Source: Bradyrhizobium sp. 149 (lineage in GTDB: Bacteria > Pseudomonadota > Alphaproteobacteria > Rhizobiales > Xanthobacteraceae). Taken from it: a stretch of 64,000 nucleotides of DNA. Below are positions 1 through 64,000 of the stretch, one piece after another. Position 1 is the first letter of the stretch, and every line of letters starts with the position of its first letter. The DNA is taken from positions 310,001 through 374,000 of the forward strand of contig NZ_JADPKK010000019.1 of NCBI RefSeq assembly GCF_023073915.1, read 5' to 3'. Below the pieces are notes generated by a model. It saw only the letters and a list, made by a program, of their open reading frames with translations. It was not told the origin of the DNA and made no database searches. The position numbers and the translations under genes are program-made.

Positions 1-65
1 ATCTTGGAATTGCCGAATACGCGTTTCAGATACGCGTCGAGCTTTCTTACTTCCTTGACGTCCAC
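1..65 (-). CDS. DUF3126 family protein, N-terminal fragment
   Basis: Reading leftward from a GTG start at 65-63, the first 21 codons encode MDVKEVRKLDAYLKRVFGNS and then leave the window. This is the characteristic N-terminus of the short alphaproteobacterial DUF3126 family (about 70 residues, function unknown). A GGAG ribosome-binding site lies about eight bases before the GTG, which supports the start. It is the gene downstream of cysE on the same strand, separated from it by a hairpin terminator. The rest of the protein lies outside the window. Confidence 0.8.
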   Translation of the reverse strand, partial: MDVKEVRKLDAYLKRVFGNSK

Positions 66-155
66 GGCAAGTCTCCAATCGAAATCTGGGTTGGCGGGGT
101 TTTAGGACGAGACGCGACGAACCGCCAGCATGAATCGCCAAAGAATTTGGGACGA

Positions 156-177
156 AAGGGCCGGAAATCCGGCCCTT
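156..177 (-). terminator. Hairpin terminator after cysE
   Basis: A perfect 9-bp inverted repeat (aagggccgg / ccggccctt, 156-164 and 169-177) with a 4-base loop sits between the cysE stop and the DUF3126 start. Read on the minus strand the stem is followed by only a weak T-containing tract, so termination may be partial. Confidence 0.7.
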
Positions 178-199
178 CTGACAAGCTCAAAGCTCCGTC

Positions 200-1024
200 T
201 CACAGTCCCATGGCGTTGATCATCTGATCCATGGTGCGCGACGGCTCGGCGCAGCCGGCTTCGCCGACCACCTTGGCAGGCACGCCAGCGACTGTAACGT
301 TGTGCGGCACGGGCTTGACCACGACCGAGCCCGCCGCGATGCGCGCGCAATGACCGATCTCGATGTTGCCAAGGATCTTTGCGCCGGCGCCGATCAGGAC
401 GCCGTGACGGATCTTCGGATGGCGGTCCTCATTCTCCTTGCCGGTGCCGCCCAGCGTGACGCCATGCAGGATCGAGACGTCGTCCTCGATGAGCGCCGTC
501 TCACCGCAGACGAAACCGGTGGCGTGATCGAGAAAGATGCCGCGGCCGATCCGTGCGGCGGGATTGATGTCGGTCTGGAACACCGCAGACGCCCGGCTCT
601 GCAGATAATACGCAAAATCCTTGCGACCCTTCAGATAGAGCCAATGCGCGAGGCGATGGGTCTGGATGGCATGGAAGCCCTTGAAATAGAGCAAGGGATC
701 GATGAAGCGCGAGGTCGCGGGGTCGCGGTCGTAGACGGCGACGAGATCGGCGCGGAAGGCGTTGCCGAGATCTGGATCGTCGCGCAGCGCCTCGTCATAG
801 GTCTGGCGCACGAGATCGCCCGACAGCGCGGAGTGATCGAGACGGTCGGCGACACGATGGATCACCGCATCTTCCAGACGGCTGTGATGCAGCACCGTCG
901 AATAGATGAAGGTCGCAAGCTCCGGCTCGCGATGGACGATGTCCTCCGCCTCGCCGCGGACCCGATCCCAGATCGGATCAAGCGTTGCGAGCTTTCCTCC
1001 CGGATTGACCTGATGCACTGCCAT
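200..1024 (-). CDS. cysE: Serine O-acetyltransferase
   Basis: This enzyme transfers acetyl from acetyl-CoA to L-serine, giving O-acetylserine for cysteine synthesis in the cytoplasm. The 274-residue product has an N-terminal helical domain (about 1-145) and a left-handed beta-helix acyltransferase domain. The block DINPAARIGRGIFLDHATG (about 152-170) carries the catalytic Asp152 and His167 equivalents, followed by SILHGVTLGGTGKENEDRHP. I chose the ATG at 1024, giving MAVHQVNPGG, because the 39 codons upstream look unlike the family. The gene is divergent from the membrane protein at 1299, with 274 bp between them that contain no other gene. Family assignment is very secure. Confidence 0.97.
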   Translation of the reverse strand: MAVHQVNPGGKLATLDPIWDRVRGEAEDIVHREPELATFIYSTVLHHSRLEDAVIHRVADRLDHSALSGDLVRQTYDEALRDDPDLGNAFRADLVAVYDRDPATSRFIDPLLYFKGFHAIQTHRLAHWLYLKGRKDFAYYLQSRASAVFQTDINPAARIGRGIFLDHATGFVCGETALIEDDVSILHGVTLGGTGKENEDRHPKIRHGVLIGAGAKILGNIEIGHCARIAAGSVVVKPVPHNVTVAGVPAKVVGEAGCAEPSRTMDQMINAMGL

Positions 1025-1298
1025 GAGATCTGCTCTTTCGAATTGGCTCGTTTCGCTGGTTCTATAACACAGTCTAGCCGACAAAGTCCTGACGGGCTTG
1101 CCTGAGAGTGAACAGTGCGTTGCCCCGCGAAAGCATGCCAACCCGTTGAATCACAACAATTCTTCTGACGCTCCAGGCAGCAAGGTCGGCTCAAAATGGT
1201 CAGGGTTTTGCCGAATTCAAGCCTGGCGGCGTCAAACTATTGGTGAATTCCGCCTCAACGACTATTGCGGGCATGGTCCGAGTGAGGACGGAGCGGAT

Positions 1299-2702
1299 TT
1301 GACCAGCACCACCGATCATTTGCGCGCGGCCGCCGCGGGCTCATTCTGGCCGCGGCTGGCCGCGATGGCCTTGCCGCTTCTGTTGATCGCGCCGGCGTTC
1401 TGGAATGGCTATCCGCTGTTGCAATGGGATACCGGCGGCTATCTGGCGCGCTGGTACGAGGGCTATCTCGTCCCGAGCCGCTCCACCGTATTCGGCATCT
1501 ATCTGCACTATGGCGAGAGTTCTGGTTTCTGGATCAACCTCGCGGTCCAGTCGCTGGCGACGCTGTGGCTGGTGCAGCTCACTTTGCGCGTGCTCGGCCT
1601 GATGCAGACGTTCCGCTTCGTCGCGATCAGCCTGCTTCTGATCCTGTCGACTGCGCTGCCCTGGCTCGCGAGCATGCTGCTGACCGACATTTTCGCCGGA
1701 TTGGGGGTGCTGTCGCTGTTCCTGCTGGTGGTCGGTGGACAGCGGACCTCGGCGCTCGAAAAAAACTCGCTGTTCGTCTTCACCGCCTTTGCTGCCGCGA
1801 CCCACAGCGCCACGCTCGGCGTGCTGCTCGGGCTCTGCGTCGCCGGCTGGATGGCGCGGCCGTTGCTGGGGCGCCGGCTTCCCATCGCCGGATTGGCTCA
1901 AGCGAGCCTCACCATCGTCGCCGGCGGCCTGATGCTGATGTCGGCGAACCATGCCTTGTCGGGCAAATGGACCTGGACGCCCGGCGGCTATGGCGTTGCG
2001 TTCGGCCGCATGATGCAGGACGGCATCGTCGCACGCTATCTTGGCGATCACTGTCCGCGCGAAGCCTTCAAGCTCTGTCCCTACCGCAATGAACTACCGG
2101 CGAGCGCCGACCAGTTCCTGTGGGGCAAGAGCATGTTCAACACGCTCGGCCGATTCGAAGGCATGAACGACGAGATGGGCTACATCGTCGTGCATTCGCT
2201 CGCCGACTATCCGGCGTGGCAGGCCGGCGCAGCCTTGAGAGCCATGGGCCAGCAATTGCTGCATGTGGCGACCGGCGAAGGCACCAATGGCTGGATCCCG
2301 CATACCTATGGCATCATCGAGCGTTACATCCCCGCGCAGGTCGCACCCATGCGCGCGGCGCGCCAGCAGCACTGGGCTGTCAATTTCGACGATATCAACT
2401 GGCTGCACGTTCCCGTCGCGCTGGCCTCGATGCTGGCTCTGGTCGCGTTCCTCGCGCTGGCGCTCAGAAACCGCCGGCTCGACGATCTGACATTGCTGGC
2501 GGCAACCGTCGTGCTGGCGCTGCTCGGCAACGCCTTCATCTGCGGCGTGATTTCCGGACCACACGACCGCTATGGCGCGCGGATGGCGTGGGTTGCGACC
2601 TTCGTGGTGTTGATGGCACTGGCGCGGCGCTTGAGCAGCGACGAAACCGCGGACGAGATTCAGCCGCGGCGTGACAGGAAATCGAGCACGCCGGCCTTAT
2701 AG
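1299..2702 (+). CDS. Polytopic inner-membrane protein of unknown function
   Basis: About 467 residues with roughly ten hydrophobic segments, the first starting near residue 20 (LAAMALPLLLIAPAFW). A polar loop after the first segment contains QWDTGGYLARWYEG and a longer soluble stretch lies around residues 230-360. The acidic residue in the first loop and overall shape are reminiscent of GT-C membrane glycosyltransferases, but I see no defining motif, so that is only a guess. The frame is open back to 1098; I prefer the TTG at 1299 because a GGAG lies 6-9 bases upstream and the upstream residues look non-coding. Its 3' end overlaps the convergent hydrolase gene by 43 bp. Confidence 0.75.
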   Translation: MTSTTDHLRAAAAGSFWPRLAAMALPLLLIAPAFWNGYPLLQWDTGGYLARWYEGYLVPSRSTVFGIYLHYGESSGFWINLAVQSLATLWLVQLTLRVLGLMQTFRFVAISLLLILSTALPWLASMLLTDIFAGLGVLSLFLLVVGGQRTSALEKNSLFVFTAFAAATHSATLGVLLGLCVAGWMARPLLGRRLPIAGLAQASLTIVAGGLMLMSANHALSGKWTWTPGGYGVAFGRMMQDGIVARYLGDHCPREAFKLCPYRNELPASADQFLWGKSMFNTLGRFEGMNDEMGYIVVHSLADYPAWQAGAALRAMGQQLLHVATGEGTNGWIPHTYGIIERYIPAQVAPMRAARQQHWAVNFDDINWLHVPVALASMLALVAFLALALRNRRLDDLTLLAATVVLALLGNAFICGVISGPHDRYGARMAWVATFVVLMALARRLSSDETADEIQPRRDRKSSTPAL

Positions 2703-3418
2703 ACCTTGTCGCCGACCGCGCGCATGTGATCGCGGTTCGGAATGTCGAGCACTTCCGAACCCGGAATGATGGCACCGAGTGCGCTGGCCGAGCCCGCGAC
2801 GTCGTCGGTGCTCCCGACCGCGATCAGCACGGGCACGTCGATGCGCGCGGCTTCATCCTTCGTCATGAGATCGCGCGTGCCGCGCAGGCAGGCGGCCAGC
2901 GCTTTGCGGTCGGAACGGGTTTGGTCTGCAAAAGCACGAAAAGTGCGCCCGACGGGATCAGTGACGTCGTCGAGCGAGGGCGCTTCCAGCGCCTTGGCCA
3001 CGTTCTCGCCGGGCCCGGTGCCCTCGATCAGGCCGCCGATGCCGATGCCACCGAGGATTGCCGAACGCAGGCGCTGCGGCTCGTTGAGCGAGAGCCAGGC
3101 CGCCATCCGCCCGCCCATCGAATAGCCCATGAGATCGGCCTGCGGGATGGCGAGGTGATCCATCAGCGCGAGCACGTCGCCGGCCATGGTCGGGATCGAG
3201 TACTGCGCGGGCTCGTAGAGCTTTGCGCTTTCGCCGTGGCCGCGATTGTCGAGCGCAATGACGCGGCGGCCGTTCTTGCGCAGCTCAGAGACCCAGGTCG
3301 GATAGACCCAGTTCACGTTCTTGCTCGAGGCAAAGCCGTGCACCAGGATGATGGGATCGCCCTCGCCTTCGTCGAGATAGGCAATTTCAACGGCGCCGTT
3401 GTGAAAGCTCGGCATCAT
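2660..3418 (-). CDS. Alpha/beta-fold hydrolase
   Basis: A 252-residue alpha/beta hydrolase. The oxyanion strand HGFASSKNVN follows the start region (near 27). The nucleophile elbow is GYSMGG with Ser100, and a late NRDHMRAVG supplies the probable catalytic His near 235; an acidic partner is likely in the ATVGSTDD-type strand near 205. The substrate cannot be named: the family includes esterases, lactonases and C-C hydrolases. Two ATG codons are adjacent (3418 and 3415). The 3' ends of this gene and the preceding membrane-protein gene overlap tail to tail. Confidence 0.9.
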   Translation of the reverse strand: MMPSFHNGAVEIAYLDEGEGDPIILVHGFASSKNVNWVYPTWVSELRKNGRRVIALDNRGHGESAKLYEPAQYSIPTMAGDVLALMDHLAIPQADLMGYSMGGRMAAWLSLNEPQRLRSAILGGIGIGGLIEGTGPGENVAKALEAPSLDDVTDPVGRTFRAFADQTRSDRKALAACLRGTRDLMTKDEAARIDVPVLIAVGSTDDVAGSASALGAIIPGSEVLDIPNRDHMRAVGDKVYKAGVLDFLSRRG

Positions 3419-3455
3419 CAGTTCCGTGAGGTCTTGAAGGGAATGGTTGGTTTTA

Positions 3456-3504
3456 GAGCACGATCCGGAAAACTGTGCAGCGGTTTTTCGGCAACATCAT
3501 GCTC
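3456..3504. repeat. Palindromic intergenic repeat, gagca...tgctc type
   Basis: A 49-bp imperfect palindrome runs from gagcacgatccggaaaa to cggcaacatcatgctc, between two minus-strand genes. Its layout matches a short repeat I recall as common between genes in Bradyrhizobium and relatives. It is the only copy of this type I noticed in the window. Confidence 0.55.
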
Positions 3505-3531
3505 AAACAACAACCTGATGTGCGATGACGA

Positions 3532-4665
3532 TCAGGCGGTGGCGGCATCCGCCAGAGCGGCTTCGGCCGCGATCTGCGCCCGGCGAAGCCGCCGCGCCCG
3601 TCTGCGATCGCACCAGGCCTGGGTCAGGCGCTCGGTCGTCGCCTTGATGGAGGACAGAAGGCCGAACAGCGTCAGTGCCGCACCGAACAGCCAGAGCACC
3701 AGATCGAATGCACCGCCAATGAGCAGCAGCGCGCCGCGGCCGAGCAGTTTCATGATCGCGCGCGTCTTGCCGCCTTGCGCTTCGGCAAGCCGCGCCGCGC
3801 GCGCGACGTCCTTCGGACCTTCGGCGATCCGCAACGTATCCATCGCCCCGCGCGTGCCGGTCTTTCCGGCGACGCGCGTCACGTCCTTGCCGAGCCGGAC
3901 CAGCGCTCCGGCCTTCTCCGCGCGGAACGCGGCCTTGATCGCGCTGACGGTCTCACCGGGGCGGAACACGGAGCCCTTGGCCACGGCGTTCTGGAGCATC
4001 GGCGTATCGACCACCTCGCGTGCGGAGCGTCCGGCCCATACCGCAAGACCCTCACCGAGCCGCCCCACCTTTCGGGCGTCCTTGACCAGCGTCAGCCCGG
4101 CGCGCACGGGCGCAGCGCCACCGACGGACACATAGGTTGCCGCGGTCACCGCAAGGCCGGCCGCCGCGAGGCCGAGCACCAGGCGATCGGTGTCCTCGCC
4201 CATGGCGAGGTGCTTGCCCTCCCGCACGACGTCCCTGATGTCGCCGATCACGAAGAGATCCCCGGCCACCGTCCCGGACAGGCTCGCGACATCGTCGGCA
4301 TTGCCGGTGACGAGGCCGGTGGCAAAGCGCTTGGCGAAATACGAGGTGGAATTCTGTTCCTTGACCGCATCGCTCACGCGGCTCAGGAGGTCGTCCGGCA
4401 ACGCGATGTTCCGGTCACGCGCGAGCGCCACGAAACTGCCGGCGAGATCGGCATCGCCGGCGGCGAGCGCAGCCTCGATGTTGTCCTGAACCAAGCGGTC
4501 ATTCCGCTGCAGCAGCGCATCGAGCTTCAGCTCGGAGAGCACGGCCGGATCATCCTGCGCGGCGAGGATCGCGCCGGCCTCACGGGCGTGCGGCGCAACC
4601 TGCGCGAGCATGAAGCTGCACGCAACAAAACCGGTCAACGCTGTGCTGATTCGCAGCCACTTCAT
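3532..4665 (-). CDS. Conserved hypothetical exported or membrane-anchored protein
   Basis: About 377 residues from the ATG at 4665 (MKWLRISTALTGFVACSFML). The N-terminus is a signal peptide or signal anchor. The middle is alanine-rich and helical, with a hydrophobic segment near 150 (LAAAGLAVTAATYVSVGGA), and a second hydrophobic stretch near 320-345 (LLLIGGAFDLVLWLFGAALTLFGLL) precedes an Arg-rich cytoplasmic-looking tail. No family was recognised. The frame stays open to 4872, but those extra residues would bury the signal sequence, so I reject the longer start. Confidence 0.75.
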   Translation of the reverse strand: MKWLRISTALTGFVACSFMLAQVAPHAREAGAILAAQDDPAVLSELKLDALLQRNDRLVQDNIEAALAAGDADLAGSFVALARDRNIALPDDLLSRVSDAVKEQNSTSYFAKRFATGLVTGNADDVASLSGTVAGDLFVIGDIRDVVREGKHLAMGEDTDRLVLGLAAAGLAVTAATYVSVGGAAPVRAGLTLVKDARKVGRLGEGLAVWAGRSAREVVDTPMLQNAVAKGSVFRPGETVSAIKAAFRAEKAGALVRLGKDVTRVAGKTGTRGAMDTLRIAEGPKDVARAARLAEAQGGKTRAIMKLLGRGALLLIGGAFDLVLWLFGAALTLFGLLSSIKATTERLTQAWCDRRRARRLRRAQIAAEAALADAATA

Positions 4666-4967
4666 GTGGAAAACCCGGACGGTCCTGAAATCGTTGACGA
4701 TTGAGTCGTCATTGGTCGCAATTACGCGCGTCCACAGACATAGTATGCCAAAATTGCGACACAACGTCCCCGACGAAAGAAGGGCTTCTCTCAGGCCGCA
4801 AGATTGTGTCGAATTTGCATGAGCAAATGAGCATGGGGCATTGCGGAGCTTTTGGTTCCGCTGGACTAGCAATCATCTACACCCGCCAGTATGGTCCGCG
4901 GCGCCTTAATAATGCCGCGGCAGTGGTGATTGTGTCTGCCGCCATTGCCACTCCAGGATGAGTTACG
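4666..4967. other. Divergent intergenic region
   Basis: About 300 bp separate the minus-strand hypothetical gene from the plus-strand zinc-finger gene. It must hold both promoters. I see no clear operator, RNA or repeat in it; the short open frames here have no coding character. Confidence 0.5.
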
Positions 4968-5213
4968 ATGTCCGACCATGTCGTCCCGCACTTCCATAAC
5001 GATGCCGGTGTCCCCGTCATCGAAATCGGCTCGCAAGAGTTCATGTGCGTGGGCGCCAACCCTCCGTTCGATCATCCGCACGTCTTCCTCGACCTCGGCA
5101 ACGACAACGAGATCATCTGTCCCTACTGCTCGACGCTGTACCGTTTCGCCGCGGACCTGAAGGCGGGCGAAGCCCGTCCGCCGGAATGCGTCCTGAAGGA
5201 CAAGGTGGCCTGA
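4968..5213 (+). CDS. CHCC-type zinc-finger protein (NDUFS6-like)
   Basis: An 81-residue protein with the layout of the CHCC zinc-finger family, related to the accessory complex I subunit NDUFS6/NUMM. Candidate zinc ligands are Cys27, His36 or His38, Cys51 and Cys54 (CPYC), within the conserved PFDHPHVFLDLG and ICPYCSTLYRF blocks. GGATGAG upstream acts as the ribosome-binding site. The stop is 19 bp before the GTG of the flavin monooxygenase, so the two may be co-transcribed, though no functional link is evident. A complex I role is inferred from the family, not seen. Confidence 0.88.
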   Translation: MSDHVVPHFHNDAGVPVIEIGSQEFMCVGANPPFDHPHVFLDLGNDNEIICPYCSTLYRFAADLKAGEARPPECVLKDKVA

Positions 5214-5232
5214 CCGCGTCCATCGGTCAGGG

Positions 5233-6432
5233 GTGGCGCTCTCCCGAACGATTGTCATCGCCGGTGCCGGCATCGGTGGACTGACGGCTGCGCTTGCGCT
5301 CGCGGCCCGCGGCTTCCGCATCGTCGTGCTGGAAAAGGCCGAGCAGCTCGAGGAAGTCGGCGCCGGTCTGCAACTCTCCCCCAATGCCAGCCGCGTGCTG
5401 GTCGAGCTCGGCCTCGCCGAGCGCCTCAAGCTCCGCGCCGTGATCCCGGAGGCGGTCTCGATCATGAGCGCGCGGGCCGGCGGCGAGCTTTTGCGCATGC
5501 CGCTGGGAGAAGCCGCCGCGCGCGCCGGCGCTCCCTATTGGGTGGTGCACCGCGCCGACCTGCAATCCGCCCTCGCCGGTGCAGTCTCCGACCATCCCGA
5601 TATCGACCTGAAACTCGGCGCGACCTTCGAAGACGTCGCGCCTCACACCAAGGGGCTGACGGTCGTCCACCGCAGCGGCACGATCCGGCGCAGCGACCTT
5701 GCCAGTGCGCTGATCGGCGCCGACGGCATCTGGTCGACGGTGCGCCAGCATCTGTTTCCCGAGGTGCAGCCGCGCTTCTCCGGTCTGATCGCCTGGCGCG
5801 GCACGCTCGATGCCACGCAACTGCCCAAGGACTACACCGCGCGTCGGGTCCAGCTCTGGATGGGCCCGAACGCCCATCTCGTCGCCTACCCGATCGCGGG
5901 CGGACGCCAGATCAACGTGGTCGCGGTGCTTCCGGGCACCTGGAACAGGCCGGGCTGGAGCACGCCCGGCGATCCCCGCGAGGTGATGGACGCCTTCGCC
6001 GCGCCGCGCTGGCCGCCGCCGGCGCGCATGATGCTCGCCACCGTCGATAGCTGGCGGAAATGGGCGCTGTTCGGCGTGCCCGACGACTGCCCCTGGAGCA
6101 AAGGCCCGGTCGCGCTGCTCGGCGACGCCGTGCATGCGATGCTGCCGTTTGCGGCCCAGGGCGCCGGCATGGCGGTCGAGGATGCCGCGGTGCTCGCGCA
6201 GCATTTGAGCCTCGAGGTCGCCGAGAGCACCGCGGGCATCACCGCTGCGCTGAGACAATACGGCCGTACGCGCCAGGCGCGTGTGCGGCGGATGCAGCGG
6301 ACCGCGCGGCAGCAGGGCCGCATCTATCATCTCAGCGGGCCGCTCGCCTACGCACGCGACCTTGCGGTCCGCGCGCTCGGCCCGGAACGCATGCTGGCGC
6401 GGCAGGACTGGATCTACGGTTGGCGGGCGTAG
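5233..6432 (+). CDS. FAD-dependent monooxygenase (salicylate-hydroxylase-like)
   Basis: A 399-residue class A flavoprotein hydroxylase. The Rossmann FAD motif GAGIGG lies at residues 11-16, and the second FAD motif GDAVHAMLPFAAQGAGMAVEDA at about 297-318 is full and intact. The internal NAD(P)H/FAD segment is represented by LIGADGIWSTVR near 160-171. Such enzymes hydroxylate aromatic rings or related substrates with NAD(P)H and O2. Nothing nearby suggests an aromatic pathway, so the substrate is unknown. The start is the GTG at 5233 (MALSRTIVIAGAG). Confidence 0.92.
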   Translation: MALSRTIVIAGAGIGGLTAALALAARGFRIVVLEKAEQLEEVGAGLQLSPNASRVLVELGLAERLKLRAVIPEAVSIMSARAGGELLRMPLGEAAARAGAPYWVVHRADLQSALAGAVSDHPDIDLKLGATFEDVAPHTKGLTVVHRSGTIRRSDLASALIGADGIWSTVRQHLFPEVQPRFSGLIAWRGTLDATQLPKDYTARRVQLWMGPNAHLVAYPIAGGRQINVVAVLPGTWNRPGWSTPGDPREVMDAFAAPRWPPPARMMLATVDSWRKWALFGVPDDCPWSKGPVALLGDAVHAMLPFAAQGAGMAVEDAAVLAQHLSLEVAESTAGITAALRQYGRTRQARVRRMQRTARQQGRIYHLSGPLAYARDLAVRALGPERMLARQDWIYGWRA

Positions 6433-6436
6433 CACG

Positions 6437-6880
6437 TCAGTTGACGGCGCCGCCTGACTTCGATCTGGACGGCTTGGCGGCAACTGCCGGCGCGGGCGGA
6501 GCCGCCGGCTTAGCGGGCGGCTCAGCCGCTTCCATATCGCTTTCGCGGCACCTGTTCTTGGCCCAGGTCTCCTCCATCAGCTTCTGCTGTCCCCGCGCGG
6601 CGATGTAGTCATTGCGATAGGCGAGTTCGACCACCACGGCGCCACCCGCACCGGTCTCGGCCTTGGCCATCAATCGCTCGAGGTCCGCGATGCGCTTGAC
6701 GAGATTCTTGCGCTCGGGCGCAAGTTGCTTGCAATCCCAGAGGTCATAGCGCGCCGGATCGGCGAAGGCCGGGCTGATGGTGTCGCTGACGCTCGCGCAG
6801 CCGCCGAGCGCCGCACAGAGCAAGGCCAGCGGAAGCAGCGTACGCACGGGGCGACAGCGGGAGGGAAACGAAACAGGCAT
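6437..6880 (-). CDS. Putative outer-membrane lipoprotein
   Basis: A 147-residue protein with an Arg-containing N-region, a hydrophobic core and the lipobox LGGC (Cys at about 28), so it is probably lipidated and periplasmic. The mature part is helical, with a coiled-coil-like stretch (LVKRIADLERLMAKAETG) and two later conserved-looking Cys/Lys-rich segments. It ends in a Pro/Ala/Lys-rich tail. No known family was recognised. It converges on the monooxygenase gene with a 4-bp gap. Confidence 0.75.
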   Translation of the reverse strand: MPVSFPSRCRPVRTLLPLALLCAALGGCASVSDTISPAFADPARYDLWDCKQLAPERKNLVKRIADLERLMAKAETGAGGAVVVELAYRNDYIAARGQQKLMEETWAKNRCRESDMEAAEPPAKPAAPPAPAVAAKPSRSKSGGAVN

Positions 6881-7053
6881 GCCGGATGAATAGTCCCCGT
6901 GGATTGAGAATGCCTAAAGCAGCACCCGGTGTCCGGATTGAGGCTTTGCCTTGTGCGGCCGGCTCGCTTAAGGAAGAACCGCCCCTCCGGCCCACCAAGT
7001 GCCAATTCCAGACGGCCGGCAAGGGACTTAAGTGATTGATCTCGTTGGATCAA

Positions 7054-7142
7054 GCGGGCATGGCGGAATTGGTAGACGCAAGGGACTTAAAATCCCTCGG
7101 TGCGCAAGCGCTGTGCCGGTTCGACCCCGGCTGCCCGCACCA
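7054..7142 (+). tRNA. tRNA-Leu (UAA anticodon)
   Basis: The acceptor stem GCGGGCA pairs with TGCCCGC. The D-arm GGCGGAATTGGTAGACGC, the anticodon stem-loop AGGGA-CTTAAAA-TCCCT (anticodon TAA), a long class II variable arm and the T-arm GGTTCGACCCC are all present. The discriminator A is followed by an encoded CCA (7140-7142). It reads UUA codons, which are rare in this GC-rich DNA. No integrated element is visible beside it. Confidence 0.97.
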
Positions 7143-7211
7143 CGAGAGCCGACGACGCGACCTGTGCCAACAGCATGAGCCGGAAGATCCCTCCAAGACG
7201 ACCTTCCATGT

Positions 7212-9587
7212 TCAATCCTTCAACGCGTAGGCGATGACGTAGTCCCCGCGCTTGGTGCCGAACGAGCCATGGCCGCCGGCCGCGGTGACGACATATTGCT
7301 TGCCGTCGGCCTCGTAGCTCATCGGCGTCGACTGGGCACCAGCCGGCAACCGATCTTCCCAGAGCACGTTGCCGTTGCGCACGTCGTAAGCCCGGATCGT
7401 GTACTCGTAGGTGCCGGTGTAGAATGCGACTCCGCCTGCGGTCGTGATCGGCCCACCCAGCATCGGCACGCCCATCCTGAAGGGAAGCGGAAGCGGCGTG
7501 GTGTCCCTGATGGTGCCGTTGGGATGCTGCCACACGATCTTCATCGTCCTGAGATCGATTGCGGCCATCGAGCCCCATGGCGGCCGGTAGCACGGCACGG
7601 AGAACGGCGAGAGAAAACCCGACAGATCCACCCCGAACGGAGTGCCATACATCGGCTGCGTCCCGACCTCGCTGCCGACCGGCTTCTCGGCCGTCGGCGT
7701 GGGAGGATTGAGAGGGCCGCGCGGAATGAGCCTTGAGACGAAGGGAAACGACATCGGGTTGGCGATGGCGATCTGTCTCACGGGATCGACCGCGATGCCG
7801 CCCCATTCGAACATGCCGAGATTGCCGGGGAACACCAGCGTGCCCTGCAACGATGGCGGCGTGAACGTGCCCTCGTAACGCAGTCGATGGAACGCAATCC
7901 GGCACAACAGCTGGTCGAAGATCGTACCGCCCCACATATCGGCGCCGGTCAGTTTCGCCTCCGGGCGGAATGTCAGCTCGGAAAACGGCTGCGTCGGCGC
8001 GGTGCGGTCGCCGGGCGCGGCTCCTTGCGGGACCGGGCGCTCCGGCGCCGGCACGATCAGTTCGCCGTTCCTGCGGTCGAGCACAAACAGGTTGCCCACC
8101 TTGGTCGGCTGGATGATCGCGGGCACGACGCCCTTGGCCGTCGTGACATCGACCAGACTCGGTTGCGACGGAACATCCATGTCCCAGAGGTCGTGATGCA
8201 CGGTTTGGTACGACCAGACGCGTTTGCCGGTGTTGATGTCCAGCGCCACGATGGAGCTGGAATAGCGCTCGACGAGCTCATTGCGATTGCCGCCCCAGAT
8301 ATCGGGACCATTGTTGCCGGTGGGAATAAAGACGAGGTTGAGCTTCGGGTCGAACGCGGCGGAGATCCACGAATTCGGCGATCCGTTGGTATAGTGGCGG
8401 GTCGGCGACGGCAACGCGTTCTCGTCCGCCGCGCCGGAGTCCCATGCCCAGACCAGCTTGCCGGTGTAAACATCGAAGCCGCGGACGACGCCCGACGGCA
8501 CGTCGACCGCATAATTGTCGATGACCGCGGCGGCCACAACCAAAATCTTGTCGCTGACAACCGGCGGCGACGTCGGCTCGAAAAAACCCGTCGTCGTGAT
8601 TCCCATCCCGTCTTGCAGGTTGAGAGTGCCGTGGTCGCCGAAGCTGTCGCAGAGCTTGCCGCTGTCGGCATCGAGCGCGATCATGCGCCCGTCATTGACC
8701 GGCAGGAATATCCGCCGGGGACATTCGGCGGGCGCCGCACCACCGCTGCTGTCGACGGCGCCGGCTCCCGTTTCGTGATAGGAGACCCCGCGGCAGGTCA
8801 TATGCTGGAACGTCTTGTTGAAGGTCAGCTTGGGATCGTACCTCCAGCGCTCGGTGCCGCTCTTGGCGTCGAGCGCAAACAGGACCTGGTGCTGCGAGCA
8901 AAGATAGAGCGTATCGCGCACCTTGATCGGAGTGACCTCGAAGGTCGTCTCGCCGGAATCGTTTGGCGTTGCCACGTCGCCGGTGCGGAAGGTCCAGGCG
9001 ACCTTGAGCTTGCCGACATTATCAGGCGTGATCTGCACCAGCGGCGAATAGCGCTGTCCAAACTGGGTACGTCCATACGCACGCCAATCGCCATCCGGCT
9101 GCGGGTCGGCTTCACTTTGCGGGACCGCAGAACCGGACTCCGCGATCGTGCCATTGACGTCGTGATAGCTGGAGAACAGCCCGATCACGAGCACGACCGA
9201 CGCCATGGCGATGGCGGCCCAGAGCGGCGCCGTTGCACTTCGGTAGGACACCCGCTCGTTTCGCACCAGTCCACGGACGATCACCGGCGTGAGAAGCCAA
9301 AGCGCCATCGGGAAGACGACGTCGCCACGCGCCGCGAGCGGCCACCAATCGAATTGCACCTCGTAGACGGCCCATGCCAGCGTGCCGACCAGCACGATTG
9401 CAAACAGCCATAGCGCAGATTGTCGCTGCGCCACGAGCAGCGCGGCCGTGAGCAGAAGGCCGGCACCAAGCATGACGTAGAAGATCGAGCCGCCCAACGC
9501 GGCAAGCCAGATGCCGCCGGCCGTGAGGACCAGGCCGATCAAGGCATAGATGACACCCGTGACAAAGACCGCCCTGGATCGCTGCAT
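7212..9587 (-). CDS. Membrane-bound PQQ-dependent dehydrogenase (glucose/quinate/shikimate family)
   Basis: The 791-residue product matches the size of membrane glucose and quinate dehydrogenases. About five N-terminal membrane segments (1-140) hold the quinone site, and the rest is a periplasmic PQQ beta-propeller. The motif GNNGPDIWGGNR (about 424-435) supplies the catalytic Asp (about 429), and the WDMDVPSQP and DYVIAYALKD blocks are typical. It oxidises a sugar or cyclic acid in the periplasm and passes electrons to ubiquinone, and needs PQQ and a divalent cation. Sequence alone does not separate Gcd from QuiA. I chose the ATG at 9587 (MQRSRAVFVTG) because GGGAG lies just upstream. Confidence 0.92.
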   Translation of the reverse strand: MQRSRAVFVTGVIYALIGLVLTAGGIWLAALGGSIFYVMLGAGLLLTAALLVAQRQSALWLFAIVLVGTLAWAVYEVQFDWWPLAARGDVVFPMALWLLTPVIVRGLVRNERVSYRSATAPLWAAIAMASVVLVIGLFSSYHDVNGTIAESGSAVPQSEADPQPDGDWRAYGRTQFGQRYSPLVQITPDNVGKLKVAWTFRTGDVATPNDSGETTFEVTPIKVRDTLYLCSQHQVLFALDAKSGTERWRYDPKLTFNKTFQHMTCRGVSYHETGAGAVDSSGGAAPAECPRRIFLPVNDGRMIALDADSGKLCDSFGDHGTLNLQDGMGITTTGFFEPTSPPVVSDKILVVAAAVIDNYAVDVPSGVVRGFDVYTGKLVWAWDSGAADENALPSPTRHYTNGSPNSWISAAFDPKLNLVFIPTGNNGPDIWGGNRNELVERYSSSIVALDINTGKRVWSYQTVHHDLWDMDVPSQPSLVDVTTAKGVVPAIIQPTKVGNLFVLDRRNGELIVPAPERPVPQGAAPGDRTAPTQPFSELTFRPEAKLTGADMWGGTIFDQLLCRIAFHRLRYEGTFTPPSLQGTLVFPGNLGMFEWGGIAVDPVRQIAIANPMSFPFVSRLIPRGPLNPPTPTAEKPVGSEVGTQPMYGTPFGVDLSGFLSPFSVPCYRPPWGSMAAIDLRTMKIVWQHPNGTIRDTTPLPLPFRMGVPMLGGPITTAGGVAFYTGTYEYTIRAYDVRNGNVLWEDRLPAGAQSTPMSYEADGKQYVVTAAGGHGSFGTKRGDYVIAYALKD

Positions 9588-9899
9588 GATCGCTCCCGGT
9601 ACGAACAAGGGACCGGGCCTGTCCCGCGCACCCGCGACAGACCCGCTCTTGAGGATTTTCATCCGATCAAACAACCATTGGATGCTGGGCGGACAAATGA
9701 CATGGAACCGTTCGGGGTAAGTCCCGTCGCGCCGGCTAGTTGAGGCCCGGCCCAGCGCTTCGCCGCCTTTAATGATCTGAGAGCCCTAATGGTGGCTTCT
9801 TCACCAATTGTTGTCCGCTCCGGCCCCGCCTGCCAGCCATCCCGAAACATAACTTGTGCATTGCAGCATCGTCGTTAGACAGAGTCTTCGATTTCAGAG
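9588..9899. other. Divergent intergenic region
   Basis: About 310 bp between the PQQ dehydrogenase and the MFS exporter. An 8-bp inverted pair (gcggacaa at 9689-9696 and ttgtccgc at 9811-9818) is the only symmetry I noticed and may be chance. No gene or RNA is supported. Confidence 0.45.
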
Positions 9900-11159
9900 G
9901 TGAGCTTCTTGTCCGACGTCAATGCCGACGATTGGGTGTCCTCGGGACACCGGCCCATGGGTTTCCCCGAATTCGTCATCGTGATCGCGTCGATCATGGC
10001 GCTGAATCCGCTTGCGATGGACATGATGCTCCCGGCGCTGCCCAATATCGGGTCAGCTTTCAATATCCCCGTCGCCAACCATCTCCAGCTGGTGCTGTCG
10101 ACCTTCCTGATCGGCTTTGGCGCAGGCCAGTTCGTCATGGGTCCGCTGTCGGACCGCTTCGGCCGCCGCCCGGTGCTGCTCGGCGGGATGGCGGTCTATG
10201 CTGTGGCGAGCGTGCTGGCGATTGCCGCGCCGTCCTTCGAGACGCTGCTGCTGGCGCGCGCACTGCAGGGCTTCGGCACCTCGGCGACGCGCGTGATCGC
10301 AACTTCGATCGTGCGCGACTGTTACGTCGGCCGCCGCATGGCGAGCGTGATGTCGCTTGCGATGATGATATTCATCGCCGTCCCCGTGATCGCGCCCTCC
10401 TTCGGACAGGCAGTGCTGCTGGTCACGCAATGGCGCGGCATTTTCGTCGTGCTGATGCTCTACGGGCTGCTCGCGCTCGCATGGTGCGTGCTGCGACTTC
10501 CGGAGACGTTGCCTGAAGGCGAACGCAGGTCGCTTGCGCCGGCCGACGTGCTCAGGGCCTACTGGCAGACCGTGACCCATCGCCAAACCATCGGCTACGC
10601 GCTCGCCGCTGGTAGCGTCATGGGTGCGCTGTTCGCCTACGTATTTTCGGCCCAGCAGGTTTTTGTCGGTATCTATCACCTCGGCCATTATTTTCCACTC
10701 GCCTTCGCGGCGATCGCGGCCGGCACCGCCATTGCCGGCTTTCTCAACGCGAGATTCGTCGGGACCCTCGGCATGCGCGTGATCTCGCACGGCGCGCTGA
10801 CGCTCTACACCGCGGTGGCGGGCGTGATGCTGCTGACTGAAAGCCTCGGCGCGCTGCCGCTTCCGCTGTTCATGGTGCTCTCGGCGCTCATGATGTTCTC
10901 GTTCGGCATGATGGTCGCCAACTTCACCGCCCTCGCGATGGAGCCGCAGGGCCACATCGCCGGCACTGCGTCTTCGCTCTACGGCTCGATCACCACGTTG
11001 ATCGGCATCGCCGTCGGCATGGCGATCGGACAAAGCTTCGACGGCACGCTGCTGCCGTTCTCGGTTGGCTTCTTCGCGTCGTCACTCGCGGCCCTCGCGA
11101 TCGTGCTGGTGGTGGAGAAGGGACGGCTGTTCAAGCCGCATCATCGCGCCCTCGCGTGA
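9900..11159 (+). CDS. MFS multidrug exporter, Bcr/CflA type
   Basis: A 419-residue transporter with about twelve membrane segments. The early motif LNPLAMDMMLPALPNIGSAF and the loop 2-3 motif GPLSDRFGRRP are diagnostic of the Bcr/CflA drug-proton antiporters. It would export drugs or dipeptides using the proton gradient; the substrate is unknown. The start is either the GTG at 9900 or, better placed after the GAGGTGAG ribosome-binding site at 9897-9904, the TTG at 9909. The choice changes only three residues. Confidence 0.93.
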   Translation: MSFLSDVNADDWVSSGHRPMGFPEFVIVIASIMALNPLAMDMMLPALPNIGSAFNIPVANHLQLVLSTFLIGFGAGQFVMGPLSDRFGRRPVLLGGMAVYAVASVLAIAAPSFETLLLARALQGFGTSATRVIATSIVRDCYVGRRMASVMSLAMMIFIAVPVIAPSFGQAVLLVTQWRGIFVVLMLYGLLALAWCVLRLPETLPEGERRSLAPADVLRAYWQTVTHRQTIGYALAAGSVMGALFAYVFSAQQVFVGIYHLGHYFPLAFAAIAAGTAIAGFLNARFVGTLGMRVISHGALTLYTAVAGVMLLTESLGALPLPLFMVLSALMMFSFGMMVANFTALAMEPQGHIAGTASSLYGSITTLIGIAVGMAIGQSFDGTLLPFSVGFFASSLAALAIVLVVEKGRLFKPHHRALA

Positions 11160-11213
11160 GGAACTTCCAGACGGGTTTGATGTTGTACTGCAGCAATTTG
11201 AGAGGAAGGCGAG

Positions 11214-11357
11214 ATGGAACAAGAGAGCAGACTCGATCAGCCCGCGCGCGAAATCGAGCGGCCCACCCCACGGCAACCAATTTCTGAGCAGCAGCCGGAC
11301 AGAAGCCTGCCGTTCGCAGGTGAAGGGCTGGAGCAGCTGCGCGACAGCCACTGCTAG
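11214..11357 (+). CDS. Small hydrophilic protein of unknown function (47 aa)
   Basis: An ATG preceded by a good purine-rich ribosome-binding site (gaggaaggcgag) opens a 47-codon frame beginning MEQESRLDQPAREIERPTPR and ending SHC. The product is hydrophilic and rich in Glu, Gln, Arg and Pro, with no membrane segment, so it is probably disordered. It lies 54 bp downstream of the exporter gene and upstream of a strong hairpin. I do not recognise a family. Existence is inferred from the ribosome-binding site and the position before the terminator. Confidence 0.5.
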   Translation: MEQESRLDQPAREIERPTPRQPISEQQPDRSLPFAGEGLEQLRDSHC

Positions 11358-11384
11358 AAGAGGTCGAGTCAGTGTTGGTTCATG

Positions 11385-11428
11385 GAAACGGCGCCGCGGA
11401 GAGATCCACGGCGCCGTTTCGCTTTTCA
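11385..11428. terminator. Strong hairpin terminator between convergent genes
   Basis: Arms gaaacggcgccg (11385-11396) and cggcgccgtttc (11409-11420) pair over 12 bp around a 12-base loop, followed by gctttt. It lies between the small plus-strand gene and the convergent binding-protein gene, so it may act on both strands. Confidence 0.75.
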
Positions 11429-11445
11429 GACCAAGAGCCCTCGCC

Positions 11446-13053
11446 CTACTCCGACTTGTCGACGTTCCAGAACAACGGGGTGGCGGGACCGTCGAGCACG
11501 CCGGTCAGCGATTTGCGCCAGCCGCTCGGCAGGAGATATTGCCCCAGCGGGATGTAGATCACCTGCTCATAGGCTTCCTTCTGGATGTCAGCGGCGATCT
11601 TCTTCTGATCGTCGAGCGAGGCGGCGCGAACGAAGTCGTCCTTGAGCTTTTCGATCTTGGCGTTCTCCGCCCAGCCGAACCAGCCCTTCTTGCCCTGGCC
11701 GCCGATCGAGAGATTGGCGATCGGGTTGGAGACGTCGGCCGCGACCCAGTTGGTGAAGAACATGTTCCAGCCGCCTTCCTTCGGAGGCTTCTGGCTGGCG
11801 CGGCGGCTCACCACCGTCTGCCAATCGGTCGCTTGCAGGTCGACCTTGAAGCCGGCCTCGCGCAGCAACTGAGCCGCAACGATCGGCTGCGCCTTCAGCG
11901 TCGTGACGTCGCCCGGCGCCATGATCACGATCGGGGTGCCGTCATAGCCGGACTCCGCGAGCGCCTTCTTGGCTTCGGCCATGCCGTTGCCCTTCACCAG
12001 GGTCTCGCCACCGACCTCGGTCGCGAATGGCGTGTCGCACACGAAGAAGGCGCCGCAGATCTTCTGATATTTGGCATTGCCGACGAGCGCGTCGAGAACG
12101 TCCTTCTGGTTTATCGCCAGAAAGGCAGCACGGCGCACTTTGACGTTATCAAACGGGGGATAAAGGAAGTTCATCCGGCCGAGGGTCTGGAAGCCGAACT
12201 TGTTCGAGACCTCGATCGTGATCTCCTTGTTCGCCTCCAGCAACGGCAGCATGTCGTAGGGCAGATTCTCCATGAAATCGATGTCGCCCGACTGCAGCGC
12301 GTTCACTGCGGTCTGCGAGTCCGGCATGGTGATCCACTCGACGCGGTCGACCTTCACCACCTTGCCGCCGGAGGTCCAGCTCGACGGCTCCTTGCGCGGC
12401 ACGTAGTCGGTGTTCTTGACGTAGACCGCCTTCACACCCGGCTGGAATTCCGACTGCACGAACTTGAAAGGACCCGAGCCGATCTGCTCCGGGATCTGCT
12501 TGTCCGGCGGCGTCTCGGCGAGGCGCTTCGGCATCATGAAGGCAACGCGGGAGGACGGCTTGCCGATCGAGTCGAGCACGAGGCCGTAGGGCTCCTTCAG
12601 CTTCAGCGTGATGGTCTTGGCATCGGTCGCCTCGATGCTGGCGGTGAAGTCGAGCAGTTTCTGGCCCATGCCGTCGACCGCGGCCCAGCGCTTGAGCGAG
12701 GCGACGCAGTCCTCGGCCGTCACCGGCGCACCGTCATGCCACTTCAGTCCGTCGCGCAGCGTGAACGTGTAGGTGAGCTTGTCGTCGGAGATCTTCCAGT
12801 CCGCCATCTGCGGCTGGATCTTGAAGTTCGAATCCGGCGCCACCAGGGTGTCGTAGATCATGTAGCCATGGTCACGCGTGATGTAGGCCGTGGTGAAGAT
12901 CGGATCGATGATGCGCAGATCCGAATGCATCACTGCCGTGATGGTCTTGCCGGCCGCAAGCACCGGCGACGCCAGTGCGATCGAAAGCGCGACGACCGAC
13001 AGCGCAAATTTGGAGGCGAACGCGCGAGGCCCCCGGCGCATCAACTTAAACAT
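11446..13053 (-). CDS. Peptide-type ABC transporter substrate-binding protein (SBP family 5)
   Basis: The 535-residue product begins with a Sec signal peptide (MFKLMRRGPRAFASKFALSV, cleavage probably at VLAAG near 34). The mature part matches DppA/OppA-type periplasmic binding proteins: early TYTFTLRDGLKWHDG near 105-120 and the C-terminal RAASLDDQKKIAADIQKEAYEQ segment. It would deliver a peptide or opine-like ligand to the permeases at 14617-16465. The ATG at 13053 is preceded by AGGAGA. It is transcribed away from the rest of the import operon, with 269 bp of divergent promoter region to the peptidase gene. Confidence 0.93.
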   Translation of the reverse strand: MFKLMRRGPRAFASKFALSVVALSIALASPVLAAGKTITAVMHSDLRIIDPIFTTAYITRDHGYMIYDTLVAPDSNFKIQPQMADWKISDDKLTYTFTLRDGLKWHDGAPVTAEDCVASLKRWAAVDGMGQKLLDFTASIEATDAKTITLKLKEPYGLVLDSIGKPSSRVAFMMPKRLAETPPDKQIPEQIGSGPFKFVQSEFQPGVKAVYVKNTDYVPRKEPSSWTSGGKVVKVDRVEWITMPDSQTAVNALQSGDIDFMENLPYDMLPLLEANKEITIEVSNKFGFQTLGRMNFLYPPFDNVKVRRAAFLAINQKDVLDALVGNAKYQKICGAFFVCDTPFATEVGGETLVKGNGMAEAKKALAESGYDGTPIVIMAPGDVTTLKAQPIVAAQLLREAGFKVDLQATDWQTVVSRRASQKPPKEGGWNMFFTNWVAADVSNPIANLSIGGQGKKGWFGWAENAKIEKLKDDFVRAASLDDQKKIAADIQKEAYEQVIYIPLGQYLLPSGWRKSLTGVLDGPATPLFWNVDKSE

Positions 13054-13322
13054 AAAAGTTTCTCCTGACGTGAAACTGTTCAAAGGCAGGTTATTGATTG
13101 AGCATCCGGTTCGTTCCTTAGGCGAACTAACCTCATGCAATGCCTTTATCTTTTCGAGACTTGCAGACAGTGCCGAGCGCGTCAATCCGGTTTCGCTGCA
13201 AGCCCAAGCGGCGCGCGCACGGGCTCCACAAGGATCGGTTTCGCTCTACAACGCTCTCCGCCTGTCCTGCCCCGCGCCGATGCAATCTGCGTTCCATGTT
13301 CCGAAGCTCGAGAGACATTGAG

Positions 13323-14453
13323 ATGAATCCAGCCAATCTTCCCTTCGATTGCGAAGCGATGCTCCAGGGCCTGCGCGGCTGGGTGGAATGCGAAAGCCCG
13401 ACCTGGGACGCGAGCGCCGTGAATCGCATGCTCGATATCGCAGCGCGGGAGATGACGATCATGGGTGCGACGATCGAGCGCATCGCCGGTCGCCAGGGCT
13501 TTGGTGGCGTGATCCGCGCACGCTTTCCGCATCCGAAGCAAGGCGAGCCGGGCATCCTGATTGCCGGACACATGGATACCGTCCACCCCGTCGGCACCAT
13601 CGAGAAGCTGAAATGGCGGCGCGAGGGCAGCAAGTGCTACGGACCGGGCATCTACGATATGAAGGGCGGCAATTATCTTTCGCTGGAAGCGATCCGCCAA
13701 TTGGCCCGCGCCTCGTTCACGACGCCGCTGCCGATCACCGTGCTGTTCACGCCCGACGAGGAAGTCGGCACGCCCTCCACGCGCGACATCATCGAGGCCG
13801 AAGCCGCGCGCAACAAATACGTGCTGGTGCCCGAGCCCGGCCGCGCTGACAACGGCGTCACCACCGGACGTTACGCCATCGCGCGCTTCAATCTCGAGGC
13901 GACCGGCCGGCCCAGCCACGCCGGCGCGACCTTGTCGGCGGGTCGCTCGGCGATTCGCGAGATGGCGCGCCAGATTCTCGCCATCGACGCGATGACGAGC
14001 GAGGACTGCACGTTTTCGGTCGGTGTCGTGCGTGGGGGGCAATGGGTCAATTGCGTCGCCACGACCGCCACCGGTGATGCGCTTTCAATGGCTAAGCGCC
14101 AGGCCGACCTCGATCGCGGCGTCGAGAGGATGCTGGCGCTCTCCGGTACAACCGATGATGTCGCCTTCAAGGTGACACGCGGCGTGACGCGTCCGGTCTG
14201 GGAGCCCGATGCCGGCACCATCGCGCTGTACGAAAAGGCGCGGGCGATCGCCAAGTCGCTCGGCGCAGAACTGCCGCATGCCAGCGCCGGCGGCGGCTCC
14301 GACGGCAATTTCACGGGCTCAATGGGCATCCCGACTCTCGACGGCCTGGGCGTGCGTGGCGGCAACGGCCACACGCTCGAAGAGTATATCGAGGTCGAAA
14401 GTCTCGTCGAACGCGGCCGGCTGATGGCGGGGCTGCTCGCTACGCTGGAGTGA
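13323..14453 (+). CDS. M20 family metallopeptidase (carboxypeptidase G2-like)
   Basis: A 376-residue cytoplasmic-looking M20 peptidase. The dinuclear zinc site is intact: His83 (GHMDT), Asp112 (YDMKGG), Glu147 (DEE), Glu171 (PEPGR) and His350 (GGNGHT). Within M20 it resembles the glutamate-carboxypeptidase group, which releases C-terminal acidic residues from peptides or folates. It sits between the divergent binding protein and the permeases, so it may process imported ligand. I chose the ATG at 13323; the frame is open back to 13140 but the extra Arg-rich residues do not fit. Confidence 0.93.
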   Translation: MNPANLPFDCEAMLQGLRGWVECESPTWDASAVNRMLDIAAREMTIMGATIERIAGRQGFGGVIRARFPHPKQGEPGILIAGHMDTVHPVGTIEKLKWRREGSKCYGPGIYDMKGGNYLSLEAIRQLARASFTTPLPITVLFTPDEEVGTPSTRDIIEAEAARNKYVLVPEPGRADNGVTTGRYAIARFNLEATGRPSHAGATLSAGRSAIREMARQILAIDAMTSEDCTFSVGVVRGGQWVNCVATTATGDALSMAKRQADLDRGVERMLALSGTTDDVAFKVTRGVTRPVWEPDAGTIALYEKARAIAKSLGAELPHASAGGGSDGNFTGSMGIPTLDGLGVRGGNGHTLEEYIEVESLVERGRLMAGLLATLE

Positions 14454-14616
14454 TGGCGCGAGCCACGCCACCAACCGAGCCAGCTCACCAAAACAAGGTG
14501 ACCGCACTGCAAAAACTGCGGCCCGGATGGCATGGGAATTGCTGAAATGTTAGGCTGATGGCAGAACCCACTGCAGCCTCTGCCTCTGATTTGACTCTAA
14601 TCTGACGGGATCCAAC

Positions 14617-15558
14617 TTGCTCGGATATCTCCTTCGCCGAATTTTCGCCGCCGTGCCCGTGATGGGCGTGGTGGCGCTGTTCGTCTTCCTCCTGCTCCGC
14701 CTCACCCCGGGCGATCCCGCCGCGATTCTTGCGGGCGACAACGCCACGCCGGAGCGGCTCGAGCGCATCCGCACCTCGCTCGGTCTCAACGAGCCGCTGA
14801 TCGTGCAGTTCATCACCTGGCTGAACAAGCTGCTGCATGGCGATCTCGGAACTTCACTCATCTCCAATCTCCCGGTGATGAAGATGATCGGCCAGCGGGT
14901 CGAGCCGTCGATCTCGATCGCGCTGTCCACCATCATTCTCGCCGTCATCGTCGCTGTTCCCCTGGGTGTGATCGCGGCCTGGAAGCACGGCACCTGGATC
15001 GACCGGTTCGTGATGGGCCTGTCGGTGCTCGGCTTTTCGGTGCCGGTGTTCGTGGTCGGCTACATCCTGATCGAGGTCTTCGCGATCGACCTGCGGTGGG
15101 TGCCGGTACAGGGCTTCCGCAGCATCTCGAACGGTTTTGGGCCGTTCTTCGAGCGCATCATCCTGCCGACCTGCGCGCTGTCCTTCATCTACATCGCGTT
15201 GATCGCGCGCATGACACGCGCGGCGATGCTCGACGTGCTCGGCGAGGACTATGTCCGCACCGCGCGCGCAAAGGGCATCAACGAAGTCGCCGTGATGATG
15301 CGCCATGCGCTGCGCAACGCCGCGGTGCCCGTGATCACGGTGATCGGTACCGGCTTTGCGCTTTTGATCTCCGGGGTCGTCGTCACCGAGAGCGTGTTCA
15401 ACATCCCCGGCATCGGCCGCCTCACGGTGGACGCGGTTCTGGCGCGCGACTATCCGGTGATCCAGGCGATGATCTTGCTGACGTCGTTGATTTATGTCGT
15501 CGTCAATCTCCTGATCGACGTCGCCTACACCCTGCTTGATCCCCGGATCCGGTACTGA
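14617..15558 (+). CDS. ABC transporter permease, DppB/OppB type
   Basis: The 313-residue product has six membrane segments and the hallmark N-terminus MLGYLLRRIFAAVPVMGVVA plus RLTPGDPAAILAGDNATPE. The EAA-type cytoplasmic loop is in DYVRTARAKGINEVAVMMRHALRNA (about 210-233). It forms the import channel together with the DppC-type permease 19 bp downstream. The start appears to be TTG at 14617 after a weak GGGAT site. There are about 160 bp between the M20 gene and this start, so the permease genes may also be read from the upstream promoter. Confidence 0.95.
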   Translation: MLGYLLRRIFAAVPVMGVVALFVFLLLRLTPGDPAAILAGDNATPERLERIRTSLGLNEPLIVQFITWLNKLLHGDLGTSLISNLPVMKMIGQRVEPSISIALSTIILAVIVAVPLGVIAAWKHGTWIDRFVMGLSVLGFSVPVFVVGYILIEVFAIDLRWVPVQGFRSISNGFGPFFERIILPTCALSFIYIALIARMTRAAMLDVLGEDYVRTARAKGINEVAVMMRHALRNAAVPVITVIGTGFALLISGVVVTESVFNIPGIGRLTVDAVLARDYPVIQAMILLTSLIYVVVNLLIDVAYTLLDPRIRY

Positions 15559-15577
15559 GGCAAGGATAACAACAAAA

Positions 15578-16465
15578 ATGTCGGTCGATACCCTTCCTCA
15601 GTCGTCCATCCCGATCACGTCGCCGCTGCGGCCGCGCCTCGGATTCCTGACCTCGACGCCGATCATCGCGGCAGCGACCATCTGCCTGGCGTTGGTCGTG
15701 CTGATCTCGATCCTGGCGCCGTTGATCGCGCCGTATGATCCAATCCAGCTTGCGCCCTCGCAGCGGCTGAAACCCTCTTCGGCGCAATTCCTGCTCGGCA
15801 CCGACGCCTACGGCCGCGACCTGCTCTCGCGCGTCATGTACGGCGGACGCATCTCGCTTCTGATCGGCATCGGCTCGGCGATCATGTCGATCGTCATTGG
15901 GCTGGCGATCGGCCTCGTCTCCGGCTTCTTCAAGCTGGTCGATTCCGTCATGATGCGGATCATGGACGGTTTGATGGCGATGCCGAGCATCCTGCTGGCA
16001 ATCGCTGTGGTGTCGCTGTCCGGCGCCAGCCTCTGGACCGTGCTGATCGCGATCACGATTCCCGAAGTTCCGCGCGTGGCACGACTGGTGCGCTCGGTCG
16101 TGCTGTCGGCGCGCGAGGAGCCCTATGTTGAAGCGGCGATCTCGGTCGGCTCATCCCTGCCAAAGATCATGTGGCGGCATTTGATGCCGAACACGATCGC
16201 ACCTCTGATCGTCCAGGGCAGTTACGTCTGCGCGTCGGCGATCCTCACCGAGGCCATCCTCTCCTTCCTCGGTGCCGGCATCTCGCCGGAGACGCCGACC
16301 TGGGGCAACATCATGGCCGAGGGCCGTCAGTACTTCCAGCTCAAGCCGACGCTGATCTTCTGGCCGGGCCTGTTGCTGTCGATCGCGATCCTCAGCATCA
16401 ATTTGATCGGCGATGCCGCCCGCGACGCACTCGATCCGCGCATGAAGCAGCGGGAAGGCAAATGA
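15578..16465 (+). CDS. ABC transporter permease, DppC/OppC type
   Basis: A 295-residue inner-membrane permease. It has an N-terminal helix, a conserved early block APYDPIQLAPSQRLKPSS leading to LLGTDAYGRDLLSRVMYGGR, and the EAA loop EPYVEAAISVGSSLPKIMWRHLMPN. It pairs with the DppB-type subunit. The ATG at 15578 follows aagga. Its stop overlaps the ATPase start as ATGATGA, so translation of the two is probably coupled. Confidence 0.95.
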   Translation: MSVDTLPQSSIPITSPLRPRLGFLTSTPIIAAATICLALVVLISILAPLIAPYDPIQLAPSQRLKPSSAQFLLGTDAYGRDLLSRVMYGGRISLLIGIGSAIMSIVIGLAIGLVSGFFKLVDSVMMRIMDGLMAMPSILLAIAVVSLSGASLWTVLIAITIPEVPRVARLVRSVVLSAREEPYVEAAISVGSSLPKIMWRHLMPNTIAPLIVQGSYVCASAILTEAILSFLGAGISPETPTWGNIMAEGRQYFQLKPTLIFWPGLLLSIAILSINLIGDAARDALDPRMKQREGK

Positions 16466-18129
16466 TGACCGATCAAGTGATGACCAACCCCATCCTCGAC
16501 ATCAACAACCTCGTCGTGTCCGTCGGCAAAAAGCCGAACGCCGCAAACATCATCGACGGCATCTCGATCCAGGTGCACGAGCGCGAGACGCTGTGCCTCG
16601 TCGGCGAAAGCGGCTCGGGCAAGTCGGTGACCTCGCTGACCACGATGGGGCTGCTGCCGAAAGGCACGCTGGTTCCGACCGGCGGCAGCGTCAAGCTGGT
16701 CGGTGAGGAGATTCTCACCGCGACCGACCGCCGCCTGCGGCAGCTCCGCGCGACGCAGATGGCGATGATCTTCCAGGAGCCGATGACGGCGCTCAATCCG
16801 GTGGTGCCGGTCGGCCGCCAGATCGACGAGGTCCTGCGCGCGCACACCAATCTCGACGCGAAGGCGCGGAAGAAACGCATCCTCGACATGATGGAGCAGG
16901 TGCGCCTGCCCCAGGTGGAGCGCATCTTTGCCTCCTACCCTCACCGACTCTCCGGCGGTCAGCGCCAGCGCATCATGATCGCGATGGCGCTCGTGCTCGA
17001 ACCGAAGCTGCTCATTGCGGACGAACCGACCACCGCGCTCGACGTCACGACGCAAAAGCAGATTTTGACCCTGATCCGCGACCTCCAGCGCGATCACGGA
17101 ACCGCCGTGCTGTTCATTACCCATGACATGGGCGTGGTCGCCGAGATCGCCGACCGGGTCGCGGTGATGCGGCAGGGCCGACTGGTCGAGACCGGCACAC
17201 TCGATTCCATCCTGCGCAGTCCCACCATGGAGTACACCCGCAACCTGCTCTCCGCGGTGCCGAGCCTGGTGCCGCGCGCGGCGCGGCCCGAGACCAAGGA
17301 ACCGGTGGTGCTGGAGGCCAACGAGCTCGGCAAGGTCTACCGCGAGCGCGCGTTCTTCGGCAAAGGCCGCGAAGTCGTCGCCGCCGACAAGGTCACGCTG
17401 ACGCTACGCAAGGGCCGCACGCTCGGCATCGTCGGCGAGAGCGGCTCAGGCAAGTCGACCGTGGCGCGCTGCATCGTCCGCCTGATCGACCCGACCTCCG
17501 GCGGCGTGCGCCTTTCCGGCCGCGAGATCTCGGACATCTCGCGGCGGCTGTTGCAGCCGCATCGGAAGAAGATCCAGATCGTGTTCCAGGATCCCTACCG
17601 CTCGCTCAACCCGCGCGTCACCGTCGGCGAGAGCATCGCGGAAGGCCCGATCAATTACGGCGTGCCACACGCCGACGCCATGAAACGTGCCCGCGAGTTG
17701 CTCGAGCTGGTCGGCCTGCCCGCCGACGCGGTGGCCCGCTATCCGCACCAGTTCTCCGGCGGCCAGCGTCAGCGCATTGCGATCGCCCGCGCGCTCGCGC
17801 TCGATCCCGACGTGCTGGTCGCGGACGAGGCGGTCTCCGCCCTCGACGTCTCCGTGCAGGCGCAGGTGCTGGAACTGTTCGACGAGATCCAGAAACGGCT
17901 CGGCATCGCCATCCTGTTCATCACCCACGATCTGCGCGTCGCAGCGCAGATCTGCGACGAGGTCGTGGTGATGCAGCACGGCCGCGTCGTCGAGCAGGGC
18001 TCGGCCGCCGAAGTGCTGACGCATCCGAAGGAGGCGTACACCAGAGCCTTGCTCGAGGCAGCGCCGGGCCGCGGCTGGGATTTTGCGAACTTCCGGCCGG
18101 TGTCGGAGAGCGTGGCGGCGAGCGCGTAG
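16462..18129 (+). CDS. Fused double ATP-binding protein of peptide ABC transporter (DppD-DppF type)
   Basis: The 555-residue product contains two complete ABC ATPases in one chain. The first has Walker A GESGSGKS (about residues 46-53), signature LSGGQRQR and Walker B LLIADEPTTALD. The second repeats these as GESGSGKS, FSGGQRQR and VLVADEAVSALD, with oligopeptide-type C-terminal extensions after each half. The fusion replaces the usual DppD and DppF pair, and the second Walker B has Ala in place of the common Pro (DEAVSALD), which is normal for the F half. It powers the importer made with the two preceding permeases. Confidence 0.95.
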   Translation: MMTDQVMTNPILDINNLVVSVGKKPNAANIIDGISIQVHERETLCLVGESGSGKSVTSLTTMGLLPKGTLVPTGGSVKLVGEEILTATDRRLRQLRATQMAMIFQEPMTALNPVVPVGRQIDEVLRAHTNLDAKARKKRILDMMEQVRLPQVERIFASYPHRLSGGQRQRIMIAMALVLEPKLLIADEPTTALDVTTQKQILTLIRDLQRDHGTAVLFITHDMGVVAEIADRVAVMRQGRLVETGTLDSILRSPTMEYTRNLLSAVPSLVPRAARPETKEPVVLEANELGKVYRERAFFGKGREVVAADKVTLTLRKGRTLGIVGESGSGKSTVARCIVRLIDPTSGGVRLSGREISDISRRLLQPHRKKIQIVFQDPYRSLNPRVTVGESIAEGPINYGVPHADAMKRARELLELVGLPADAVARYPHQFSGGQRQRIAIARALALDPDVLVADEAVSALDVSVQAQVLELFDEIQKRLGIAILFITHDLRVAAQICDEVVVMQHGRVVEQGSAAEVLTHPKEAYTRALLEAAPGRGWDFANFRPVSESVAASA

Positions 18130-18139
18130 CTATCTCCCT

Positions 18140-18219
18140 CGTCATTGCGAGCGCAGCGAAGCAATCCAGAATCCCTCTTCGGAGAAAGTCTGGATTGCTT
18201 CGCTGCGCTCGCAATGACG
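18140..18219. repeat. Perfect 31-bp inverted repeat (family A palindrome)
   Basis: The arms 18140-18170 and 18189-18219 are exact reverse complements over 31 bp, with an 18-base loop. Key arm sequence: cgtcattgcgagcgcagcg. Diverged relatives lie at 33713-33797 and 36513-36597. Located just after the ABC ATPase gene, it may act as a terminator or mRNA 3' end stabiliser; it is of the small non-autonomous palindrome kind. Confidence 0.92.
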
Positions 18220-18354
18220 GGGATCGCGGCAAGCATTCCCAAAACAGCTTGAGGCCATGCGCGGCGCGATTGCTTCCCACCTTGCTCTCCCCTCAATGCC
18301 AAGGCTAACGTCAAAGCCTAACGTCGCGCACTTTCAATTGCCGGACTTGAGTTG

Positions 18355-19860
18355 ATGACACGTATCGCCGTCGGTGGCTTCCTGCACGAGACAAACACCT
18401 TCGCTCCGACGAAGGCGACTTTCGCGGACTTCCAGCACGGCGGCGGCTGGCCGGCTATGACGCAAGGTGCCGACGTGCTGAAAGTGATGCGCCGCATCAA
18501 TGTCGGCCTCGCCGGTTTCGTCGACAGCGCCGAGGCCAACGGCTGGGAACTCATCCCGACCATCGCTTGCGGCGCCAGCCCGTCGGCGCATGTCACCAAG
18601 GACGCATTCGAGCGCATCGTCAGTGTCATGGTTGACGGGATCGCAGCCGCTGGTTCGATCGACGCGGTCTATCTGGACCTCCACGGCGCGATGGTCACGG
18701 AACATCTCGACGACGGCGAAGGCGAGATTCTCGCGCGCGTGCGCCGCGTCATCGGCAAGGACATTCCGCTCGTCGCGAGCCTCGACCTGCACGCCAACGT
18801 CACGCCCGAGATGATGGAGCATGCGGACGCGCTGATCGCCTACCGCACCTATCCCCATGTCGACATGGCCGAGACCGGCCGCGCCTGCGCCCGACATCTC
18901 GCATTGCTCCTGAAGACGAGGCAGCGTTTCGCAAAGTCCTTCCGGCAATTGCCGTTCCTGATTCCGATCAGCTGGCAATGCACCAACGACCAGCCGACCA
19001 AGGGCATCTACGAAAAGCTCGCTGCGCTGGAGAACGACTCCATCCCGACGCTGTCTTTCGCGCCCGGCTTCCCTGCCGCGGACTTCCGCGACTGCGGGCC
19101 GAGCGTATTCGCCTATGGCAAGACGCAAGCCGACGTCGACCGCGCCGCGGATGCGATGGTAAAGCTGATCGAAAGCCACGAGGACGATTTCGACGGCAAG
19201 ATCTGGTCACCCGACGACGGCGTGCGCCACGCGATGGAGCTCTCGAAGAGCGCGAGCAAGCCGATCATCATCGCCGACACCCAGGACAATCCCGGCGCCG
19301 GCGGCGATTCCGACACCACAGGCATGCTGCGCGCACTGGTCCGCAACAAGGCCAGCGCCGCGACCGGCGCGATCTACGATCCGGCCTCAGCCAAGGCCGC
19401 GCATGCGGCCGGCGTCGGCGCCACCGTGACGCTGTCGCTCGGCGGCAAGTCCGGCATTCCCGGCGACGAGCCCTATCGCGACACCTTCGTCGTCGAAAAA
19501 CTCTCCGACGGCCGCTTTATCGCGCCCGGTCCCTATTATGGCGGCCGCGAGATGGAGATGGGCCCCTCCGCCTGCCTGCGCATCGGCGACGTCCGCGTCG
19601 TCGTCTCCTCCCACAAGGCGCAGCTCGCCGACCAGGCAATGTACCGTTATGTCGGCATTGAGCCCACGCGTGAGAAGATTCTGGTCAACAAGAGCTCGGT
19701 GCACTTCCGCGCCGATTTCGAGCCGATCGCGGAAACGCTGATGATCTGCGCTGCCCCCGGCGCGATGCCCGCGGACACGGCTACGCTGCCATGGACGCGC
19801 CTGCGGCCGGGCATCCGCATTAAGCCGAACGGCCCGGTTTTCACTCCCTCCTCACGCTAA
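18355..19860 (+). CDS. M81 family metallopeptidase (MlrC/microcystinase C-like)
   Basis: A 501-residue protein of the M81 family, named after MlrC, which finishes microcystin breakdown. The N-terminal domain (DUF1485) has the metal-site motifs FLHETNTF (near 8-15), YLDLHGAMVTE (about 104-114) and SLDLHANVTPE (about 141-151). The C-terminal MlrC domain (from about 300) includes NPGAGGDSDTTG. Presence of the family does not mean microcystin is a substrate; many soil bacteria carry such genes beside peptide transporters. The start is the ATG at 18355, with a TTG one codon upstream as alternative. Confidence 0.9.
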   Translation: MTRIAVGGFLHETNTFAPTKATFADFQHGGGWPAMTQGADVLKVMRRINVGLAGFVDSAEANGWELIPTIACGASPSAHVTKDAFERIVSVMVDGIAAAGSIDAVYLDLHGAMVTEHLDDGEGEILARVRRVIGKDIPLVASLDLHANVTPEMMEHADALIAYRTYPHVDMAETGRACARHLALLLKTRQRFAKSFRQLPFLIPISWQCTNDQPTKGIYEKLAALENDSIPTLSFAPGFPAADFRDCGPSVFAYGKTQADVDRAADAMVKLIESHEDDFDGKIWSPDDGVRHAMELSKSASKPIIIADTQDNPGAGGDSDTTGMLRALVRNKASAATGAIYDPASAKAAHAAGVGATVTLSLGGKSGIPGDEPYRDTFVVEKLSDGRFIAPGPYYGGREMEMGPSACLRIGDVRVVVSSHKAQLADQAMYRYVGIEPTREKILVNKSSVHFRADFEPIAETLMICAAPGAMPADTATLPWTRLRPGIRIKPNGPVFTPSSR

Positions 19861-19873
19861 CTGGACACAACAC

Positions 19874-21046
19874 ATGCCCACGATCGACCGTATCGACGGC
19901 TATGCCGACGAACTTACAGCCATTCGCCGCGACCTCCACGCCCATCCGGAGATCGGCTTCGAGGAAGTGCGCACCTCCGGCATCGTCGCGGACAAGCTGA
20001 AGAGCTGGGGCATCGAGGTGCATCGCGGTCTCGGCGGCACCGGCGTGATCGGCGTCATCAAGGGCAAGGGTTCGAGCGGCAAGCGTATCGGCCTGCGCGC
20101 CGACATGGACGCGCTGCCCATGGAGGAGAACACCAATCTGAAATGGAGTTCGAAAATCCCCGGCCGCTTCCATGGCTGCGGCCATGACGGCCACACCACT
20201 ATACTACTGGGCACCGCGCGCTACCTCGCCGAGACCAAAAACTTCGACGGCACCGTGCATCTGATCTTCCAGCCGGCCGAGGAAGGCCTCGGCGGCGCCC
20301 GCGCGATGATCAAGGACGGCTTGTTCGAGAAATTCCCCTGCGACGAGCTCTACGGCCTGCACAATGCGCCCGACCTCAATCATGGCGAGATCGCGATCCT
20401 GCCCGGCCCGGCGATGGCCAGCGCCGACTTCTTCGACCTCCGCATCACCGGCTACGGCGCGCATGGTGCGATGCCCGAGCGCTCCAAGGACGCGGTCATC
20501 ATCGCGACCACGCTGGCCCAGGCAATCCAGACCATCGTCAGCCGCAATGTCGACCCGCTGCAGGCCGCCGTCATCTCGATCACGCAGATCCATGCCGGCT
20601 CCGCCTACAACGTCATTCCCGGCGAAGCGCATCTCTGCGGCACCATCCGCACCTTCTCGAACGAAGTCCGCGCCCTGATCAGCCAGCGTATCCGCACCAT
20701 CTGCGCCGGCATCGCGAGCACCTTCCAGTGCGAGATCGAAGCCGACATCCGCGATACTTTCGGCGTGCTGGTCAACCAGGTCGAGCAGTCCAGGGTGGTC
20801 GAGGAAGTCGCGCGCACCGTCGTCGATCCTGCCAAGGTGATTACCCGTACACAGCCGAAGATGGGCAGCGAGGATTTTGCCGACATGCTGCAAACCATTC
20901 CCGGCGCCTATTTCTGGGTCGGCCACGACGGCTCGGTGCCCGTGCACAATCCCGGCTTCGTGCTCGACGACAAGATCCTGCCGATTGGTGCGAGCATGTT
21001 CGCCCGGATCATCGAGACCCGTATGCCGGCAGGTAGCAATGCATAA
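19874..21046 (+). CDS. M20 family amidohydrolase (hippurate/N-acyl amino acid hydrolase type)
   Basis: The 390-residue product belongs to the IAA-amino-acid/hippurate hydrolase branch of M20. Metal ligands and catalytic residues are visible: Cys102 and His104 (HGCGHDGH), Glu136-Glu137 (QPAEEG) and His163 (GLHNAP), with a late VPVHNPGF near the C-terminus. These enzymes cleave N-acyl or N-aroyl amino acids. It starts 13 bp after the M81 gene and its last codons overlap the amidase start, so it belongs to the same transcript. Confidence 0.94.
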   Translation: MPTIDRIDGYADELTAIRRDLHAHPEIGFEEVRTSGIVADKLKSWGIEVHRGLGGTGVIGVIKGKGSSGKRIGLRADMDALPMEENTNLKWSSKIPGRFHGCGHDGHTTILLGTARYLAETKNFDGTVHLIFQPAEEGLGGARAMIKDGLFEKFPCDELYGLHNAPDLNHGEIAILPGPAMASADFFDLRITGYGAHGAMPERSKDAVIIATTLAQAIQTIVSRNVDPLQAAVISITQIHAGSAYNVIPGEAHLCGTIRTFSNEVRALISQRIRTICAGIASTFQCEIEADIRDTFGVLVNQVEQSRVVEEVARTVVDPAKVITRTQPKMGSEDFADMLQTIPGAYFWVGHDGSVPVHNPGFVLDDKILPIGASMFARIIETRMPAGSNA

Positions 21047-22460
21047 AAAAAGCGTCGAGGAGGAAGTCACCTCGCTGCACGATCTTTCCGCGGTCGATCT
21101 GATCGCGGGCTATCGCGCCAAGCAGTTCTCGCCGAGCGAGGTGCTGGAAGACGTGCTCGCGCACGTCGCCGCGTGGGAGCCGCACCTCAAGGCGCTCTAT
21201 GCATTCGATCCCGACGGCGCGCGCGAGGCCGCGAAGGCCTCGACCGCACGCTGGTCCGGGGGCGAGCCGTCCGGAGTGCTCGACGGCGTGCCTGTGACGG
21301 TGAAGGACAACATCGCGACCAAAGGCGTGCCGGTGCCGCTGGGGGCTGCGAGCGTCAAGCTCACGCCGGCCGAGAAGGACGCACCGCCCGCCGCGCGGCT
21401 GCGCGAAGCCGGCGCGATCATCTTCGCAAAGACCACCATGCCCGATTACGGCATGCTGTCCTCGGGGCTCTCCAGCTTCCATGCGCTCGCGCGCAATCCC
21501 TGGGACCTCTCCAAGAATCCCGGCGGCTCCAGCGCCGGCGCGGGCGCCGCTGCTGCAGCTGGCTATGGTCCGCTGCATCTTGGGACCGATATCGGCGGCT
21601 CGGTCCGTCTGCCCGCGGGCTGGTGCGGCCTCGTCGGATTGAAGCCGAGCTTTGGCCGCGTGCCGATCGATCCCGCCTATGTCGGCCGCGTCGCCGGTCC
21701 CATGACCCGCACCGTCGACGATTGCGCGCTGATGATGAGCGTGATCGCAAAACCCGACCGACGCGACGGCACGAGCCTGCCCGCGGAGCCCCTCAACTGG
21801 AAGGGGCTGGAGAAATCCCTGCGCAAACTCCGCATCGGATTGATGCTCGATCCCGGCGTTGGCCTGGCGCTGGAGAAACCGGTGCGCGAGGTCGCGGTGA
21901 AGGCCGCTAAAGCGTTCGAATCCGCAGGGGCCGTCGTCACCGAAGTCGACGGTATTCTCACGCGCGAGATGCTCGATGGCCTCGACAATTTCTGGCGCGC
22001 GCGGATGTGGGACGACCTGTCCAAGTTGACATCGGCCGAGCAGGCAAAGGTGCTGCCCTACATCTTCAAATGGGGCGAGTCCGGTGCAAAGCTGTCTGGC
22101 GTCGACGTCATCCGTGGCTTCAACCAGACCATGGCAATTCGCGCGGCCGCATCAAAGCTGTTCTGCGAGCTCGACTATGTGATCTCGCCGACGGCGCCGA
22201 ACGTGAACTATCCGGCCGACTGGGCCTCGCCGACCAACGATCCCATGAAGCCGTTCGAGCACATCGCCTATACCGTGCCGTGGAATATGTCGGAGAATCC
22301 GGCGATCTCCATCAACGGCGGCTTCGACGCCAAAGGTTTTCCCATCGGCGTACAGATCGTCGGCCGCCGCTTCGACGATATCGGCGTGCTCGGCATGGCC
22401 AAGGCTTTTGAGAGCCTGCGCGGTCCGCAGAAGCCCTGGCCCAGCCCGCCGGCGCGCTAA
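21039..22460 (+). CDS. Amidase (amidase signature family)
   Basis: A 473-residue amidase-signature enzyme. The Ser-cisSer-Lys triad can be read directly: Lys89 (TVKDN), Ser164 (GGSSAG) and nucleophile Ser188 (DIGGSVR). It would hydrolyse a carboxamide. The ATG at 21039 (MHKKSVEEE) overlaps the stop of the M20 gene by 8 bp, which suggests coupled translation; the frame upstream of it runs antisense-like through that gene and is rejected. Substrate is unknown, but the operon suggests a peptide or acyl-amino acid. Confidence 0.94.
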   Translation: MHKKSVEEEVTSLHDLSAVDLIAGYRAKQFSPSEVLEDVLAHVAAWEPHLKALYAFDPDGAREAAKASTARWSGGEPSGVLDGVPVTVKDNIATKGVPVPLGAASVKLTPAEKDAPPAARLREAGAIIFAKTTMPDYGMLSSGLSSFHALARNPWDLSKNPGGSSAGAGAAAAAGYGPLHLGTDIGGSVRLPAGWCGLVGLKPSFGRVPIDPAYVGRVAGPMTRTVDDCALMMSVIAKPDRRDGTSLPAEPLNWKGLEKSLRKLRIGLMLDPGVGLALEKPVREVAVKAAKAFESAGAVVTEVDGILTREMLDGLDNFWRARMWDDLSKLTSAEQAKVLPYIFKWGESGAKLSGVDVIRGFNQTMAIRAAASKLFCELDYVISPTAPNVNYPADWASPTNDPMKPFEHIAYTVPWNMSENPAISINGGFDAKGFPIGVQIVGRRFDDIGVLGMAKAFESLRGPQKPWPSPPAR

Positions 22461-22467
22461 CGCACTC

Positions 22468-22569
22468 CGTCATGGCCGGGCTTGTTGTTTGGACCGGCCA
22501 TCCGCGTTCTCTTACCGCCTGCCACATGCCCAGTCCGCGCAAGACGGACGCTGGCGGCCATGCATGACG
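22468..22569. repeat. Imperfect palindromic intergenic repeat, cgtcatggccggg type
   Basis: About 100 bp between the amidase and enoyl-CoA hydratase genes start with cgtcatggccgggctt and end with ggcggccatgcatgacg. The arms pair imperfectly. This resembles another intergenic repeat I recall from Bradyrhizobium; only one copy was noticed here. Confidence 0.55.
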
Positions 22570-22609
22570 TCTCTTCGAGACAAAATTCAGGACAGGGAAG
22601 GAAATCATC

Positions 22610-23500
22610 ATGGCGTATGAGACGATCAAATACGAAGTCGCCGAGCAGATCCTCACTATCACGCTGAACCGGCCCGACAAGCTCAACGCTTTCAACGCGC
22701 AGATGCAGGGAGAGCTGATCGACGCGTTCGACGCCGCGGACAAGGACGACAACGTCCGCGCCATCATCGTCACAGGCGCCGGCCGCGGCTTTTGCGCCGG
22801 CGCAGATCTTTCGTCGGGCGCCGACACGTTCGACCGAGATGCCCGGCGCGGGCCGGTGAAGCGCTTCGCCGACGGCAAGATTGACTACAGCGATCCTCAA
22901 GTGCGCGACGGCGGCGGCCAGGTGACATTGCGGATCTTCAAATGCCTGAAGCCGGTGATTGCCGCAGTGAACGGACCCGCGGTCGGCATCGGCGTCACCC
23001 TGCAGCTCGCGATGGACATTCGCATCGCCTCCGACGCCGCGCGCTTCGGCTTCGTGTTCTCCCAGCGCGGCATCGTGCCGGAGGCCGCCTCGAGCTGGTT
23101 CCTGCCGCGCATCGTCGGCATCTCGCAGGCGCTGGAATGGTGTTATTCGGGCCGCGTCTTCCCGGCGCAGGAAGCCCTTACCGGCCGCCTCGTCAGCAAG
23201 GTCGTAGCCCCTGATGACCTGCTGCCGACCGCACGTGCGCTCGCCAAGGAGTTTGTGGCGAAGACTGCACCGGTGTCCGTGGCACTGATCCGCCAGATGA
23301 TGTGGCGCATGATGGGTGCCGACGATCCGATGGAGGCCCACAAGGTCGACAGCCGTGGCATCTACGCCCGCGGCCGCTCCGACGATGTGAAGGAAGGCGT
23401 GACGTCATTTCTGGAGAAGCGCCCTGCGCAGTTCAAGAACAAGGTGTCGAGCGACATGCCGGACTACTTCCCGTGGTGGACGGAGCGGGAGTACAAGTAA
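22610..23500 (+). CDS. Enoyl-CoA hydratase/isomerase family protein
   Basis: The 296-residue product has the crotonase fold. LNRPDKLNAFNAQM (about 19-32) precedes the oxyanion-hole strand GAGRGFCAGADLS (about 57-69), and the second oxyanion residue lies in NGPAVGIGVTLQLAMDIR. The catalytic region has GIVPEAASSWFLPRIVG, with a Glu in the usual hydratase position. It likely acts in fatty-acid or aromatic acyl-CoA breakdown. The upstream gggaaggaaat is a good ribosome-binding site. No other beta-oxidation gene is adjacent. Confidence 0.93.
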   Translation: MAYETIKYEVAEQILTITLNRPDKLNAFNAQMQGELIDAFDAADKDDNVRAIIVTGAGRGFCAGADLSSGADTFDRDARRGPVKRFADGKIDYSDPQVRDGGGQVTLRIFKCLKPVIAAVNGPAVGIGVTLQLAMDIRIASDAARFGFVFSQRGIVPEAASSWFLPRIVGISQALEWCYSGRVFPAQEALTGRLVSKVVAPDDLLPTARALAKEFVAKTAPVSVALIRQMMWRMMGADDPMEAHKVDSRGIYARGRSDDVKEGVTSFLEKRPAQFKNKVSSDMPDYFPWWTEREYK

Positions 23501-23509
23501 CCTACCTTC

Positions 23510-24487
23510 TCACTCCATCACCAGCGCCACACGCCCGATCGCCTTGCGCTCGATCAACAACCGCATCGCCTTCGCGTACTCTTCCAGCGGCAGGCGGTGC
23601 GAGACGTTGGGCCGCAGCTTGCCCTCCTCGGCCCATTGGAGCAGCGCCTTCAGCCGCACTTCGCCAAGCGCGGGATTTTTTCGCACCGCTTCGCCCGCAC
23701 GCACGCCGAGCACGCTGGCGCCCTTGATCAGGAGCAGATTCGTCTTGGCCGAGCCGATGCCGCCGGTGAAGCCGATCACCAGCAGCCGCGCGCCCCAGGC
23801 GATGCAACGCATTGAGTTCTCGAAGACTTCGCCGCCTACGGGATCGAACACGACGTCGACACCACGGCCGTCGGTGATACGCTTGACGGCATCCCGAAAC
23901 GGCTCGCGGTCGTAGCGCACGAGATGATCGGCGCCACGCGCCTTGGCAATCGCGAGCTTTTCTTCGCTGGACGCCGTCGCGATCACGGTCGCCCCCAGCA
24001 TCTTGCCAATCTCGACCGCCGCAAGGCCCACGCCCCCGCCGGCGCCGTGCACCAGCAGCACCTCGCCGGGCGCAACCCGGCCGCGGTCGATCAGCGCGTG
24101 ATAGGCGGTACCGTGCCCGGCGAGATAGGTCGCAGCTTCCGCATAGTCGAACGTCGATGGCATCGGCGTGAGCTGCGACGGCATCACCACGGCTTCATCC
24201 GTGAAGGCGCCGTGCCGCATCTTGACGATGACCTTGTCGCCGACGGCGACGCCGCTCGCCTCTGCGCCGACCTCGGTCACGTCGCCGGCCGCCTCCATGC
24301 CCGGCGTGAACGGCAGCTCCGGCTTGAGCTGGTATCCGCCGGCCGCCATCAGCACGTCGGGAAAATTCAAGCCAGCGGCACGAATCGCGACCCGCACTTC
24401 GCCCGGCTTCAGGTCGCGTGACGGAAACTCTTCGATCTGCAATTTTTCGGGTGCGCCGAGCGCGCGGCAGACGACAGCCCGCACCAT
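23510..24487 (-). CDS. NADPH:quinone oxidoreductase-like MDR family protein
   Basis: The 325-residue protein has a GroES-like N-terminal domain (LKPGEVRVAIRAAGLNFPDVLMAAG) and a Rossmann domain with HGAGGGVGLAAVEIGK near residue 150. It lacks the zinc-binding cysteines of alcohol dehydrogenases and matches the quinone oxidoreductase (Qor) branch. It is downstream of the isomerase gene at 24487 and shares one base with it (TGATG), so the pair is translated together. Confidence 0.93.
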   Translation of the reverse strand: MVRAVVCRALGAPEKLQIEEFPSRDLKPGEVRVAIRAAGLNFPDVLMAAGGYQLKPELPFTPGMEAAGDVTEVGAEASGVAVGDKVIVKMRHGAFTDEAVVMPSQLTPMPSTFDYAEAATYLAGHGTAYHALIDRGRVAPGEVLLVHGAGGGVGLAAVEIGKMLGATVIATASSEEKLAIAKARGADHLVRYDREPFRDAVKRITDGRGVDVVFDPVGGEVFENSMRCIAWGARLLVIGFTGGIGSAKTNLLLIKGASVLGVRAGEAVRKNPALGEVRLKALLQWAEEGKLRPNVSHRLPLEEYAKAMRLLIERKAIGRVALVME

Positions 24488-25095
24488 CAGGCCGCGCTCG
24501 CTTTGCTGCGCAGCAACGCCTCTCGGATCAGCGGCAGGCGGTCATTGCCGAAATACATGTCGGTCTTGCCGACGAAGATCGTCGGCGAACCAAAGCCGCC
24601 GCGGGTGACGACCTCTTCCGTGTTGGCCTTGAGCTGATCCTTGACCTCCTGCTTGGAAATGCCCGCGAAGAATTTCTGCTCGTCGACGCCGACCTTTCTG
24701 CAGATCTCGGCGAGCACTTCGTCCTGCGAGATGTCCTTGTCTCCGCCCCAATAGGTCTCGAACACCGCCGTGGCGAAAGGCACCGATTCCTGCCCGAGCC
24801 AGATGCAGCCGCGCATCGCCTTCACGCTGTTCACCGGAAACACCGTCGGCGGCATCTTGATCGCGAGGCCGGCCGAGCGCGACCAGTCGGCAAGGTCCTT
24901 TTTCATGTAGCGCGCTTTGAGCGGCACCGGCGTCTCGCGCTGCGCATAGACACTTGGGTTGACCGTATTGAAGATGCCGCCCACCAGGATCGGCCGCCAG
25001 ATGATCTCCGCGCCAACCTCCTTGGCCAGCGGCTGGATGTTGTGGAAGGCGAGATAGGTCCAGGGGCTGGAACAGTCGAAGAAGAACTCGATCAT
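24487..25095 (-). CDS. 2-hydroxychromene-2-carboxylate isomerase/DsbA-family thioredoxin-fold protein
   Basis: A 202-residue kappa-GST/DsbA-like protein. The N-terminal FFFDCSSPWTYLAFHNIQPL has the Ser-containing SSPWTYLA active-site layout of HCCA isomerases rather than a CXXC redox motif, and the C-terminal GGFGSPTIFVGKTDMYFGNDR carries the cis-Pro loop (SPT). HCCA isomerases work in naphthalene-type pathways, but many homologues have other substrates. Coupled with the downstream Qor-like gene. Confidence 0.88.
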   Translation of the reverse strand: MIEFFFDCSSPWTYLAFHNIQPLAKEVGAEIIWRPILVGGIFNTVNPSVYAQRETPVPLKARYMKKDLADWSRSAGLAIKMPPTVFPVNSVKAMRGCIWLGQESVPFATAVFETYWGGDKDISQDEVLAEICRKVGVDEQKFFAGISKQEVKDQLKANTEEVVTRGGFGSPTIFVGKTDMYFGNDRLPLIREALLRSKASAA

Positions 25096-25204
25096 GGCGT
25101 TTCCGCTCCGGCGCCGCGGGTTTCAAGGCGGCTTTTGTTGTTCTGTACCTCGACGTTAAGACATGGCAGGAAGGGGTGCAATCACAACCCGCCGCGAGGG
25201 CGCC

Positions 25205-26227
25205 ATGCTGTTTCCAACCACGATCGCCGGCTCCTTGCCGAAGCCGGAATGGCTCGCCGAACCCAACATGCTCTGGGCGCCCTGGAAGTCGCAAGGCGAC
25301 GAGCTCGTCCGCGCCAAGCGCGATGCGACGATGCTTGCCGTTAAGGTCCAGGAGGACGCCGGCATCGACATCGTCACCGAGGGCGAGCAGGCCCGACAGC
25401 ATTTCGTCCACGGTTTCCTGGAGAAGATCGAGGGGATCGATTTCGCCCACAAGGTCGAGATGGGCATCCGCAAGGATCGCTACAAGGCGATGGTGCCGCA
25501 GGTGGTCGCACCGCTCCGGCTCAAAGGACGCGTCCACGCCGACGAAGCGCGCGTTGCCCGCACGCACACGAAGAAGAAGCTGAAATTCACCCTGCCCGGC
25601 CCGATGACCATCATCGACACCATTGCCGATCGCTACTATGGCGACCGCGTCAAGATGGCCTTTGCGTTCGCCGAACTCCTGAACGAGGAAGCCAAGGCGC
25701 TCCAGGCCGACGGCGTCGATCTCGTGCAGTTCGACGAGCCCGCCTTCAACGTCTACATGGACGAGGTCAACGACTGGGGCATCAAGGCGCTGGAGCGCGC
25801 CGCGCAGGGCCTGACCTGCGCCACCGCCGTGCACATCTGCTACGGCTACGGCATCAAGGCCAACACCGACTGGAAGGAAACGCTCGGCGCGCAATGGCGG
25901 CAGTACGAGCAGATCTTTCCCGCGATCGACGCCAGCCCGATCCAGCAGGTCGCGATCGAGTGCCGCAATTCGAAGGTGCCGCTCGACCTGCTCGCCCTGC
26001 TCAAAACCAAGATCGTGCAAGCCGGCGTGATCGACGTCGCCAGCGACACGGTGGAGACCGCCGAGGACGTCGTCGCGGTGATCGACGCGGTGTCGAAATT
26101 CGTGCCGAAGAGCAACATCATCGCCACCACCAATTGCGGCATGGCACCGATGCGGCGGGAGATCGCCGAAGCCAAGTTGATGGCGCTCGGCGCCGGCGCC
26201 GCGCTGGCACGCGAGAAGCTGGGGTAA
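25205..26227 (+). CDS. MetE C-terminal domain-like protein (cobalamin-independent methionine synthase family)
   Basis: A 340-residue protein matching the catalytic C-terminal half of MetE and lacking the N-terminal half. Zinc ligands appear as HICYGYG (His and Cys near 210) and the late TTNCGM Cys (near 305), with DEPAF acidic residues near 180. Such core-MetE proteins transfer a methyl group to a thiol; the methyl donor and in vivo role are often unknown. The ATG at 25205 (MLFPTTIAGS) is preferred over that at 25163 because family members start at the conserved TTIAGS region. Confidence 0.85.
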   Translation: MLFPTTIAGSLPKPEWLAEPNMLWAPWKSQGDELVRAKRDATMLAVKVQEDAGIDIVTEGEQARQHFVHGFLEKIEGIDFAHKVEMGIRKDRYKAMVPQVVAPLRLKGRVHADEARVARTHTKKKLKFTLPGPMTIIDTIADRYYGDRVKMAFAFAELLNEEAKALQADGVDLVQFDEPAFNVYMDEVNDWGIKALERAAQGLTCATAVHICYGYGIKANTDWKETLGAQWRQYEQIFPAIDASPIQQVAIECRNSKVPLDLLALLKTKIVQAGVIDVASDTVETAEDVVAVIDAVSKFVPKSNIIATTNCGMAPMRREIAEAKLMALGAGAALAREKLG

Positions 26228-26460
26228 TGGCGGCGATCCGTCTGGCGTTCGCCATTGCAGCGCTTGCAGCGTTGGCGCTGCCGGCGCGCGCAGAGGATCG
26301 TTCCGTGCTTCTCAATTGCAAAGCAATCGTGGAGCGTGCGTCCAAGGCTGCGAATGCCGCGAGCGAAGCCGATCTAACCCGGTGTCGCCAGGTGATCCGC
26401 GAATGGGCGCTGCGCGACGCGCGGACCACGGTGGATGAAGACGGCAAGCCGCTGCGCTAG
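26227..26460 (+). CDS. Small exported protein of unknown function (77 aa)
   Basis: The ATG overlaps the preceding stop (TAATG), so it is translationally coupled with the MetE-like gene. The first 22 residues form a clean Sec signal peptide ending ALPARAED. The mature part has two cysteines (LLNCKAIVER and LTRCRQVIREW), likely a disulfide in the periplasm, and is helical. No known family was recognised. Its stop codon shares four bases (CTAG) with the stop of the convergent gene. Confidence 0.8.
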   Translation: MAAIRLAFAIAALAALALPARAEDRSVLLNCKAIVERASKAANAASEADLTRCRQVIREWALRDARTTVDEDGKPLR

Positions 26461-27074
26461 CTGCGCGCGGTCGGATGCAGCACAGGCTGATATCCAGCGA
26501 TGATCGCGCACAGCGTGGAGGGCGGCGTCAGCAACATCGGATGATCGAGCGCGCTCGCATGCGGGACGTAGCCCGCGGATGACCATAGCAACGCCTTGCC
26601 CTGCGCGATCAGGAAGCAGTCATCGCCCTGTTGCAACATCGCGCCGTCGGGCAATTCCGCGAGCGGCATCGGCAGCGCATGCAGCCGCTTCTTGCCACGA
26701 TCGAGCCGCTCCCGATGCAGCACGGCATCCATTGCCTTGGCGCTGATGCCGCTTGCATCATTCCCCGTTTCCCATGCATTGCGAAATCGCTTCGCATCGT
26801 CACGGCGGCAGAAGAAGCAAGGACGGTGACCTGCCGCCAAGGCTGTGGCCTCGTCGAGAAAGAACAGCTCGGTCCAGCTCCGCCGTGCCATCACGGGCCG
26901 CCGCCAGCCGCGGAATTCACACAGGCAAACGATCCAGGCCGGCGACGACCAGCGCTTCTTCAGCAGCGTCTTCGTCGCGGGATCATGGATGATGCCGCGG
27001 TTGCCGGTGAACTGGCCCCGGTGCGGCGTCGCGATGATCTCGCCGGTCGGCGTGACGCGGTTTTGCAGGGGCAT
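26457..27074 (-). CDS. Conserved hypothetical protein (205 aa)
   Basis: From the ATG at 27074 the product begins MPLQNRVTPTGEIIATPHRG and carries RGWRRPVMARRSWTELFFLDEATALAAGHRPCFFCRR, with a CFFC pair that could bind metal. The composition is cytoplasmic with no membrane segment. I recall similar proteins in rhizobia but no function. It is the last gene of a minus-strand cluster: CinA-like, gpt, this gene, with gaps of 39 and 28 bp. The frame is open beyond 27074 but the extra residues do not look coding. Confidence 0.75.
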   Translation of the reverse strand: MPLQNRVTPTGEIIATPHRGQFTGNRGIIHDPATKTLLKKRWSSPAWIVCLCEFRGWRRPVMARRSWTELFFLDEATALAAGHRPCFFCRRDDAKRFRNAWETGNDASGISAKAMDAVLHRERLDRGKKRLHALPMPLAELPDGAMLQQGDDCFLIAQGKALLWSSAGYVPHASALDHPMLLTPPSTLCAIIAGYQPVLHPTARS

Positions 27075-27102
27075 GGATGCCTCCGCCGCGCAATCGCGAT
27101 AG

Positions 27103-27630
27103 TCACGCCGCCCCGTCGCGGAGCGGCGGGTGGTACGACAGCGCGGTGTCCCAGGGGAAGAAGATCCAGGTGTCCTGCGATACCTCCGTGATGAAGGTAT
27201 CGACGAGCGGACGTCCCTTCGGCTTGGCATACACGGTAGCGAAATGCGCGTCGGGCAGCATCTCGCGGACCAGTTTGCCGGTCTTGCCGGTGTCGACGAG
27301 GTCGTCGACGATGAGAAGCCCCTTGCCGGTGCCGCCACCGAGCTTCATTGCCTGTTCTGAAATGCCCTTGAGGACCTGCAGTTCGCCTTGCTTGTCGTGG
27401 TCGTAGCTGGCGATGCAGACCGTGTCGATCACGCGCACGCCCAGTTCGCGCGCCACGATCGCGGCCGGCACGAGGCCGCCGCGGGTGATCGCGATCACCG
27501 CATGGAACGGACCGACCTCGTTGAGCCGCCAGGTCAGCGCCCGGCAATCCCGGTGGAACTGGTCCCACGAGACTGGAAACGGCCGGCCCGCCCGCTCTTC
27601 CGCGCTCAATTCCGGTGCTTCACCAGCCAT
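27103..27630 (-). CDS. gpt: Xanthine-guanine phosphoribosyltransferase
   Basis: The 175-residue product is a type I phosphoribosyltransferase. The PRPP loop is [14 protein letters not shown] (about 105-118) and the early [17 protein letters not shown] is typical of XGPRT. It salvages guanine and xanthine by transfer of ribose-5-phosphate from PRPP in the cytoplasm. The C-terminal [12 protein letters not shown] block is characteristic of Gpt. Middle gene of a three-gene minus-strand cluster. Confidence 0.94.
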
Positions 27631-27669
27631 CGTGTTCTCCCGCCAATCATCGTCCAGCAGCGTCTGTAG

Positions 27670-28407
27670 CTACCGAGTGATGTTCAATCCCGCCAGCATT
27701 TCCTTCACCGCCGCCATGGCAGCTGCGACCTTGTCCGCGTCGCGCGAGCGCACCACCAGATTTGTGTTGGGCTTTTGGTCTTCGTCCATGAAGGGATAAC
27801 TGCCGATGATGGTGTCGGGATGTTCGGCGGCGATCGCCCGCAGCGGGCCGCCGATGTCGCCCTCCCGCGCATTGGCGCGAACCGATTCGGAGAGCATGCG
27901 CACGCCCGATTTCAGCTTGGGCGAGACGATGTCCATCATCGCCTGCATGATCGAGGGCACGCCTGCCATCACGATGACATTGCCGATCTTGAAGCCGGGG
28001 GCGAGGATGGTCGCGCTCTGGATCAGCTCGGCACCGTCGGGAATGCGGGCCATGCGCAGGCGGGCCTCGTTGAGGTCCTGCTCGCTCCAGCGCTCCCGGA
28101 AACGGGCGACCACCTCCGGGTGATGGCCGATGCCGACGCCGAAGGCCTTGGCGACGCTATCAGCGGTGATGTCGTCATGGGTCGGCCCGATGCCACCGGT
28201 GGTGAAGACATAGGTGTAGCGATGCCGCAGTGCATCCAACGCGGCAATGATGTCGGGCTCGTCGTCGGAGACGACCCGGACCTCCTTCAGGTCGATGCCG
28301 ATATTGGTCAGGTATTCGGCGATGAAGCCGATGTTCTTGTCCTTGGTCCGGCCGGACAGGATTTCGTCCCCGATGACCAAAATGCCCGCCGTGACGATCT
28401 CGCTCAT
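27670..28407 (-). CDS. Molybdopterin-binding/CinA-like N-terminal domain protein
   Basis: The 245-residue protein has the MoaB/Mog-like fold of COG1058: GILVIGDEILSGRTKDKN at the N-terminus and FTTGGIGPTHDDITADSVAKAFG near 65-90. It lacks the C-terminal nicotinamide-nucleotide amidase domain of full CinA. The CinA N-terminal domain in other bacteria has ADP-ribose pyrophosphatase activity; whether this stand-alone version does is inference. First gene of the operon with gpt. It diverges from the Anbu cassette across 275 bp. Confidence 0.9.
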   Translation of the reverse strand: MSEIVTAGILVIGDEILSGRTKDKNIGFIAEYLTNIGIDLKEVRVVSDDEPDIIAALDALRHRYTYVFTTGGIGPTHDDITADSVAKAFGVGIGHHPEVVARFRERWSEQDLNEARLRMARIPDGAELIQSATILAPGFKIGNVIVMAGVPSIMQAMMDIVSPKLKSGVRMLSESVRANAREGDIGGPLRAIAAEHPDTIIGSYPFMDEDQKPNTNLVVRSRDADKVAAAMAAVKEMLAGLNITR

Positions 28408-28558
28408 ACCTCTAGTCCTTCACCTATCGGCCCGACTTTGCCGAGGTAACGCGTTGAAGTCACGCGGTTTTGCTGCCGAAATAAGCAGTCCTCAGCCATT
28501 TTTTCAGGCAAGCCGCCGGCCATCCCCGGCAAATGTCCTCTCCCCATGCTTATCGCGC

Positions 28559-28574
28559 TGGCCCGGCCCTTGCT
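28559..28574 (+). promoter_or_regulatory. Candidate sigma-54 promoter of the Anbu cassette
   Basis: The sequence TGGCCCG-gccc-TTGCT matches the -24/-12 consensus TGGCACG-N4-TTGCW at 11 of 12 defined positions, with the invariant GG (28560-28561) and GC (28572-28573) spaced exactly by 10 bases. It would start transcription about 100 bases before the ATP-grasp ATG at 28683. No enhancer (NtrC-like) site was recognised upstream, so regulator identity is open. Confidence 0.5.
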
Positions 28575-28682
28575 ACCGCATGAAAGTCATGCACTCTTGC
28601 CGCATGGCCAGGACGTTGCGGTCTCGAAGGCCTTGGCGACCTGTCCAATGGCGCAACGCCTTGCGGAGACAAGTCGGGATCT

Positions 28683-30101
28683 ATGGCAGTCGCGTTTGAT
28701 GAAATGAACATTCCAGGTGGGGACCTTCGCCCCGCCTATCAGGAGCTGGCGCGCTGGCTCAAGGAGACGCCTCCCGAGGCGCTCGAATATCGCCGCCAGG
28801 AGGCCGAGCTCCTCTTCCGCCGCATCGGCATTACCTTCGCTGTCTATGGCGACTCCGAATCCACGGAGCGCCTGATCCCCTTCGACGTGATCCCCCGGAT
28901 CATGTCCGGCAAGGAATGGGCGCTGCTGGAGAAGGGTCTGAAGCAGCGCGTGCGCGCGCTCAACATGTTCCTGCGCGACATCTATCACGGCCGCGACATC
29001 CTCCGCGCCGAGATCGTGCCCGACGACCTTATCTTTCAGAACCCGGTTTTCCGTCCCGAGATGAACGGCCAGCAGGTGCCGCATGACGTCTACGTGCACA
29101 TCGCCGGCATCGACATCGTCCGGGTCGATGCCGAGGACTTCATCGTGCTGGAGGACAATGCGCGCACGCCTTCGGGCGTGTCCTACATGCTGGAAAACCG
29201 CGAGATCATGATGCGGCTGTTTCCGGACCTGTTCGCCCGCCACAGGGTGGCGCCGGTCGAGCGCTATCCGGACGAGCTGCTATCCGCCTTGCGCTCGGTC
29301 GCGCCGCAGAGCGCCTCGGGCGAGCCGACGGTCGCGCTGCTCACGCCGGGCGTCTACAACTCGGCCTATTACGAGCACTCATTCCTTGCCGATAAGCTCG
29401 GCATCGAGCTGGTCGAGGGCCGCGACCTCATCGTCAAGAACAACGAAGTGTTCATGCGGACGACCGAGGGCGTGAAACGGGTCGACGTGATCTATCGCCG
29501 CGTTGACGACGACTACCTCGATCCCCTTACCTTCCGCCCCGACTCCGCGCTCGGCGTACCCGGACTGATGTCAGCCTATGCGGCCGGCAACATCACGCTT
29601 GCCAACGCAGTCGGCACCGGCATCGCCGACGACAAGGCGATCTACTCCTACATGCCGGACATCGTAAAATTCTACCTCGGCGAGGAGCCGATCCTGAAGA
29701 ACGTGCAGACCTGGCGCTGCCGCGAGCCGAAGGATCTCGCCTATGTGCTGGATAATCTGAGCGAACTCGTCGTGAAGGAGGTGCACGGCTCCGGCGGCTA
29801 CGGCATGCTGATCGGTCCTGCCGCGACCAAAGCAACGATCGAGGCCTTCCGCGAAAAGCTCAAGCGCGAGCCCGAGGGCTTCATTGCGCAGCCGACGCTG
29901 GCGCTCTCGACCTGCCCGACCTGTACGGCTTCCGGCCTTGCGCCGCGCCACGTGGACCTGCGGCCGTTCGTGCTCACCGGCAGCAAGAGCACCACGATCG
30001 TGCCCGGCGGGTTGACTCGTGTTGCCCTGAAGGAAGGCTCCCTGGTGGTGAATTCGAGCCAGGGCGGCGGCACCAAAGATACCTGGATCCTGGACGAGTA
30101 G
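28683..30101 (+). CDS. Circularly permuted ATP-grasp protein of the Anbu cassette
   Basis: A 472-residue member of the circularly permuted ATP-grasp family (COG2308). Recognisable blocks are VYGDSESTERLIPFDVIPRI (about 54-73), FRPEMNGQ and HIAGIDIVRVDAEDFIVLEDNARTPSGVSYMLENR (about 140-177), the last including the ED-N metal/ATP-binding pattern. The C-terminal VVKEVHGSGGYGMLIGP glycine-rich loop (about 363-379) should bind ATP phosphates. The family is predicted to form amide or peptide bonds, but the substrates are unknown. First gene of the cassette; the next gene starts 4 bp after its stop. Confidence 0.92.
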   Translation: MAVAFDEMNIPGGDLRPAYQELARWLKETPPEALEYRRQEAELLFRRIGITFAVYGDSESTERLIPFDVIPRIMSGKEWALLEKGLKQRVRALNMFLRDIYHGRDILRAEIVPDDLIFQNPVFRPEMNGQQVPHDVYVHIAGIDIVRVDAEDFIVLEDNARTPSGVSYMLENREIMMRLFPDLFARHRVAPVERYPDELLSALRSVAPQSASGEPTVALLTPGVYNSAYYEHSFLADKLGIELVEGRDLIVKNNEVFMRTTEGVKRVDVIYRRVDDDYLDPLTFRPDSALGVPGLMSAYAAGNITLANAVGTGIADDKAIYSYMPDIVKFYLGEEPILKNVQTWRCREPKDLAYVLDNLSELVVKEVHGSGGYGMLIGPAATKATIEAFREKLKREPEGFIAQPTLALSTCPTCTASGLAPRHVDLRPFVLTGSKSTTIVPGGLTRVALKEGSLVVNSSQGGGTKDTWILDE

Positions 30102-30105
30102 AGAG

Positions 30106-31050
30106 ATGCTGTCGCGTACCGCCGAAAACCTCTATTGGCTCGCCCGCTACGTCGAACGGGCCGAGTATCTCGCGCGCACCATCGATGCGACGCTGCGCGT
30201 CACCGCGCTTCCCGCCGCCTATATCGGCAAGACCAACGAATGGGACTCGGCGCTTTTGACCGCCGGCGTCGCCGCGAGCTTCTATCAGCAGTATGAAGAA
30301 GCCAACGAGCACAACGTCGTCGATTATCTCTCGTTCTCGGCAGACAATCCGTCCTCGATCAGGAATTGCATCGAGGCGGCGAGGCTGAATTCGCGCTCGG
30401 TGCGCACCGCGCTGACGAGCGAGATGTGGGACACCATCAACTCGGCCTGGATCGAATTGCAGGAAGTCTGGAGCAGAGGGACCTCCACGCGCGAGGATCT
30501 CGCAAAGTTCCTGCGCTTCGTGCAGGAGACCTCGCTGCGTTTCGACGGCTCGGCCTACCGGACCATGCTGCGCAACGACGCTTACTGGTTCTCGCGGATG
30601 GGCCTGCATCTCGAACGCGCCGACAACACTGCGCGCATTCTCGATGTGAAATACCATGTGCTGCTGCCCGAGGAGGAGCACGTCGGCGGCCCGCTCGATT
30701 TCTACCAGTGGACCTCGATCCTGCGCTCGGTCTCGGCGCTGACGGCCTATCACTGGGTCTATCGCGAGACACTGAAACCCTGGCTGATCGCGGATTTGCT
30801 CATCCTCAACGATTCGCTGCCGCGTTCGCTCGCAAGCTGCTACGGCAATCTGGTGCGCAATCTCGACCAGATCGGCGTCGCCTATGGCCGCCAGGGCCCG
30901 GCCCAGCGCCATGCCCGCGGCATCCGCAACCGGCTGGAACACAGCAACATGAACGACATTTTCCAGCATGGTGTGCATGAATTCATTCAGGAATTCATCC
31001 TGGACAATTCCAGGCTGGGCGAAATCATCACGAAGCAGTATCTGATCTGA
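30106..31050 (+). CDS. Alpha-E domain protein (DUF403) of the Anbu cassette
   Basis: The 314-residue all-helical protein begins with the hallmark MLSRTAENLYWLARYVERAE and repeats a related pattern later (LRNDAYWFSRMGLHLERADN near 160-180). The alpha-E family is almost always encoded beside COG2308 ATP-grasps and transglutaminase-like peptidases. Its role is unknown; a scaffold or substrate-handling part of the ATP-grasp is plausible. Only 4 bp separate it from the upstream stop, so co-translation is likely. Confidence 0.92.
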   Translation: MLSRTAENLYWLARYVERAEYLARTIDATLRVTALPAAYIGKTNEWDSALLTAGVAASFYQQYEEANEHNVVDYLSFSADNPSSIRNCIEAARLNSRSVRTALTSEMWDTINSAWIELQEVWSRGTSTREDLAKFLRFVQETSLRFDGSAYRTMLRNDAYWFSRMGLHLERADNTARILDVKYHVLLPEEEHVGGPLDFYQWTSILRSVSALTAYHWVYRETLKPWLIADLLILNDSLPRSLASCYGNLVRNLDQIGVAYGRQGPAQRHARGIRNRLEHSNMNDIFQHGVHEFIQEFILDNSRLGEIITKQYLI

Positions 31051-31057
31051 TACTGCT

Positions 31058-31097
31058 GTCATTCCGGGACGCCCGCGGGCAAGCCCGGAACGATGAC
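31058..31097. repeat. Short palindrome inside the Anbu operon (family B)
   Basis: gtcattccggg opens and cccggaacgatgac closes a 40-bp imperfect hairpin between the alpha-E and transglutaminase genes. Related short palindromes are at 40032-40073 and 61774-61811. Its mRNA hairpin could stabilise the upstream part of the transcript or reduce read-through. Confidence 0.7.
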
Positions 31098-31116
31098 GCC
31101 AGAACAACGGTCCACC

Positions 31117-31965
31117 ATGCGCCTGCGAATCCTGCACACCACGACCTATCGCTACGAGCCGCAGGCCACGAGCGTCATCCAGATCCTGCGCATGACTCCC
31201 GGCAGCCATGACGGGCAATATGTGGCGGAGTGGCAGATCGACGTGTCGACCGACACCAAGCTCGACACCCACGAGGACGCGTTCGGCAACGTCACCCATG
31301 TGCTGTCCTGCGGACCGGTCGACAACATCAAGATCACCGCCGAGGGCCTGGTCGAGACCCACGACACCGGCGGCGTTCTCCGCGGCGCCGATGAGCGCTT
31401 TCCGGCCGGCATGTTCTTGCGCGCCACCGACCTCACGGCCGTCAGTCCGGCGATGAATGCGGTTGCGCGCCAGCTGCGCAGCGAGGCGGAGAGCGACACG
31501 CTCGGCTTCCTGCACACGCTGATGACGCAAATCGGCGATCACATGACCTTCGACGAGGACCCGACCAACAGCGGCACGTCCGCGGCGGAAGCGTTCACGC
31601 TCAAGCGCGGTGTCTGCCAGGACTACGCGCACATCTTCATCGCCTGCGCCCGCAGCGGCGGCGTGCCGGCGCGCTTCGTCTCCGGCCACTTCCTGCGCTC
31701 CGACGGCACGGTGCATCAGGAAGCAGGCCATGCCTGGGCGGAGGCCTATGTCGACGGTCTCGGCTGGGTCGGCTTCGATCCCGCCAACAGCATCTGCGCC
31801 ACCGATGCCCATGTCCGCGTCGCGATCGGGCTCGATTATCTCGGCGCCGCCCCCGTGCGCGGCACCCGCTATGGCGGCGGCGCGGAGACGCTGGCGGTGA
31901 CCGTGAAGGTCGAGCAGGCCGGCCGCGGTGGCCAGTCGCAATCGCAGTCCCAGCGGCAGAGCTGA
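31117..31965 (+). CDS. Transglutaminase-like cysteine peptidase of the Anbu cassette
   Basis: The 282-residue protein has an N-terminal beta-domain typical of this family (MRLRILHTTTYRYEPQATS) and a transglutaminase core with an intact Cys167-His205-Asp221 triad (GVCQDYAH, GHAWAEAY, FDPANS). No signal peptide is seen, so it acts in the cytoplasm, probably as a peptidase or amide-bond exchanger. I prefer the ATG at 31117; an ATG at 31093 falls inside the palindromic repeat. The C-terminus ends in a Gln/Ser-rich low-complexity tail. Confidence 0.92.
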   Translation: MRLRILHTTTYRYEPQATSVIQILRMTPGSHDGQYVAEWQIDVSTDTKLDTHEDAFGNVTHVLSCGPVDNIKITAEGLVETHDTGGVLRGADERFPAGMFLRATDLTAVSPAMNAVARQLRSEAESDTLGFLHTLMTQIGDHMTFDEDPTNSGTSAAEAFTLKRGVCQDYAHIFIACARSGGVPARFVSGHFLRSDGTVHQEAGHAWAEAYVDGLGWVGFDPANSICATDAHVRVAIGLDYLGAAPVRGTRYGGGAETLAVTVKVEQAGRGGQSQSQSQRQS

Positions 31966-32088
31966 ACCGCGCCACGCACCGCCCCTCGCCCGCGTACAGC
32001 TTCGGCCGGCCGCCCCGCGGGAATCGGGGGTTGGAGCGGCCCTTGAAATTGGCTAGTAATTCCGCGCAAACGCGTTCGGGGACTGGAA

Positions 32089-32847
32089 ATGACCTATTGT
32101 TGCGGAATCCTGGTTCGGGACGGTCTGGTGATGATCGCCGACACCCGCACCAATGCCGGCCTCGACAACGTCTCGACCTTCCGCAAGCTCCACATCTTCT
32201 CCAAACCCGGCGACCGCATCATGGCGATCGCCAGCGCCGGCAACCTCGCCATCAGCCAGTCGGTGCTCTCGACGCTGACGGAGGGCCTCGAAGACCCCAA
32301 CACGGGTGAGATCGAGACGCTGATGAACGCGCCGACCATGTTCCAGGCCGCCCAGCGCATCGGCCGGGCGATCCGGGCCGTGCACACGACCGAGGGACCG
32401 GCACTGAGGTCCGAGGACGTGTCGTTCGACGTGTCCTTCCTGTTCGGCGGTCAGATCAACGGCGCGCGCATGCGCCTGTTCATGGTCTATACCGCCGGCA
32501 ATTTCATCGAATGCACCACCGACACGCCCTATTTGCAGATCGGCGAGCACAAATACGGCAAGCCGGTGCTCGACCGCGCCATGCATTACGACGTCGAGCT
32601 CTACGAAGCCTTGAAGACCGGGCTGATCTCGATGGATTCGACCATGCGCTCGAATCTCGGCGTCGGCCTGCCGATCGACGTGCTGGTGGTGCGTGCCGAT
32701 GCCTGCGAGGCCGATCTCAACCACCGCATCGAGGCGGGGGAGCCGTATTTCCACGATTTGCGCTCGCGCTGGTCGGCGGCCTTGCGCGCCGCGCATCAGA
32801 ATATTCCGCGGCCGCCCTACAAGAACGAAAAAGAAGCCAAAACCTGA
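32089..32847 (+). CDS. Anbu, proteasome-like N-terminal nucleophile peptidase
   Basis: The 252-residue product is a proteasome-type peptidase of the Anbu family, which is distinct from HslV and the actinobacterial 20S. It starts [20 protein letters not shown]; after Met removal Thr1 is the nucleophile, with Asp17 and Lys32 in the canonical positions. No unfoldase gene lies near it, as is usual for Anbu. It follows the transglutaminase gene by 123 bp. Family, order and direction match the known Anbu cassette (ATP-grasp, alpha-E, transglutaminase, Anbu). Its natural substrates are not established. Confidence 0.94.
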
Positions 32848-32873
32848 CAACGCAAGAGAAAAGGCAGGAAACG

Positions 32874-33632
32874 ATGAGTGAAGCGAAAAAGATCGCGCTG
32901 GTGACGGGCGCCGGGACCGGAGTCGGGCGCGCGGCGTCACTGGCGCTGATGAACACCGGCTTCACAGTGGTGCTGGTCGGGCGCCGGCTCGATATGCTCG
33001 AGGAGACCGCGAAGCTCGGCCCCGCGGGAAAAAGCCTCTGTGTCACCGCCGACATGACCAAGCCGGACTCGATTGCCGCGCTGTTCGCCAAGGTGAAGGA
33101 CACCTATGGTCGCCTCGACGTGCTCTTCAACAATGCCGGCATGGGCGCCCCGCCCGTGAATTTCGAGGATCTCAGCCTCGAGCAGTGGCAGGCGGTGGTG
33201 AACACCAACCTCACCGGTCCGTTCTTGTGCACCCAGCACGCCTTCCGCATCATGAAGGACCAGACCCCGCGCGGCGGCCGCATCATCAACAACGGCTCGA
33301 TCTCGGCGCATGCGCCGCGGCCGTTCTCGGCAGCCTATACCTCGACCAAGCACGCCATCACGGGCCTGACCAAGGCCTCCAATCTCGATGGTCGCATGTA
33401 CGACATCGCGGTCGGCCAGGTCGACATCGGCAATGCCGCGACGCCGATGACGGATCGCATGGTCAATGGCCCCGGCGTGCTGCAGCCCGATGGCTCGTCG
33501 AAGCAGGAGCCACGCATGGATGCGAAGGCGGTCGGCGACGCCGTCGCCTACATGGCCGGCCTGCCGCTCGACGCCAACGTGCTGACCATGACTGTCATGG
33601 CAACCAAGATGCCGTTCGTGGGACGAGGCTAA
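32874..33632 (+). CDS. SDR family oxidoreductase
   Basis: The 252-residue short-chain dehydrogenase has the cofactor motif [10 protein letters not shown] (about 11-20), NNAG near 86, the catalytic Ser in [10 protein letters not shown] and YTSTK near 155-160. It is likely NAD(P)-dependent; substrate is unknown. The ATG at 32874 follows aaggcagga. It lies 26 bp after Anbu, so it could share the transcript, although SDRs are not a regular part of that cassette. Confidence 0.92.
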
Positions 33633-33712
33633 CTCAAAAAACGCGAAAACAACCCCATGCACAGTAGGCGCGCGGCAGCGCCCCATTGATTGATCTGCGT
33701 TATTTCCGCAGT

Positions 33713-33797
33713 CGTCATTGCGAGCAGAGCGAAGCAATCCAGTCCCTCCTCGGAGGCAGCTGGGATTGCTTCGTCGCAAGGGCTCCTCGCAATGACG
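33713..33797. repeat. Family A palindrome, second copy
   Basis: An 85-bp element with 12-bp outer arms (cgtcattgcgag at 33713-33724, ctcgcaatgacg at 33786-33797) and inner arms around gaagcaatcc/ggattgcttc. It lies between the SDR gene and the convergent MFS gene. It is a diverged relative of the perfect palindrome at 18140. Confidence 0.85.
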
Positions 33798-33815
33798 GGA
33801 GAGAGAGCTCCCGCC

Positions 33816-35069
33816 CTATTCCAGACTCTCCACCTGGCGCAGGCTCGGGAACAACTTCATCCACAGCAGCGCCACCGCGACCGTGCAGACGCCGCCCAGC
33901 ACGGCCGCCGGCATGGCGCCGAACAGTGCGGCTGCGACCCCGCTTTCGAACTGGCCCAGCTGGTTGGAGGCGTTGATGAAGAGGAAGTTCACCGCCCCGA
34001 CCCGGCCCCGCATCTCGTCGGGGGTCGCGAGCTGCACCAGCGAGAAGCGGATCACGACGCTGATCGTATCGGCCGCGCCGAGAACGGCGAGCGCGAGCAC
34101 CGACAGCCACATCCAGGACGACAGTGCGAACACGATCGTCGCGACTCCGAACACGATCACAGCCTGAAACATGCGCAGGCCCACATGCCGCGAGATGGCG
34201 TGACGGGCCAGCACCATCGTCATCAGCAGCGCGCCGAGCGCCGGCGCGGCACGTAAGATCCCGAGCCCCATCGGGCCGGTCTGGAGAATGTCGCGGGCAT
34301 AGATGGGCAACAGTGCGGTGACGCCGCCGAACAGCACCGCGAACAGATCGAGCGAGATGGTGCCGAGGATCGCCGGATTGCTGCGGATGAAGCGACCGCC
34401 GGCGAAGATATCGCCGGCTCCCGCCATATCCTTGGCGATCGCCTGCGGGCGTGGCCGGATGAAGCCGGTCAGGATCATCCCAAAGATCCAGAACAGCAGC
34501 ATCACGGCATAGGCGAGATGCGGCGCGATCGCATAGGCGAAGCCGCCAAGCGCCGGACCGATAATGGTCGCGACCTGTGCCGCGCCGCTGGAGACGGCGG
34601 TGGCGCGCTGGAGCGATCCCTGCGGCGCGATCAGTGGCAGCAGCGCCGCGGTGGTCGGGCTCTCGAACGCGCCGGCAATGCCGAGCACGAAGGTCGCGAC
34701 AAAGATCTGCACCTCGCCGACCGCGCCGAGATAGGTGATGACGCCGAGATAGAGCGCGGTCCCCGCTTCCACGAGCTGGCAGAGCTGGACCACGCGCTTG
34801 CGCTCAAAACGGTCGGCGGCATGGCCGGCGACGAACACCAGCAGCGCCGTGGGCAGGAATTGCACGAGGCCGACCATGCCGAGGTCGAAGGCCGAGCCGG
34901 TGAGATCGTAGATCTGCCAGCCGATCGCGACCGCCGCGATCTGGCTGGAGAAACGCGACAGGCTGCGCGAGAGCAGAAAGAACAGGAAGGCGCGATGGCA
35001 GAGGAGCGCGCGGACACTGGCCGGCGGGTTTCCCGAGATTGGCTGGTCTGGCATCGCCTCTTCGGTCAC
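33816..35069 (-). CDS. MFS transporter (EntS/MFS_3-like exporter)
   Basis: The 417-residue product has about twelve membrane segments and a loop 2-3 motif GHAADRFERKRV. Features such as FSSQIAAVAIGWQIYDLTGSAFDLGMVGLVQFLP near the N-terminus match the MFS_3 branch that includes enterobactin exporter EntS. The substrate cannot be told from sequence and no siderophore genes are adjacent. The ATG at 35069 (MTEEAMPDQP) is 142 bp from the divergent nucleoside transporter gene. Confidence 0.92.
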   Translation of the reverse strand: MTEEAMPDQPISGNPPASVRALLCHRAFLFFLLSRSLSRFSSQIAAVAIGWQIYDLTGSAFDLGMVGLVQFLPTALLVFVAGHAADRFERKRVVQLCQLVEAGTALYLGVITYLGAVGEVQIFVATFVLGIAGAFESPTTAALLPLIAPQGSLQRATAVSSGAAQVATIIGPALGGFAYAIAPHLAYAVMLLFWIFGMILTGFIRPRPQAIAKDMAGAGDIFAGGRFIRSNPAILGTISLDLFAVLFGGVTALLPIYARDILQTGPMGLGILRAAPALGALLMTMVLARHAISRHVGLRMFQAVIVFGVATIVFALSSWMWLSVLALAVLGAADTISVVIRFSLVQLATPDEMRGRVGAVNFLFINASNQLGQFESGVAAALFGAMPAAVLGGVCTVAVALLWMKLFPSLRQVESLE

Positions 35070-35211
35070 GCTCGGGCTGTCCGGCTCCTGATATCAACGT
35101 GCTCCGCGTGGCTGACGCGGACCTGCTTGTCAACAGCGGGACCCTCCGACAAGCTCCGGCATTGCGTTTGCAACGCAGCGGTGGCCATAATCATCGGGGT
35201 TTGGGGACATC

Positions 35212-36462
35212 ATGCTGCGGCTGCAATCGGCACTCGGCATTTTCGCATTGCTGTTGATCGCATTCGCGTTGGCAGAGAATCGCCGCGCGGTCTCGCTGCG
35301 CCAGGCGGCGATCGGCCTGGTCGCGACCTTCGTCACCGCGATCGTCCTGCTGAAGCTGCCCGTCGTCGCGCGCACCTTCGGCGCCATCAACGAGGCGGTC
35401 GGTGCGATCTCCGCGGCCTCGCGCGCCGGCTCCTCCTTCGTGTTCGGCTATATCGGCGGCGGCACCCTGCCCTTCGATCTGAAGGTGCCGGGCGCCGATT
35501 TCATCCTGGCGTTTCAGGCGTTGCCGATCGTGCTGGTCATGAGCGTGCTGACCACGCTGCTGTTCTATTGGCACGTGCTGCCGCCGGTCGTGCGCGGCGT
35601 GGCCTGGCTGCTGGAGCGGACGCTCGGGGTCGGCGGCGCGGTCGGGCTCTCGACCGCGGCCAACATCTTTCTCGGCATGGTCGAGGCGCCGCTGTTCGTG
35701 CGGCCTTATCTCGCGCAGATGACCCGCAGCGAGTTGTTCCTGGTGATGACCGGAGGCATGGCCGGCATCGCCGGTACGGTGCTTGTGCTCTACGCGACGC
35801 TCCTTGCTCCGCTCATTCCTGACGCGGCCGCGCATTTCGTCATCGCCTCCGTGCTGGGCGCGCCCGCCGCGATCCTGGTCAGCCTGATCATGGTGCCCGA
35901 GACATCCGACAAGCGCACCGGCGGCGCGCTGGAGGATCCCGACATGGAGGTCTCCGGCACGATGGACGCGATCGTGAAAGGGACCGGCGCGGGGATCGAG
36001 CTGCTGATCAACATCGTCGCAATGCTCTTGGTGCTGGTCGCGCTGGTTTATCTCGTCAATGCGATTCTCGGCCTGCTGCCTGATATCGGCGGTGCCGCGA
36101 TCTCGTTGCAGCGTCTGCTGGGGTTGGTGATGGCACCGGTGTGCTGGCTGATGGGATTGCCATGGGACCAGGCGATCACCGCCGGCAGCCTGATGGGCAC
36201 GAAAACCGTGCTCAACGAGCTGATCGCCTATGTCGATTTCTCAAAGCTGCCGCCCGGCGCGCTCGATCCGCGCTCGCGCCTGATCATGCTCTATGCGATG
36301 TGCGGCTTTGCCAATTTCGCCAGCCTCGGCATCATGATCGGCGGTCTCGGCGTGATGGCGCCGGAACGGCGTGCGGAGATCAATGCGCTCGGGCTGAAGT
36401 CGATCGTATCAGGCACGCTGACGACATGTCTGATGGGAGCGGTGGTGGGTGTCATCACCTGA
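35212..36462 (+). CDS. NupC/CNT family nucleoside transporter
   Basis: A 416-residue concentrative nucleoside transporter that would import nucleosides with cations. Diagnostic motifs are GAGSSFVFGYIGGGTLPFD-like SSFVFGYIGG (about 71-82), GLSTAANIFLGMVEAPLFVRPYL (about 145-167) and GTKTVLNELIAYV (about 328-340), with MCGFANFASLGIMIGGLG near the C-terminus. The N-terminus MLRLQSALGIFALLLIAFALAEN is the expected first segment. It is divergent from the MFS gene. Confidence 0.94.
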   Translation: MLRLQSALGIFALLLIAFALAENRRAVSLRQAAIGLVATFVTAIVLLKLPVVARTFGAINEAVGAISAASRAGSSFVFGYIGGGTLPFDLKVPGADFILAFQALPIVLVMSVLTTLLFYWHVLPPVVRGVAWLLERTLGVGGAVGLSTAANIFLGMVEAPLFVRPYLAQMTRSELFLVMTGGMAGIAGTVLVLYATLLAPLIPDAAAHFVIASVLGAPAAILVSLIMVPETSDKRTGGALEDPDMEVSGTMDAIVKGTGAGIELLINIVAMLLVLVALVYLVNAILGLLPDIGGAAISLQRLLGLVMAPVCWLMGLPWDQAITAGSLMGTKTVLNELIAYVDFSKLPPGALDPRSRLIMLYAMCGFANFASLGIMIGGLGVMAPERRAEINALGLKSIVSGTLTTCLMGAVVGVIT

Positions 36463-36512
36463 CGCCGTCGTAGGCCGGATGGAGCCCAGCGCAATGCAGG
36501 CTACAAGAGCGC

Positions 36513-36597
36513 CGTCACTACGAGGAAGCGAAGCAGTCCAGTCTGCGTCCGCGGAAAGTTCTGGATTGCTTCGTCGCGAGAGCTCCTCGCAATGACG
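36513..36597. repeat. Family A palindrome, third copy (diverged)
   Basis: An 85-bp element with the same ends and gaagc...gattgcttcg inner region as the other two copies but with several mismatches in the arms. It lies between the nucleoside transporter and the convergent cupin gene. Confidence 0.8.
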
Positions 36598-36607
36598 AGG
36601 AGAAAGC

Positions 36608-37147
36608 CTACGCCTTCAGCTCGACCGTCTTGAACTCCGCCGGGAGGATCACCTCCAGCAGCTCGACGTCGTCCGAGTAATCCAAAATCATGTGCTTGAT
36701 CTTTGGCGGCTGGGTCCAGGCGCTGCCCTCTTTCATCAGCGTCTCCCCCTCTCCCTCCATATAGGTCTTCACCCAGCCCTTGAGCACGTAGACCATCTGG
36801 AATTCGACGTCGTGGAAGTGCAGCTTCGAGACCTCGTCCGGATTGCACGGACCTTGCAGCCGGATCACGTGCGCCTGCGCGAGGCCGTGGCTTGCGGCGG
36901 CGATGCCGAGATCGCGATACTTCGCATAGGTGCGCAGGCCGTCGGCCTTGAAGTCTTCCTCGCGGTGATGGCTGATGGCGATGCGCTGCTTGGGACGCGC
37001 GGGCTTTTTCGCGATGGCGGTGCGCGCTTTCGCCTTCACCGTCTTGCGCGCCGATGATCTGGTCGCGGCCTTGGCTCCGCTCCGCTTCTTCACCGCGGCT
37101 TGCGATGCGCTGCGCGATTTTGTTTTCTTGTTTGTTTTCTTGGCCAT
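36608..37147 (-). CDS. Cupin-domain protein with a Lys-rich histone-H1-like N-terminal tail
   Basis: The 179-residue product has two parts. Residues 1-55 are a Lys/Ala/Arg/Ser tail (MAKKTNKKTKSRSASQAAVK and onwards, with repeated AKxR and KKxx patterns) of the kind found in DNA-binding H1-like proteins. Residues about 75-175 form a cupin: LHFHDVEFQMVYVLKGWVKTYMEGEG has the HxH-type metal ligands and the following WTQPPKIKHMILDYSDD the last His. The fold and tail suggest a nucleic-acid-associated cupin, but no substrate or function can be named. Confidence 0.82.
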   Translation of the reverse strand: MAKKTNKKTKSRSASQAAVKKRSGAKAATRSSARKTVKAKARTAIAKKPARPKQRIAISHHREEDFKADGLRTYAKYRDLGIAAASHGLAQAHVIRLQGPCNPDEVSKLHFHDVEFQMVYVLKGWVKTYMEGEGETLMKEGSAWTQPPKIKHMILDYSDDVELLEVILPAEFKTVELKA

Positions 37148-37197
37148 GGGCTGCCTCCCCTGTTGTTATGGGAAGAGGCTAGCACAAAAAAGGGACT

Positions 37198-37288
37198 CGT
37201 AGGGTGGGTTAGCCGTAGGCGTAACCCACCTCTTTCGCTTCCGAGGACACAAACAGTGGTGGATTACGCTGCGCTAATCCACCCTACG
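37198..37288. repeat. Palindromic repeat, cgtagggtgggtta type (family C)
   Basis: The ends cgtagggtgggttagc (37198-37213) and gctaatccaccctacg (37273-37288) pair with one mismatch, and the first half holds a smaller palindrome (gtgggttagc/gcgtaacccac). It lies between the cupin gene and usg. A 13-base match (ggtgggttacgcc) to its inner part is found at 62913-62925 in the avidin gene tail. Confidence 0.8.
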
Positions 37289-37298
37289 CATCCCGCGA

Positions 37299-37586
37299 TC
37301 AATGCAAACGAAAAACGCCGTCCACAGCGCGCAGCTCGGCCGGCTTGATCAGCTTGGAATGCGCTACTGTCACCGAGTGAAGCGGTCCGTCGAGCTTTTC
37401 CTGCCAGAACGCGAGGAAATCCTTCAACGCCGGAAATTTCGGAAACATGTCGTAGTCCTGCCAGACGTAAGTCTGAAGCAACGAGGGATGATCCGGCATC
37501 CGATAGAGAATTTGCGCCGTCGTCATTCCGTAACCCAGCAGCTGTTTCCGGAAATCGTCCGAAACGGCCCCACTCCGCAAGCCCAT
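37299..37586 (-). CDS. Usg family protein
   Basis: A 95-residue protein of the Usg family found in alphaproteobacteria, recognised from KQLLGYGMTTAQILYRMPDHPSLLQTYVWQDYDMFPKFP and the later FLAFWQEKLDGPLHSVTVAH. Some members have been annotated as a tryptophan-biosynthesis partner, but the function is not established. The ATG at 37586 has a strong aaaggaggttgg ribosome-binding site. The frame is open upstream to 37694 but that part is not conserved. Confidence 0.9.
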   Translation of the reverse strand: MGLRSGAVSDDFRKQLLGYGMTTAQILYRMPDHPSLLQTYVWQDYDMFPKFPALKDFLAFWQEKLDGPLHSVTVAHSKLIKPAELRAVDGVFRLH

Positions 37587-37960
37587 GCCAACCTCCTTTG
37601 CAGGAGCGCATTCAAGGGGTGGCTTTCCGGTGCGCCTTACGAGCCACCCGCTACTGATGCGCTCACATGAGAGAAATGTGACGCAAACTGACAATCCATC
37701 TCAAGCCCAAAAGTTTAACAAGCTGTTGAAATTCAATGCGTTAGCAGCAGATGTGGCTCCGTGCTAATACGGGCATCGACGGCGGTTAACGATGGAAAGA
37801 GATTTTGGCAGGCGGCGCTTTCGATTGCTATTTTTCTGCTACAAGCCCTTGCTCCCGCCAAAATCCTGCCTTATCTCAGCTGTGCCTGTGCTAGCACTCG
37901 CCGGCACAGACTGCTAACAAGCCAAAATTCCCAAATCGTGCAAAAGCTTAGGAGAACTGC
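37587..37960. other. groESL control region and usg upstream region
   Basis: About 370 bp between divergent genes. It contains the CIRCE-like element (37891-37917) and a weak sigma-70-like pair TTGCTC (37849-37854) and TTATCT (37871-37876) with a 16-bp spacer. A short palindrome ttgaaattcaa lies near 37722. No further gene is supported. Confidence 0.55.
37891..37917 (+). promoter_or_regulatory. CIRCE-like HrcA operator of groESL
   Basis: CTAGCACTC-N9-GACTGCTAA matches the CIRCE consensus TTAGCACTC-N9-GAGTGCTAA with one mismatch in each arm and the correct 9-base spacer. It lies 44 bases before the groES ATG. HrcA would repress here at low temperature; the two mismatches may weaken binding. 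Confidence 0.82.
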
Positions 37961-38275
37961 ATGAATTTCCGTCCGCTTCACGACCGCGTCGTGGTCAAGC
38001 GCATCGACGCAGAAGAGAAGACCGCAGGCGGCATCATCATTCCCGACACGGCGAAGGAAAAGCCCTCGCAGGGCGAAATCGTCGCCGTCGGCCCGGGTGG
38101 CCGCGACGAAGCTGGCAAGCTGATCCCGATCGACCTGAAGGTCGGCGACCGCGTGCTGTTCGGCAAGTGGTCCGGCACCGAGGTCAAGATCGACAACGTC
38201 GACCTGTTGATCATGAAGGAAAGCGACATCATGGGCGTCCTCGACGTCCCCGCTTCCAAGAAGAAGGCGGCCTAA
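37961..38275 (+). CDS. groES: Co-chaperonin GroES
   Basis: The 104-residue co-chaperonin starts [20 protein letters not shown] and holds the mobile loop [19 protein letters not shown] (about 22-40). It caps the GroEL ring and is needed for ATP-driven folding in the cytoplasm. A GGAG ribosome-binding site precedes the ATG. A 43-bp gap leads to groEL; the pair is one operon controlled by the CIRCE-like site. Confidence 0.98.
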
Positions 38276-38306
38276 AAGCCCCCTCTCTCCCCAGCTAAAC
38301 ACCTAA

Positions 38307-39959
<1,653 letters not shown>

Positions 39960-39990
39960 GTCCAGCCATTCCGGCAAACGACAAAATGCG

Positions 39991-40020
39991 AAACCCCGGC
40001 AGCGATGCCGGGGTTTTTGT
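39991..40020 (+). terminator. Rho-independent terminator of groESL
   Basis: Arms aaaccccggc (39991-40000) and gccggggttt (40007-40016) form a 10-bp stem with a 6-base loop and a T-rich 3' side. It follows the groEL stop by about 30 bp. Confidence 0.92.
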
Positions 40021-40031
40021 TTGTCTCCGCT

Positions 40032-40073
40032 CGTCATTCCGGTACGGCGCGTAGCGCCGGGCACGGAATGACG
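40032..40073. repeat. Short palindrome, family B, second copy
   Basis: cgtcattccgg opens and cggaatgacg closes this 42-bp element with a central gcgcgtagcgc. It lies between the groEL terminator and the convergent signal peptidase gene. Confidence 0.75.
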
Positions 40074-40081
40074 GCACGCCC

Positions 40082-40828
40082 TCACCACACTTTTCCCAGC
40101 CGCTCCATGTGCGGCTCGCCGTGTTGGTCGAGCGACCAGAATATCCGCGTCACCTTGCCGACCAGATTGTCCATCGGCACGAAGCCCATCACCGACATCA
40201 CGCGGCTATCTGTCGAATTGTCGCGATTGTCGCCGAGCACGAAGAAATGGCCCGGCGGCACGGTGTAGACGTCAGTGTTGTCGTAATAGCCGTTGTCGAC
40301 GCAGTCCTGCGTGACGTAGGACGCGCCGTTCGGCAGCGTCTCGCGCCAGCGCTTGGCCTTGCCACCGTCATCCACACCGCAGGTGGAGCCGGCGAGTGCC
40401 TGCTTGAGAGCGACACGCGTCACCGTGCGGTCGTTGAGGATGAGCTGGCCCTGCCGTATCTGGATGCGATCACCGGGCAACCCGACCACGCGCTTGACGT
40501 AGTCGACCGAAATATCCTTCGGAGTCCGGAACACGACGACGTCGCCATACGCCGGCTCGGCGGCGAAGATGCGGCCCGAGATCCAGGACGGCGCGAACGG
40601 AAACGAATAGCGGCTGTAGCCATAGGCATATTTCGCCGCAAAGACGAAGTCGCCGACCATCAACGTCGGAACCATCGAATTGGAAGGAATGTTGAACGGC
40701 TGATACAGGAAGAAGCGAAACAGAAACGGCGGCGACCACAGCACCGGGATCAGGAGGATCAGGATGACGATCGCCTTCCATTCCCGCGATTTGGCCTGCG
40801 GGTGGACGGTGTCCTGGAGAGTGGTCAT
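40082..40828 (-). CDS. lepB: Signal peptidase I
   Basis: The 248-residue membrane protease has one N-terminal membrane segment (about 18-42), the catalytic Ser51 in IPSNSMVPTL, and the general base Lys112 in YVKRVVGLPGD. The later GDNRDNSTDSR block (box E) is intact. It removes signal peptides from exported proteins at the inner membrane. It is a typical S26 enzyme and convergent with groEL. Confidence 0.95.
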   Translation of the reverse strand: MTTLQDTVHPQAKSREWKAIVILILLIPVLWSPPFLFRFFLYQPFNIPSNSMVPTLMVGDFVFAAKYAYGYSRYSFPFAPSWISGRIFAAEPAYGDVVVFRTPKDISVDYVKRVVGLPGDRIQIRQGQLILNDRTVTRVALKQALAGSTCGVDDGGKAKRWRETLPNGASYVTQDCVDNGYYDNTDVYTVPPGHFFVLGDNRDNSTDSRVMSVMGFVPMDNLVGKVTRIFWSLDQHGEPHMERLGKVW

Positions 40829-40944
40829 GCGCCTGCCCTGGTCAAGCCCGTGGTCGTCGCCAGATTACGCAACCTTGGCGCGCGCGCAATCCCATCACTT
40901 GGTCGCGCCGCGCGCGGTTCGCGTTCACGCGAGGCCATCCGCCA

Positions 40945-41784
40945 TCAGCCGCGCCCAAAATCCCTGAAGCAATGCCGCACCCATTCGATGGTGAGCCGCG
41001 TCGCCGGGTCGCGCTTGAGGTGGTTCTGCACGAGCAGCCAGACGTCGCGGCGCTTCGGCAGAGGCGTTGCGCGCAGGCTGCGGTCGGCGAGCAACGTCCC
41101 GCAGCTGTGCTCGGGCAGCACGCCGACGACCTGATGCGACCGGATCATGGTGCGGATGATGCGGACGTTGTCGGTGATGCAGCGCACGTTCTTCAGCCGC
41201 TTCGCGCGCAGAAACTGCTGCTCCGGAATGGCGTCGAGCTCGTCCGGATAGACACAGGCGACCGGATCGCCGCCCGCGCGCTCACTGGGCTCGAAGAAGT
41301 ACAGCCTGACGTCGCCGAGCTTGGAGATCGTGAAGTCGCCCTTCTCCGGCTTGCGCAGACGAATGGCGAGATCAGCCTGCCAGCGCGAGAATTTGACGTT
41401 GCTGCTGGAGGTCAGAAACTGCAGGGTCAGCCCCGGATTGTCGCGCAGGAAGGCGCTGGCGTGCGGCGCCAGCAGCTCCTCGGCGACGGCATTGGTCGAG
41501 GCAATGCGCAGGCGGCCGACCGGGCCGGGCTGGCTCTCGCCAATGCGATCGATCGCCGCGACATGCGCTGCCATGGCGCCGACATGCTCGAGCACCGCCT
41601 CGCAATGGCGGGTCGGCCGGCGCAGGCCGTCCACCGCATCGAACAGCAGCATGCCGAGATCGCGCTGGATGCGCGCGAGCCTTCGGCCAACGGTGGTCTC
41701 GTCGATGCGCAGCCGTGCGCTGGCGCCGGCATAGGTGCCCTCGTCCCTTACCGCGGCGATGATGCGCAGATCGTCCCAATTCAT
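40945..41784 (-). CDS. LysR family transcriptional regulator
   Basis: The 279-residue protein has an N-terminal winged helix (MNWDDLRIIAAVRDEGTYAG through GRRLARIQRDLGMLLFDAVDG, about 1-53) and a substrate-binding domain with PVGRLRIASTNAVAEELL near 87-105. It is divergent from the cysteine hydrolase gene, 133 bp away, as is usual for a LysR regulator and its target. The effector is unknown. The frame extends upstream to 42441, but that part runs antisense through the hydrolase gene. Confidence 0.92.
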   Translation of the reverse strand: MNWDDLRIIAAVRDEGTYAGASARLRIDETTVGRRLARIQRDLGMLLFDAVDGLRRPTRHCEAVLEHVGAMAAHVAAIDRIGESQPGPVGRLRIASTNAVAEELLAPHASAFLRDNPGLTLQFLTSSSNVKFSRWQADLAIRLRKPEKGDFTISKLGDVRLYFFEPSERAGGDPVACVYPDELDAIPEQQFLRAKRLKNVRCITDNVRIIRTMIRSHQVVGVLPEHSCGTLLADRSLRATPLPKRRDVWLLVQNHLKRDPATRLTIEWVRHCFRDFGRG

Positions 41785-41917
41785 GGCGGGCGAGGCTAGC
41801 AGGCGTCGCCCGCTCCTGCAAATTTGCAGCCATGTGCTGCAATAGTCCTGCGCAATGGCAGGCCGCCGCCGCGCTAGTGTCGCGCCATCTGATCTCCTTA
41901 GGGGAAGCCTGACCAGC

Positions 41918-42511
41918 ATGACCGCTCCAAAGACACTGCTCGAACTTTCCGGCGCCGACCTCAACCCACCGAAGCTCGGCCAGTCCTGCCTCGTGCTGAT
42001 CGACATCCAGAACGAATACCGTGCCGGCCCCCTGGCCCTCCCCGACGCCGAGCCCGCAATCGCTGTCGCTGCGAAGCTACTCGCCCGTGCGCGGCAGAGC
42101 GGCGCTGCGATCTTCCATATCGCCCATCGCGGCAAGCCGGGCGGCCTGTTCGACCGCACCGCCGATCGCGGCGCCATCGCCGCCGAGCTCGCGCCGCTAG
42201 CGAACGAGGCCGTGATCGAGAAGGAGCTGCCGAACGCCTTCGCCGGCACCGACCTGCAGGCGCAGCTCGCCGCGGGCGGACTCAAGAACATCGTGCTGGC
42301 GGGTTTCATGACGCATATGTGCGTCAGCTCGACTGCCCGGGCCGCGCTCGACCTCGGCTTTCGCACGACGATCGATGCCGATTCCTGCGCCACGCGAGAT
42401 CTGCCCAACGGCCGCGGCGGAGTACTATCCGCAAGGACCATTCACGAGGTCGCGCTGGCCGAATTGTCGGATCGCTTCGCGATCATCGCGCGCGGCGATG
42501 CGCTGAGCTGA
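41918..42511 (+). CDS. Cysteine hydrolase (isochorismatase superfamily)
   Basis: The 197-residue product has the catalytic Asp29 (VLIDIQNEY), Lys102 (VIEKELPN) and Cys135 (GFMTHMCVSSTAR) triad of the family, with a cis-peptide loop in LAGFMTHM. Members include nicotinamidases and other amidohydrolases; the substrate is not clear. The ATG at 41918 follows a weak GGGGAAG. The next gene starts 7 bp after its stop, so the two form an operon likely controlled by the divergent LysR protein. Confidence 0.9.
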   Translation: MTAPKTLLELSGADLNPPKLGQSCLVLIDIQNEYRAGPLALPDAEPAIAVAAKLLARARQSGAAIFHIAHRGKPGGLFDRTADRGAIAAELAPLANEAVIEKELPNAFAGTDLQAQLAAGGLKNIVLAGFMTHMCVSSTARAALDLGFRTTIDADSCATRDLPNGRGGVLSARTIHEVALAELSDRFAIIARGDALS

Positions 42512-42518
42512 TGGAGCG

Positions 42519-43163
42519 ATGGCGATGCTGCAACTCTATTTCTTTCCGATGGCCTGCTCGCTCGCCAGCCGCATCGCGCTGATGGAAGCCGGCATCGAGG
42601 CGCAGTATCACCTGGCCCATATCTGGACCAAGACAGTCGTGGACGATGGCAGCGATTTCCTCGGCGTTTCGCCGAAGGGCGCGGTGCCGGTCCTGGTGCT
42701 GGAGAATGGCGAACGGCTGACCGAAAGCGCGGCGGTGCTGCAATACATCGCCGATGTGAAGCCGCAGGCGGGCCTTGCACCCGCGTTCGGAGATCCCGAT
42801 CGCTATCGGCTCCAGGAATGGCTCAGCTTCATCGGGACCGAGATCCACAAGGCGTTCCTGTTTCCGACCTTCTGGTACAAGGACGACGCCTCGCTCGCCA
42901 AGCCGCGTGCAAGGATAGCGCAGACCTTGTCGATGCCTGCCACGCATCTGGCGGACCGCGAATTCCTCGTCGGCAACGGCTTCACCGTCGCGGATTCCCA
43001 TCTCATTTGGGCTTTGCTGCTGCTCCGTCCCGCAGGTGTCGACATCGCGCAATGGCCGTCGTTGTCGGCCTATCTGGCGCGCATGCAGGCGCGGCCGGCG
43101 GTACGGGACGCGATCGCGACCGAAATGGCTGTGCGCAAGACGATGGCGGCGAGCCCGGCGTGA
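42519..43163 (+). CDS. Glutathione S-transferase
   Basis: The 214-residue protein has a thioredoxin-fold N-domain (MLQLYFFPMACSLASRIALMEAGIE) with Cys/Ser near the usual active site (ACSLASR, about 12-18), the GSH-binding VPVLVLENGERLTESAAVLQYIAD (about 61-84), and an all-helical C-domain. Overall it is like beta-class or GstA-type bacterial GSTs. Two start ATGs are possible (42519, 42525). It is operonic with the cysteine hydrolase. Confidence 0.93.
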   Translation: MAMLQLYFFPMACSLASRIALMEAGIEAQYHLAHIWTKTVVDDGSDFLGVSPKGAVPVLVLENGERLTESAAVLQYIADVKPQAGLAPAFGDPDRYRLQEWLSFIGTEIHKAFLFPTFWYKDDASLAKPRARIAQTLSMPATHLADREFLVGNGFTVADSHLIWALLLLRPAGVDIAQWPSLSAYLARMQARPAVRDAIATEMAVRKTMAASPA

Positions 43164-43273
43164 CAGGATGTCACGGCCGCGAAGTCTGAGCGTTTCTCAG
43201 GCAAGGCATTGATGTCGGCACCGCATGCGCTAATCTGGAGGAATATTCTTCGACATTTCCTTGGAAGGCATTC

Positions 43274-44626
43274 ATGCGTGCTCTTTCCAGATTTTGCCCC
43301 GCCAAACTCTGCCTCGCCCTCCTCGCCTGCTGGCTATGCCCTGAGCCCGCATCGGCGGAAACGCGGGTCGCGCTGGTGATCGGCAACGGCGCCTATGTCT
43401 CTACGGCGCAGCTTCCCAACCCTTCGCACGATGCCGAAGACGTCGCCGCCTCGCTCAAGCGCAGCGGCTTCGAGGTGCTCCAGGGCATCGACCTGCGCCA
43501 GGCCGACATGCAGGACCTGACCATCCGCTTCGCGCGCGCCGCGAGCAAAGCCGACGTCGCCATGTTCTATTACAGTGGTCATGCGATGCAGTACAACGGC
43601 GTGAACTATCTGATGCCTGTGGACGCCGTGCTGAGCGACGAAGCCGATCTGAAGCGCTTCGTGCGGGTGGACGACATCGTGAACGACCTGCAGCAGGCCA
43701 AGAACCTGCGCATCCTCATCCTCGATTCCTGCCGCGACAATCCGTTGGCCGAAACCTTGAAACGCTCCGCCGGCATGACGCGCGCCGCCTCGATCGGGCG
43801 GGGCTTGTCGAAAGTCGAAGCACCGCGCGGCACGATCGTCTCGTTCTCGACGCAATCCGGGCAGACGGCAGCCGATGGCAGCGGCCGCAACAGCCCCTAT
43901 ACAACGGCGTTCCTGAAGCACATCGAGGAACCGCAGGAGATCGGCGAGGTTTTTCGCGACATCAGCAGCGACGTCTACGATTCCAGCGGCAAGACCCAGC
44001 TCCCGGAGCTATCACTGTCGATCATCGGCAAGTTCTACCTGAACGGACCGGTGTCGGTCACGGTGGCGCCCGCAACGCCGCAAGCCGCGCCGCGGGCGGA
44101 TCCCTGCGCGGCCGCAGAGGCGCACTGGAAGGCCGCGGACGGCATCGGCACGCTTGGTGCCTACGAGGATCATCTCACGAGATTCCCGAATTGCATCTTC
44201 GCCACGCTCGCCAAGGCGCGGATTGAAGGCCACAAGCAGAAGGTGGCGCTCGCGCCGGCAACCAGCAATTCCCGCAGCACCAAGGACTTCGACGGCAACT
44301 GGGACGTGACGTTAAACTGCCCGGCTACCGGCAAGGCGCAGGGCTTCACCCGGGGCCTGTCTGCCACGGTTGCAAACGGGGTGTTTCACGCTGACGCTCA
44401 GGGCCAGGGCGCCGTCAATCGCCTGGAGATCGACGGCCAGATCCCCGCGGACGGCAAGACGACTTTGAGCGCGCGCGGAACGACAGGAGCAAGCACCTAC
44501 ACCCTGAACAACCTCGCGCCCGGTTCGCCCTACGCCTTTACGGTCGATGCGCAGTTCGATCGCACCCGAGGCACCGGCAAGCGCAACGAGGCGCGCGCGT
44601 GCGGCCTAGTCTTCGTCAAGCGCTGA
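43274..44626 (+). CDS. Secreted caspase-like (C14 family) protein
   Basis: The 450-residue product has a Sec signal peptide (1-28, ending PEPASAET) and a caspase-fold domain (about 31-250). The dyad is intact: His103 in YYSGHA and Cys153 in DSCRDNP, so it may be an active periplasmic peptidase (orthocaspase). A linker and a beta-rich C-terminal domain (about 320-450, FDGNWDVTLNCPATGKAQGF) follow; this second domain is not one I recognise. Specificity and target are unknown. Confidence 0.9.
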   Translation: MRALSRFCPAKLCLALLACWLCPEPASAETRVALVIGNGAYVSTAQLPNPSHDAEDVAASLKRSGFEVLQGIDLRQADMQDLTIRFARAASKADVAMFYYSGHAMQYNGVNYLMPVDAVLSDEADLKRFVRVDDIVNDLQQAKNLRILILDSCRDNPLAETLKRSAGMTRAASIGRGLSKVEAPRGTIVSFSTQSGQTAADGSGRNSPYTTAFLKHIEEPQEIGEVFRDISSDVYDSSGKTQLPELSLSIIGKFYLNGPVSVTVAPATPQAAPRADPCAAAEAHWKAADGIGTLGAYEDHLTRFPNCIFATLAKARIEGHKQKVALAPATSNSRSTKDFDGNWDVTLNCPATGKAQGFTRGLSATVANGVFHADAQGQGAVNRLEIDGQIPADGKTTLSARGTTGASTYTLNNLAPGSPYAFTVDAQFDRTRGTGKRNEARACGLVFVKR

Positions 44627-44630
44627 TCGT

Positions 44631-44661
44631 GCAAAAAGCGGTGAGGCGCGTTGCGCCTCAC
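44631..44661 (-). terminator. Terminator of the DUF2778 gene
   Basis: On the minus strand, gtgaggcgc-aac-gcgcctcac (44641-44661) is followed by cgcttttt (44631-44640). The 9-bp stem overlaps the DUF2778 stop codon, so the last codons are part of the hairpin. Confidence 0.85.
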
Positions 44662-45818
44662 TCCACCCGCGCCAGCACCGCGAGCTTGCGGATGCCCTTG
44701 TTGCGGTAGGCGTCGAGGAACGCGTAGTAGTCCTTGAACGACACGCAGCCGTTGGAGTCGCCATTCGGCCCGAGCATGAAGGTGTGCGCGAGCAGACCGT
44801 CCCGGCCGTAGATCGCGCTCTCGCCGCCGATCGGGGTCAGGCGCAGCGCGGGAACGCCATGGAACAGCGCTTCGCGCGGCTTCAGGTCGTAGATGTGCGG
44901 CGGCGTCACGCCCCGCATGCGGATGCGCGAGGAACGGGGATCGTCGAGATTGGAGCCGAGGCCGGAATGTGCCTCGAGCTTGGTGCCGTCGGGCAGATAC
45001 ACCGTTTTCGCGCTGATGTCGTAAACCGCGGTGGAGCGGTCATAGGGCGCCGAACCGCCGAGCATGGGATTCTGCTCCTTCGGCGCGATCGAAGCGGTCA
45101 CGCTGGCATCGGCCGAAGCATAGGCGAGCAGCCCGCCGGACGGCTCACGCTTGCCCCAGAGCTTTTCCACCATCGACTGCCGCGGCCCGGTGACCGACAT
45201 CACCGCCGCCTTGGCGCGATCGGCGAACGATTTTGCCTTCGCCTCAGGCGCCGGCACGATCTCGGCCGGATCTGCCGAGGCCAGTTGCACCGGCGCGTCG
45301 GCGCCGCGCTTGGACTTCGCAGCGTCGGCGATCTTGGCCGGACCTGGCTTCAGGACTTCCGCGACCCTCGCGATCACGCTCGGCTTCGGCGCGTCCTTGG
45401 CTTCGGCTACCTTGGTTGCGGGCGCGGCGCTCGCCGCATTCGAGGTCACGCCTTGGGTCGCAGCGGCGGCAAAGCGGTCGTTGAACATTTCGCGCGAGAT
45501 CGGCGCGGCCACCTGCAACCGGTCGGGCAAGAGCGCAAAGGCTTCCTTGACGGCCTCACCGGCCTCGCGCAGCGCGACCCTGGGCGCGCGCTTGATCACG
45601 GGCTCGTCGTAGCCGCTGCTGCCGACCGTCGGATAGACGCTGGCGGCAAAGATGTTGCTGTGGATGGTCCAGCCGGCGCCAAGCACGACGCAGCCGATCA
45701 CGGCGGCACCAAGCACGCTTTGGGTGTTCATTTTCCGGGAAGGCTTCCGATAAGAATTGCTCGAGAACCCTTTGGACTTCCGTGCCGCGATACCTTGCGC
45801 AGCGATACTCGTACTCAT
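44658..45818 (-). CDS. DUF2778 (L,D-transpeptidase-like) envelope protein
   Basis: From the ATG at 45818 the product is 386 residues. A membrane segment (VLGAAVIGCVVLGAGW, about 35-50) anchors it, followed by a long Ala/Lys/Pro linker (about 100-240) and a C-terminal catalytic domain with the HTFMLGPNGDSNGCVSFKDY motif, whose His and Cys match L,D-transpeptidases of the DUF2778 (Tlde1) family. Known members with this domain alone act as toxic effectors; an anchored form with a linker suggests cell-wall remodelling instead. ATG starts at 45890 and 45731 are alternatives. A full CtrA consensus box lies about 110 bp upstream. Confidence 0.85.
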   Translation of the reverse strand: MSTSIAAQGIAARKSKGFSSNSYRKPSRKMNTQSVLGAAVIGCVVLGAGWTIHSNIFAASVYPTVGSSGYDEPVIKRAPRVALREAGEAVKEAFALLPDRLQVAAPISREMFNDRFAAAATQGVTSNAASAAPATKVAEAKDAPKPSVIARVAEVLKPGPAKIADAAKSKRGADAPVQLASADPAEIVPAPEAKAKSFADRAKAAVMSVTGPRQSMVEKLWGKREPSGGLLAYASADASVTASIAPKEQNPMLGGSAPYDRSTAVYDISAKTVYLPDGTKLEAHSGLGSNLDDPRSSRIRMRGVTPPHIYDLKPREALFHGVPALRLTPIGGESAIYGRDGLLAHTFMLGPNGDSNGCVSFKDYYAFLDAYRNKGIRKLAVLARVE

Positions 45819-46376
45819 TCGCCTTGCGTCCAGAACGGTGTCACTCAGTCCCCCTTCGAAGCGCCGCTGGTCACGATCCGGGAACAGCATTTCGCAGAGG
45901 GTCGGAGCGTCATTAAGGCCACTTTTAGTTAAATGCGGATTAAGTTCGGGCGGATGTGGGGCAACCCGTTAACGTCGTCCCATTTCGAGAAAAAGGCCGC
46001 AGAACTACGGACTTAAGCGCGTCTGTTAACCATAATTCTCGACCGGTTCAGCACCGTCAGCGGACGTCTCCGGCCGCATCTCTAGACGCACCAACCAAGT
46101 CGTTTTCGTGGTCTTCAATACCCGCACGTTAACGGGGAAACATTGCGTGAGGCTGGTGCGCAATAGCCCGCTTCCACCTCTCGTGGCATGCCACTCATGC
46201 CTTCACGGGGCGCTCGCGCGGCATGGCGCCTGACCGAAAGTTGATTGCGCCGGTCTGGAAAAGCTCGTGACGAGAAAATAGCTGCGATGTCGGCACTTTT
46301 CAGCAGCCTCTGCGTGTGATACGGCACCGTATCAACATCGCCTTGGACTGTGCCGAGCACGCAAACGGAGGCTGGC
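45819..46376. other. Long divergent regulatory region, DUF2778 / FecR-domain genes
   Basis: About 560 bp with no supported gene. It holds a CtrA-type box (45928-45943), the half-site TTAACCAT (46026-46033) and two more GTTAAC occurrences (45968-45973, 46138-46143). Other AT-rich runs may be promoter parts, but no clear -35/-10 pair could be assigned. Confidence 0.6.
45928..45943 (-). promoter_or_regulatory. CtrA binding box (TTAA-N7-TTAAC)
   Basis: On the minus strand, reading toward the DUF2778 gene, TTAATCCGCATTTAAC matches the alphaproteobacterial CtrA consensus TTAA-N7-TTAAC at all nine defined positions. It lies 110-125 bp before the ATG at 45818. A TTAACCAT half-site is found 83 bp further on (46026-46033). 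Neither site has been tested. Confidence 0.6.
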
Positions 46377-46898
46377 ATGAGAGGGATCACGCGCGCTGGG
46401 TTTTTCGTCCTGCTGTGGTCGTCTTTGGTGATGGAATACGCGGCCGCGCAGCCTGCCAATGCGGGCTGCACGGCATCGCCGTCGGCTGCCGGCACGCAGA
46501 CCTGGCGCTGCGACAACGGCATCACGATCGTTGCGGAAAACGGCGCCAGGTTTGAACTTAAGGACGCCAACCGCGACGGACATATAGACTCCGTGGAGTT
46601 GAGCAGCAAAGCGCTGCTGGTCGAGGTGCCCAAGAAGCCCGGCGGTACCCCCTTCAAGGTGCTGACGCCACAGGCGATCGCCGCGGTGCGCGGCACGAAA
46701 TGGGCGGTCGATGTCGGGGAGGCCAAGACCTCCGTCTTCGTCGCTGACGGCCGTGTCGGCGTGAGCCGCAGGAGCCGCGGACGCGGCGTCAGTTTAGGCC
46801 CGGGCGAAGGCGTTGACGTCGAAGCAACCGGTGCGTTGACCGTCAAGACATGGGGCCAGCCGCGTGTCGACGCGCTGATGGCAAGACTTGGACAGTAA
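46377..46898 (+). CDS. FecR-domain periplasmic protein
   Basis: The 173-residue product has a signal peptide (1-29, ending AAAQPANAG) and a FecR-like domain with VAENGARFELKDANRDGHIDS (about 48-68) and AIAAVRGTKWAVDVGEAKTSVFVADGRVGV near 100-130. FecR-fold proteins often accompany CHASE2 sensors, which is the arrangement here. Role as a ligand or partner of the downstream cyclase is inferred. The ATG at 46377 has a strong ribosome-binding site (acggaggctgg). Its final codons run into the 14-bp tandem array. Confidence 0.87.
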   Translation: MRGITRAGFFVLLWSSLVMEYAAAQPANAGCTASPSAAGTQTWRCDNGITIVAENGARFELKDANRDGHIDSVELSSKALLVEVPKKPGGTPFKVLTPQAIAAVRGTKWAVDVGEAKTSVFVADGRVGVSRRSRGRGVSLGPGEGVDVEATGALTVKTWGQPRVDALMARLGQ

Positions 46899-46995
46899 GG
46901 CTTGGATGATAAGGCTTGGACGGTAGGCCTTGGTCAATAAGGACTTGGACAAAAAGACGTGGTTGATAAGGCTCGGTCGATAAGGCTCGGTTGAC
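46883..46995. repeat. Degenerate 14-bp tandem array (8 units)
   Basis: Eight tandem units (seven of 14 bp and one of 15 bp) with consensus AAGGCTTGG-nn-GAT run across the FecR stop codon into the space before the cyclase. Several units contain TAAGG (a stop codon plus an SD-like AAGG). Weaker related units may continue to about 47030. The array touches the FecR C-terminus, with the stop (TAA at 46896-46898) at the unit 1/2 boundary. Confidence 0.85.
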
Positions 46996-47043
46996 GAGGT
47001 CGAACAACAATATTTGGACGATAGAGAATTGCAACACGACCAC

Positions 47044-48933
47044 ATGAGTAGCCGACGCGTTCAGATCCTGGCGGCGCTTGCCCTCACCGCGCTGTGGGGC
47101 GCGGGCATCTATGCCGGCTACGCCACCGGTCATCTGCGCTTTCTCGACCGCCTCGAGGCGACGCTGACGGATTGGCGGACCCAGGTCCGCGGCGTGCAGA
47201 TTCCGCCCGATCTCGTCACCATCGTCGCGATCGACGACACCGTGGTGAAGCGCGGCGGCAGCTATCCGCTGCCGCGCGCCGATCTCGCCCGCGTGGTCGA
47301 CACCATCGTGCAGTTCAAGCCGAAGGTCGTCGCCATCGATCTGCTGCTGGTCGACCGCAGCGCTGCGATCGGCGACGCGACGCTGGCAAACACGCTGGCG
47401 ACCGGTCCCATGGTCCTTGCCGCCGCGGCGATCTTCCCGTCCGCCAGCGAGACCGTGGAGGCCAGCGGTCAAGGCCCCTTCGCCGCCCTGCCGCAGGCCG
47501 AGCGCTTCCTGCTGCCTTTACCGGCGTTCGCCGATCATGCCGAGGTCGGGGTCGTCAACGTTGCGACCGGACAATCGGGTTCGCCGCTCGCGGTGCCGAT
47601 GCTGTTCCGGACGAGCGACAAGGTCGAGCTGTCATTTCCGCTGCGCGTCGCGGCGCGCGCGCTCGACAAGCCGCTCACGATCGCGCCGGACCAGCTCCTG
47701 CTCGGCGACCGCGCGGTGCCGACCGACTCTGACTTCGCACTGCCGATCACCTATTACGGCCCGCGCCGCACCATCCGCACCGTGAGCGCGCAGAGCATCT
47801 TCGACGGCACGCTCAATCGCGCGGCGATCGAGAACCGGATCGTCGTGATCGGCGCCTCGGTCGCAGGCGGCGGCGATTTCTATCCGACGCCGTTCGATTC
47901 CCTGATGCCCGGCGTCGAGGTGGTCTCGACCGCGATCACCCATCTCGTCGCCGGCGACGGCGTCGTCCGCGACCGCAAGGTCCACATCGCCGAGGCGCTC
48001 ATCGCGATCCTGTTGCCGATGCTGCTGGTGGGCCTGCTCGCCTGGCGGCGCAGCGCGCTCGGCCTCGTCGCGGCGGCCGCGGTGATGATCGCCTGGGCCG
48101 CGCTCAATCTGTTCGCGTTCACGCACGGCGTCTGGATGAACGCTGCGACCACGCTCGCCGCAGCAGTGCCGCCGGTTGTGATGTTTGCCGGCGTGCAATT
48201 GTGGGCCGGAGGCCGCCGTACCCAATATCTCGCCGCGAAGAGCCGGTCGCTCGCGCAATTCCAGGCTCCCGCGGTGCAGGAGTGGCTGGCGCGCGATCCG
48301 AATTTCCTGTCAAAACCCGTCCGGCAGGACGCAGCCGCGGTCTTCATCGATCTCTCCGGTTTCACGGCGCTGAGCGAGCGGATCGATCCGGACGAACTCC
48401 AGGACATTCTGAAGGCGTTTCACGCGCTGATCGACAGGACCGCGATCGATTGCGGCGGCATGATCAGCGGCTTCCTCGGCGACGGCGCCATGATCCTGTT
48501 CGGCCTGCCCGGCGCGATGCCCGACGACGCCGCACGCGCGCTGAAATGCGCGATCGACCTGCACCGCGGCGTCGAACGCTGGATCGCGTCATTGCCGCCC
48601 GCGATCAGGGACCAGCTCGGCTTCAAGATCGGCGCGCATTTCGGCCCGATCGTCGCCTCCCGCCTCGGCGAAAGCCATCAGCACATCACGGCAACGGGCG
48701 ACACCGTCAACGTCGCAAGCCGGTTGATGGAGGTCGCCGTCCAGAACGGGGCGCGGCTCGCGCTCAGCGATACGCTGCTGGATGCGGCCGACTTCCAGGG
48801 CGCGTCCGACGGCGTTCTGTCGGGTCCGCTGCTCACGCAAGTCCGCGGCCGGTCCGGCGTCGTGACCGTCTGGTTCTGGCGCGACCAGGACAAGCCGAAC
48901 CAAGCCACGGCCAAGGCCGAGATGATCGACTGA
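47044..48933 (+). CDS. CHASE2-domain class III nucleotide cyclase
   Basis: The 629-residue sensor has an N-terminal membrane segment, a periplasmic CHASE2 domain (about 30-310), three membrane segments (about 315-395) and a class III cyclase domain (about 425-610). The metal ligands Asp436 (VFIDLSGF) and Asp480 (FLGDG) and the transition-state Asn-Arg (NVASRL) are present. The Lys that usually selects adenine is replaced by Gly476 (ISGFLGD). So product (cAMP, cGMP or none) is uncertain. The signal is probably sensed with the FecR protein. The ATG at 47044 was chosen; the array lies immediately before. Confidence 0.92.
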   Translation: MSSRRVQILAALALTALWGAGIYAGYATGHLRFLDRLEATLTDWRTQVRGVQIPPDLVTIVAIDDTVVKRGGSYPLPRADLARVVDTIVQFKPKVVAIDLLLVDRSAAIGDATLANTLATGPMVLAAAAIFPSASETVEASGQGPFAALPQAERFLLPLPAFADHAEVGVVNVATGQSGSPLAVPMLFRTSDKVELSFPLRVAARALDKPLTIAPDQLLLGDRAVPTDSDFALPITYYGPRRTIRTVSAQSIFDGTLNRAAIENRIVVIGASVAGGGDFYPTPFDSLMPGVEVVSTAITHLVAGDGVVRDRKVHIAEALIAILLPMLLVGLLAWRRSALGLVAAAAVMIAWAALNLFAFTHGVWMNAATTLAAAVPPVVMFAGVQLWAGGRRTQYLAAKSRSLAQFQAPAVQEWLARDPNFLSKPVRQDAAAVFIDLSGFTALSERIDPDELQDILKAFHALIDRTAIDCGGMISGFLGDGAMILFGLPGAMPDDAARALKCAIDLHRGVERWIASLPPAIRDQLGFKIGAHFGPIVASRLGESHQHITATGDTVNVASRLMEVAVQNGARLALSDTLLDAADFQGASDGVLSGPLLTQVRGRSGVVTVWFWRDQDKPNQATAKAEMID

Positions 48934-48956
48934 ACCTCCGCCGTCCCGACGAAGAG

Positions 48957-50459
48957 CTACCGCGCTTCCGGCGGCGGCGAGCGATCCAGCACGTCGCCCT
49001 TGGCGCCTTCGAGCAGATCGATGCCGTAAGTCTCGACCACGAGCGGGCCGCGCTTGCGCTGCAATTGCGCGACCCGCGTCACCTTCGCAAAGAGGTCGTC
49101 GACGGCGGGATGGCCGTCGCTTCGCAGCTCGTCGACATAGATCAGCTTGCCCGCAAGCAGTTTTGCATCGGGCTCGGGCATGTTGACCCAGCGGATGCGC
49201 TGGTTCTGCTGCACCACGCAGCTGCCGCGCGGCAGATAGAAGGCGAGCCAGCCCGTGGTGCCGTAGTCGGGCGCAAGCACGCAGGTCGCGCCATTGCGGG
49301 CGCGCACCGCTTCAATCTCCGCGGCAAGCTCATGCCAGCCGACGCCGACGCTGCGCACGGTCGCATCGCGGCGATAGCCAGACAGCCAGCCGGTATTGGC
49401 CTGCACGATCAGCGCGGCAAACATCACGATGCCTACCGGCGCGGCCCAGCGCAGGCAGAAATCCACGAGATGACGCTGGCGCGGCTGCCACTGCACGAGA
49501 TTGGCGGCGGCGGCCGCCGCGATGACGAAGGGCGGATAGACCGGCGCGAACCAGTTGGCCTCGACGCGGGCATGCAGCGAATGCCAGACAAAATAGGCGA
49601 CGACGGTCCAGAACATCGTCTCGATCAGCACGCGCGAGGCCAGCGCGCCGGCCCGGCGCCAGGTCAGCGCGTGCAGCCCCATCGCGCCGAGGATGAAGAC
49701 GAGCGGAGTTGCGAACGCGATCTGGGTCGGGATCAGTTCGGCGATGAAGACCGGACGAAAATCCTCAATCCTCGCGCGCCCGAGCTGCTTTGCGAACGAG
49801 ACCCATTGATGATCGGCATTCCAGAGGATCACCGGCGAGAACAGCGCCAGGGCGACGAAGCCGCCGAGATACGGCCAGGGTGATAGAAACCAGTGCCGCA
49901 GTTTCGGCACGGCCGCGAGCCAGATCACGATCGCCAGCCCGAAGAACATCGCGGTGTATTTCGACAGGAGCGCCGCGCCGACGGCTGCGCCGACCGCGAG
50001 CCACCAGACGCCGCGGCCGCTCTCCAGCACCTTTGCGAGAAAGAACAGCACGAAGCTGGAGGCAACCAGAAGCGGCGCATCGGGCGTGACGATCAGCGTC
50101 CCGACCGAGGCCAGCAGCGTCACGTTGAGCAGGATGGCGCTGGTCGCCGCCACCTGGGCGCCACCGAACAGGATCGCGGCGGAGCGATAGATCGCATAGC
50201 TCATCGGCAGCGCGAGCAGGATCGAGACCAGCCGGACGCCGAGCTCGGTGTCGCCGGCGATCAGGGTGCCGGCGCGGATGACGTAGGCAACCATCGGCGG
50301 GTGGTCGTAATACCCCCCGGCGAGATTCTTCGACCACATCCAGTAATAGGCTTCGTCGAAGGTGATCGGCGTGAAGGCAGCCGCGACGAGCCGCAAGCTG
50401 ACCAGCGCAAGGATCACCAGCGCCGTATTGCGGACGATCCGCGCGTCAGCCCCGCCCAT
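48957..50459 (-). CDS. Glycosyltransferase family 39 (ArnT/PMT-like membrane glycosyltransferase)
   Basis: The 500-residue protein has about twelve membrane segments. The first periplasmic loop has the GT39 acidic pair in TFDEAYYWMWSKNLAGGYYDHPPMVAY (about 34-60). It would use a polyprenyl-phosphate sugar as donor to modify a lipid or glycan on the periplasmic side. Its donor could be made by the GT2-GtrA protein 31 bp upstream in the same operon. Acceptor and sugar are unknown. Confidence 0.92.
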   Translation of the reverse strand: MGGADARIVRNTALVILALVSLRLVAAAFTPITFDEAYYWMWSKNLAGGYYDHPPMVAYVIRAGTLIAGDTELGVRLVSILLALPMSYAIYRSAAILFGGAQVAATSAILLNVTLLASVGTLIVTPDAPLLVASSFVLFFLAKVLESGRGVWWLAVGAAVGAALLSKYTAMFFGLAIVIWLAAVPKLRHWFLSPWPYLGGFVALALFSPVILWNADHQWVSFAKQLGRARIEDFRPVFIAELIPTQIAFATPLVFILGAMGLHALTWRRAGALASRVLIETMFWTVVAYFVWHSLHARVEANWFAPVYPPFVIAAAAAANLVQWQPRQRHLVDFCLRWAAPVGIVMFAALIVQANTGWLSGYRRDATVRSVGVGWHELAAEIEAVRARNGATCVLAPDYGTTGWLAFYLPRGSCVVQQNQRIRWVNMPEPDAKLLAGKLIYVDELRSDGHPAVDDLFAKVTRVAQLQRKRGPLVVETYGIDLLEGAKGDVLDRSPPPEAR

Positions 50460-50490
50460 TACCCGTTTCCCTGGCTGTTTCCTTGGCGCG

Positions 50491-51636
50491 CTATTTCTTG
50501 CGCCAGACGAACAGTCCGGACATCGCGTAGTTCCACACCACGCCCATCAGCGCCCCGGCCGCACCCGCAAGCCACCAGATCGGCTCCTGGTCGTAGACCG
50601 AGAAGGCGACCCCGACATTGGCGAGCAGACCGACGCTGCACACGATGTAGAACGCGATCAGGCCGCGCAGCAGCGCAAAGCCCTTCAGCCGCTGATCGCG
50701 ATAGGTCAGGAAGTTGTTGATGACGAAATTGCTGGTCATCGCGACGATGGCGCCGGAGGCCTGCGCTTCCGCGAACGGCTCCTTGAAGAGCTCGAGCGAT
50801 ATGAACAGGGTGGCGAGATGCACCACGAGGCCGATACCGCCGACCATCGCGAACAGCAGGAAGCGCAGCGAGACGGCATCGTTGGTGAATTTTGCCAGCA
50901 CCAGACCGAGGAAATCCAGCGCGACCATGGAATCGAGCTTGCTTTCGCCGTGCTGGCGCTCACCGAACGTGTAGGGAATTTCGATGGCGCGCAAGCTGCC
51001 GTGTGCACTCGCGACGAGGTCGAGCAGGATCTTGAAGCCGTGCACGGAAAGTTTCGGCGCGAGCTGCTCGAAACGGTCGCGGCGAACCATGAAGAAGCCG
51101 CTCATGGGATCGGCGATCTCGACCCGCAGCATCTTCCTTGCGACCTCGGTCGCGAGCGCACTCGCGCCGGCGCGCTGCTTGTTGAAGCCTTCGGTCTTGT
51201 AGCCCTCGATGTAGCGGCTGCCGACCACGAGCTCGGCCTGCCCGCTCGCGAGCAGCGACAGCATCTTCGGCAGCTGCGTCTCGTCGTGCTGGAGGTCGGC
51301 GTCGATCACGGCCGCATAGGGCGCGCTGGACGCCAGGATGCCCTCGATGCAGGCCCCCGACAGGCCGCGGCGGCCGATGCGGCGGACGCAGCGCACGCGG
51401 CTGTCGCGCTGCGCCAGCGCGCGCACGACGTCCCAGGTGCCGTCAGGCGAATTGTCGTCGACGAACACGACTTCCCAAGCAATGCCGGCCAGCGCGGCCT
51501 CCAGCCGCCGGTACAGCACCGTGACATTGTCGCGCTCGTTGAAGGTCGGGACGACGACGGACAATTGCGGCGATGGCGACGCCGCCTGTGGGGTCTGCGG
51601 CAGGGTGTCGGAGCCCGGTCTGATCGCTTCATTCAT
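50491..51636 (-). CDS. Polyprenyl-phosphate glycosyltransferase with GtrA-like membrane domain
   Basis: The 381-residue protein joins a DPM1-like GT2 domain (VVVPTFNERDN near 28-38, VFVDDNSPDGT near 57-67, DADLQHDET near 113-121) to a C-terminal GtrA-like membrane domain with four segments (about 255-375, ending NYAMSGLFVWRKK). It should transfer a sugar from a nucleotide donor to undecaprenyl phosphate and may help flip the product. The ATG at 51636 was chosen because the longer frame has no conserved residues upstream. Confidence 0.93.
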   Translation of the reverse strand: MNEAIRPGSDTLPQTPQAASPSPQLSVVVPTFNERDNVTVLYRRLEAALAGIAWEVVFVDDNSPDGTWDVVRALAQRDSRVRCVRRIGRRGLSGACIEGILASSAPYAAVIDADLQHDETQLPKMLSLLASGQAELVVGSRYIEGYKTEGFNKQRAGASALATEVARKMLRVEIADPMSGFFMVRRDRFEQLAPKLSVHGFKILLDLVASAHGSLRAIEIPYTFGERQHGESKLDSMVALDFLGLVLAKFTNDAVSLRFLLFAMVGGIGLVVHLATLFISLELFKEPFAEAQASGAIVAMTSNFVINNFLTYRDQRLKGFALLRGLIAFYIVCSVGLLANVGVAFSVYDQEPIWWLAGAAGALMGVVWNYAMSGLFVWRKK

Positions 51637-51892
51637 GACGGCAGCGTATATCCGCCGCGTCCTGTGCTGCCAAGAACTTGCGCTGGCAAGCCGGGTTTTC
51701 TCTGGGGAGCGGCCCAAAACGGGCCCAAAATGCCAACGACCCCGGAACGGCCGGCGGCGCGTACATCCGGCGCAGCCTGAGCAATTCCAAGGTCGTTCCA
51801 GCGCCGGAGTTTTCGCTCAACGTCGCCGTTACAGGCTAGATGGGAACGACAAAGCCGCTCTGCAAGGGGCGAAAAGACGCCTTTTCAGGCCC

Positions 51893-52090
51893 TTATTGGT
51901 TCGGGACTTCCTTGATCACCGGCCCTCGCGGCACAGTCGCGGCAGGGGCAGCCGGCGCCGCAGCCGGCTCGACTTTCGCGGGCTTGGGCGGCTTGCCGTA
52001 CTGGCCGATCGGCCCAAAAACGACGGCGACCGCAAGCACGATCGCCGCGACAATCGCGCCCAAAATGCCCCCCACCGACTCAGACGACAT
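51893..52090 (-). CDS. Small membrane protein of unknown function (65 aa)
   Basis: From the ATG at 52090 the product has one membrane helix (GGILGAIVAAIVLAVAVVFG, about 7-26) and a Pro/Ala/Lys-rich tail (KPPKPAKVEPAAAPAAPAAT) that would lie in the periplasm or cytoplasm. No family recognised. The ribosome-binding site is weak, so the gene is likely but not certain. Confidence 0.6.
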   Translation of the reverse strand: MSSESVGGILGAIVAAIVLAVAVVFGPIGQYGKPPKPAKVEPAAAPAAPAATVPRGPVIKEVPNQ

Positions 52091-52178
52091 GAAAACCCAT
52101 CCCTGTTCCAGATGCGCCCAGTGATATCATGGATGAGCGCACAGCCGGAAGGGCCTGCGGGACGCCAACGGTCAATGG

Positions 52179-52559
52179 CTATTTCTGCGGCGGCCTGTGC
52201 TTGACGAAGGCCGTCACGATGTCCTTCTGCGCCGAGTCCACCGCCCTGTTCGCGGTCGCGAGATGGGCGCCGGCATCGATATCCGGATATTGCGTGGTGA
52301 GATAATCAAGCAGTGCCACCCGGTAGTATTGCCGCTCGGACGGACAGGCGCCGGCGACGGAACGGCCAAAGTCCTGTTCCGACAGGCCCTGATTGCCGTC
52401 GCGCGAATATTCCCGCGCCAGACAATGCCAGTAATCGTCGCGGCCCTGCATGGCGAGCTTCTGCGCTCCCTTGGCATCGTCATCGTCGGCCATAACACCA
52501 GAAGTCATGGCAGCAGATGTCATCATGACGAGCGCCGCTCCCACCATCAACATCCGCAT
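52179..52559 (-). CDS. Small secreted protein of unknown function (126 aa)
   Basis: A strong aaaggagaac ribosome-binding site precedes the ATG at 52559. Residues 1-24 form a signal peptide (ending SGVMAD), followed by an acidic stretch and a helical domain with two cysteines (WHCLAREYSR, GACPSERQYY) that could form a disulfide. No family recognised. Its neighbours do not suggest a role. Confidence 0.78.
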   Translation of the reverse strand: MRMLMVGAALVMMTSAAMTSGVMADDDDAKGAQKLAMQGRDDYWHCLAREYSRDGNQGLSEQDFGRSVAGACPSERQYYRVALLDYLTTQYPDIDAGAHLATANRAVDSAQKDIVTAFVKHRPPQK

Positions 52560-52675
52560 CTTGTTCTCCTTTTTTCGCAGATCCTGTCGCGAGCTTAGAC
52601 GGGACGTCGCAACTGGCCAATCACAACTGGTTTGATTAGGATGGAGGCCCTCCTCCCGTCATCCGAGATCCTCCC

Positions 52676-53497
52676 GTGGCCAAAGCAAAAACCGCGTCTA
52701 AAAAATCCGGCAACATCTTCATCGGCATCGGTGGCTGGACCTTCGAGCCCTGGCGCGGCGTGTTTTATCCGGAGAAGCTCACACAAGCCAAGGAGCTGTC
52801 CTACGCGGCATCGAAGCTGACGTCGATCGAGATCAACGGCACCTATTACGGCTCGCAGAAACCGGAGAACTTTCGCAAATGGGCGAGCGAGGTGCCTGAT
52901 GGTTTCGTGTTCTCGGTGAAGGGGCCCCGCTTCGCCACCAACCGGCGCGTGCTGGGCGAGGCCGGGGATTCCATCAAGCGGTTCTATGATTCCGGCGTGC
53001 TGGAACTCGGCGACCATCTCGGACCGGTGCTGTGGCAGTTCGCGCCGACCAAGAAATTCGACGGCGCTGATTTCGGCAAGTTCCTCGAGCTGCTGCCGCG
53101 CAAGCTCGAGGGACGCGCGCTGCGCCATGTCGTCGAGGTTCGACACGATAGTTTCTGCACGCCCGACTTCGTCGCGTTGATCCGCGAGTTCGAAACGCCG
53201 GTCGTGTTCGCCGAGCACGGCAAATATCCGGCGATCGCCGACGTCGCCGGAGATTTCGTCTACGCCCGGCTTCAGAAGGGCAACGACGAGATCAAGACGT
53301 GCTATCCGCCGAAGCAACTCGATGCCTGGGCCAAGCGTTTTCAGGACTGGGCTTCGGGCGGCGAACCCGACGACCTGCCAAAGGTTGACAAGGCCAAGCC
53401 GAAGAAGGAGCCGCGCGACGTGTTCGCCTATGTCATCCACGAGGGCAAGGTGCGCGCACCGGCAGGCGCCATGGAACTGATCGCACGGGTGAGCTGA
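52676..53497 (+). CDS. DUF72 domain-containing protein
   Basis: The 273-residue TIM-barrel-like protein has the hallmark IGIGGWTFEPWRGVFYPEKL (about 14-33), EINGTYYGSQKPENFRKW (about 52-69) and VEVRHDSF (about 158-165). The family function is unknown, with proposals in nucleic-acid repair or radical chemistry. It starts with GTG at 52676 after a Lys-rich N-terminus. It is 37 bp upstream of the DUF488 gene, a pairing seen in other bacteria. Confidence 0.9.
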   Translation: MAKAKTASKKSGNIFIGIGGWTFEPWRGVFYPEKLTQAKELSYAASKLTSIEINGTYYGSQKPENFRKWASEVPDGFVFSVKGPRFATNRRVLGEAGDSIKRFYDSGVLELGDHLGPVLWQFAPTKKFDGADFGKFLELLPRKLEGRALRHVVEVRHDSFCTPDFVALIREFETPVVFAEHGKYPAIADVAGDFVYARLQKGNDEIKTCYPPKQLDAWAKRFQDWASGGEPDDLPKVDKAKPKKEPRDVFAYVIHEGKVRAPAGAMELIARVS

Positions 53498-53534
53498 AGG
53501 TGCCCTGCTGAAGGTTGTCTCGCTGAGGTGTCTC

Positions 53535-53996
53535 ATGGCAAAGGCGAAAAAGCTCTTCACCATCGGCTATGAGCAGACCCCGCCCAAGGCCGTGCTCGAC
53601 GAATTGGAGCAATCCGGCGTCAAGCTCGTCGTCGACGTGCGCGCGGTGACGTCATCGCGCCGGCCCGGCTTTTCCAAGAAGCAGTTGTCCGCAGGACTCG
53701 ATGAACGCGGCATCGCCTATCTCCACCTCGCCGCGCTCGGCACGCCCAAGGAAGGCCGCCTCGCTGCCCGCAGCGGGCAATACGATGTGCTGGAGAAGAT
53801 CTACGCAAAGCACCTGAAGACGCCGCAGGCCAGGGAAGAGATGGACGAACTGTCGGCTCTGGTGAGGAAAGCCGGCCCCGTCTGCCTGCTCTGCTACGAG
53901 CGCGACCACACCCATTGTCACCGCCGGATGATCGCGGAGATCATCGAGGAGCGGGATGGCGTGGCGGTGAGGAATTTGGCGGGGCGGCAGGTGTAG
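53535..53996 (+). CDS. DUF488 domain-containing protein
   Basis: The 153-residue product starts MAKAKKLFTIGYEQTPPKAV and has VVDVRAVTSSRRPGFSKKQL (about 33-52), YLHLAALGTPKEGR (about 63-76) and the terminal CLLCYERDHTHCHRRMIAEII (about 117-137), with Cys/His residues typical of DUF488. The function is unknown. It is operonic with the DUF72 gene. Confidence 0.9.
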   Translation: MAKAKKLFTIGYEQTPPKAVLDELEQSGVKLVVDVRAVTSSRRPGFSKKQLSAGLDERGIAYLHLAALGTPKEGRLAARSGQYDVLEKIYAKHLKTPQAREEMDELSALVRKAGPVCLLCYERDHTHCHRRMIAEIIEERDGVAVRNLAGRQV

Positions 53997-54004
53997 CTGG
54001 CTCG

Positions 54005-54919
54005 TCATTCCTCCCCCGCGAGCCTGAACGTCCCTTCCATCATCTGCACGCAGCTCCCGCCGACATGCGCCGAGACGATCTTGCCGTCCTGTTTGCGCAC
54101 GCGCGTCTGGAGGATGCTGGGTCGGCCCATGTCGAAGCCCTGGCCGACCGTGAGCTTCAACTCGCCGTCCCTGACAGGATCGAGATCGGCGAACAGCGCG
54201 GCGGCTGCAACGGTCGCGCTGCCGGTGGCAGGATCCTCGGTGAGGCCGCTGGCGCCGCGCATGAACATGCGCGCCTGCCGCTCGCACGGCGCCTCGGCCG
54301 CAGTCACGTCGCGGGTATAGAACCACACCGAGCGGGCGCCGTCGCGCGGCAAGACCTTGCCGTAGGCAACAGCGTCGGGCCGGGCCCGCTTCAATGCCTC
54401 GCGCGAATGCAGCTCCATCACCAGGAACGCGTTTCCGACGGTGACGACATGCGGCGCGTGGTTGTCGGTCTTGACGTCATCCGCGCTGAGCGAGATGCAG
54501 CTCGCGGCTTCGGCAGGAGACAGCGGCGCATGCCGCGCCAGCGGCTGCGGCGCAGTCAGCTCGGATCTGACCACCCGCCCCTGCTCTCGCACGATCTCGA
54601 CCGGCACGAGCCCGGCCTTCTCCTCGAACAGCAGGCGCGGTTTCGGCTCCTTCGCCATAGAGGCCAGCACGAAGGCCGTGCCGACATTGGGATGACCGGC
54701 AAAGGCAATCTCCAGCAGCGGCGTAAAGATGCGCACCTCGGCATCATTCGCGTTGTCGCGCGGCGGCAGCACGAAAGTCGTCTCGGAATAGTTGAACTCG
54801 GTCGCGATCGACTGCATTTGCCTGGTCGACAGCCCGCCGGCATCGAGCACCACGGCGAGCTGGTTGCCGCCGAAGGCGCGGTCGGTGAACACGTCGACGG
54901 TGATGTAGCGGCGCTGCAT
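54005..54919 (-). CDS. PhzF family isomerase-like protein
   Basis: The 304-residue product has the PhzF fold: VDVFTDRAFGGNQLAVVLDA at the N-terminus, the catalytic Glu46 in NYSETTFV, AFAGHPNVGTAFVLA (about 75-89) and DPATGSATVAAAALFADLD (about 217-235). PhzF in phenazine synthesis isomerises an intermediate; most homologues have other or unknown reactions. The ATG at 54919 follows aggaagtgaag; a start at 54937 is less likely. Confidence 0.92.
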   Translation of the reverse strand: MQRRYITVDVFTDRAFGGNQLAVVLDAGGLSTRQMQSIATEFNYSETTFVLPPRDNANDAEVRIFTPLLEIAFAGHPNVGTAFVLASMAKEPKPRLLFEEKAGLVPVEIVREQGRVVRSELTAPQPLARHAPLSPAEAASCISLSADDVKTDNHAPHVVTVGNAFLVMELHSREALKRARPDAVAYGKVLPRDGARSVWFYTRDVTAAEAPCERQARMFMRGASGLTEDPATGSATVAAAALFADLDPVRDGELKLTVGQGFDMGRPSILQTRVRKQDGKIVSAHVGGSCVQMMEGTFRLAGEE

Positions 54920-55116
54920 CTTCACTTCCTCATGCAAGTCGCGGCCGCATCCGGCCGCATCGCCGGCAGTCTACAAGCCGGCGGCATCGCTCGTCATGCC
55001 CCAATATTCGGTACAATCGGAGCAATCGCGGTGAGGTGTTGGAAGCGAGAAGCGGCGCCCAGAATGCAAAGCCCGAAAGCTAGCAGAGATAATTCATCCC
55101 ACGCCTTCACCGCGCG

Positions 55117-56424
55117 TTACCCCAATTGAAACACCGGCACCTTCTGCTCATAGCCGCGCACCTCGACCTCGCCGAGCGCAACGGCATCGTCGCAGTCCTC
55201 ACCAAGCGCTTCGCGAACGGCGGCGGAGATCAGAAGCTGCGAGCCGAACTCCTTGTTCAGCGCCTCCAACCGTGAGGCGAAGTTCACGGTGTCACCGATG
55301 ACGGTGTATTCCTTGCGCCGGGGCGAGCCGATATTGCCGGCGACGACCTCGCCGAAATGGATGCCGATTCCAATTCTAAGCGGCCAGCTCGTCTGGGCGT
55401 TGATGCGGTCCATCGCGGTCAGCATCTCGCGGCCAGCGGCAACCGCGCGATGCGCGGCGTCGGACGCCTCCAGCGGCGCGCCGAACAGCGCGAGGAAACC
55501 ATCGCCCAAGAACTTGTTGACGATGCCGCCCTGACGATCGAGGACGTCGACGAGCACGGCGAAGGCGCCGTCGAGCCGGTCGACCACCTCCTGCGGGGTG
55601 CGCGTCTGCGCGCCGGCGGTGAAGCCGCGGAAATCGACGAACATCACGGCGATACGGCGAAGGTCGCCGCCCGCGCTGGCTCCCGCCGCCATCAGCCGCT
55701 CCACCACCTGAGGGGAAACATGCTGGCCGAACAGGTTCGTCACCCGGTCGCGCGCGGTGGCCGCGGCAATGCTCGCAGCAAACTGGCGCCGGAGTTGCGC
55801 ACCGACCGCGCCCGCGAGCACGCCGCAGATCAGAATGATGGTGCTGCGCACCGCATGAAAGTAGGCCTGAGGCTCGCCGACGCTGCTGGCTGGATCGTAG
55901 ATGAGCGCCACGGCGAGCAGCTCGGCTGCGGCGACAAAGCCGGTGAAGGTCGAAAGCCGGAAATCGAGCCGCAGTGTCGAGAGAATGATGAAGATGAAGT
56001 ACATCAGCGGCACCGCAAAGCCGAGCGCCTGGCTCGCGCCCATGCTCCGGATCTGCAGGATCAGGATCACCGTCGGCAGCGACGTCTCGATCAGCGCACC
56101 GATATAGCGCCTGATAACCGGCAGGTCCCGATCGAGCCGGAGGTTCTTTCTGATCTGGATGTGGACCCAGACCTCGAACAGGATGAAGCCGACCAAGAGG
56201 CCGTAGACCTCGACCAACCCCTCCGTCCCCCGCCAGACCCGGTTCACGACGGCCGGATCGATCAGGTAGATGGCGGTGAGGAGCACGGTCATGACGCAGC
56301 CCGTCAGGATCAGCGTCCTCACCCGCAAGAGCTCGGTGCGCAGCACCTCCCGCGTCAGCTCGCGCTCGAAATCCTCCGACAGCGCGGCATGCTGCCGCGT
56401 CTTCCTGCTCGCAAACCTGGCCAT
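55117..56424 (-). CDS. Membrane class III adenylate cyclase
   Basis: The 435-residue product has about six membrane segments (about 38-215) and a cytoplasmic class III catalytic domain (about 255-430). Metal residues Asp264 (MFVDFRGF) and Asp308 (FLGDGF), the adenine-selecting Lys304 (IVNKFLGD) and the TVIGDTVNFASRLE transition-state region are all present, with Thr in the second selectivity position (class IIIb pattern). It should make cAMP. Located 31 bp downstream of the exporter permease on the same strand, it may be in that operon. Confidence 0.93.
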   Translation of the reverse strand: MARFASRKTRQHAALSEDFERELTREVLRTELLRVRTLILTGCVMTVLLTAIYLIDPAVVNRVWRGTEGLVEVYGLLVGFILFEVWVHIQIRKNLRLDRDLPVIRRYIGALIETSLPTVILILQIRSMGASQALGFAVPLMYFIFIILSTLRLDFRLSTFTGFVAAAELLAVALIYDPASSVGEPQAYFHAVRSTIILICGVLAGAVGAQLRRQFAASIAAATARDRVTNLFGQHVSPQVVERLMAAGASAGGDLRRIAVMFVDFRGFTAGAQTRTPQEVVDRLDGAFAVLVDVLDRQGGIVNKFLGDGFLALFGAPLEASDAAHRAVAAGREMLTAMDRINAQTSWPLRIGIGIHFGEVVAGNIGSPRRKEYTVIGDTVNFASRLEALNKEFGSQLLISAAVREALGEDCDDAVALGEVEVRGYEQKVPVFQLG

Positions 56425-56455
56425 TCCACCCCTCGAATCCGGGGGGCATTGTGCC

Positions 56456-57619
56456 TTAATCCAGGGTGCGGCGGAAGCGCGTCACGGCGATGGTCATGGC
56501 GAGCAGCATCAGGACCGCCAGCGCCAGCGCGTCGAAGCGCAAATTCTGCATGCTCGCGCCCTTCAGCATGATGGCGCGAACGATGCGCAAATAGTGCGTC
56601 AGCGGCAGGCACTCACCGACATATTGCGCCCAGGCCGGCATGCCGGCAAACGGGAACATGAAGCCGGACAGCAAGATGCTCGGCAGGAAGAACATCATCG
56701 ACATCTGCATCGCCTGGAGCTGGTTCTGCACCAGCGTCGAGATCGTGTAGCCGATCGCCAGATTGGTGGTGATGAACAGCGTTGAGAGCAGCGCCAGCAG
56801 GAACAGATTGCCGAGCACGGGCACGCCGAACAGGCCGACCCCGATGCCGATGATGAGGAACGCCTGCACGAACCCGACCAGCACGTAAGGGATGATCTTG
56901 CCGAACATCACCTCGACCGGCTTGATCGGCATCGACAGCAGGCTCTCCATCGTGCCGCGCTCGACCTCGCGCGTGACCGAGAGCGCGGTGAAGATCAGCA
57001 TGGTCATGGTGAGGATGGTGCCGACGAGGCCCGGCACGATGTTGAGGCTTGAAACGGCGGCCGGATTGTAGCGGGCATGCGCCCGGATCTCGAACGGCAT
57101 CTCCGGGGGATTGCCGATATAGAGATCGTGTTTGAGCGCGGTCTGCACGACCATGCCGAGCGAGCCGATCGCCGCGCTCGCTGCGACCGGATCAGTCGCG
57201 TCGGCCGCGACCAGCAGCGCAGGTCTGTCGCCGCGCCGCACCGCCCGTTCGAAGCCGCGCGGGATCTCGACGCCAAACAGAACCTTGCCGGATTTCAGGA
57301 GATTGTCGAAATCCTCGACATCGTGCACTTCGTAGATAAAACGGAAATAGGCGGTGTTCTCCAGCGCCTTCAGGATCGAGCGGGCGAGATCGGAGTCTTC
57401 CTGGAGCAGCACCGCGCTCGGCAGATTGTGGGGCGTGGTGTTGATGGCATAGCCGAACAAGAGGAGCTGCATCACCGGCAGCATCACGATCATCGCAAAC
57501 GACACGCGGTCGCGCCTGAGCTGGATGAACTCCTTGATCAACATCGCATAGGAGCGCCTCCAGACGCCGAAGCGCTCCCGTATCTCGGGTGATGGAGCGG
57601 AATGATCGACGACGCTCAT
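56456..57619 (-). CDS. ABC-2 type exporter permease
   Basis: The 387-residue protein has one N-terminal segment, a large periplasmic domain (about 50-170) and five C-terminal segments. LNIVPGLVGTILTMTMLIFTALSVTREVERGTMESLLSMPI (about 205-245) is the ABC2 hallmark. It pairs with the ATPase whose stop overlaps its ATG as ATGA. Related systems (YbhFSR type) have two permeases; here one permease may act as a homodimer. The ATG at 57619 was chosen from that overlap. Confidence 0.93.
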   Translation of the reverse strand: MSVVDHSAPSPEIRERFGVWRRSYAMLIKEFIQLRRDRVSFAMIVMLPVMQLLLFGYAINTTPHNLPSAVLLQEDSDLARSILKALENTAYFRFIYEVHDVEDFDNLLKSGKVLFGVEIPRGFERAVRRGDRPALLVAADATDPVAASAAIGSLGMVVQTALKHDLYIGNPPEMPFEIRAHARYNPAAVSSLNIVPGLVGTILTMTMLIFTALSVTREVERGTMESLLSMPIKPVEVMFGKIIPYVLVGFVQAFLIIGIGVGLFGVPVLGNLFLLALLSTLFITTNLAIGYTISTLVQNQLQAMQMSMMFFLPSILLSGFMFPFAGMPAWAQYVGECLPLTHYLRIVRAIMLKGASMQNLRFDALALAVLMLLAMTIAVTRFRRTLD

Positions 57620-58548
57620 TGGAAATTGTCCTTGGAACGGCTCATCAATTCGATGAAGACGTCTTCCAGTGACGGCGATGATTTGTGCCAGCGCAGCCCG
57701 CTTTTCTCGCGCCATGGCGCGATGCTGGCTTCGAGGGCGGCGACGTCGCGGCCGGAGACGTGCAGCGACGTGCCGAACGGCGCCACCATGTCGATTCCGG
57801 ACTTGCCGGTGAGCGCAGCCGTGAGCTCGTTCAGGTCCTCGCCGGTTACTGTGTAGGTCGTCAGCGCGGATTTCGCGATCACCTCCTCCACGGTCCCGTG
57901 CACGAGCAGATGGCCATAGGCGATATAAGCGATCTCGTGACAGCGCTCGGCCTCGTCCATGTAGTGGGTCGAGACCAGCACGGTGAGACCGTCGGCCGCG
58001 AGTGCATGAATCTCGTTCCAGAAATCGCGCCGCGCCTTCGGGTCGACGCCAGCGGTCGGCTCGTCCAGCAGCAGCAGTTTCGGACTGGGCAGCGTGCAGG
58101 CACCCAGCGCCAGCCGCTGCTTCCAGCCGCCGGAGAGCTCGCCCGCGAGCTGCTCCTCGCGGCCTGAGAGCCCCAGCCGCTTGATCATGTCGCGCGCGGC
58201 GCCGCGTGCATCGCGCAGGCCGTACAGCCGCGCGACGAATTCGAGGTTTTCGCGGACAGAGAGATCCTGATAGAGGCTGAAGCGCTGGGTCATGTAGCCG
58301 ACCTGGCGCTTGATCTTTTCCGCATCGCGCCTGATGTCGTAGCCGAGGCAGGTGCCCTCGCCGCTATCGGGCGTGAGCAGGCCGCAGAGGATGCGGATGG
58401 TCGTCGTCTTGCCCGAGCCGTTCGGGCCGAGGAAGCCGTAGATCGAGCCGCGCATCACCTGCATCGACAAATCGTGCACGACCTCGCGGCCGCCGAACGA
58501 CTTGGTCAGGCCCTTGACGTCGATGGCGATGCCGTTGCCGCCGCTCAT
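57616..58548 (-). CDS. ABC exporter ATP-binding protein
   Basis: The 310-residue ATPase has Walker A GPNGSGKT (about 40-47), signature LSGGWKQR (about 135-142), Walker B LLLLDEPTAGVD and the switch STHYMDEAERC. It couples ATP hydrolysis to export through the ABC-2 permease. It overlaps the HlyD gene start-to-stop (ATGA) and the permease gene likewise, so the operon is tightly coupled. Confidence 0.95.
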   Translation of the reverse strand: MSGGNGIAIDVKGLTKSFGGREVVHDLSMQVMRGSIYGFLGPNGSGKTTTIRILCGLLTPDSGEGTCLGYDIRRDAEKIKRQVGYMTQRFSLYQDLSVRENLEFVARLYGLRDARGAARDMIKRLGLSGREEQLAGELSGGWKQRLALGACTLPSPKLLLLDEPTAGVDPKARRDFWNEIHALAADGLTVLVSTHYMDEAERCHEIAYIAYGHLLVHGTVEEVIAKSALTTYTVTGEDLNELTAALTGKSGIDMVAPFGTSLHVSGRDVAALEASIAPWREKSGLRWHKSSPSLEDVFIELMSRSKDNFQ

Positions 58549-59333
58549 CGCTTGTCCGCCACAGGCGTTTTTGGATTGGGATGGACGTCGATCGGCTGCC
58601 CGACGCGCAGGGCATCGGGGCGCGATGGCCGCGCTTGGATCAGATAGACGAGCTTGTTGCGCTCCTCGAGGCTGTAAATGACAGGCGGCGTGTATTCGGC
58701 CGAAGTCGCGATGAAATAGATCCTTGCGGTGAGATCGGCGGCGCAATTGTCGCACGCAACCCGCACCGTATCGCCGATCGCAAGCTTCGGCAGCTCGGTC
58801 TCCGGGACGAAGAAGCGCAGCTTCATGTTGCCGGGCGGCATGATCGAGAGCACGGGCCGCTGCGCCGCCACCATCTCACCCTCGCGAAAATAGATCTGCT
58901 GGATGGTGCCGGCGACTGGCGCAAAACCTTTGCGCCGCGCCAGCCGCGTCTCTGACGTCGCCACCCGTGCCTCGGCGACGCGCAAGGACGACACTGCGGA
59001 ATCGAGATTGGCCTGGGTGCCGGAACCGGTCTTGCTCAGCGAGGCCGCACGGTCGTAGGTCTGCTGCGCATTCGCCAGCGTCGCCTTGTTCTGGTTGAGG
59101 TCGGCCAGCTGGAGATCGTCGTCGACGGAATAGAGGTGATCGCCGACCTTGACCTCGTCGCCTTCGCGAACGTTGAGTTTCGTCACCCGTCCGGCCTCAT
59201 CGGGACTGACGAAGATCATGTCGGCCTCGACCCAGCCCTGAAAGCCGGGATCACGCTTCTCGTTGCAGGCGGCAAGCCCGATTGCGAGCGCGGCGGCCAA
59301 TGCCCATCTGAAAATCGTTTGCGACGACCTCAT
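58545..59333 (-). CDS. HlyD-family membrane-fusion lipoprotein
   Basis: The 262-residue product has a lipoprotein signal with lipobox LAAC (Cys23). The mature part has a barrel-sandwich domain (EADMIFVSPDEAGRVTKLNVREGDEVKVGDHLYSVDD, about 36-72), a helical hairpin (about 78-130), and a beta-barrel domain. It joins the inner-membrane exporter to an outer-membrane channel encoded elsewhere. It overlaps TetR and the ATPase gene by 4 bp each. Confidence 0.93.
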   Translation of the reverse strand: MRSSQTIFRWALAAALAIGLAACNEKRDPGFQGWVEADMIFVSPDEAGRVTKLNVREGDEVKVGDHLYSVDDDLQLADLNQNKATLANAQQTYDRAASLSKTGSGTQANLDSAVSSLRVAEARVATSETRLARRKGFAPVAGTIQQIYFREGEMVAAQRPVLSIMPPGNMKLRFFVPETELPKLAIGDTVRVACDNCAADLTARIYFIATSAEYTPPVIYSLEERNKLVYLIQARPSRPDALRVGQPIDVHPNPKTPVADKR

Positions 59334-59992
59334 GTCGTCCTCCGTTCGCCAAAAATCAAATCGAGATGGACACGCAACATGTCCTGCGCGTCGAGCGGCG
59401 CATGCCGCGCAAACAGGCTCTGCCAGATCACCGCGATCATCGCCGGCGCGACCAGTATCTGCGGGTAGCGCGCGAGATCCGTCTCGCGGATCTCGCCGCG
59501 GGCAATGCCGAGCTCGATCAGCGCCCGCATGCCGGCGATCCCGCGCGAGACCACCTCGCGGTAGTAGAAGTCTGCGACGGAGGGAAACCGCGGCCCCTCG
59601 GCGACGATCAGGCGCACGAGATCGCCGCGGCGCGTGCCGATGACCTCTTTCAGGAAATTGCTGGCAAAGGCCTCGACGAGGTCGCGCACCGAGCCCGTCG
59701 GCGGCGGCAGCGCAGTCAGCTTCGCCACCACGGGTACGATCACGGTGCGCACCAGCTCCTCGAACATCGATTCCTTATCCTTGAAGTGCAGGTAGATCGT
59801 GCCCTTCGCCACGCCGGCGCGCTTCGCGATGTCGTCGAGCCGCGTCGCGGCAAAGCCGCGCGCAATGAATTCCTCCATCGCGGCATCCACGATCGCCGCA
59901 CGCCGTTCCGCCGCGCGCGTGGCGCGGCTCGAGAGGGGCACGGCCTCCCCGGCTGGAGATACTGCAACGGACGTGGTCGGTTCTTTTGTCAT
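59330..59992 (-). CDS. TetR family transcriptional regulator
   Basis: The 220-residue product has a TetR N-terminal helix-turn-helix (AIVDAAMEEFIARGFAATRLDDIAKRAGVAKGTIYLHFKDKESMFEELV, about 34-81) and a TetR C-terminal ligand domain. It is the first gene of the exporter operon and probably represses it through the perfect palindrome 10 bp upstream of its own start. The inducer should be an export substrate. Confidence 0.94.
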   Translation of the reverse strand: MTKEPTTSVAVSPAGEAVPLSSRATRAAERRAAIVDAAMEEFIARGFAATRLDDIAKRAGVAKGTIYLHFKDKESMFEELVRTVIVPVVAKLTALPPPTGSVRDLVEAFASNFLKEVIGTRRGDLVRLIVAEGPRFPSVADFYYREVVSRGIAGMRALIELGIARGEIRETDLARYPQILVAPAMIAVIWQSLFARHAPLDAQDMLRVHLDLIFGERRTT

Positions 59993-60001
59993 TTGAATTT
60001 T

Positions 60002-60021
60002 ATGACTGACTAGTCAGTCAT
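60002..60021. promoter_or_regulatory. Perfect 20-bp palindromic TetR operator
   Basis: ATGACTGACTAGTCAGTCAT is its own reverse complement over all 20 bp and sits 10 bp upstream of the TetR start. The TGACTGAC half-site is typical of TetR-family exporter repressors. It is the likely autoregulatory site and may also affect the divergent ArsR operon 80 bp away. Confidence 0.82.
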
Positions 60022-60058
60022 TGTCAATCACCAGTTCGAAGCTAAGCAATGTCGATGA

Positions 60059-60092
60059 ATTAGTATTGACTAATGAATTAGTCCTTGCTAAT
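60059..60092 (+). promoter_or_regulatory. Paired ArsR-type operators overlapping a promoter
   Basis: Two copies of ATTAG-N6-CTAAT (60059-60074 and 60077-60092) repeat with an 18-bp period. A promoter fits inside: -35 TTGACT (60066-60071), a 17-bp spacer and -10 TAATTT (60089-60094). ArsR bound here would block it. Spacing suggests transcription starts at or near the ArsR ATG at 60101, so the mRNA may be leaderless. Confidence 0.68.
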
Positions 60093-60100
60093 TTATCGAG

Positions 60101-60436
60101 ATGATCGAAGCCTCCCAAAACCCCATCACCATCGTGATGCGCGCCCTCGCCGACCCGACCCGACGTGCGGTGTTCGAGCGCGTGTTCGAGAGCAAGGAGA
60201 TCAGCGTTGCCGAGCTCACGCGCGGAAGTGGCGTGACGCAAGGCGCGATCTCGCAACATCTGAAGTCCCTCAAGCAGGCCGGCCTCGTCGCCGAACGTGC
60301 CGAGGGCCGCAACGTCTATTACCGCGCCGCGCCGCAAGGCCTCGAACCGCTGGTCTCCTGGATGGACCATTACGGCGTGTTCTGGCGCGAGCGCTTCCAG
60401 AACCTGCGTGACCTCTTGAAGGAGATCGATCCATGA
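60101..60436 (+). CDS. ArsR family transcriptional regulator
   Basis: The 111-residue protein is a small winged-helix regulator: PTRRAVFERVFESKEISVAEL (about 19-39) and SGVTQGAISQHLKSLKQAGLVAERAEGRNVYYRA (about 42-75). It lacks the Cys metal site of true arsenic sensors and belongs to the branch that pairs with AHSA1/SRPBCC proteins. It overlaps the next gene by 4 bp. Its own operators are just upstream. Confidence 0.93.
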   Translation: MIEASQNPITIVMRALADPTRRAVFERVFESKEISVAELTRGSGVTQGAISQHLKSLKQAGLVAERAEGRNVYYRAAPQGLEPLVSWMDHYGVFWRERFQNLRDLLKEIDP

Positions 60437-60897
60437 GTGCTGTTGCTTCCAACGTCCAAACCCAGGACATCGTTATCGACGAGGTCTTCCCTCATGCGAC
60501 GGCGACGATCTGGAAGGCGCTGACCAGCGCCCAGCTCATTGCGCGCTGGCTGATGCCGCCGACCGGTTTCGAGGCCGTCGAGGGCAACGCTTTCACGTTC
60601 AAGACCAACCCGGCGGGCGCGTGGGACGGCACGATCCATTGCCGCGTTCTGGAGGTCGTGCCGAACCGGCGGTTCGCCTACGCCTGGAAGGGCGGCGACG
60701 AGGACAATACCGGCTACGGCTCGGCGCTCGACACCGTCGTCACCTGGTCCCTCACGCCGGTCGATGCAGGGACGCGCGTGCGTGTGGTGCATTCGGGCTT
60801 CGTGATGCCGAAGAATGACACCGCCTATCGCAACATGAGCGACGGCTGGGTCAAGGTGGTGCAGCGGCTCGATGCCGTGAGCGGCGAAGACCAGTAA
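60433..60897 (+). CDS. SRPBCC/AHSA1 domain protein
   Basis: The 154-residue product has the START-like AHSA1 fold: VFPHATATIWKALTSAQLIARWLMPPTGFEAVEGN (about 18-52) and the C-terminal GWVKVVQRLD helix. It probably binds a hydrophobic ligand in the cytoplasm. ArsR-SRPBCC pairs are a common operon type; the ligand is unknown. It overlaps the ArsR stop by 4 bp. Confidence 0.92.
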   Translation: MSAVASNVQTQDIVIDEVFPHATATIWKALTSAQLIARWLMPPTGFEAVEGNAFTFKTNPAGAWDGTIHCRVLEVVPNRRFAYAWKGGDEDNTGYGSALDTVVTWSLTPVDAGTRVRVVHSGFVMPKNDTAYRNMSDGWVKVVQRLDAVSGEDQ

Positions 60898-60909
60898 GGA
60901 GGCATCGCG

Positions 60910-61323
60910 ATGAACAAGCCCTATACCGGCGGCTGCGCCTGCGGCGCGATCCGCTACGAGATCGTTGGCGAGCCGGTGTTCAGCAATGATTGCCAATGCC
61001 GGGATTGCCAGAAGGAGAGCGGGACGGGTCACGGCTCGCACCTGACGTTTCCCCGCGCTGGTGTGACGGTGACGGGCCAGGCCAGGCACTGGGACATGAC
61101 CGCCGACAGCGGCAACGTGAAGACGCGTGCCTTCTGCGCAAATTGCGGGGCTCCCGTCTACATGACATTTGCCGCCACGCCCGAGGTCTTCACCGTCCGC
61201 GCCGCGAGCCTCGACGAGCCGGCGCGTTACAAGCCGCAGGTGGTGACCTACGCCGCGCGCGGACATGACTGGGATCGTCTCGATCCGGACCTGCCGAAGT
61301 TTGCGGGCATGCCGCCGGGGTAA
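60910..61323 (+). CDS. GFA family zinc protein
   Basis: The 137-residue protein has the cysteine pattern of the GFA family (Mss4-like fold): GGCACGAIRYEI (about 8-19), NDCQCRDCQKESG (about 31-43) and FCANCGAPVY (about 77-86). Glutathione-dependent formaldehyde-activating enzyme is the founding name, but the activity is disputed for most members. It is 12 bp after the SRPBCC gene and in the same operon. Confidence 0.92.
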   Translation: MNKPYTGGCACGAIRYEIVGEPVFSNDCQCRDCQKESGTGHGSHLTFPRAGVTVTGQARHWDMTADSGNVKTRAFCANCGAPVYMTFAATPEVFTVRAASLDEPARYKPQVVTYAARGHDWDRLDPDLPKFAGMPPG

Positions 61324-61348
61324 GGCCTCGCAAGTGGAAGCGCGCGCG

Positions 61349-61759
61349 TCAGCTATGGAATTTCAAGCCATCGACGATCTTGTCGATCACCTTGCGCTCG
61401 GCGCGTATGGCGAGACCGACGAGGTTGAGATTGGCGCGGGCCACCGCCCTCACCGCTTCGCGATTGGCGGCATCGTGCGTGGTCTTGAACATGTCCTCGG
61501 TGTAGACCGCCGCAGCCACATTGCGCGATAATGCGCGATCGAGTGCGCGCGACAGCGCCGGACCGTCGCCGCCGTAGATCAAAATCGGCTGGCCTATCAG
61601 CGCATGATATTTCGTGCCCGATGCGTCCTCATAGGGCTCGCCGATGCAGTCCGGAAACGCAGCCGCGATGCCGCTGGTGAGGAAGGCCGCAACGTTGAGC
61701 TTCTGCCAGGCCTGAAGGTCGGTGCGGATCACGACGGCGATCTTGGTATCGAACTGCAT
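61349..61759 (-). CDS. DUF2000 family protein
   Basis: The 136-residue product MQFDTKIAVVIRTDLQAWQK has the shape of the DUF2000 family (peptidyl-tRNA hydrolase-like fold), with FLTSGIAAAFPDCIGEPYEDASG (about 27-49) and ANREAVRAVARANLNLVGLAIRAERKVIDKIVDGL (about 97-131). Function unknown. It is convergent with the GFA gene; the family B palindrome lies just upstream. Confidence 0.88.
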   Translation of the reverse strand: MQFDTKIAVVIRTDLQAWQKLNVAAFLTSGIAAAFPDCIGEPYEDASGTKYHALIGQPILIYGGDGPALSRALDRALSRNVAAAVYTEDMFKTTHDAANREAVRAVARANLNLVGLAIRAERKVIDKIVDGLKFHS

Positions 61760-61773
61760 GCAACTCCCCGACT

Positions 61774-61811
61774 GTCATTCCGGACTCGATGCTACGCACC
61801 ATCGGAATGAC
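61774..61811. repeat. Short palindrome, family B, third copy
   Basis: gtcattccggactcgatg...catcggaatgac. The 38-bp element lies between the DUF2000 and DUF4189 genes. The ends match the copies at 31058 and 40032. Confidence 0.75.
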
Positions 61812-61822
61812 GGCAAGAGAAA

Positions 61823-62212
61823 TCAACCCTTGGCGTCGCAGGCCCAGGCGCGGATCACGCATTCCTTGCCGCCGTATTTGTAGCATTCGCGCGTCGCGGC
61901 ATTGAGCGATGCCGAGATCTTCGGCTTGACGGCATAGCCATAGGCGCCGCACGGATTGGACAGATCGACCGACATCGCGGCGCAGGCGCGCTTCATCGTG
62001 ACGGTCGTGCAATCGCCCTTGCACTGCTTCTGCGCCGCCGTGCGCGCTTCGTGCTCGGCCCCATAGTCGAAGGCCTGGCCATAGGCGCCGCATTTGCCGA
62101 CCGCAAACGCACCGGCGGCGTGCGCATCCGTGATGTGGCGAGCGCCGGCGACGCAGACGGACAGCGCAAAGAAAAACATCGCGCAACGGCGCGCGACGAC
62201 ATTCGAGGCCAT
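61823..62212 (-). CDS. DUF4189 domain secreted protein
   Basis: The 129-residue product has a signal peptide (1-33, ending AHAAG) and two DUF4189-type modules: FAVGKCGAYGQAFDYGAEHEARTAAQKQCKGDC (about 35-67) and NPCGAYGYAVKPKISASLNAATRECYKYGGKEC (about 85-117). Cysteines suggest disulfides in the periplasm. Function unknown. Confidence 0.88.
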   Translation of the reverse strand: MASNVVARRCAMFFFALSVCVAGARHITDAHAAGAFAVGKCGAYGQAFDYGAEHEARTAAQKQCKGDCTTVTMKRACAAMSVDLSNPCGAYGYAVKPKISASLNAATRECYKYGGKECVIRAWACDAKG

Positions 62213-62394
62213 GGAAAAACCCCTCCCCCAAGGCAGGTGAAGGCGACTCTAAGCGCCGGTCGTTTCCACTTGGTGAACGCGTGGTTGAAAAGCGGCGTTC
62301 GAATAGCGGGAGGAATATACACTTTATAGTTGTGTTTTTCAATCGCGTTATTTAAGGTCGTGAGGCTTCAAGCAGAGAGCCGGAGGAAACGACC

Positions 62395-63441
62395 ATGCGC
62401 CACACCAATGCAATGCTGTTGGGAATGCTCGCGTCGGCCTGTCTCATCGGGCTTTCGCCCGCGCAGGCGCAGACGGTGAACTGGACCTGGACCAACCAGT
62501 ACGGCTCAATCCTGGCCATCACCGGCTTCAACCAGACCACGGGCGCGATCACGGGGACCTACACCAACAACGCGGCAAACAGCTGCGACGGGGGCAAGCC
62601 GCAGGGGGTGACGGGCTGGCTCGCCTACGGCAACTCGGGCACCGCGATCAGCTTCTCGGTAAACTTCCTCGGTTGCGGTTCGACTACGGTCTGGACCGGA
62701 CAGCTCAACGCCACAACAGGCTTTCAGGGCCTTTGGTATTTGTCCCTCGGCGAAGCGGTCGCATGGAACGGCATCAGCGCGGGCGCCGACACATTCACAT
62801 TCAGCAGCGGCAACAAGGCCCAACTGACGAAGAGCGGCGTCGAGCTGAAAGCCGGAGGCGTCGAGAAGCTTTCGAATACCAAGAAGGAGGCGAGCTTTGC
62901 GGCCACCAAAGTGGTGGGTTACGCCGTGCGGATTGCGCTTCGCGCTGCCGCAAGGGCTACCCCCACGAAATCGTCATCCCCGTCTTGCCGCTTCCAGCGC
63001 CTGCGGCGTGTCGATGTCAAGGAAGGCGCTCTCGCCGTCGACCGGCACTTCGGCAACCGCCTCGGTGTGCTTGGCGATCAGATGACGCGCGCCGACATCG
63101 CCGTCGAGGGTCATCAATTCCCTGAAGAAGCGGCGCGACCACAGCACGGGGTTGCCGCGGCGGCCCTCGCTGACGGGTACGACAATCAGATTGCCGCGGT
63201 CCGGCGCAAAGCCGTCGATGAGCCGGTCGATCAGGCCGGCGTCGATCAGCGGCATGTCGCCGAGGCAGACCACAGCGCCATCGGACGTCTCGGGGACGGC
63301 GGCGATGCCGGCCTTGACCGAGCTTGCGATGCCGCCGGCAAAATCCGGATTTTTGACGAACCGCACATTCAGACCCTGCAGTGCCTGCTCGACCAGTTCG
63401 GTCTGATGGCCGGTGACGACGATCACCTCGGATGCTTTTGA
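62395..63441 (+). CDS. Bradavidin-like biotin-binding protein with lost stop codon
   Basis: The first about 164 residues are an avidin: signal peptide (1-25, ending PAQAQ), then TVNWTWTNQYGSILAITGFN and GWLAYG, TVWTGQ and AVAWNG strands with the Trp and Thr/Ser residues that bind biotin, and a likely disulfide (NSCDGG and LGCGS). The region ends in EKLSNTKK (62863-62886), which in bradavidin is the C-terminal tail that occupies the biotin site. Here no stop follows, and the frame runs 185 codons further through DNA that is antisense to the molybdopterin-domain gene. The ATG follows a good cggaggaaac site. The true end of the protein is uncertain. Confidence 0.85.
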   Translation: MRHTNAMLLGMLASACLIGLSPAQAQTVNWTWTNQYGSILAITGFNQTTGAITGTYTNNAANSCDGGKPQGVTGWLAYGNSGTAISFSVNFLGCGSTTVWTGQLNATTGFQGLWYLSLGEAVAWNGISAGADTFTFSSGNKAQLTKSGVELKAGGVEKLSNTKKEASFAATKVVGYAVRIALRAAARATPTKSSSPSCRFQRLRRVDVKEGALAVDRHFGNRLGVLGDQMTRADIAVEGHQFPEEAARPQHGVAAAALADGYDNQIAAVRRKAVDEPVDQAGVDQRHVAEADHSAIGRLGDGGDAGLDRACDAAGKIRIFDEPHIQTLQCLLDQFGLMAGDDDHLGCF

Positions 63442-64000
63442 AGCAAGCGCCTGCTCCGTCGCGATCCGCACCAGCTTCTTGCCGTCGAGTTCGGCGAGCA
63501 GTTTGTTCGGTCCGCCCATGCGGGTCGAACGGCCCGCCGCAAGCACGATCGCCGCGACCTGGTTGTTGCCCTCGATCTCCGGTTTTGCGCGCGGCTGCGG
63601 ACGCGTCACGATCTCCATCAGCAGGCCGCCGACGCCCATGCCCATCAGCTCGGAACGGGTCACCTTGATGCCCGCGAGGAGCCGCATCAGCACCCAGTCG
63701 AAGCCGTTCTCGACCGGCGAACGCGCGCAGCCAGGCGCGCCCAGCACCGGCACGCGGCCGGCCCGGGCGATCAGCAGCAGATTGCCCGGATCGACCGGCA
63801 TGCCGAAATGTTCGATCTCGCCGCCGATTTCGGTGACGGCCGCCGGAATCACGTCGCGGCGATCCGCGATCGCGGATGCCCCGAACACGATCACGAGCTC
63901 GGCGCCAAGTCCCAGCAATTCCTTGATCGCAGCCGACAGCGCCCGCTCCTCATGCGGGACCCGCCGCTCGGCGATAATGCTGGCACCGGCCGGCGCCAGC
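62974..64000 (-). CDS. Molybdopterin-binding/MobA-like fusion protein (5' end outside window)
   Basis: The reading frame is open to the window edge, so the start is missing. The N-terminal part visible has a MoeA/Mog-like domain (LVIVFGASAIADRRDVIPAA and FGMPVDPGNLLLIARAG). The C-terminal part is a NTP-transferase of the MobA/MocA type: AAIVLAAGRSTRMGGPNKLL and the late LGDMPLIDAGLIDRLID. The fusion probably inserts a nucleotide onto molybdopterin for xanthine-dehydrogenase-type enzymes (MocA role). Its 3' end overlaps the avidin read-through region by about 470 bp antisense. Confidence 0.9.
   Translation of the reverse strand, partial: LAPAGASIIAERRVPHEERALSAAIKELLGLGAELVIVFGASAIADRRDVIPAAVTEIGGEIEHFGMPVDPGNLLLIARAGRVPVLGAPGCARSPVENGFDWVLMRLLAGIKVTRSELMGMGVGGLLMEIVTRPQPRAKPEIEGNNQVAAIVLAAGRSTRMGGPNKLLAELDGKKLVRIATEQALASKASEVIVVTGHQTELVEQALQGLNVRFVKNPDFAGGIASSVKAGIAAVPETSDGAVVCLGDMPLIDAGLIDRLIDGFAPDRGNLIVVPVSEGRRGNPVLWSRRFFRELMTLDGDVGARHLIAKHTEAVAEVPVDGESAFLDIDTPQALEAARRG

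Follow-up and report, generated by a model that had tools for sequence, protein, structure and literature searches.

A one-base stop codon loss in the assembled genome of Bradyrhizobium sp. 149 extends a bradavidin-type gene into the antisense strand of a MobA-like gene

Introduction

Bradavidin (BLR5658) of Bradyrhizobium diazoefficiens (PDB 2Y32 and 4BBO) is the closest described relative of the protein reported here. Residues 131–133 of its C-terminal tail enter the pocket of the neighbouring subunit (PMC3344845). The tail lowers the affinity for biotin, the Kd being approximately 0.3 μM for full-length bradavidin and below 1 nM for the tail-less core, and a Brad-tag placed at the N-terminus of EGFP binds core-bradavidin with a Kd of approximately 3 μM (PMC3344845). 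Avidins that carry a long C-terminal extension, of approximately 150 residues, behind the avidin domain form an ‘extended’ clade found in several species (PMC8033661). The shift of a stop codon is a known evolutionary process, and bacterial cases have been described (PMC4494051 and works cited there).

The window analysed in this study is a 64,000-nucleotide stretch of Bradyrhizobium sp. 149 (assembly GCF_023073915.1, contig NZ_JADPKK010000019.1, positions 310,001 to 374,000, forward strand). One of its genes matches bradavidin across the whole mature protein and runs on past the codon at which its relatives stop. In the assembled sequence this feature is real: a one-base stop loss, followed by a run-on of unremarkable length. 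The window gene is very probably an ordinary bradavidin gene whose stop codon was lost recently by a single base substitution, TAG to GAG. In the prokaryotic stop-codon shifts of Vakhrusheva et al. (2011), as they are cited in PMC4494051, downstream sequence likewise joins the 3′ end of the gene; unlike in the shifts so cited, a long stretch is added in the window, since the frame past the stop lies antisense to a conserved GC-rich gene, and the case is seen in a single genome. The window protein also resembles the ‘extended’ avidins (PMC8033661) in architecture, having an avidin domain with a long C-terminal extension behind it; their extensions define a clade, whereas that of the window is the antisense run-on of one genome and matches no Pfam family.

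Results and Discussion

The plus-strand ORF at 62395–63441 encodes a protein of 348 amino acids. The features of the locus are as follows.

61823–62212, minus strand: DUF4189 gene, conserved, flanking the avidin gene on the side away from the MobA-like gene
62395–62886, plus strand: bradavidin-type avidin precursor of 164 codons, the mature avidin ending in EKLSNTKK
Avidin codons 1–25, plus strand: predicted signal peptide, based on where mature 2Y32 starts in the alignment
62887–62889, plus strand: GAG in place of the TAG of all compared same-locus orthologues, with T-to-G at 62887
62890–63438, plus strand: remainder of the run-on frame (184 codons including GAG), spacer up to 62973 and then antisense to the MobA-like gene
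62913–62961, plus strand: degenerate intergenic palindromic repeat starting with GGTGGGTTACGCC, now within the run-on frame
62974–64000, minus strand: gene for a MobA-like NTP transferase, facing the avidin gene in convergent orientation, with a frame going past the window
63439–63441, plus strand: TGA, at which the frame first meets a stop; antisense to the sole TCA in the listed MobA-like frame

All 138 residues of bradavidin in PDB 2Y32 were aligned to residues 26–164 of the window protein (E value, 3e-74), the terminal EKLSNTKK included. The Pfam family Avidin (PF01382) was matched with an E value of 3.4e-19 and 69.8 bits, above the cut-off of 24. The 13 published pocket residues that were checked (PMC3344845) are all kept, namely Asn9, Tyr11, Ser13, Tyr31, Asn33, Phe66, Ser71, Thr73, Trp75, Trp89, Leu91, Trp99, and Asp107, and the Cys39 and Cys69 pair is kept as well. 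The intrinsic-ligand peptide EKLSNTK is also retained, EKLSNTKK corresponding to codons 157–164. In its pocket residues, its cysteine pair, and its tail, the window protein is thus the same as BLR5658, and the initial annotation, which had described the bradavidin fold and the EKLSNTKK tail as intact, agrees with both the full-length match to 2Y32 and the PF01382 match. Unlike BLR5658, the window gene has GAG for the stop codon and 184 additional codons, it reads GGVEKL instead of GSEKL where the tail begins (one extra residue ahead of the tail, shared with some other relatives), and it carries E41G in mature numbering. The gene is single-copy in its own genome, and its avidin part contains neither an internal stop nor a frameshift.

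To place the stop codon, 266 Bradyrhizobium genomes were searched with the avidin, and a match was obtained in 49. The orthologue set consisted of 16 intact loci (L003–L018) from other Bradyrhizobium species that have the DUF4189 and MobA-like neighbourhood in common. TAG directly follows the tail in 16 of 16, and GCGAGC or a close variant mostly comes next. The window reads AAGAAG GAG GCGAGC around the former stop, one base off the family in the alignment. The decayed avidin copies in genomes G151 (frameshifted) and G213 (shortened) also keep TAG at the same codon. A stop loss, taken as a codon at which orthologues stop and around which both flanks can be aligned, is what is found here, and the comparison points to the T-to-G change at 62887 as its cause. 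The window avidin consequently does not end at the tail ligand, as bradavidin usually does, a feature that is not essential to it. The absence of a stop and a run-on of 185 codons had been noted previously; the count comprises 184 sense codons and the TGA at 63439–63441, and that a stop was indeed lost is borne out by the 16 intact orthologues and the two decayed copies. Conservation of the long form in relatives, which the initial annotation had named as an outcome against its reading, was sought among the same-locus orthologues fetched, and none of them had a read-through long form. Two genomes (G044 and G243) were considered as carriers of long forms and rejected, as their listed frames were counted from stop to stop and TAG ends the gene in each. 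The change looks like an ordinary stop-loss mutation and not like a new kind of gene.

The run-on had been described as antisense to the next gene, and this is true from 62974 onward, the spacer coming before it. From that position the extension is the codon-for-codon reverse complement of the minus-strand MobA-like gene, and therefore only TTA, CTA, or TCA codons in the latter would give stops. The listed MobA-like frame of 315 codons contains no TTA, no CTA, and one TCA, which explains why the antisense frame is open. When the MobA-like gene was recoded synonymously with local codon usage (5000 recodings), 46% remained open for at least as long, so that a run-on of this length can be expected by chance. 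Of the 16 orthologous loci, 8 have this antisense frame open over an equal or greater distance after a functional TAG (the comparison for L011 spans 462 of 468 bases); most of the fetched genomes without the avidin gene likewise have it open that far. In L006 the frame reaches the identical stop position. Hypothetical read-through of the TAG in three close relatives would span 225 (L003), 171 (L006), and 192 codons (L009).

Most of the differences between the window and its relatives across the extension affect the third position of a MobA codon (34 of 39 in the comparison with L003); the extension therefore bears the constraint of MobA, with no sign of one of its own. No Pfam family was matched by the extension. 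The block-mean pLDDT of the AlphaFold prediction was approximately 20–40 in the extension versus 70–91 for most of the avidin barrel, which is weak evidence, since the window alone covers that part of the alignment. A coding extension was rejected on the combined grounds of the missing Pfam match, the substitutions that follow MobA codons, and a length expected by chance.

The dN/dS of the avidin was 0.11–0.23 between the window and its relatives, close to the 0.10–0.19 between L003 and the others. Because the avidin part is still under low dN/dS, the stop loss looks recent on the branch of the window, or is an error. A single residue, E66G, is private to the window avidin. Codon 66 (62590–62592) is GGG (Gly), and Glu is found there in nearly all relatives; it corresponds to mature position 41, which adjoins the Cys39-Asp40 loop bordering the biotin pocket.

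Synteny is kept at the locus: the avidin gene lies between DUF4189 and the MobA-like gene, the latter being approximately 1 kb further away in L016 and L017. In the genomes of L072–L078 and L080, which are approximately 91% identical over the MobA region, these neighbours have no avidin gene between them, and the presence of the gene at the site is therefore patchy. At L060 (G151), an avidin gene at approximately 600–1117 beside DUF4189 has at least two frameshifts, with the gene end and TAG kept; these frameshifts could be decay or an assembly error. At L061 (G213), the last 45 avidin codons (approximately 891–1030) are all that remains at the conserved locus. With several close genomes lacking the gene and two carrying decayed copies, avidin loss is a common fate at this locus. 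It is a tentative possibility, less favoured than a simple recent substitution, that the stop loss is itself one step in the loss of a patchily kept gene, as the absences in L072–L078 and L080, the 45-codon remnant in G213, the frameshifted copy in G151, and the private E66G at a nearly invariant site would suggest. However, an avidin part without internal stop or frameshift and with a dN/dS that is still low does not look like a decaying gene. Such decay is compatible with a recent TAG-to-GAG substitution and not opposed to it. Separately, L065 (G043) carries a distant, degraded avidin copy with the tail EKLSNTRKSPERHQSRVG, in which TGA has seemingly become CGA in comparison with L030 and L058; this is possibly a second independent stop loss.

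It is unlikely that the GAG is a sequencing or assembly error concealing a true TAG at 62887 and a normal 164-residue bradavidin precursor. The difference is a single base in one genome only, and purifying selection is otherwise clear in the avidin part, as would be expected had the stop never changed. In a population study of stop changes, singletons were left out for this very reason, as possible errors (PMC4494051), which also favours an error. On the other hand, the assembly is compact, with 23 contigs, a completeness of 100, and a contamination of 0. In consensus assemblies, erroneous substitutions are seldom seen, whereas true differences are common at 92% identity, which is the value over the MobA region for the nearest genome; no second strain of the same species was found in the genomes scanned.

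If the recent substitution is real, translation would run through the short spacer and the MobA-like antisense to the TGA at 63439. No terminator-like site for intrinsic termination was found on the plus strand from the end of the avidin gene to 63500. The product would be a secreted avidin with an unstructured tail of 184 residues, which would probably be trimmed by proteases or lower the protein yield. Biotin binding by the avidin core would remain possible, and the EKLSNTK ligand could still reach the neighbouring pocket. Published data speak against the view that a long extension inevitably disturbs the tail ligand: the Brad-tag at the N-terminus of EGFP binds, and therefore binding can take place with a chain after the tag. 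In contrast to that construct, the tag in the window protein is attached on both sides. The stop change is most likely either neutral or mildly deleterious. It is very unlikely that a real and fixed stop loss has produced a stable extended bradavidin in which the tail ligand is held on both sides and biotin binding is altered in a natural strain.

It is extremely doubtful that the extension has been recruited by selection as a new C-terminal part by which the biotin pocket is freed or blocked. The known ‘extended’ clade (PMC8033661) and the control of bradavidin affinity by the tail ligand (PMC3344845) would make such a gain of function conceivable, but the long form was found in no other genome, and the extension is an antisense sequence constrained only by MobA, with no Pfam family and no confidently predicted fold.

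As it stands, the locus shows a known gene altered by a known process in one genome, and it leaves the general picture unchanged. If real, it offers a clean and recent natural case of a one-base stop loss, in which the antisense of a GC-rich gene became a long tail on a protein that uses its own C-terminus as a ligand. A possible use is in testing the tolerance of secreted proteins for long unselected tails.

The 13-mer GGTGGGTTACGCC, reported previously at 62913–62925, is present there and is one of three exact copies in the whole genome. It had been proposed that invasion by this repeat removed the stop, and the 13-base match to a Bradyrhizobium intergenic repeat, 23 bases past the altered codon, agrees with that proposal; its probability is nevertheless negligible, since the former stop codon is still present with one base altered between the undisturbed flanks AAGAAG and GCGAGC, and similar repeats lie 3′ of an intact TAG in the same spacer of many relatives (e.g., L004, L011, and L012). 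An insertion at the stop was rejected, as the repeat neither replaces nor interrupts the stop or its flank. The repeat region folded only slightly better than shuffled sequences (z, −1.42). Within the window, the GGTGGGTTACGCC repeat occurs once more, at 37203–37270, where it belongs to a short palindrome and is adjoined by a near copy.
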